From positions 1 through 22,511 of the IMG/VR virus record IMGVR_UViG_3300006900_000004: a stretch of DNA of 22,511 nucleotides. The stretch is one strand, 5' to 3'. Shown here piece after piece: positions 1 to 22,511 of this stretch. The position numbers and the translations under genes are program-made. Every line of letters begins with the position of its first letter. Position 1 is the first letter of the stretch. Source of the stretch: a virus. The notes under the pieces were generated by a model. It did not search any database and was not told the origin of the DNA. It saw only the letters and a list, made by a program, of their open reading frames with translations.

Positions 1-47
1 ATGATATAATTTGCGTACCAAGTTCGCCCTGTTAGGATAACGAAATG

Positions 48-101
48 GTAGCCATAATCGGCTATAAACATTCGACTGATAGTATCGTGTACTATAAGGT
101 T
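48..101 (+). promoter_or_regulatory. Leader upstream of the capsid gene: two small hairpins and a weak promoter-like element
   Basis: The first 154 bases have no convincing gene; all three forward frames stop within 35 bases. Two short stems are visible: 48-53 pairs with 60-65 (one G-T pair), and ATAGTA at 79-84 pairs with TACTAT at 90-95. A weak sigma70-like pair is TTCGAC (71-76), 16 bases, then TATAAG (93-98). The element TACTATAAGGTT (90-101) recurs with one change at 20806-20817. A ribosome binding site GGAGGA (142-147) precedes the capsid start. Whether this region promotes or processes late mRNA is inference. Confidence 0.3.
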
Positions 102-154
102 TCCCTTTCTAGGACAAAAGCCGTAAAAAATTTATTTTAATGGAGGACTGAATT

Positions 155-1015
155 ATGTCAATACAGATAACAACAGCTTTTGTTGAACAATATAAAAGCA
201 ACGTGTTCCATCTGGCACAGCAAAAGGGTTCTAGGTTAAGAGATGCGGTTAGAACAGAGACAATAACTGGTAAATCCCATTTCTTTGAAAGAGTCGGTTC
301 TACTGCTGCACAGAAAAGAACATCACGTCATTCTGACACTCCACGAATGGATACACCACATTCCAGACGTAAAGTATCATTGGATGACTATGATTGGGCA
401 GACTTAATCGACCAAGAAGACAAAGTAAGACTGCTTATTAGCCCTCAGTCTGAGTACGCATTGGCGGGTGCTTGGGCGATGGGTAGAGCAATGGATGACG
501 CAATCGTCTCTGCTGCTACTGGAACATCTTATGGTGGAGTAGCTGGTGGAACATCGGTTTCGTTACCATCAGGTCAGAAAGTAGTCCATGCTTCAGGTGG
601 TTTGACTTTAGCAAAACTTTTGTCTGGTAAAGAAATCATCGATGCTAATGATGTAGATCCAGAAGAACCAAGATTTGTGATATGTGCTGCAGGTCAAATT
701 AGTGACTTGTTAAATGTAACTCAAGTAACATCTTCTGACTACAATACAGTAAAAGCATTGGCACAAGGAGATATTGATACTTATCTAGGATTCAAATTTA
801 TTCGTTCCCAAAGATTAGGAACAGATAGTAATGGTAATAGGCAAGTATTGATGTTTACACAATCTGCAATAGGGCTTGCTCTTGGAACAGATATTACGAC
901 TAAGATATCCGAAAGAGCAGATAAGAACTATGCAACACAGGTATTTTTATCAATGACTATCGGTGCTACTCGTATCGAAGAAGATAAGATGGTGGAAATT
1001 GCTTGCACAGAATAA
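155..1015 (+). CDS. Major capsid protein
   Basis: This 286-residue protein most likely forms the icosahedral head shell. It has the features of phage capsid proteins found in aquatic podoviruses. The N-terminus is rich in Q, R and K. An arginine-rich stretch (about residues 53-75, with RRKVSLDDYDWADLIDQED following) leads into a conserved segment about assembly of subunits (residues 90-120, LLISPQSEYALAGAWAMGRA). The C-terminal half is beta-rich. The size suits an HK97-fold capsid protein, but the fold is inferred from the family and not visible here. The ATG has a strong GGAGGA site eight bases upstream. The gene is first in the visible late block and lies directly before the tail tube genes, where T7 has gene 10. 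No frameshifted long form is evident. Confidence 0.85.
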   Translation: MSIQITTAFVEQYKSNVFHLAQQKGSRLRDAVRTETITGKSHFFERVGSTAAQKRTSRHSDTPRMDTPHSRRKVSLDDYDWADLIDQEDKVRLLISPQSEYALAGAWAMGRAMDDAIVSAATGTSYGGVAGGTSVSLPSGQKVVHASGGLTLAKLLSGKEIIDANDVDPEEPRFVICAAGQISDLLNVTQVTSSDYNTVKALAQGDIDTYLGFKFIRSQRLGTDSNGNRQVLMFTQSAIGLALGTDITTKISERADKNYATQVFLSMTIGATRIEEDKMVEIACTE

Positions 1016-1039
1016 ATTTAAACAAAGGAGAATAAAATA

Positions 1040-1594
1040 ATGGCAACAGCAAAAGGTATAGAAGTTACAAATCTTGATGCGACCCCAAGGACACTCCTGG
1101 AAGCAGGTAGTGGACAAGGAAAAATGCGTGTGTTTATGGATACTATCGCTGCTGGTACTGGTGATATCGATGATGATGATATTGTCATGTTAGCGGAAGT
1201 ACCTTCTAATGCTAAAATAGCTAGTATCATGTTATACAATGACGACTTAGATAGTGGTGGCTCACCAGCCCTTGCTACTGATGTTGGTCTATATAATGGT
1301 GGTACAAAATTCAATGATACAGATGCTTCAGCAACTGCTTATGCAGCTAATGGACTGATTGATAGAGATGCTTACGCAAGTGCAATAACAACTCTACAAG
1401 CAGCTAATACATCTGGTGTTGAAGTAGCTTTTGAAGCTAGGAACGTAAATACTGTAGCTAACTTTGTATGGGAAGATGGTGGTCTTACTTCAGACCCAGG
1501 TGTTCCTCTACGAATTGCATTGACTATGGAGACAGTCGCTGCAACTGCTGCAGCTGGCGACATCACATTAGTCGTGACATATGTTGTAGATTAA
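1040..1594 (+). CDS. Probable head-associated structural protein (decoration-like)
   Basis: A 184-residue, acidic, Ala/Thr/Gly/Asp-rich protein with no membrane segment or catalytic motif. The composition, with alternating hydrophobic residues and loops such as GTGDIDDDDIV (about residues 39-50) and a closing strand-rich run ending VVTYVVD, suggests a beta-sandwich virion protein. It starts 25 bases after the capsid stop, behind AAAGGAG (1024-1030), so it is co-transcribed with the capsid gene. It sits before the hairpin that separates head genes from tail genes. Position and composition suggest a head decoration or minor capsid protein. That is inference from context; I do not recognise a named family. 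Confidence 0.6.
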   Translation: MATAKGIEVTNLDATPRTLLEAGSGQGKMRVFMDTIAAGTGDIDDDDIVMLAEVPSNAKIASIMLYNDDLDSGGSPALATDVGLYNGGTKFNDTDASATAYAANGLIDRDAYASAITTLQAANTSGVEVAFEARNVNTVANFVWEDGGLTSDPGVPLRIALTMETVAATAAAGDITLVVTYVVD

Positions 1595-1612
1595 GTAGCT
1601 AAGAATAACAAG

Positions 1613-1646
1613 GTAGGGATGATATATTGAATTATGTCATCCCTAC
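1613..1646 (+). terminator. Strong stem-loop between head and tail genes (terminator or processing hairpin)
   Basis: GTAGGGATGA (1613-1622) is the exact inverse complement of TCATCCCTAC (1637-1646). The inner bases also pair (TATA with TATG, one wobble), giving a 14-bp stem and a loop of about six bases. No uridine run follows, so it is not a classical intrinsic terminator. It lies after the head genes and before tail tubular A, the same place as the T7 late terminator. A partial terminator, an RNase-processed stem or an mRNA stabiliser would all fit. Confidence 0.6.
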
Positions 1647-1661
1647 GAGTATTATAAAGTT

Positions 1662-2240
1662 ATGGCAACAGAGGTATCAATTTGTTCAAATGCTTTGCGT
1701 ATTTTAGGGGATGACCCTATTACTTCACTTACAGATGACACAGAACGAGCTAGATTATGCAATGCGTTATATGAACCATCCAGAGATGCTGTATTAAGAT
1801 CACATCCTTGGAATTTTGCAATTACAAGGGCAACTTTGGCCCAACTTTCAGCAACTCCTACATATGAATATGCGTATCAGTATTCTTTACCGACTGATCC
1901 TTATTGTCTAAGGGTTTTGTCTATGGAATATCAGGATTACATATTTAAGGTAGAATATCTATCTGGTACAGGTAGGGTTTTATTAACAGATGAAGGTACA
2001 GCAAAAATTTTATATGTAGCAAAAGTTGCAGACACAGCTCAATTTGATTCCTTGTTTGTAGATACACTAACAGCAAAATTAGCTTTGGAATTATCATTTC
2101 CAGTAACTAATAGTGCAACTTTACAAGCACAGATGCAGAAACTTTATCAGTTAAAACTTTCTGAAGCTCGTAGTATTGATGGACAAGAAGGCTTTATGGA
2201 CGACTTGGTTTCTGATACATTAACGGACTTTAGAAAATAA
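1662..2240 (+). CDS. Tail tubular protein A (T7 gp11-like)
   Basis: This 192-residue protein is the ring/adaptor component that joins the portal to the short tail. The N-terminal signature of the family is clear: ICSNALRILG (residues 6-15), a DDTERARLCN segment, and SHPWNFA (about residues 47-53). T7 gp11 is of similar size (196 residues). No ribosome binding site precedes the ATG; the bases between the hairpin at 1613-1646 and the start are AT-rich. Translation may depend on processing at the hairpin. The stop codon shares its last base with the ATG of tail tubular B (TAATG), so the two are translationally coupled. Confidence 0.85.
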   Translation: MATEVSICSNALRILGDDPITSLTDDTERARLCNALYEPSRDAVLRSHPWNFAITRATLAQLSATPTYEYAYQYSLPTDPYCLRVLSMEYQDYIFKVEYLSGTGRVLLTDEGTAKILYVAKVADTAQFDSLFVDTLTAKLALELSFPVTNSATLQAQMQKLYQLKLSEARSIDGQEGFMDDLVSDTLTDFRK

Positions 2241-4750
2241 TGGCGACAACAGGTTCAACAGTAGTACATCCATTTCAATCAAATTTTACAGCAGGAGAAC
2301 TGACTCCAAAATTAGCAGGACAAGTAGATTTTGATAAATATGCGAATGGTCTTGAAACTTTAGAGAATATGACTGTATTTCCACAAGGTGGTGTAGAAAG
2401 AAGATACGGAAGCAGATTTGTCTGTGAAGTAAAAAACTCAGCAGATATTACACGATTAATTCCTTTTGAATTTAGCGTAACACAATCATATGCTTTAGAA
2501 TTTGGTGACCAATATATAAGATTTTTTAAAGATAATGGACAGATAGTAGAACCTGATAAGACTATTACAGGTATAACTGCAGCGAATCCAGGAGTAGTTA
2601 CTGCTAGTTCACATGGATATTCAAATGGCGACCATGTTTGGATTAATAGTGTAGTCGGGATGACAGAAGTAAATGGAAGGAGATTTGTCGTAGCCAACAA
2701 GACAACTCATACTTTTGATATAGTCATCGATACATCGGGGTATACAGCATATGCTTCGGCAGGTGTAGCACAAAAAGTTTATGAGATATCTACTAATTAT
2801 ACTTCTGCACAAGTCTTTGATCTACAATTCGCACAATCTGCTGATACTATGTATATAGTCCATCCATCTCATGAACCATCAAAATTAGCAAGGACAGGGC
2901 ATGCAACTTGGACTTTGACAGAAGTAGATTTTCAGGTCGGGCCATTTTTAGATACTAATACGACAACAACGACTTTTACGACAAGTGCTACGACTGTAGG
3001 AACAGGTAGGACTTTAACTGCATCTGCAACAGCAGGAGTCAATGATGGTGATGGTTTTGATGATGATGATATTGGTAGGTTAGTCAAGTTAGGAGATGGT
3101 TGGGGAAAGATAACGGCAAGAACAAATACGACTGTCGTAACTTGGACGATAACAGTAGCTGCAACAAGTTCTGGAAGTATAACTTGGGCATTAGGAGCTT
3201 GGTCAGATGCTACAGGATGGCCAGGTGCTGTATCATTTTTTGAACAACGATTAGTCTTTGCAGGTTCTACTAACTATCCACAGACAATATGGGCATCTGA
3301 ATCTGGTGCATATGAAGAATTTGATGTAGGAGATGCTAGTGCTGCAGATGCTTTTATCTATACTATTGCTGCCAATAGAGTCAATCTGATTAGATGGTTA
3401 GCTCCTATTAGAGATTTAATGATAGGAACAGCAGGTGGTGAATTTAGAGTTGATAGACCCGTTGGTGAACCATTAAAACCTACTAATGTAAATATTAAAC
3501 AAGAGACTACATTTGGTAACTATTCAGCTCAACCAATACAAATCGGCCCTAGTATATTGTTTTTACAAAGACAACAACGAAAAGTCAGAGAATTATCATA
3601 TAGTTTCCAAAACGATGCTTATGTTGCTCCTGATCTAACATTACTTGCAGAACATATTACTGAAGGTGGGGTAGTGGATGTAGATTATGCACAAGAGCCT
3701 GGACAGATATATTGGGCAGTAAGAAATGATGGCACGTTATTAGGTATGACTTATGAAAGAGAACAAGATGTTATTGGATGGCATAGGCATATATTAGGTG
3801 GTAGAGGAGTAGAGTGTATTATTACAGTTAGTGATTATGCTAATATTGCATCAGCAATGAAATTAAAATTTACTAAATCAGATGGAACGACTACTACTTT
3901 TACCTCGACTACAGGTACAGCAGGTACAGATGAATTTAAAATAGAAACAAGCAATAATGCTACAGCTACTAATTTAAAGACTACTATAAATACTCATACT
4001 GATTTTACAGCTACAGTATCATCTGCTGTGGTGACAATAAGAGAAGCATCGCATAGTGCGACTGGATATTTAACAGTATCAAGTCAGGATTCTGTGCGAT
4101 TAGCTAAAGTAGATGAAAGTCAAGCAAAAGTAAAAAGCATTACGTCAATAACAGAATCGACAGAAAATCAAGTATGGATCATAGTCCAAAGGATAGTAAA
4201 TACAGCAACAGTAAAATATGTCGAATATCTTGATAGTACGATAAATCAGGATTCTGCTTTGTCGGGAACTGTTACAGGTTCATCTACAACAGTAACAGCT
4301 CTTGACCATTTAGAAGGTGAAACAGTACAAATACTAATAGATGATGCTGTTCATCCTACGCAGATAGTATCAAGTGGTGCAGTAACTATTGATTTACCTA
4401 GTACATTTGCATCAAAGACAATAGAAGTAGGCTTAGGATATGTTTCAACTTTAAAGACTATGAGGATAGAAGCTGGTGCATCTACAGGCTCTAAAGCACA
4501 GGGCAGAAAAAAAAGGTATAATGAAGTCATTGTACGACTATATAAAACAGTAGGTGCGACTGTAAATGGCGACCAGATACCATTTAGGACATCAGCAATG
4601 GATATGGGTTCACCGATTACAGCATTTACAGGGGATAAAAGAGTAACGAATTTGGGATGGGATAGAGAAGGACAGGTTACTGTCAAACAGACTCAGCCAT
4701 TGCCGATGACAGTAATAGCAATAACAGGAACGTTGAAAACAAGTGGATAA
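2240..4750 (+). CDS. Tail tubular protein B (T7 gp12-like nozzle protein)
   Basis: An 836-residue virion protein expected to form the tail nozzle. The opening (FQSNFTAGELTPKLAGQVDF, then PQGGVERRYGSRFV) is typical of this family. Residues about 113-160 resemble the small FCCH-type beta domain common in phage tail proteins (around VVTASSHGYSNGDHVWI). A WSDATGWPGAVSFFEQRLVF segment near residues 325-345 and FDVGD shortly after are further family marks. Around residues 538-612 there is a Thr-rich inserted beta domain. T7 gp12 has 794 residues. The gene starts on the last base of the tail tubular A stop and ends overlapping the next gene by eight bases. Confidence 0.85.
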   Translation: MATTGSTVVHPFQSNFTAGELTPKLAGQVDFDKYANGLETLENMTVFPQGGVERRYGSRFVCEVKNSADITRLIPFEFSVTQSYALEFGDQYIRFFKDNGQIVEPDKTITGITAANPGVVTASSHGYSNGDHVWINSVVGMTEVNGRRFVVANKTTHTFDIVIDTSGYTAYASAGVAQKVYEISTNYTSAQVFDLQFAQSADTMYIVHPSHEPSKLARTGHATWTLTEVDFQVGPFLDTNTTTTTFTTSATTVGTGRTLTASATAGVNDGDGFDDDDIGRLVKLGDGWGKITARTNTTVVTWTITVAATSSGSITWALGAWSDATGWPGAVSFFEQRLVFAGSTNYPQTIWASESGAYEEFDVGDASAADAFIYTIAANRVNLIRWLAPIRDLMIGTAGGEFRVDRPVGEPLKPTNVNIKQETTFGNYSAQPIQIGPSILFLQRQQRKVRELSYSFQNDAYVAPDLTLLAEHITEGGVVDVDYAQEPGQIYWAVRNDGTLLGMTYEREQDVIGWHRHILGGRGVECIITVSDYANIASAMKLKFTKSDGTTTTFTSTTGTAGTDEFKIETSNNATATNLKTTINTHTDFTATVSSAVVTIREASHSATGYLTVSSQDSVRLAKVDESQAKVKSITSITESTENQVWIIVQRIVNTATVKYVEYLDSTINQDSALSGTVTGSSTTVTALDHLEGETVQILIDDAVHPTQIVSSGAVTIDLPSTFASKTIEVGLGYVSTLKTMRIEAGASTGSKAQGRKKRYNEVIVRLYKTVGATVNGDQIPFRTSAMDMGSPITAFTGDKRVTNLGWDREGQVTVKQTQPLPMTVIAITGTLKTSG

Positions 4751-5336
4751 AATAGAACAACAAAAAATAAAAGAAGCTAAAGAATTACTTGAAAGGTATG
4801 CACCAAAAGGTGAATTTTTAGCTTATATCAATAAAAAAGAAGCTGGTCTTTTAAAAGCATATGGTGGTGCTGGTAAACCAATCGAAGAAACGAATATACC
4901 ATCTTTTGTTCCTTGGATTGCTATTGCAATAGCTAGTTCGATTATAGCAAGTTCAGCTGTGTCGTTTATGGGGAGTTTACATCAAGCACGAAATTTAAAA
5001 AGAGCTGCAAAGTGGCGAGAAAGAAGCACTAAACAAAAAGCAATGCAAGCTAATATAATAGCAGCACAAAGAGCAGCTGCTATTATGGGAGAAAAAAGAG
5101 CAAGAGGTGGAGCAAGAGGTGTTGCTTTAGGTGTTGGTTCTACATTAATGGAAGAAAAACAAGTTGTTAATAATTTAGAAGAAGTAAAATTTTGGAACAA
5201 TAAAGGTCTTACTCAGACATTAGAAGATATAGATATTCAATTAACGGGAGCATTGGCTAATGAAGCATGGAATAGGAAATTATCTCTCTTAGATGGTTTA
5301 GGAAAAGCTGGAGTAGCTTATAAGGTGTGGGGATAA
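4743..5336 (+). CDS. Internal virion protein, T7 gp14-like (small ejection protein)
   Basis: A 197-residue protein that starts at GTG inside the end of tail tubular B. Its size matches T7 gp14 (196 residues), and so does its place directly after gp12. Residues about 54-80 form a hydrophobic, Ala/Ile/Ser-rich segment (FVPWIAIAIASSIIASSAV). A basic Ala-rich helix follows (about 82-125, QARNLKRAAKW and RAAAIMGEKRARGG). A gp14-like protein would be ejected with the DNA and insert in the outer membrane. The assignment rests on position, size and the membrane-active segment, not on clear sequence identity. An AGGAA sequence lies about 14 bases before the GTG. Confidence 0.65.
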   Translation: MDKIEQQKIKEAKELLERYAPKGEFLAYINKKEAGLLKAYGGAGKPIEETNIPSFVPWIAIAIASSIIASSAVSFMGSLHQARNLKRAAKWRERSTKQKAMQANIIAAQRAAAIMGEKRARGGARGVALGVGSTLMEEKQVVNNLEEVKFWNNKGLTQTLEDIDIQLTGALANEAWNRKLSLLDGLGKAGVAYKVWG

Positions 5337-7252
5337 TGAGTTTTGAGGGAATACCAAAACAAGTTAAAGGTGGGGGAACAGAACGTAATATAAAAGAGTA
5401 CAAAGATGAAGTTCCTGTTACTAAATTAAATGATATATCTAATCTTATTTCTAATGTTCAAAGAAACAGACCAGATTTCGAAAAAATTACACGAGTTCTT
5501 GATAATGTTAATTATAGAATTGCACAAAGAAATTTAGCAGAAATAGAAGAAGATATAATAAATACTACTACTCGCTTATCAGCTGAAGATAAAAGACTAT
5601 ATTTAGAGTTCGTAAAAAAATTAGAATCAAATCCTGAACAACTATATGAGTATAGTTCTGCCGAGTTAGATTTATTTAAAGAGAAGTTTTGGGAAGCTAG
5701 AGATAAAGCTATTAATAAAATTTTTAAGTCAAAAAGCAATGGAAATGAAAAACGTGGGAAAAGATATAAAAATAGATATTTAAGTGAAAATATTCAAAAC
5801 AAACTCTGGTCAGATATACGATTCAATGTAACGAAAACTGGTTGGGGAAAGATTAGAAACTTACAAGTATATGAAGATAGTAAAAGCAGCGTATATCTTC
5901 TTGTCGATGGTATAACTCCAAGTATTCAGTATTGGGAACAGATTGATATGTTAACTAAAGATTTGAATGCTAGTATTGTAAAAGCTCGAAATGATGAAGT
6001 TATAAGTGACACGGAATTAAAGAACGATAATGAGAAGTTTAGCATAGTAACTTGGTTAAAAGCAATAACTCATGGTGGTTCACCAGAAGATGGTAGTGGT
6101 TTTGAAGAATTTATCAGCGAAGACAAGAAGCTTTTAGCAATTAGAAATGATGGAAAAATGGATTTTACATTTTTGTTAGATAAAATACAGCAAAAAAATG
6201 TGACTGGCCAGTATGTCCATAGAAAGTTTTTTGGGAAAGATTTAGACTTAAATACAAGAAATATACTTATCAATCATTTGCAAGGAAAATCTATTAACCA
6301 ACTAAGACAAGATAAGATAGAGTTTGATAAGCATAATATGGCTATTAGTGCTAAATTTAGTGTAGCTCTGGATGCAATTACAAATGGAGCAGGAAAAGAA
6401 TTTACTTTAGAGTGGTTTGATGAGAATATTAATTTTAAAGGGGTTACCCCGACAGAGAGGAAACAACGCCTTAGAAATTTATTTATAAAAGCATTAAAAG
6501 GAGAATTAACGACACCAGAGAATTTCCAAATTGAAACTATAATCCGTAACGGGATTTTAGACAAAAGCATTAGATCAGATAGTCAATTAATTGACGTTAC
6601 ATATCTTAAAGATGGTATAAGCACCACAATAACTAAATCAATGAATGATTTAGAAGCAGCTAATTTAATATCATCTCCTTTCGCTAATAATCAAAGACAA
6701 AAATTGCATGGAGAAAATACTCAAAAAATTAATATATATAGTAGTGAATTTAATCAAATTAAAACTGCTGGTGCATGGGCAGATGGGGCATGGGGAGTTT
6801 TAGCCCGTGACGAAAATCAAAGTAGAATAGCAAGATATCCTGCGTATAGTCAAGAAGTAACAGGTATGTTATTGAAAGCAGAAAATAATTATATAGCTGG
6901 CAGGTTGCAGGGGTACAGCAAATTGCAATTACAAGATCCTGAAACTGACATACGTTTCGAAGTAGATTTACTAGAGTATGGTGTAAAAAAGGGTGATTCA
7001 ATATATATATGGAGAGATTTTCATGTTGCCTCACGAGACGAACTAAATGCTTTTCGTGAGTTTTCGCGAGGGAAATATAGCGAAACCATTCTCAAATTTC
7101 TTCCACCACTAATGGATGAAGATAGTAGTTATGAAGAATATATAAAATCAGAAGACTATAAAAAATGGCTTGGTGACAAAAAGAAACAAAAACAATGGAA
7201 AGAGTATGTTAAGGCAAGAAAGCTGATAGAAGCTTACAAGGATAACAGATGA
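5336..7252 (+). CDS. Internal virion protein, T7 gp15-like by position
   Basis: About 638 residues, charged and mainly helical in character, with no membrane segment and no catalytic motif that I recognise. It is rich in K, N, E and D. I chose the ATG at 5336 because it shares a base with the previous stop (TAATG), the same coupling used by tail tubular A and B. An in-frame GTG three codons upstream (5327) is also possible. The end overlaps the next start as ATGA. T7 gp15 (747 residues) occupies this place and forms the middle part of the ejected DNA-delivery tube. The role is inferred from gene order. Confidence 0.6.
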   Translation: MSFEGIPKQVKGGGTERNIKEYKDEVPVTKLNDISNLISNVQRNRPDFEKITRVLDNVNYRIAQRNLAEIEEDIINTTTRLSAEDKRLYLEFVKKLESNPEQLYEYSSAELDLFKEKFWEARDKAINKIFKSKSNGNEKRGKRYKNRYLSENIQNKLWSDIRFNVTKTGWGKIRNLQVYEDSKSSVYLLVDGITPSIQYWEQIDMLTKDLNASIVKARNDEVISDTELKNDNEKFSIVTWLKAITHGGSPEDGSGFEEFISEDKKLLAIRNDGKMDFTFLLDKIQQKNVTGQYVHRKFFGKDLDLNTRNILINHLQGKSINQLRQDKIEFDKHNMAISAKFSVALDAITNGAGKEFTLEWFDENINFKGVTPTERKQRLRNLFIKALKGELTTPENFQIETIIRNGILDKSIRSDSQLIDVTYLKDGISTTITKSMNDLEAANLISSPFANNQRQKLHGENTQKINIYSSEFNQIKTAGAWADGAWGVLARDENQSRIARYPAYSQEVTGMLLKAENNYIAGRLQGYSKLQLQDPETDIRFEVDLLEYGVKKGDSIYIWRDFHVASRDELNAFREFSRGKYSETILKFLPPLMDEDSSYEEYIKSEDYKKWLGDKKKQKQWKEYVKARKLIEAYKDNR

Positions 7253-10200
7253 CAGATGAAGAATATGATATTAGCTTAGAAATTCAAGGGCAGAAATCTG
7301 GAGATGATAACCTTTACGAAAGAAATCTTCTGTTAGAACATGCTGGTGCGTCTGACAAACTAATAGAAAAAGATGATAACCTTTACGAAAGAAATCTTCT
7401 GTTAGAACATGCTGGTGCGTCTGACAAACTAATAGATAAAGAGCTTGGGCTTGGTGATAAAGAACCATCTATGAGTGATATCATTCCTATTGATAATTGG
7501 TGGCTCAAACAAAAAGAAGAATGGGTAGGTAAGGAGTTTAATCTCACGGAGGCACTTAAAAAAGGTGTTGGTATGACCTTACATAACGCATCAGAGGAAT
7601 ATCACCAAGATGGTGAAACTGCTTGGTGGGGATGGGCAGACCCCAGCCTCAAAGCATATGACCCAAAAAATTATCCAGACGAAAGGCATTTAGAAAGGGC
7701 AATATCGACATTGACAATGATAGGAGTCGATCTTCCATACTATATATTAGGTGCAATTCCTGGTGCTTATCTGGGCTATAAATTGAGGAGTCCACGATTA
7801 GCAGCAATGGCAAGTGGTTATACTTCTGGATTTTTAGTTGATTCTTTAAAATATATGTATTTAGAAGCACTTAAACGAGGTAAAATAAAAGATTTTGATG
7901 AATGGTGGGCTATTTTTTTAGAGTATGGGGTAAAACCTGGACATGAGGCAGGTCTACAGATAGGAATAGCAGCAGGTGCAAGAGCTTATGTCGGAGGAAT
8001 GGGCCTAAAAGGAACAATAGGAAAATATCTGCCTGTTACTAAAGATGCTATAGCCAAATTTGCTGCACAGTATACCAGTTATTTAGCTATGGGTGCATTG
8101 ATTAGTAAAGAAATGCCTAAAAAAGATGACTATATTCATTTAGCTCTTATTTTGTTACCTTTTAATATACCTTTATTTAAGGGAGTTCCTGAAAAAATTG
8201 ACTCAACTAAGCAAAAGAAGATGATTGACAATAAGATGACAGACCTTGAAAATATAAAAAAAGATACATATAGTCCACAAGAAATTCTTTCATGGATAGG
8301 AGAGAAAAAAACTAGGGTTGAGGATTTTGTAACAAAAAATGTATTTAGGTTTAGAGAGGATGCCAAAAAAACAGAAGTTGAAATTACAAATTTAAAAACT
8401 GAATTAAAAGAATTGTTAGAACAAGAGAAAAAAGACCCCACAACTATTGAGAATAAACAACAACAAAAAATATTTAATGCAATAGAAACAGAAAAGAAAA
8501 AAGGTATAAAAAGTGACAAAATACTTACTAAAGTAGAAGAATCTGTAGAAAAATCTATTAAAAAAGAAGAAATGCTTTCTCTCGAAGAAGAAGCAAGGAA
8601 GTTTAAAACTGCAGATGAGTTTATGTATGCAGAAAAAACATTACCAATAAAATTAGTTACATCAATAGTTCCAAGAGAAAAAATTATTTCTACAGTTGGG
8701 AAAATTGAATCAAGAACACCAGATGCTCCCGTAGTAGTTACAATAGAAGGTGGCAAGATAATAATTAAAGATGGAAATAATAGATATTATCAAAAAATAG
8801 ATAAAGGTGCTAAAACAATTAAAGTAGTTTTTATTCCTGAAAATGATGCACTACTCATCTCCATCTGGAAGATTGCACAGAAGAAAACATCTGAAATTGC
8901 AGGTGAAATTGCAAAACGAGCTAAAATTTCTGCTTTAGAAAAAGAGTTAAATAAAGTTGAAACTGCTATCAAAGAAATAACTTCTGCTATAGATGAAGCT
9001 AGAAATAATAGGATCATAGAAATAGAAAGAACTCTTAGAGAGTTAGGAGAGTTAGAAGGCCCAGAAGTTCGGAAATACAATAAAGATATTAAAACATTAA
9101 AGGATCGTATAGAACAACTGGAAACAGAATTGGGCGAAACTGTAATAACAGGTAAAAAAACTCTTGGTCGAAAACGTATGGAAGATCTAATAACAATCGG
9201 AAAACGAGAAGAATTAATACGAAAAAAAGATGAATTAGTAGGATTAGAAGAATTTAAGCTAATGACACATGCGTTTGAAACATTTAATCTTTTGTCTGAA
9301 CGAACAGATCGTATTTTAAGCCCAGCTCAAAAACATATAGAAAAAATTACCAATTTAAATATAACAGTATCTAAAAAAGTTTTTACGCTACCTACTTGGA
9401 ATAATATAAGAAATCAATGGCTTGATAGAAAATATCCTATAAAAAGAGTATTAGACGAAGCTAAAAAAGTAGGGGTAGAATTTGTAAAAGGTGGGCCTAC
9501 TGCTTATCATTGGGCTAGATTGTCTCCAGGACAGTTGGGTAAAGTGTTTTATTTTACCGATTATGGTACTTTTGATTTTCAAGGTAAACCATTAGGAAAA
9601 CCAGCCAAAGAATTTTATAAGTTTATTACAGATTATAAAGATTATAAAGAAAGACTTGTTAGGTACGAAGAGTCTGCTTGGTATGTAATTGCTTTAAGAA
9701 TAGTTGAAGTAGCAGAGATAAAAGGTATAAGAAAAGGAATAACTGATAAAAAAAGTGTTATAGAAGCTAAAAAAGCTGTAAAAGAATTAGAAGCTAAATA
9801 TGGAAAAGAAATTAAAGATTTTGCTAAAGACTATCATGAGTTTGTTCTTGCACCTATTATATACGGAGAAGGAGCAGGACTTTTCTCAAAAGGTACGGCA
9901 AAATATTTAGCAGAACATAACAAAGATTTTGTTTCTTTCAGAAGGGTATTAAAAATTGATGAAAAAACTGGCTTACCTATAAAAGATGCTTCAGGAAAGC
10001 TTCAATTAAGTGGCAAAATTAAATCGCCTATTCATACCATGAAAGGAACGAAAGAACACTATCAAGTTCTCGACCCACACCAAACAATATTTGAAAATGC
10101 TCACGATATATTATTAATGGCAGAAAAAAATTATGTTTTAAATGAATTTATTAAAAAGATAGAAGCAGCACAAGAAATTAATCCAGAGTTTTATAAAGAT

Positions 10201-12141
10201 ATTGTCTATAGTAAAAGTAAAGAAGATAAAAATTATGGTAAAGAAAAATTGCCTAAGAATAAAGATTCAAAAGCTCTTGATATAACGGGGGAAAGAGATC
10301 CATACTTTTTTAATACAGAAGGGTATCGTAGAGGAGAAACTGAAATAGTTTTTTTTAGAGATGGTGTAAAAGAAATATGGGAAGTAGGAAAAGAATTGTC
10401 AGATGCTTTTAGGGATCAAGATCCTGTAGTTACATATTTACATAATTCTTGGTTTACAGCTCCTACAAAATGGGCAAGGGCAGGTGCTGTTTTAGACCCA
10501 GATTTTAGCATGGTGAGAAACCCTGTGCGTGGTACTTTAGAGGCAGCTTTATTTTCAAAAAATAATTTTTGGCCTGTTTGGGATACGGCTATTGGTGGAT
10601 TTTTTACTATGAGAGGTATCAAATCAGGTAAAAGGACAGATCTTTATAAAGATTTTGTTAAAGGAGGTGGACTACAATCATTTATAACAACTGCCGATAG
10701 GACTTTTTTAAGTAGAGATGTTCAAAATATTTTAAAGCAACGAAAATGGTACAACCAATTAACTCCTGGTCGTGGATTGGAACTTTTAAGAGCTACAAGT
10801 GAACATATAGAAACTTATACTAGAGTTGGGGATTTAAAAATGACCTTGCCACGTCTTCGCAAGGAATATCCTCATTTAAGTGAAAGAGACTTATTAGCAA
10901 TGGCAGCTTTAGAAGCTAGAGAAGTTAGTCTTGATTTTCAAAAGGGTGGAATACAAAGTATGCGACTAAATGCTGTTTCAGAATTTTTTAATCCTAGAAT
11001 ACTAGGTCTATATAAATATTTTGAACTATTTAATGATAGAGCAGGCAAGCTTGCTATGAATATAACAAGATTTCTTATTCTTCCTACTATACTTGAGCAG
11101 CTAATAAATAATGATGAAGATGACCCTGAAAAAAAACAAGTATATGAGAATTTGGATGAAGCTGACAAATGGTATCATTGGCATTGGATTGAAGGAATTG
11201 GAGATAAATTGGTAGTTTTTAGAATAGTTAAGGGATATGATGCAGTTTCATTTTTTTCTAATGGAACAAAAGCTTTAATGGATTGGTGGCGAAAAGAAGA
11301 TCCTGTTTCTCTTAAACAATTTAAAGATAATTTTATAGACGAACACGTTGGTTTGTTTGGTTCTACTCTTATGCCTTGGCCAACTATTGTCAAGCCTTTG
11401 CTTCATTATATGACAAATCGTAATTTATTTTTTGGTGGAAAGATAGTTTCACGTTATATGGAAGATCATGTAGAAGCTCCTTTTCAATATGGTGCTAATA
11501 CAACTGAATTTTCAAAATACATAGGGAAAAAAATAGGTGAATTAACAGGAAACAAGTATGGTTCACCTCTAAAAATAGATGATGCTATTGGTACATGGAC
11601 TGGTGGTCTGGGAACAGATATAATTAGATATACAGAAAGATTTTTAATAAAGATAGGAGTACCTATACCTTCTCCTGTAAAACCATGGTCAAATGAATGG
11701 GAAGATAATTTACATGAATGGCCTATTATAAAAGTAGTAATCAAAAGGTATCCAAATGCAAATTTTGGTCAAATAACAAAAATCTATAAAGTTTATGATG
11801 AAGCACAAAAAAAAGTTTCTACCTATAAAAGCAAAAAAAAACATGACGAGGGGGTCGAATTTAATTTACCAGGAGCTTCTTCTTTTACTGCTGAGGCATA
11901 TTTATCTGATGAGGAATTACACTATTACGAAGAGCTTATATCTTTGGCAGATACATATTTGAAACCTTTTAATGAACAAGCTAGAGCATTGCAATTGTGG
12001 CGAAGTATGCCAAAAGGAACGATAGAAGCAGATCAATTATATGACGAAATAGAAGAAGTTTATAAACTAATGGCTATGGAAGCAAGATACGGATGGGAAG
12101 CCGTGAAATGGTTCTTAAACAATAGAAAAAAACCAAAATAA
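7249..12141 (+). CDS. Giant internal/ejection protein, T7 gp16-like by position, with ParB-like and polyvalent-type segments
   Basis: A 1630-residue protein, larger than T7 gp16 (1318 residues). Visible parts in order: a 23-residue tandem duplication (about residues 18-64); hydrophobic helices near 158-182, 232-252, 268-290 and 296-314; a coiled coil near 365-400; a segment with DGNNRYY (508-514) preceded by PVVVTIEGGKIII, like the ParB/sulfiredoxin-type fold; a long coiled coil near 560-680; and a C-terminal segment with EAREVSLDFQKGG and FFNPRILGL (1246-1254), like domains of large phage polyvalent proteins. I see no lytic transglycosylase motif of the T7 type. AAGGA precedes the ATG, which overlaps the previous stop. 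Probable role: DNA delivery into the cell. Confidence 0.65.
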   Translation: MTDEEYDISLEIQGQKSGDDNLYERNLLLEHAGASDKLIEKDDNLYERNLLLEHAGASDKLIDKELGLGDKEPSMSDIIPIDNWWLKQKEEWVGKEFNLTEALKKGVGMTLHNASEEYHQDGETAWWGWADPSLKAYDPKNYPDERHLERAISTLTMIGVDLPYYILGAIPGAYLGYKLRSPRLAAMASGYTSGFLVDSLKYMYLEALKRGKIKDFDEWWAIFLEYGVKPGHEAGLQIGIAAGARAYVGGMGLKGTIGKYLPVTKDAIAKFAAQYTSYLAMGALISKEMPKKDDYIHLALILLPFNIPLFKGVPEKIDSTKQKKMIDNKMTDLENIKKDTYSPQEILSWIGEKKTRVEDFVTKNVFRFREDAKKTEVEITNLKTELKELLEQEKKDPTTIENKQQQKIFNAIETEKKKGIKSDKILTKVEESVEKSIKKEEMLSLEEEARKFKTADEFMYAEKTLPIKLVTSIVPREKIISTVGKIESRTPDAPVVVTIEGGKIIIKDGNNRYYQKIDKGAKTIKVVFIPENDALLISIWKIAQKKTSEIAGEIAKRAKISALEKELNKVETAIKEITSAIDEARNNRIIEIERTLRELGELEGPEVRKYNKDIKTLKDRIEQLETELGETVITGKKTLGRKRMEDLITIGKREELIRKKDELVGLEEFKLMTHAFETFNLLSERTDRILSPAQKHIEKITNLNITVSKKVFTLPTWNNIRNQWLDRKYPIKRVLDEAKKVGVEFVKGGPTAYHWARLSPGQLGKVFYFTDYGTFDFQGKPLGKPAKEFYKFITDYKDYKERLVRYEESAWYVIALRIVEVAEIKGIRKGITDKKSVIEAKKAVKELEAKYGKEIKDFAKDYHEFVLAPIIYGEGAGLFSKGTAKYLAEHNKDFVSFRRVLKIDEKTGLPIKDASGKLQLSGKIKSPIHTMKGTKEHYQVLDPHQTIFENAHDILLMAEKNYVLNEFIKKIEAAQEINPEFYKDIVYSKSKEDKNYGKEKLPKNKDSKALDITGERDPYFFNTEGYRRGETEIVFFRDGVKEIWEVGKELSDAFRDQDPVVTYLHNSWFTAPTKWARAGAVLDPDFSMVRNPVRGTLEAALFSKNNFWPVWDTAIGGFFTMRGIKSGKRTDLYKDFVKGGGLQSFITTADRTFLSRDVQNILKQRKWYNQLTPGRGLELLRATSEHIETYTRVGDLKMTLPRLRKEYPHLSERDLLAMAALEAREVSLDFQKGGIQSMRLNAVSEFFNPRILGLYKYFELFNDRAGKLAMNITRFLILPTILEQLINNDEDDPEKKQVYENLDEADKWYHWHWIEGIGDKLVVFRIVKGYDAVSFFSNGTKALMDWWRKEDPVSLKQFKDNFIDEHVGLFGSTLMPWPTIVKPLLHYMTNRNLFFGGKIVSRYMEDHVEAPFQYGANTTEFSKYIGKKIGELTGNKYGSPLKIDDAIGTWTGGLGTDIIRYTERFLIKIGVPIPSPVKPWSNEWEDNLHEWPIIKVVIKRYPNANFGQITKIYKVYDEAQKKVSTYKSKKKHDEGVEFNLPGASSFTAEAYLSDEELHYYEELISLADTYLKPFNEQARALQLWRSMPKGTIEADQLYDEIEEVYKLMAMEARYGWEAVKWFLNNRKKPK
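7302..7440 (+). repeat. 69-bp in-frame tandem duplication inside the ejection protein gene
   Basis: Bases 7303-7371 and 7372-7440 are two head-to-tail copies of 69 bp. They differ at one base near the end (AATAGAAAAA against AATAGATAAA). Each copy encodes 23 residues, starting DDNLYERNLLLEHAGASDKL. Matching codons at nearly all positions indicate a recent duplication rather than old peptide repeats. Confidence 0.95.
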
Positions 12142-12158
12142 AGAAAATGAAACAGTAA

Positions 12159-12187
12159 TTGGAACAAATAAAATTTAATGATACAAT
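12159..12187 (+). promoter_or_regulatory. Possible sigma70-type promoter before the tail fibre gene
   Basis: TTGGAA (12159-12164), a 17-base spacer and TACAAT (12182-12187) with an extended TG one base upstream of the -10. The start of transcription would fall near 12194, inside or next to the GAGGA ribosome binding site (12191-12195). That makes it doubtful as the sole source of fibre mRNA. The 61-base gap between the ejection protein and fibre genes holds nothing else evident. Confidence 0.3.
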
Positions 12188-12202
12188 AATGAGGAATATA
12201 TT

Positions 12203-15200
12203 ATGACAATATCGACAACAACTATTAAAAATAGCTATTCAGGAGATGCTAGCACAACAGTCTTTGCCTATACCTTTAAAATATCAGATGATGATGATAT
12301 TCAGGTAATAATACGTTCATCTGCTGGAGTAGAGACTGTTAAAACTAAGACTACTCACTATACAGTAAGTGGTGTAGGTGTAACTACAGGTGGAAATGTT
12401 ACTATGGAAACAGCTCCTGCTTCTGGCGAAACTCTAGTATTAAGACGTTCCACTACTCAGACACAAGCTGTGGATTTAGTAGAAAATGATCCATTTACAG
12501 CGAATAGTGTAGAAGGTGCATTTGATAAAAACTTATCTATAGCACAAGAATTACAAGAAGAAGTCGATAGGTCTATTAAACTTTCAAGGACTAATACCAT
12601 CACATCTAGTGAGTTTACCGATAGTGCTACAGATAGGGCCAGTAAGACGTTAGGGTTCGATTCATCTGGTGATTTAACAGTCGTAGCAGATTTTCTACCA
12701 GCTGGTGGAGATAGTGCTTTATTCCAATATTCAACGACTACGACTGATGCAGACCCAGGTGCAGGATATGTCCGTCTTAATCATGCTACTATCGCATCAG
12801 CGACAATCATATATGTAGATGATTTAGAATATAATGGTACAGATGTATCAGCATGGGTGCAGTCTTTTGATGATGTATCGGCAAACCCTACTAACAGAGG
12901 TAGGATAAAAATAGTAAAAGCTGGTGTTTTAAACATATGGCATGTCTTTAAGATAACTGCAGCTGTTACAGATGCTTCAGGATATACAAAATTAACAGTC
13001 AGTTATGTAGATGGTTCTGGTGCTTTAGCAGCAGATGACAAGATATGGATACAGTTTACTGCTACTGGTGAAGATGGAGTATCGCCAGGTTATTTTTACA
13101 AATTTGATACAGGCACAAGTGATACAGACCCAGGAGCTGGAGATATATCATTTAACAATGGTACTTATTCAAGTGTTACAGAAATATATATAGATGATGC
13201 TGACCAACATGGAGTGACCACACAAGCAGATACCATCACATGGGATGACAGTACAGCAGGAACAAGAGGATTTTTACAAATCGTTGACATCAACGATAAG
13301 ACTACTTATGCAAAATTTAAGATTTCAGGTTCTTCGACAGACGCATCCGGATATAATAAACTAACTGTTACTCATATAGTATCAAATAATACGTTCTCAG
13401 CTTCGGATGATCTATCAGTACACTTTACTGCTTCTGGAAATGATGGTGCGATTCCAGGATATGCTTACAATTTTGATACATCTACTACGGATGCTGATCC
13501 TGGAAGTGGAGATATACGATTCAATAATGGTACTTATAGTAGTGTTACTGCGATTTATATCGATGATGCAGATGCAAATGGAGTAACAACTTCAACAGAT
13601 GTTTTGGCATGGGATGATAGTTCTGCCAATACAAGAGGATATTTGCACATAGTAGATACAAATGACCCTACTACATATGCAAGATTTTCAGTAACGGCTG
13701 ATTCTACTGACGCATCTGGGTATAACAAGTTAGCTGTTACTTATATAGCTTCAAATAACACCTTCTCAGCAGCAGATAACTTATCCGTTCATTTTACGAG
13801 AACGGGTGATGATGGTGCTATATCTGGATATGCTTATACATTTGACACAGGCACATCAGATGCAGATCCTGGAGCAGGTGAGATTAGTTTTAATAACGGA
13901 ACATACGCATCAGCAACAGCAATCTATATAGATGATGTAGATGCTAATGGTGCTACAACTCAAGCTGATACGATAACTTGGGATGATTCCACATCAACGA
14001 TTAAAGGTTATTTACATATCGTTGATACTAATGACCCTACGACTTACGCAAGATTCTCTGTAACAGGTTCTTCAACCGATGCTAGTGGATATAATAAATT
14101 AGTAGTTACACATTTGGTTTCTAATAATACTTTTTCTGCAGCTGACAATCTATCAGTACATTTTACACGACAAGGTGATAAGGGTACTACAGGTTCAACT
14201 GGCTCGACAGGCTCGACTGGCTCGACAGGTTCAACAGGTTCTACTGGTTCAACTGGTACAGCAGGAACTAACTCACAATTATCAATGACATGGAATAGTT
14301 CGACTTCTGATGCTGACCCTGGAGCAGGTAAAATTGCATTTAATAATGGAACATTGGCTAGTGTATCAATTCTATATGTAGATGATGCAGATGATGCAAG
14401 TGCAGATATCTCTGGTTATGTGCAAAGTTGGGATGATGTATCTAACTCTGTATCTAGAGGTATTGTAACAATAACTAAAGAAGGAACTGCAGGTAGTTAC
14501 GCAATATATAAAATAAGTGGTGGAGTTACAGATGCAACTGGATATACGAAAGTGCCAGTAACACATGTTGTAAGTTCTGGTAGTTTTTCAAATACTGATG
14601 GAGTAGGAGTTCATTTTAGTTATAGTGGAGCAGATGCAGGAAGTACAGATTTAGTAAATGATGCCACACCACAACTTGGTGGAGACTTGGACTTAAATAG
14701 TAGAAGTATAGATTTTCCTACTACAGCTAATATTTCAGATTGTAAGGATGAAGATAATATGGCAAGCAATAGTGCTACCATGTTAGCGACCCAACAATCC
14801 ATTAAAGCATATGTTGATACTTCAGCAGGTTCAACAAGTCGTAATTATATAATTAATGGAGCAATGGAAGTTGCACAAAGAGGAACAAGCCATACAACTG
14901 CAGCTCAAACATATTTATTAGATAGATTTTATACATATACTCCAGCTGCTAATAGGACAATATCACAAGTAACAGATGCTCCCGATGGATTCAAACATAG
15001 TATAAAATTGGCAAGAGATAGTGGCACAGCAGTAGACCCCCAATATTTCTCGCAACCTTGTGAAAGTAGTGCAAGTGTGGGAGCTGCAGGAGAAACAATT
15101 ACCTTAAGTTTTTGGGCAAAAGCAGGAGCAAACTTTTCTCCAACAAGTAGTTATATTAGTGTTGCTGTATATTCTGGTACTGGTACTAACCAAACTTTGA

Positions 15201-15787
15201 TGGCAGGATTATCAGGTGCTGTTGCTGTAATAGGAGCTACTAATCAGGCAATAACAACAAGTTGGGTAAGATATGAATTTACAGGTGGAAGTGTTGTTCC
15301 AACAGATTCTAACCAATTAGTTTTTCAAATAGTAACAACTCCAACTGGAACTGCTGGAGCTAATGATTGGTATGAAATAACAGGAATCCAAATTGAAATT
15401 GGAAGTTCGGCTACTGATTTTGTTCGTGAAAGTTTTGGAGATACTTTAAGAAAATGTAAGAGATATTTTGAATCTTCATATCCAGTTGGTACAGTACCAG
15501 GTGTTGGAAGTTTTGTTACAGGTTATATATCAAAAGCACTTGGGGGAGTTGTAACTTCAGAAATTCCTGGCCCTTATTATACAGTTGAAAAAAGAACAGC
15601 TCCTACAGTAGTTATATATCACGCAGTAAATGGTACAGCAGCTCAAGTTTATAGGGTTAGTGATGCCGCAGCACAAGGTATTAGTTCATATGCCCAAGAT
15701 AATGTACATGGGGGTGGTTATTTACAACTTAGTAGTGGAGCTGAAAATAGTTATAAATATCATTTTTCTGCTGACGCAGAGCTGTAG
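12203..15787 (+). CDS. Tail fibre protein with T7-type N-terminus, repeated beta units and Gly-Ser-Thr stalk
   Basis: A 1194-residue receptor-binding fibre. Residues 1-150 resemble the T7 gp17 N-terminal domain that attaches to the tail (SYSGDASTTVFAYTF near the start, then the NDPFTANSVEGAFDKNLSIA helix). Then come beta units of about 123 residues: one diverged (about 172-295), three close copies (296-418, 419-541, 542-664), and a further diverged one (about 692-815). Before the last unit lies a collagen-like run of Gly-X-Tyr triplets (661-690). DLVNDATPQLGGDLDLN (816-832) is a segment common in phage fibres. From NYIINGAMEVAQRG (881-894) onward lies a carbohydrate-binding-like module and a probable receptor-binding tip. 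GAGGA precedes the ATG. Confidence 0.85.
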   Translation: MTISTTTIKNSYSGDASTTVFAYTFKISDDDDIQVIIRSSAGVETVKTKTTHYTVSGVGVTTGGNVTMETAPASGETLVLRRSTTQTQAVDLVENDPFTANSVEGAFDKNLSIAQELQEEVDRSIKLSRTNTITSSEFTDSATDRASKTLGFDSSGDLTVVADFLPAGGDSALFQYSTTTTDADPGAGYVRLNHATIASATIIYVDDLEYNGTDVSAWVQSFDDVSANPTNRGRIKIVKAGVLNIWHVFKITAAVTDASGYTKLTVSYVDGSGALAADDKIWIQFTATGEDGVSPGYFYKFDTGTSDTDPGAGDISFNNGTYSSVTEIYIDDADQHGVTTQADTITWDDSTAGTRGFLQIVDINDKTTYAKFKISGSSTDASGYNKLTVTHIVSNNTFSASDDLSVHFTASGNDGAIPGYAYNFDTSTTDADPGSGDIRFNNGTYSSVTAIYIDDADANGVTTSTDVLAWDDSSANTRGYLHIVDTNDPTTYARFSVTADSTDASGYNKLAVTYIASNNTFSAADNLSVHFTRTGDDGAISGYAYTFDTGTSDADPGAGEISFNNGTYASATAIYIDDVDANGATTQADTITWDDSTSTIKGYLHIVDTNDPTTYARFSVTGSSTDASGYNKLVVTHLVSNNTFSAADNLSVHFTRQGDKGTTGSTGSTGSTGSTGSTGSTGSTGTAGTNSQLSMTWNSSTSDADPGAGKIAFNNGTLASVSILYVDDADDASADISGYVQSWDDVSNSVSRGIVTITKEGTAGSYAIYKISGGVTDATGYTKVPVTHVVSSGSFSNTDGVGVHFSYSGADAGSTDLVNDATPQLGGDLDLNSRSIDFPTTANISDCKDEDNMASNSATMLATQQSIKAYVDTSAGSTSRNYIINGAMEVAQRGTSHTTAAQTYLLDRFYTYTPAANRTISQVTDAPDGFKHSIKLARDSGTAVDPQYFSQPCESSASVGAAGETITLSFWAKAGANFSPTSSYISVAVYSGTGTNQTLMAGLSGAVAVIGATNQAITTSWVRYEFTGGSVVPTDSNQLVFQIVTTPTGTAGANDWYEITGIQIEIGSSATDFVRESFGDTLRKCKRYFESSYPVGTVPGVGSFVTGYISKALGGVVTSEIPGPYYTVEKRTAPTVVIYHAVNGTAAQVYRVSDAAAQGISSYAQDNVHGGGYLQLSSGAENSYKYHFSADAEL
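13088..14194 (+). repeat. Three tandem 369-bp (123-residue) beta units in the tail fibre
   Basis: Units at 13088-13456, 13457-13825 and 13826-14194 have exactly the same length. Each begins GY(F/A)Y followed by FDT and a DPG(A/S)G loop, then SFNNGTY or RFNNGTY, a IYIDD motif, STDASGYNKL, and SNNTFSA near the end. The DNA copies have diverged at many third positions, so they are older than the duplication at 7302-7440. Diverged relatives flank them at about 12714-13087 and 14276-14645. Confidence 0.9.
14183..14272 (+). repeat. Collagen-like Gly-Ser-Thr triplet tract
   Basis: Ten consecutive Gly-X-Tyr triplets within the fibre: GTT, seven copies of GST, GTA and GTN. Codons vary between copies (GGT/GGC, TCA/TCG/TCT, ACT/ACA), so the peptide pattern is kept while the DNA is not identical. 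In other phage fibres such tracts can form a trimeric collagen-like stalk. Here it joins the repeated beta units to the distal part. Confidence 0.9.
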
Positions 15788-15796
15788 GAGATTATT

Positions 15797-16156
15797 ATGT
15801 ACAAATTAACAAACACAGACTCAATAAAAAGACTCTCTGATGGAGCTTTTATTCCACGAGTAAACGATAACAGAGATTATCAACAATTCTTGCGAGATGT
15901 TAAGATAAATACAATATCAATCATAGAAGGTGCTGATATAATTGAGCCAGACTATGTAACACTAAGAACTGGTGTTGATGGCTATGCTCCTATTGGCGAC
16001 CAATTAGATATGCAATACAAAGCAGATGGCTCTTTCGAGACTCATATACTAGATGTTAAGACAAGATATCCAAAGACAATAACGGGTGGAACAACTATTG
16101 CTGATATACCTACTTGGATTCAAGAAGAAGTGGACACTATTGCTGAAGCAGGTTAA
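15797..16156 (+). CDS. Small tail-fibre-associated protein
   Basis: A 119-residue protein starting nine bases after the fibre stop, with TAGGAG (15785-15790) overlapping that stop. The N-terminus (KRLSDGAFIPRVNDNRDYQQF, about residues 11-31, here split as motif DGAFIP and N-DY) resembles short phage proteins encoded next to fibres. The middle (IGDQLDMQYKADG, then DVKTRYPK) is also a recurrent phage signature. No membrane segment. Such genes are often called tail fibre assembly or hypothetical proteins; the exact role is unknown. Its stop overlaps the next start as TAATG. Confidence 0.65.
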   Translation: MYKLTNTDSIKRLSDGAFIPRVNDNRDYQQFLRDVKINTISIIEGADIIEPDYVTLRTGVDGYAPIGDQLDMQYKADGSFETHILDVKTRYPKTITGGTTIADIPTWIQEEVDTIAEAG

Positions 16157-16254
16157 TGATGTTTAAAAACATCTTATTAACAGTTATTGCCATGACCATT
16201 ACTGTTAGTGTGATGATTTTATGGGCTTTACTTTCTTATATGAGACTCAAATAA
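16156..16254 (+). CDS. 32-residue single-pass membrane peptide, holin-like by position
   Basis: A short reading frame beginning on the last base of the previous stop (TAATGATG; either ATG could be used). After MMFKN comes a hydrophobic helix (ILLTVIAMTITVSVMILWAL, residues 6-25) and a basic tail ending RLK. One membrane segment, cytoplasmic positive charges at both ends. In T7 the gene after the fibre is the holin-like 17.5, so this could be an analogue, but the peptide is only half that length. The last eight bases overlap the end of the oppositely oriented phosphoesterase gene. Too short to be certain; the coupling and composition support it. Confidence 0.5.
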   Translation: MMFKNILLTVIAMTITVSVMILWALLSYMRLK

Positions 16255-17041
16255 TATAATCTTTTTCGTTGACTATACATTCATAACCTTTCTTTTTATT
16301 AGGGATAAAAATATGTTGTTGGACACTAAATAGTCCACCTGACTTTTCATAGACTATCGTTATTCCTTTTTGTGTATTGTCAAAAGCTGAATAAAGACCA
16401 GTCGGCATCTGGGATAGATCACACAAGCAACCATTTGCCCAAGCTCCAAGTAGAGACGAGTCTAACTGTGTGGAAAGTGTCATATCGAATCTGTGGTGAT
16501 GCCCGAAAATTATAGAACGATTATAGTGTTTGAGTTGTAAGTTTGCAATGTGTTGGGGTTGACCCATACTCCTTTTTTCGTGACCATGCACAAAATACAA
16601 TTTTTTATTTAAGGTGAATGGAGTCTCTACAAACTTGATATCAAACTTTTTTAAATCAAACAATTGCCACAAAGAAAGTTTATTGTAGAGCATAGGACTC
16701 ATCGCTTGGAGTTTTGTCAACACCATCTTTTGTAATCTTTCCTCATGGTTTCCTCTAAAGAAATACATCGGAGTATTTTTTGCTATCTTTCTTAATTCGT
16801 TTAACCATTCTTGAGCTTGTGATAATTCATTGTCTATACTCGATTTTAATAAGTCAGTAGGAAAGGACGAAAACGGATAAAAATCTACTAGGTCTCCACC
16901 GATGATTATATTATCAAGCTCTGTCAATCTATAGTCTTTGATTATTTCCATAGCCAGAGACAATGCTTTTTTGTCCTCGTAAGGGATATGCAAGTCCGAT
17001 ATGAAAATCGTCCTAATGTGATTCTGATTTTTTGCTGTCAT
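16247..17041 (-). CDS. Calcineurin-like metallophosphoesterase
   Basis: A 264-residue enzyme with all metal-binding motifs of the family: SDLH (D16, H18), GGDLVD (D50), GNHE (N98, H99), VHGHE (H152) and GHHH (181-183). It should bind two metal ions and hydrolyse a phosphoester. The substrate cannot be read from sequence; relatives in phages include protein phosphatases and nucleases. It is the last gene of the leftward operon. Its start overlaps the preceding 69-residue gene by 29 bases, and AGAAG lies about nine bases before the ATG. Its end overlaps the last plus-strand gene by eight bases, with no terminator space between. Confidence 0.85.
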   Translation of the reverse strand: MTAKNQNHIRTIFISDLHIPYEDKKALSLAMEIIKDYRLTELDNIIIGGDLVDFYPFSSFPTDLLKSSIDNELSQAQEWLNELRKIAKNTPMYFFRGNHEERLQKMVLTKLQAMSPMLYNKLSLWQLFDLKKFDIKFVETPFTLNKKLYFVHGHEKRSMGQPQHIANLQLKHYNRSIIFGHHHRFDMTLSTQLDSSLLGAWANGCLCDLSQMPTGLYSAFDNTQKGITIVYEKSGGLFSVQQHIFIPNKKKGYECIVNEKDYII

Positions 17042-17222
17042 TTATTCTTCTAATCTCTTTCCAATAATAATGCTCTGCTAAATCTTCAAAACTTAATGAC
17101 ATGGGTTCTAAATGACTCTTAATCGTTGTGTCTTTTTTATAGGTTTTCTGTATGTATAGATTCAGCTTTAAGAAATTATCGTAGAGTTCTACGAAAGAGC
17201 CTTCTACTTGGTCTTCAGTCAT
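17013..17222 (-). CDS. Small hypothetical protein
   Basis: A 69-residue acidic-to-neutral protein with many aromatic and charged residues (Y, E, K) and no membrane segment or known motif. A clear ribosome binding site, GGGGAG (17231-17236 on the minus strand), stands before the ATG. The start overlaps the end of the nuclease gene by eight bases, and its end overlaps the phosphoesterase start. This packing supports a real gene in a translationally coupled operon. I do not recognise a family. Confidence 0.6.
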   Translation of the reverse strand: MTEDQVEGSFVELYDNFLKLNLYIQKTYKKDTTIKSHLEPMSLSFEDLAEHYYWKEIRRINDSKKSESH

Positions 17223-17613
17223 GTTCTTCTCCCCTGAAATATTTATTTATAAATTTTAATGCGTTCCCTGTCTTGACATCATTTGGAGTAAATCTTAATA
17301 GCTTCCAATCTAAAAAAGTAGCTTCATTGTATTTCTCCATGTCTTTTACAAACCCAGAACCTCTTGTGTGCCTACCCATGATCCACACAGCTCCCTCGAT
17401 TTCAATAGCTAATCTTTCTTTTAAAAAAGCTAAGTCAAACCTCCATCTTCTTATGTGGTGGAATTTATGTTCTCTTACAGGAACAGGTAAAGGCTCTCTA
17501 TACCAATTGCTATCTACTATAGAATTGTCATCCAATATCTGAGTCAGTAGGATATCTGCCCAGTCTACTTTCGGTTTCTTGTTTGAAACGGACTGGACTG
17601 CACGTCTAGCCAT
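17215..17613 (-). CDS. PD-(D/E)XK-type endonuclease, possible Holliday junction resolvase-like
   Basis: A 132-residue protein with a compact nuclease pattern: RRWRFDLAF (D60), then LAIEIEG (E71, E73), followed by GRHTRGSGFVKDMEKYNEA (81-98, split around K90-D91 and K94) and a WKLLRFTPNDVKTG end. The spacing of D60 with E71-x-E73 fits a PD-(D/E)XK active site. Small phage proteins with this GRHTRG-GF-KD-EKYN pattern are usually annotated as endonucleases. A role in resolving replication or packaging intermediates is inference. AGGGGA stands about ten bases before the ATG. The start lies 49 bases inside the end of the upstream membrane-protein gene, a large overlap. Confidence 0.7.
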   Translation of the reverse strand: MARRAVQSVSNKKPKVDWADILLTQILDDNSIVDSNWYREPLPVPVREHKFHHIRRWRFDLAFLKERLAIEIEGAVWIMGRHTRGSGFVKDMEKYNEATFLDWKLLRFTPNDVKTGNALKFINKYFRGEEHD

Positions 17614-17828
17614 CTTTCAAATCCCCTAGCTCTGCGTTCAGCTATTTTATTAGCATCGACTTGTGCATCTGCCATTTTGTCTAAAGAAGTAGAAATAGCC
17701 CTTGTTAATTCTAGGTTAGCTCCATTCCCATTTTTTGTTTTTCCATTTTTATTCATCATATAGATAATAGCAAGAACACCTAACAAAGGTGCTTGGTTAA
17801 ATAATGATAAAATAAGTTCAGCTTCCAT
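17565..17828 (-). CDS. Small membrane protein, holin-like candidate
   Basis: An 87-residue protein with one N-terminal hydrophobic helix (about residues 5-25, ending LLGVLAIIYMM), a short KNGKTKNGNG linker and a charged helical tail (about 38-75). One membrane pass with a soluble tail is seen in several small phage lysis proteins, but also in unrelated ones. It starts inside the last 11 bases of the lipoprotein gene and has no strong ribosome binding site, so it probably relies on coupling. Its neighbours are spanin-like. Function is inferred from context only. Confidence 0.55.
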   Translation of the reverse strand: MEAELILSLFNQAPLLGVLAIIYMMNKNGKTKNGNGANLELTRAISTSLDKMADAQVDANKIAERRARGFERWLDVQSSPFQTRNRK

Positions 17829-18114
17829 CCAATAAGTCTCTTAATAAGGAATTTTGCTCTTGACATCTGCGAAAATCAATTACAGATATCTCTGCATCTT
17901 CCTTGCTTAGACATAAGTATTGCAAATTTTCAGGAGAATTACAATTGACAAACTCAATATTTGTATATGTAAGTTTTTTTGGAAGTTCCCTTTTAGAATG
18001 GGTTAAATTAGAGCATGAAATAAGGAATATTGCTATTAAAACAGTATAAACATATGCTTTTATGCTGAAAGGTGGCTTATGATGCTTTAAAATGCGTCTA
18101 AGAGGATTTATCAC
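17818..18114 (-). CDS. Lipoprotein, o-spanin (Rz1-like) candidate
   Basis: A 98-residue protein with a basic N-terminus (RRILKHHK), a hydrophobic core (about 20-33) and a lipobox LISC with C34 as the lipidation site. After it are Pro, Asn and Cys residues and a C-terminal helix (RRCQEQNSLLRDLL). An outer membrane lipoprotein with this shape, downstream of a coiled-coil membrane protein, fits the o-spanin of a two-part spanin pair, which fuses inner and outer membranes at lysis. Start is GTG with GAGG about ten bases upstream. It is longer than most Rz1 proteins, and two further cysteine pairs make an alternative surface role possible. Confidence 0.55.
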   Translation of the reverse strand: MINPLRRILKHHKPPFSIKAYVYTVLIAIFLISCSNLTHSKRELPKKLTYTNIEFVNCNSPENLQYLCLSKEDAEISVIDFRRCQEQNSLLRDLLDGS

Positions 18115-18121
18115 TATTTCC

Positions 18122-18211
18122 TCACCAATAAGAATGGAATGGGCTAAAGTTTATTAGAAACACCAATGCAAGTGAGATTAATCCTAATAAATACAATTTA
18201 AAATATCTCAT
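18122..18211 (-). CDS. 29-residue membrane peptide
   Basis: A short frame that begins in an ATGA overlap with the stop of the coiled-coil gene and ends seven bases before the lipoprotein start. After MRYFK comes a hydrophobic helix (LYLLGLISLALVFLINF) and a short polar end. No separate strong ribosome binding site; expression would be by coupling. It could be a small membrane peptide of the lysis block. Evidence is the overlap, hydrophobicity and absence of unused space in this operon. Confidence 0.4.
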   Translation of the reverse strand: MRYFKLYLLGLISLALVFLINFSPFHSYW

Positions 18212-18456
18212 CCGTTTCTTATCTTGTTCAGCTCCGTTATAAAGTTATCCGATTCTTTATTCTTCAACCTGTGTTTCCAATCATCTATTTTCTGCTGAGT
18301 TTTTTTCTCGTGTTTTAGGATTATGATCTTATCTTTCATGTTACGGACTTGCTTTTCTAATCTTTGCACTTTTCTCTTTTGGAGAAACCCCATTAATAGA
18401 GCAAGTCCTTTATTCAATAAATCAGAAATTATATTACTTATCAATTTAGCCCACAT
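18208..18456 (-). CDS. Coiled-coil membrane-anchored protein, i-spanin (Rz-like) candidate
   Basis: An 82-residue protein: a moderately hydrophobic N-terminal helix (about 5-25, with LISNIISDLL and LALLMGFL) followed by a long, highly charged helix (about 27-78) rich in K, E and Q with heptad-like leucines, isoleucines and valines. This is the layout of an i-spanin, anchored in the inner membrane with a periplasmic coiled coil. The N-terminal helix is amphipathic, so anchoring is less certain. A GGAG site precedes the ATG, which overlaps the upstream 55-residue gene by 11 bases. The lipoprotein two genes on would be the partner. Confidence 0.5.
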   Translation of the reverse strand: MWAKLISNIISDLLNKGLALLMGFLQKRKVQRLEKQVRNMKDKIIILKHEKKTQQKIDDWKHRLKNKESDNFITELNKIRNG

Positions 18457-18613
18457 CTCTCAACTCCAAAGTAATATCTTTTTGTGTGAGTCCTAAATCC
18501 TCAAAATATTTATCTGCTTCAAGTCTTGCTTCGTCAATATCCGTAGTGATAATGCTATTTGTATCTATAACCTTCTTGTTTTCATGGTCATAAATAATAA
18601 GTTGAAATCTCAT
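18446..18613 (-). CDS. Small acidic hypothetical protein
   Basis: A 55-residue protein beginning MRFQLIIYDHENKKV and ending LELRDVG. The ATG sits in an ATGA overlap with the holin-like stop and has GAGGG eight bases upstream. No membrane segment; two beta-strand-like stretches flank an acidic helix (DIDEARLEADKYFEDLG, about 25-41). It is between the holin-like and i-spanin-like genes. Small, well-started and tightly packed, so probably real; function unknown. Confidence 0.55.
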   Translation of the reverse strand: MRFQLIIYDHENKKVIDTNSIITTDIDEARLEADKYFEDLGLTQKDITLELRDVG

Positions 18614-18771
18614 TTTCCCTCGTTTAAAAACATAGCTATTAAACCTGCTGCACCTGCAATGGCAGTTGATATAACAGTCCAGCTTTCATTAGAGACACCA
18701 ATGGCGAGCATTAGACCAGCAAGACCAGCATAAGTGGAAGGTTCTTTTAGTAACTTCACTAATTTAATCAT
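18610..18771 (-). CDS. Holin-like small membrane protein
   Basis: A 53-residue protein with two predicted membrane helices: about residues 14-26 (TYAGLAGLMLAIGV) and 32-49 (WTVISTAIAGAAGLIAMFL), joined by SNES and ended by NEGK. The pattern LLKEPSTYAGLAG and IAGAAGLIAMFL is common among short phage proteins annotated as holins. It heads the cassette and has a very strong AAAGGAGAG site (18779-18787). A promoter lies 26 to 56 bases upstream. Expected role: timed permeabilisation of the inner membrane. No endolysin gene is recognised nearby. Confidence 0.65.
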   Translation of the reverse strand: MIKLVKLLKEPSTYAGLAGLMLAIGVSNESWTVISTAIAGAAGLIAMFLNEGK

Positions 18772-18796
18772 ATACGCACTCTCCTTTTATAAATTT

Positions 18797-18827
18797 ATTA
18801 TACTTTATTCTTTGATAAATGGTCGAA
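18797..18827 (-). promoter_or_regulatory. Probable promoter of the lysis/nuclease operon
   Basis: On the minus strand a perfect -10 TATAAT (18802-18797) lies 26 bases before the holin-like ATG. The -35 is weak: TTCGAC (18827-18822) at 19 bases, or TCGACC at 18. It lies in the 98-base gap after the 95-residue gene. The gap also holds a 6-bp stem (18833-18838 with 18846-18851), too weak to call a terminator. Confidence 0.45.
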
Positions 18828-18869
18828 TAATAATTCAAGTTGTTTTTGAATGACGTTTTTTTGTTATCA

Positions 18870-19157
18870 TCATTCTTCCTCATAAGCTGTGTAGACTGTT
18901 TTGATATCATCTTTTTGATTATCTTGAGGTCGTTTTCCATCCATGAAATCTTGTCCATGTTTATAACCTAAATAATATGAGACTTTAATAATTTCTTCGA
19001 GACTAGCTGACTTAGTATTAGACATATCCTTAGTTACAGGAAGTTTTTTTGCATTGTTAAAAACAAAATTAAGGTAGGTCTGCAAAGAAGAATAATCTTT
19101 TAGGTGGACAATAAGTTTTAATTTATCACTTGATATGGTTGTAAAAAAGTTTCTCAT
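18870..19157 (-). CDS. Hypothetical protein
   Basis: A 95-residue protein with a Phe/Leu-rich first half (FFTTISSDKLKLIV, then LQTYLNFVFNN), a lysine-rich middle and an acidic end (YEEE). A segment YYLGYKHGQDFMDGK lies near residues 61-75. No membrane helix and no catalytic motif seen. AAGGAG precedes the ATG, but at about 11 bases. It follows the Fe-S-type nuclease gene after a structured 97-base gap. Function unknown; membership in the early operon is inferred from orientation. Confidence 0.6.
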   Translation of the reverse strand: MRNFFTTISSDKLKLIVHLKDYSSLQTYLNFVFNNAKKLPVTKDMSNTKSASLEEIIKVSYYLGYKHGQDFMDGKRPQDNQKDDIKTVYTAYEEE

Positions 19158-19177
19158 CAGTTAGAATCTCCTTTCGT

Positions 19178-19246
19178 AGATTGAGTTTTGCTCAACATTG
19201 GTTTGGTAACGAAGAAAGCTAAGAGATTAGCACTAGAACTCAATCT
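19178..19246 (-). promoter_or_regulatory. Inverted repeats in the leader of the 95-residue gene
   Basis: AGATTGAGTT (19178-19187) is the exact inverse complement of AACTCAATCT (19237-19246). A second stem, TTGAG (19181-19185) with CTCAA (19191-19195), uses the same bases, so the two exclude each other. Inside the long pairing, GCTAA (19218-19222) pairs with TTAGC (19227-19231). On the minus-strand mRNA the long helix ends about seven bases before AAGGAG. A translational or transcriptional switch is possible but unproven. Confidence 0.4.
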
Positions 19247-19254
19247 CGGCTTAC

Positions 19255-20148
19255 TTAAAATTTTACACCTCCCAAATAATAATCACAAAATTTATTAACA
19301 TTGCAATAATGTTGGCATCTTATATCTTCCCCTTTTCTTAAAACAATCTTATACCCCTTTGTCAAATCGTTATCATTGAGATATTGTTTTACTTGTTCCT
19401 TTGTATCTAATAAACGGAGAGCATTTTTTCTACCATCTTTATAGATGGCATATTTATTATCTGTTGCCCATCTTTCCTTAGCTGTGCATAAAGGCAATGC
19501 TCCAGTTTCTGCATCCTGATGAGCTTTAATCCTAGCAGTTACAAAATCACTTTGTTCTTGCTCACTCCATTTTCTTATAGGGATCATCATGACCTGTTGT
19601 TTAGGATAGTTGTCGGACTTTTGAACTTGCCTTATAGACCAATCTCGCATGATGCCCATAACGGCTAATGATTTTGGTTGTACCCTTTTTTTATATATTT
19701 TTAATTCATCTGGGTTATGTCGGCAAAGAAAGTCTAAGACGTTTAATTGTTGTTCCCATTCAGGCTTCCCTTTCCCCATTGCATCAACAACTGACCAAGC
19801 AGATGTAACTTTAAAATCTATTAAAGCACCTTTACTTAATAAATCGAACTGGCCACTTAATGTCCATCCATTAGTTTCCTTGCCTTTGTAAAATAATCTT
19901 TTCTCGGCTAGGTCTTTTCTAGTCTTTGCTCGTTCTATCATGTAATGGACTGAACTTCCGATTAAGGCAAAAATCTTGTCAGCAACATCTTCTTCTATTT
20001 CGTCTTGATGTTGTTTCTCTAATACCCTTATTCTAGGAGGAGATATTAAACGAGTGGTACTAATATCGCTACCCTTGCTACTGTAGGGATCGTTGGCTAC
20101 TGCATTTACAATAGCTTCCGGTAAATTAGATTTGTTAGTAAGTTTCAT
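19255..20148 (-). CDS. PD-(D/E)XK nuclease of RecB/Cas4 type with a putative Fe-S cluster
   Basis: About 297 residues from the chosen start. Numbered from an in-frame upstream ATG at 20169, it shows GSSVHYMIERA (71-81), SGQFDLL (D109), IDFKV (D118, K120) and WEQQLNVL (138-145), which are the motifs of RecB-like nucleases. Four cysteines, C228, C285, C289 and C295, could hold a 4Fe-4S cluster as in Cas4 and AddB. I chose the ATG at 20148 because similar phage proteins begin just before LTNK-NLP, and it follows the upstream stop by one base; the ATG at 20169 has AGGAG directly against it. Paired with an SSB-like protein, it probably processes DNA ends in recombination or replication. Confidence 0.75.
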   Translation of the reverse strand: MKLTNKSNLPEAIVNAVANDPYSSKGSDISTTRLISPPRIRVLEKQHQDEIEEDVADKIFALIGSSVHYMIERAKTRKDLAEKRLFYKGKETNGWTLSGQFDLLSKGALIDFKVTSAWSVVDAMGKGKPEWEQQLNVLDFLCRHNPDELKIYKKRVQPKSLAVMGIMRDWSIRQVQKSDNYPKQQVMMIPIRKWSEQEQSDFVTARIKAHQDAETGALPLCTAKERWATDNKYAIYKDGRKNALRLLDTKEQVKQYLNDNDLTKGYKIVLRKGEDIRCQHYCNVNKFCDYYLGGVKF

Positions 20149-20149
20149 A

Positions 20150-20752
20150 TTAGAATGGTATTGATTCATCTCCTAATTCGGCACTATTCCCGTCTCCCAT
20201 ATCCACAGTCGAACCCTCTAGTTCTTTGCAACGTAAGATGATTTTTCTGATACCTTCTGACAGTTGATTAAAGACTTCACGATTGCCCTGTTGATAATCT
20301 TCTATCGAAAAGAAAACATCTTCGTTGTACTGCTTCGGTAGTTCTTCTTTTGTAGCTAAAGGTAATACGTTGACCACTTTTGATTTTCCATTATTGCCCT
20401 CAATAATATTAAGAGTACATGGAATACCTAGTATGTTTATCAAGTCGAAACCTTTCTTCTCTTGCTCTGTAAATGCTCTACCTCTCCAAGATGACAAGTC
20501 AGCACCCATATTAGACTTCTCATGGAGAGATAGAGTATAAAACTTTGAGATGGTCATGGGTTCGTCATTATTTAATTCATCTGGAACTTCCCATATAATA
20601 AGAACTTGTTCCTTGTATGATATTTCTCCAGAAAATTCTTGTTTCTGTGTACCCAAGCCTATAACTTTGATACATCTTGCGTTGTGCATCCCGATAGGAA
20701 CTTGTGGATACCCCGTATTTCCCTCAGATGCTGTTACTACTAATGTTGTCAT
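20150..20752 (-). CDS. Phage single-stranded DNA-binding-like protein
   Basis: A 200-residue protein of a type widespread in phages next to nuclease genes. Conserved-looking segments are PQVPIGMHNARCIKV (about 16-30), LIIWEVPDE, KFYTLSLHEKSN (70-81), LSSWRGRAFTEQEK (86-99) and LINILGIPCTL. It ends SAELGDESIPF, very like the acidic tip (DDDIPF type) with which bacterial SSB recruits partner proteins. No enzymatic motif. First gene of the leftward early operon, with GAGGAG six bases before the ATG and a good promoter 50 to 77 bases upstream. The following nuclease starts right after its stop. Role: probably coats ssDNA and recruits the nuclease. Confidence 0.7.
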   Translation of the reverse strand: MTTLVVTASEGNTGYPQVPIGMHNARCIKVIGLGTQKQEFSGEISYKEQVLIIWEVPDELNNDEPMTISKFYTLSLHEKSNMGADLSSWRGRAFTEQEKKGFDLINILGIPCTLNIIEGNNGKSKVVNVLPLATKEELPKQYNEDVFFSIEDYQQGNREVFNQLSEGIRKIILRCKELEGSTVDMGDGNSAELGDESIPF

Positions 20753-20801
20753 ATTTTTCTCCTCTAAATAAAAAGTTGATTTCTAGCATTAACTTTACTT
20801 A

Positions 20802-20829
20802 ATTCTACTATAGGGTTCTAGTTTGTCAA
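20802..20829 (-). promoter_or_regulatory. Leftward early promoter (sigma70 type)
   Basis: On the minus strand TTGACA (20829-20824), a 16-base spacer, then TAGAAT (20807-20802): a consensus -35 and a five-of-six -10. Transcription would start near 20795, giving a leader of about 43 bases before the SSB-like gene. ATTAAC (20788-20793) and GTTAAT (20846-20851) flank it as a wide inverted pair and could be repressor sites. Confidence 0.65.
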
Positions 20830-20836
20830 ATATAAA

Positions 20837-20864
20837 TTGATATTAGTTAATTTTTGGTTACTCT
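20837..20864 (+). promoter_or_regulatory. Possible rightward promoter of the Cro-like gene
   Basis: TTGATA (20837-20842), 16 bases, then TACTCT (20859-20864). The -35 is good, the -10 weak. Transcription from it would begin at or next to the ATG at 20871, consistent with a leaderless message. ATTAGTTAAT (20842-20851) lies between the two boxes. Confidence 0.3.
20842..20851. promoter_or_regulatory. Candidate operator ATTAGTTAAT, copy 1
   Basis: A ten-base element with ATTA and TAAT inverted arms. The identical sequence recurs at 21501-21510, at the methyltransferase promoter. It sits just upstream of the Cro-like gene, so autoregulation is a natural guess. In AT-rich DNA a ten-base match can arise by chance. 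Confidence 0.3.
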
Positions 20865-20870
20865 TTCTGT

Positions 20871-21101
20871 ATGGATAACATTATAGAACCACAAACAAAG
20901 TACCAATTAGCTATTGAAAGAAAGAATGAGATAGTCGGGAAATATGGAGGTAGAAACCTATCTCGCATGCTGAATATTTCGCACCCAGCAGTATCCAAGT
21001 GGAAAGCTATACCACCATACCGAGCATTTCAGATCGCCAAACTAGGTGATTATGAAGTAGAATATATAAGACCTGACTTAAATACTTCACCCATTATTTA
21101 G
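20871..21101 (+). CDS. Cro-like helix-turn-helix regulator
   Basis: A 76-residue DNA-binding protein. The helix-turn-helix is NLSRMLNISHPAVSKWKA (about residues 29-46), where SHPAVSKW is the recognition helix. It is followed by IPPYRAFQIAKL and EYIRPDL, as in small Cro/YdaS-type phage regulators. It is transcribed away from the SSB-like operon, as in a phage genetic switch. No ribosome binding site precedes the only possible start; the bases before it read TTTCTGT. It may be translated from a leaderless mRNA, as lambda cI is. No partner repressor or integrase is visible, so a temperate lifestyle cannot be claimed. Confidence 0.75.
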   Translation: MDNIIEPQTKYQLAIERKNEIVGKYGGRNLSRMLNISHPAVSKWKAIPPYRAFQIAKLGDYEVEYIRPDLNTSPII

Positions 21102-21146
21102 TGGGGAATGGCATTTTTCTCTATCTTCTGTAAGCCGTTTCCCACT
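21100..21146 (+). other. 13-bp stem-loop directly after the Cro-like gene
   Basis: AGTGGGGAATGGC (21100-21112) pairs with GCCGTTTCCCACT (21134-21146), 13 bp with two G-T pairs and a 21-base pyrimidine-rich loop. It begins at the stop codon of the Cro-like gene and ends just before the first repeat cluster. No uridine run follows. It may end the Cro-like transcript or be part of the origin-like region. Confidence 0.55.
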
Positions 21147-21149
21147 CTA

Positions 21150-21213
21150 TAGCAATCGCATGCAATCGCATAGCAACGCATAGCAACGCTATTTGGTAAT
21201 CGCATAGCAATGA
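21150..21213 (+). repeat. Repeat cluster A, 10-bp units
   Basis: Units run AGCAATCGCA, TGCAATCGCA, TAGCAACGCA, TAGCAACGCT, then after a six-base break TAATCGCA and TAGCAATG. The core GCAATCGC is the inverse complement of GCGATTGC in cluster B. The 10-bp period puts each copy on the same helix face. Confidence 0.85.
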
Positions 21214-21287
21214 TGTTTTTTTTTTTGAGTTTTTTAGGGTTTTTTTTCAAATGTCATTTTACCCCTGTTTTATATGGTTGTTTTATG
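21207..21287 (+). other. T-rich core between the two repeat clusters
   Basis: Contains runs of 11 (21216-21226), 6 and 8 T, then a mixed stretch rich in T with one CCCC. No ORF. It is flanked by an inverted pair, ATCGCATA (21199-21206) and TATGCGAT (21288-21295). It is a good candidate for a DNA-unwinding element if the region is an origin. Confidence 0.55.
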
Positions 21288-21357
21288 TATGCGATAGCAA
21301 TGCGATTGCAATGCGATAGCAATGCGATTGCAATGCGATAGCAATGCGATTCGATAG
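21288..21357 (+). repeat. Repeat cluster B, alternating 11-bp units
   Basis: Five exact 11-bp units: GCGATAGCAAT at 21291-21301, 21313-21323 and 21335-21345, alternating with GCGATTGCAAT at 21302-21312 and 21324-21334. A broken sixth unit, GCGATTCGATAGC, follows from 21346. The A/T alternation makes a 22-bp higher-order repeat. ATTGCAAT is palindromic. Confidence 0.95.
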
Positions 21358-21371
21358 CCCTTCACTTCCTA

Positions 21372-21458
21372 TAAGTAAGTAAGTAAGTAAGAAAGTAAGA
21401 AAGTAAAAAAGTACAAGATATAGTAGTGTAGAAGTATAAAGATAGTAAGTAAGTAAGT
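21372..21458 (+). repeat. TAAG tetranucleotide tracts
   Basis: TAAG five times in a row at 21372-21391, then AAAG/TAAG/TAAA variants to about 21412. After a 32-base interval a shorter tract of GTAA units lies at 21445-21458. The top strand is purine-rich. Tracts like these are prone to length change by slippage. Confidence 0.9.
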
Positions 21459-21473
21459 GCATTTCTTTTTTTT

Positions 21474-21502
21474 TTGACAACTGGATTCTATTCTATTAAG
21501 AT
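21474..21502 (+). promoter_or_regulatory. Rightward early promoter (sigma70 type)
   Basis: TTGACA (21474-21479), a 17-base spacer, and TAAGAT (21497-21502). The -35 is the consensus and follows a T-rich run. Transcription would start near 21509, just before AAGGAG (21511-21516) and the methyltransferase ATG at 21522. Confidence 0.6.
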
Positions 21503-21510
21503 TAGTTAAT
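21501..21510. promoter_or_regulatory. Candidate operator ATTAGTTAAT, copy 2
   Basis: Identical to 20842-20851. It overlaps the end of the -10 box and the expected transcription start of the methyltransferase promoter, where a bound repressor would block initiation. Confidence 0.3.
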
Positions 21511-21521
21511 AAGGAGATAGA

Positions 21522-22163
21522 ATGAAGACACTAGAATTATTTTCAGGCACTAAAAGTTTTAGCAAAGTAGCTAAAGAATTTGGTCATAAAACATTGACTG
21601 TTGATTTCGACCAAGAATTAATGCCTGATATTGTAGCTAATATTTTAGACTTTAATATTGATATGCTGGACGGATACAAACCAGATATAATATGGGCAAG
21701 TCCACCATGTACTCAATTTACTGTTGCATCTATGGGAAAAAATTGGAAATATGTTTACAAAGAAGATAAGAAATTAAGCCCAGAAGATTATTTACCTGCT
21801 AATCAAAAAACAAAAGAAGCTATTAAGATCATAAAAAAAACAATGGAAATAATAAACGAACTAAACCCTAAACATTTTTATATTGAAAATCCTAGAGCCG
21901 TATTGAGAAAATTAAACTTAATACTTTATCCATACACGACAGTTACTTATTGCCAATATGGTTTTACAAATATGAAACCTACTGATATATGGACTAACAA
22001 CCCCAAGTGGATTAAGGTGGCAAAGTCTTGCAAGAATGGTATGCCCTGCCACGAATCTGCACCACGAGGGTCGAGGACAGGTACGCAGGGAATAAAAAAT
22101 TCAATAGATAGAGGTAAAATTCCACCAGATTTGATTAAGGAGGTTTTGTCTTTTAGTTTATGA
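21522..22163 (+). CDS. DNA C5-cytosine methyltransferase (orphan)
   Basis: A 213-residue enzyme with the catalytic motifs of the family: LFSGTKSFSKVA (residues 6-17, S-adenosylmethionine binding), SPPCTQF (60-66, catalytic C63) and ENPRAV (122-127). APRGSRTGTQG near residue 178 is typical of compact phage versions. It is shorter than restriction-type enzymes, with little room for a large target recognition domain. No restriction gene is adjacent, so it probably protects the phage DNA from host nucleases or marks it. AAGGAG precedes the ATG by six bases, under a strong promoter. The stop overlaps the next start as ATGA. Confidence 0.85.
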   Translation: MKTLELFSGTKSFSKVAKEFGHKTLTVDFDQELMPDIVANILDFNIDMLDGYKPDIIWASPPCTQFTVASMGKNWKYVYKEDKKLSPEDYLPANQKTKEAIKIIKKTMEIINELNPKHFYIENPRAVLRKLNLILYPYTTVTYCQYGFTNMKPTDIWTNNPKWIKVAKSCKNGMPCHESAPRGSRTGTQGIKNSIDRGKIPPDLIKEVLSFSL

Positions 22164-22511
22164 GAAAAAGTCCATTAACGGAACAGAGTCCTAGTTTTCA
22201 ATTTTATGCAGGAGATTGGATTAGTGATCCCAACAGAATGAGATTGAGCCTAGAAGAACAAGGTGCTTATATATTATTGTACTCACATTGCTGGAGAGGA
22301 CATACCATACCTACCGATATGGAAGTATTAGCTAGGATGTGTAATTGTTCTTTGGACAAGATCAATAAAATATTTCCAAAGATAAAACATTTGTTCGAGA
22401 AACAGGATGGTCTTTTAATATGTCCACAAGCTGAGGAGGAGAGAAAAAAACAGGCACTGAATCGAAACAAGCGAAGTGTCGCAGGCAGAAAAGGTGCAAA
22501 AGCGAGATGGG
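22160..22511 (+). CDS. DUF1376-type replication protein, N-terminal part (runs off the window)
   Basis: Only the first 117 residues are present; the frame is open at the window end. FQFYAGDWISD (13-23), LSLEEQGAYILLYSHCW (29-45), IPTD, LARMCN and the end GRKGAKARW match the DUF1376 pattern, found in phage and prophage replication proteins. These usually act at the origin, ahead of a helicase or helicase loader, which would be expected beyond the window. The start is in an ATGA overlap with the methyltransferase stop. AAGGAGG lies about 20 bases upstream. Lying 800 bases from the repeat array, it is the best candidate here for an origin-binding protein. Confidence 0.75.
   Translation, partial: MRKSPLTEQSPSFQFYAGDWISDPNRMRLSLEEQGAYILLYSHCWRGHTIPTDMEVLARMCNCSLDKINKIFPKIKHLFEKQDGLLICPQAEEERKKQALNRNKRSVAGRKGAKARW

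Follow-up and report, generated by a model that had tools for sequence, protein, structure and literature searches.

Phage replication origins of the lambda or "replisome organizer" type combine iterons with adjoining DNA that melts easily, lie either within the initiator gene or next to it, and belong to a rightward early operon with Cro upstream. The iterons of lambda are about 18 bp long, as opposed to 11 bp in the phage module described here. Iterons, easily melted DNA, an adjacent initiator gene, and an upstream Cro gene are common to lambda and to the stretch of DNA analyzed here (the window), which is the entire 22,511-base virus record IMGVR_UViG_3300006900_000004, probably a fragment. 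Compared with lambda, the phage module has a different initiator family and a triplet ladder, (CTNCAN)n, with C at every third base. The lambda ori itself lies within O (PMC8508860).

RepA_N plasmids (the staphylococcal pSK41 and pTZ2162) and the PLE RepA have an initiator with a winged-helix N-terminal domain of about 120 amino acids, to which the predicted winged helix of the phage initiators may correspond, and RepA_N replicons likewise carry short semi-palindromic direct repeats beside A/T tracts (PMC5703833, PMC7145576). The four Rep boxes to which the 120-residue RepA_N domain of pSK41 binds lie in the middle of the rep gene, such that ori is within rep, and the protein stretch encoded by ori is dispensable (PMC5703833). 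A second phage family, presented below, is like pSK41 in that its putative origin forms part of the initiator gene and codes for a linker predicted to be disordered (PMC5703833, PMC7145576), whereas the candidate origin in the window is upstream of the initiator gene. The descriptions of RepA_N replicons mention no ladder with C at every third base (PMC5703833, PMC7145576).

Trinucleotide ladders are known from the Bacillus subtilis oriC, where DnaA-trios lie opposite the DnaD recognition element CTACTATTACTTCTACTA (PMC10201434). Both oriC and the phages have binding sites, putative ones in the phages, followed by a trinucleotide ladder, which reads CTACTATTACTTCTACTA in oriC and CTTCATCTTCACCTTCA in the phages. 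Unlike oriC, the phages encode their own initiator, alternate T and A such that the repeat becomes one of 6 nt, and have only stray near-matches to DnaA boxes: none in 21100 to 21520 of the window with one mismatch allowed, and scattered one-mismatch sites in 7 of 40 relatives. The phage element is not a member of the DnaA-trio (BUS) origins, the window having TAAG repeats and its relatives (CTNCAN)n. In the ydaS-ydaT-ydaU-ydaV module of the Escherichia coli Rac prophage, as in the window, a DUF1376 gene comes after a YdaS/Cro-like gene, but YdaU genes have no ladder. Iteron origins beside or within initiator genes are established; the association of a ladder with DUF1376-like initiators appears to be new, no description of the ladder having been found in searches of the open-access literature on DUF1376, phage DnaA-trios, pelagiphage origins, trinucleotides with iterons, and replisome organizers.

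The repeat array and its neighbors

The nearest named relative of the window is Pelagibacter phage EXVC032P Baldr, with which it shares the gene order around the array: leftward a metallophosphoesterase gene, small genes, an exonuclease gene (phrog_2139), and a 200-aa gene, and rightward the Cro-like gene, the array, and the DUF1376 gene. The initial annotation had placed the array between the Cro-like and DUF1376 genes, and both are where it put them, although a methyltransferase-like gene intervenes before the latter. The features of the region are as follows.

20871 to 21101, + strand: Cro-like regulator gene (PF14549 P22_Cro, E 7e-9)
21100 to 21146, + strand: hairpin with a long pyrimidine-rich loop, between the Cro stop and the array (RNA fold -20.4 kcal/mol, z -5.6)
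21149 to 21211, + strand: cluster A, diverged iterons ATAGCAATCGC, ATGCAATCGC, ATAGCAACGC (twice), GTAATCGC, and ATAGCAAT
21212 to 21288, no strand: T-rich core, candidate unwinding DNA (from base count and alignment with relatives L005 and L006, where it is unchanged)
21289 to 21351, + strand: cluster B, five 11-bp units GCGATWGCAAT (units at 21291 to 21345)
21341 to 21360, + strand: right-hand junction GCAATGCGATTCGATAGCCC, counterpart of the pre-ladder AATGCGATTTTATCCC of relatives (by comparison)
21360 to 21369, + strand: ladder-start remnant CTTCACTTCC (by comparison with relatives)
21372 to 21413, + strand: TAAG tetranucleotide tract in place of the (CTNCAN)n ladder (TRF; alignment with relatives)
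21414 to 21420, + strand: CAAGATA, right edge of the module, conserved in Baldr-like relatives
21474 to 21509, + strand: sigma-70-like promoter, TTGACA, 17 nt, TAAGAT (boxes at 21474 to 21502), overlapped by TTAGTTAA
21522 to 22163, + strand: DNA cytosine methyltransferase-like gene (phrog_757, E 2e-25), inserted between the candidate origin and the initiator gene
22160 to 22511, + strand: DUF1376 gene, truncated where the window ends, a candidate initiator of winged-helix type (PF07120, E 4e-11; PHROG primosomal protein; AF2 model)

Cluster B was correctly recognized from the outset as five exact units at a spacing of 11, their variable base being A, T, A, T, A, and TRF scores it at 126 for a period of 22 and at 110 for a period of 11. 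Every unit contains GCAATGC, the iteron core of relatives, giving five direct copies on the + strand. Cluster A, previously read as 10-bp units with GCAATCGC, does hold repeats (TRF score of 64), but that sequence occurs only twice, the remaining copies are GTAATCGC and GCAACGC, and the spacing is 10 to 11 with a break rather than a clean 10. The best tandem score among 500 dinucleotide shuffles of 21102 to 21521 (period of at least 6) was 54, so the tandem repeats are real. The core between them, T-rich as described and 77 nt long, contains 47 T and 11 A, making it AT-rich, easily melted DNA adjoining the repeats. The window thus holds several short repeats at regular spacing, as iteron-type origins do. 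The two clusters had been said to face each other, and they are partly complementary (arms of 14 to 16 nt, 81 to 93%; single-strand DNA fold, z of -4.1), but with so nearly palindromic a unit (GCAATGC/GCATTGC), the term "inverted" is ambiguous. The TAAG tract and the family-wide CAAGATA had been overlooked. Rfam and tRNA scans of the window returned no match.

The hairpin after the Cro-like gene is not a classic terminator because no T-run follows it; strong hairpins with long pyrimidine-rich loops also occupy this place in many Baldr-like loci. The 8-bp word TTAGTTAA, a candidate Cro operator, occurs at the promoter (21502) and upstream of the Cro-like gene (20843 to 20850). The slot between the promoter and the DUF1376 gene, filled in the window by the methyltransferase-like gene, holds different small genes in loci L016, L028, L071, and L084. 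In L008 to L011 and in L009, L010, and L012, the interval from the Cro gene to the module contains tRNA-like sequences and a reverse-strand insert, which suggests that it is a cargo slot. Elsewhere in the window, a 69-bp near-exact tandem duplication (7302 to 7442) marks the start of a 1,630-aa open reading frame.

The module of Baldr-like phages and its change in one lineage

Eighty loci were collected through the Cro-like protein and, independently, eighty through a DUF1376 alignment (A1), and both sets display a single shared layout in the interval between the two genes. The order is 11-bp iterons ATRGCAWTGCY, AT-rich DNA that includes an opposed iteron copy, CCC, the (CTNCAN)n ladder, CAAGATA, a promoter, and the DUF1376 gene, which in some loci is preceded by an inserted small gene. 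The initiator gene beside the module is kept across the DUF1376-selected relatives. Ladders are 31 to 49 nt long, and at least 12 triplets stand next to CAAGAT in 75 of the 79 DUF1376-selected loci analyzed; the four exceptions are L211 to L213, in which the ladder is interrupted, and L209, which belongs to the lineage of the window. Across 40 nonredundant elements, there are 38 iteron pairs at 11-bp spacing, and a TTGAC promoter box is present in 39. In the ladders of these elements, the first base is C, the second alternates between T and A (503 of 508 steps), and the third is free. Between the ladder start and CAAGATA, the distance is most often 43 nt (24 of the 40), the others having 49 (five), 38 (four), 44 (four), and then 37, 36, or 31 nt. 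The complete Baldr genome, searched on both strands, contains the ladder once, and its other noncoding regions hold only short scattered repeats and no iteron array. The curve of its cumulative GC skew dips to a local minimum near 32 kb but tracks gene direction throughout.

The lineage of the window (with L005, L006, L007, and L209) has a TAAG tract instead of the ladder and, mostly, extra iterons. What remains of the ladder in the window is its flanks, GCAATGCGATTCGATAGCCCTTCAC on the left and ACAAGATA on the right, around a body of TAAG; a run of at least nine C[T/A]N triplets beside the DUF1376-like gene is absent, only the flanks (CCCTTCAC and CAAGATA) being retained. Judged by position and homology, this region of the window is a derived copy of the putative triplet-ladder DUF1376 origin. 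Its nearest other DUF1376 proteins, those of L210 to L213, are 78 to 83% identical, with the ladder intact in L210 and interrupted in the other three, so that the lineage amounts to a natural test of the role of the ladder.

Alignment of the window with L005 and L006, whose Cro-like proteins are identical to its own, and with L007, whose protein is 80% identical, distinguishes the stable from the variable parts of the array. The T-rich core is the same in the window, L005, and L006, and TAAG tracts differ in length. At the variable position of cluster B, L005 has T, T, A, T, A; L006 has the cores GCAATCGC and GCGTTCGC, still at a spacing of 11; and L007 has no cluster B. The spacing of 11 and the near-palindromic core are therefore kept in two of three relatives, and the A/T alternation in none. 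The 22-bp dimeric repeat seen in the initial annotation is real in the window, but its interpretation as the binding site of a dimeric protein with two differing half-sites is not supported because near-identical relatives do not keep the alternation. Loss of the array from a close relative would have spoken against an origin; L007 does lack cluster B, yet the region as such is not lost. In L006, units 2 and 4 of cluster B read GCAATCGC, which is the GCGATTGC of the window in reverse complement; the flanks are identical, and the cores look either flipped or copied from cluster A.

A pattern search for arrays like cluster B recovered the lineage of the window and an unrelated group of phages with three copies of the 11-bp GTAGCAATGCC. 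These copies lie away from any DUF1376 gene, indicating that an 11-bp GCAATGC repeat alone is no proof of an origin. In its members (L394 to L398, L401, L403, L404, L406, L407, and L409 to L411), the three repeats are followed by a noncoding AAAAG/AATAG pentanucleotide tract, and in L396 and L401, they are flanked by terminase/DNA-methyltransferase genes on one side and structural genes on the other, far from any DUF1376 gene.

Ladders inside initiator genes of a second family

When IMG/VR was scanned with the ladder alone as a DNA pattern, the matches listed comprised Baldr-like phages and, unexpectedly, many unrelated phages that carry the ladder within a gene. The product of that gene is homologous to the DUF1376 initiator (hhalign probability of 98.3), is assigned to the PHROG category "replisome organizer" in nine of nine members, and shares phrog_9327 ("primosomal protein") with the protein of the window. 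It falls below the Pfam DUF1376 cutoff, a Pfam search having matched 3 of seven genomes or records, and because most genes of this family lie below that cutoff, the kinship rests on profile-profile comparison. The intragenic order is a DNA-binding domain, other iterons (GGTTAACC...CAAAAACCAA), CCCC, the ladder, and a C-terminal domain, and iterons and ladder occur together in 71 of 71 distinct genes of one clade (a protein-selected sample).

The intragenic ladder translates into a run of serines. Serine codons in the ladder are TCT or TCA in 648 of 651 cases, as opposed to 523 of 905 elsewhere in the same genes (protein-selected loci, with a query alignment seeded from the same clade), indicating that the ladder is constrained at the DNA level and not through the protein alone.

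All 145 ladders of at least nine triplets, on either strand, within 763 kb of protein-selected loci adjoin a DUF1376-like gene. With the blind pattern, the same holds for 99 of 108 among the matches listed on viral contigs and for 11 of 20 matches on bacterial genome contigs, whose record labels (Burkholderiaceae, Glomeribacter, Paraburkholderia, Chloroflexi, Omnitrophota, Schlesneria [Planctomycetes], Acidobacteria, Nitrospiraceae, Verrucomicrobium, and others) may be wrong where they come from metagenome bins. Among isolates, Acetobacter phage phiAX1 has 9 triplets at the same gene position (5 to 11 in its relatives), and Leptolyngbya phage Lbo-JY16 has 6 triplets there, with GCAATGC-type iterons. 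The ladder is widespread but not universal: it was not found in Pam1, PfDIW6, or 50 distinct sequences of Rac-type YdaU genes that served as a control (longest run, 4 triplets), showing that not every DUF1376 protein needs one. The E. coli K-12 ydaU gene (L208, about 5600 to 5680) has runs of CCCCCCCTAAATCCCCCCCGGGGG where other initiator genes have the ladder.

The AlphaFold (AF2) model of the DUF1376 protein in the window is predicted to form a winged helix followed by a long helix (mean pLDDT of 80). The six structures that match it best in the PDB are initiators of plasmid replication and Rep-DNA complexes (4pql, 4pta, 5kbj, and 4pt7), at weak similarity (E of 0.015 to 0.04, TM of 0.43 to 0.47). 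For the model of the second family, most matches were to winged-helix regulators of a generic kind, and 4pta ranked only 37th; the linker in that family is predicted to be disordered (residues 120 to 147 below a pLDDT of 50). A PDB sequence search with the DUF1376 profile gave no credible match. Unlike RepA_N initiators, the phage proteins have no Pfam RepA_N (PF06970) match, the scans returning DUF1376 and generic HTH families, and the likeness in fold is weak.

A candidate origin and its alternatives

The repeats and the ladder are conserved across the family, and the ladder is tied to homologous initiators and is under constraint at the DNA level. From iterons and ladder kept beside an initiator, we infer that 21149 to 21421 is the replication origin of a Baldr-like phage, with iterons bound by the winged-helix DUF1376 protein and a ladder serving as a melting and loading track, a reading to which we assign a probability of about 0.78. 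An iteron-type origin between divergent early operons, as first proposed for the array, is the best-supported reading, its slot being kept in dozens of relatives just upstream of the DUF1376 gene and an equivalent of iterons and ladder lying within homologous initiator genes of other phages; the half-site component has dropped out. The small winged-helix protein encoded just downstream would bind the 11-bp iterons of clusters A and B and bend or melt the adjoining T-rich or AT-rich DNA. Elsewhere in the family, the opened DNA would include the ladder and end at CAAGATA, marking the far edge of the opened track. The ladder, a G-poor strand with a C per three bases, would then be exposed and read as single-stranded DNA, either by the initiator or by a primase or helicase encoded downstream (both annotated in Baldr), and would position the helicase or primase. 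A pitch of 3 or 6 nt is out of phase with the 10.5-bp double helix, which favors recognition of a single strand or filament. In the lineage of the window, iterons appear to have been amplified (cluster B) and the ladder overwritten by TAAG repeats, such that the opening step there may have been rewired or may rest on the T-rich core.

The array could instead be an operator, the early promoters being controlled by the Cro-like protein or another repressor bound cooperatively to the repeats. Its position just downstream of the Cro-like gene and upstream of the promoter at 21474 to 21502 would suit such a role, as would near-palindromic repeats on one helix face. However, it is a different motif, TTAGTTAA, that stands at both early promoters (20843 and 21502), although 8 bp are not significant alone, and of 40 relatives, 30 have operator-like TTAACTAA/TTAGTTAA-type words close to the DUF1376 promoter, whereas only 3 have them in the iteron part. 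Moreover, an operator would account neither for the ladder nor for its intragenic counterpart at homologous initiators, and phages with the intragenic element need no such promoter arrangement, making this explanation unlikely.

Slippage and gene conversion might also have generated clusters A and B and the TAAG tract as neutral, mutation-driven satellite DNA without function, in keeping with the variation of cluster B and the TAAG tract among near-identical relatives and the lack of cluster B in L007. For the copy number of cluster B and the TAAG tract, in the lineage of the window alone, these processes are a fair account. As an explanation of the whole, they are very improbable: the slot persists in dozens of diverged relatives, and a fixed C, alternating T and A, and a variable third base are unlike the products of slippage. 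A partition, packaging, or recombination site (of the parS, pac, or att type) is hardly to be expected, since, although such loci have tandem near-palindromic sites and some relatives have tRNA-like genes nearby, the region always accompanies a replication-initiator homologue, some 10 kb separate it from the terminase gene on the circular map of Baldr, and the Baldr annotation includes neither an integrase nor a partition gene. A Rho-utilization site was set aside as the role of the ladder because the ladder of the second family lies within translated genes and the same strand of the window carries purine-rich TAAG.

Beyond the origin proposed for the window, it is possible, at somewhat less than even odds, that in a large class of phages with initiators of the DUF1376/primosomal superfamily, infecting hosts in several bacterial phyla, a ladder with C at every third base marks the origin and is recognized in single-stranded form, serving without DnaA boxes as the phage equivalent of DnaA-trios and the DnaD recognition element. 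The lineage of the window, with a TAAG tract in place of the ladder, would then be a natural replacement experiment. The identity of the ladder reader would become testable in cultures of Baldr with Pelagibacter HTCC1062, phiAX1 with Acetobacter, and Lbo-JY16 with Leptolyngbya. Most phages of uncultured marine and freshwater bacteria have unmapped origins, and DUF1376 is still a domain of unknown function. If the proposal is true, a signature of 40 to 50 nt adjoining the genes of a single family would reveal the position of the origin in many phages at once, and the trinucleotide ladder at initiator sites, known from bacterial chromosomes, would exist in phage replicons without DnaA boxes.
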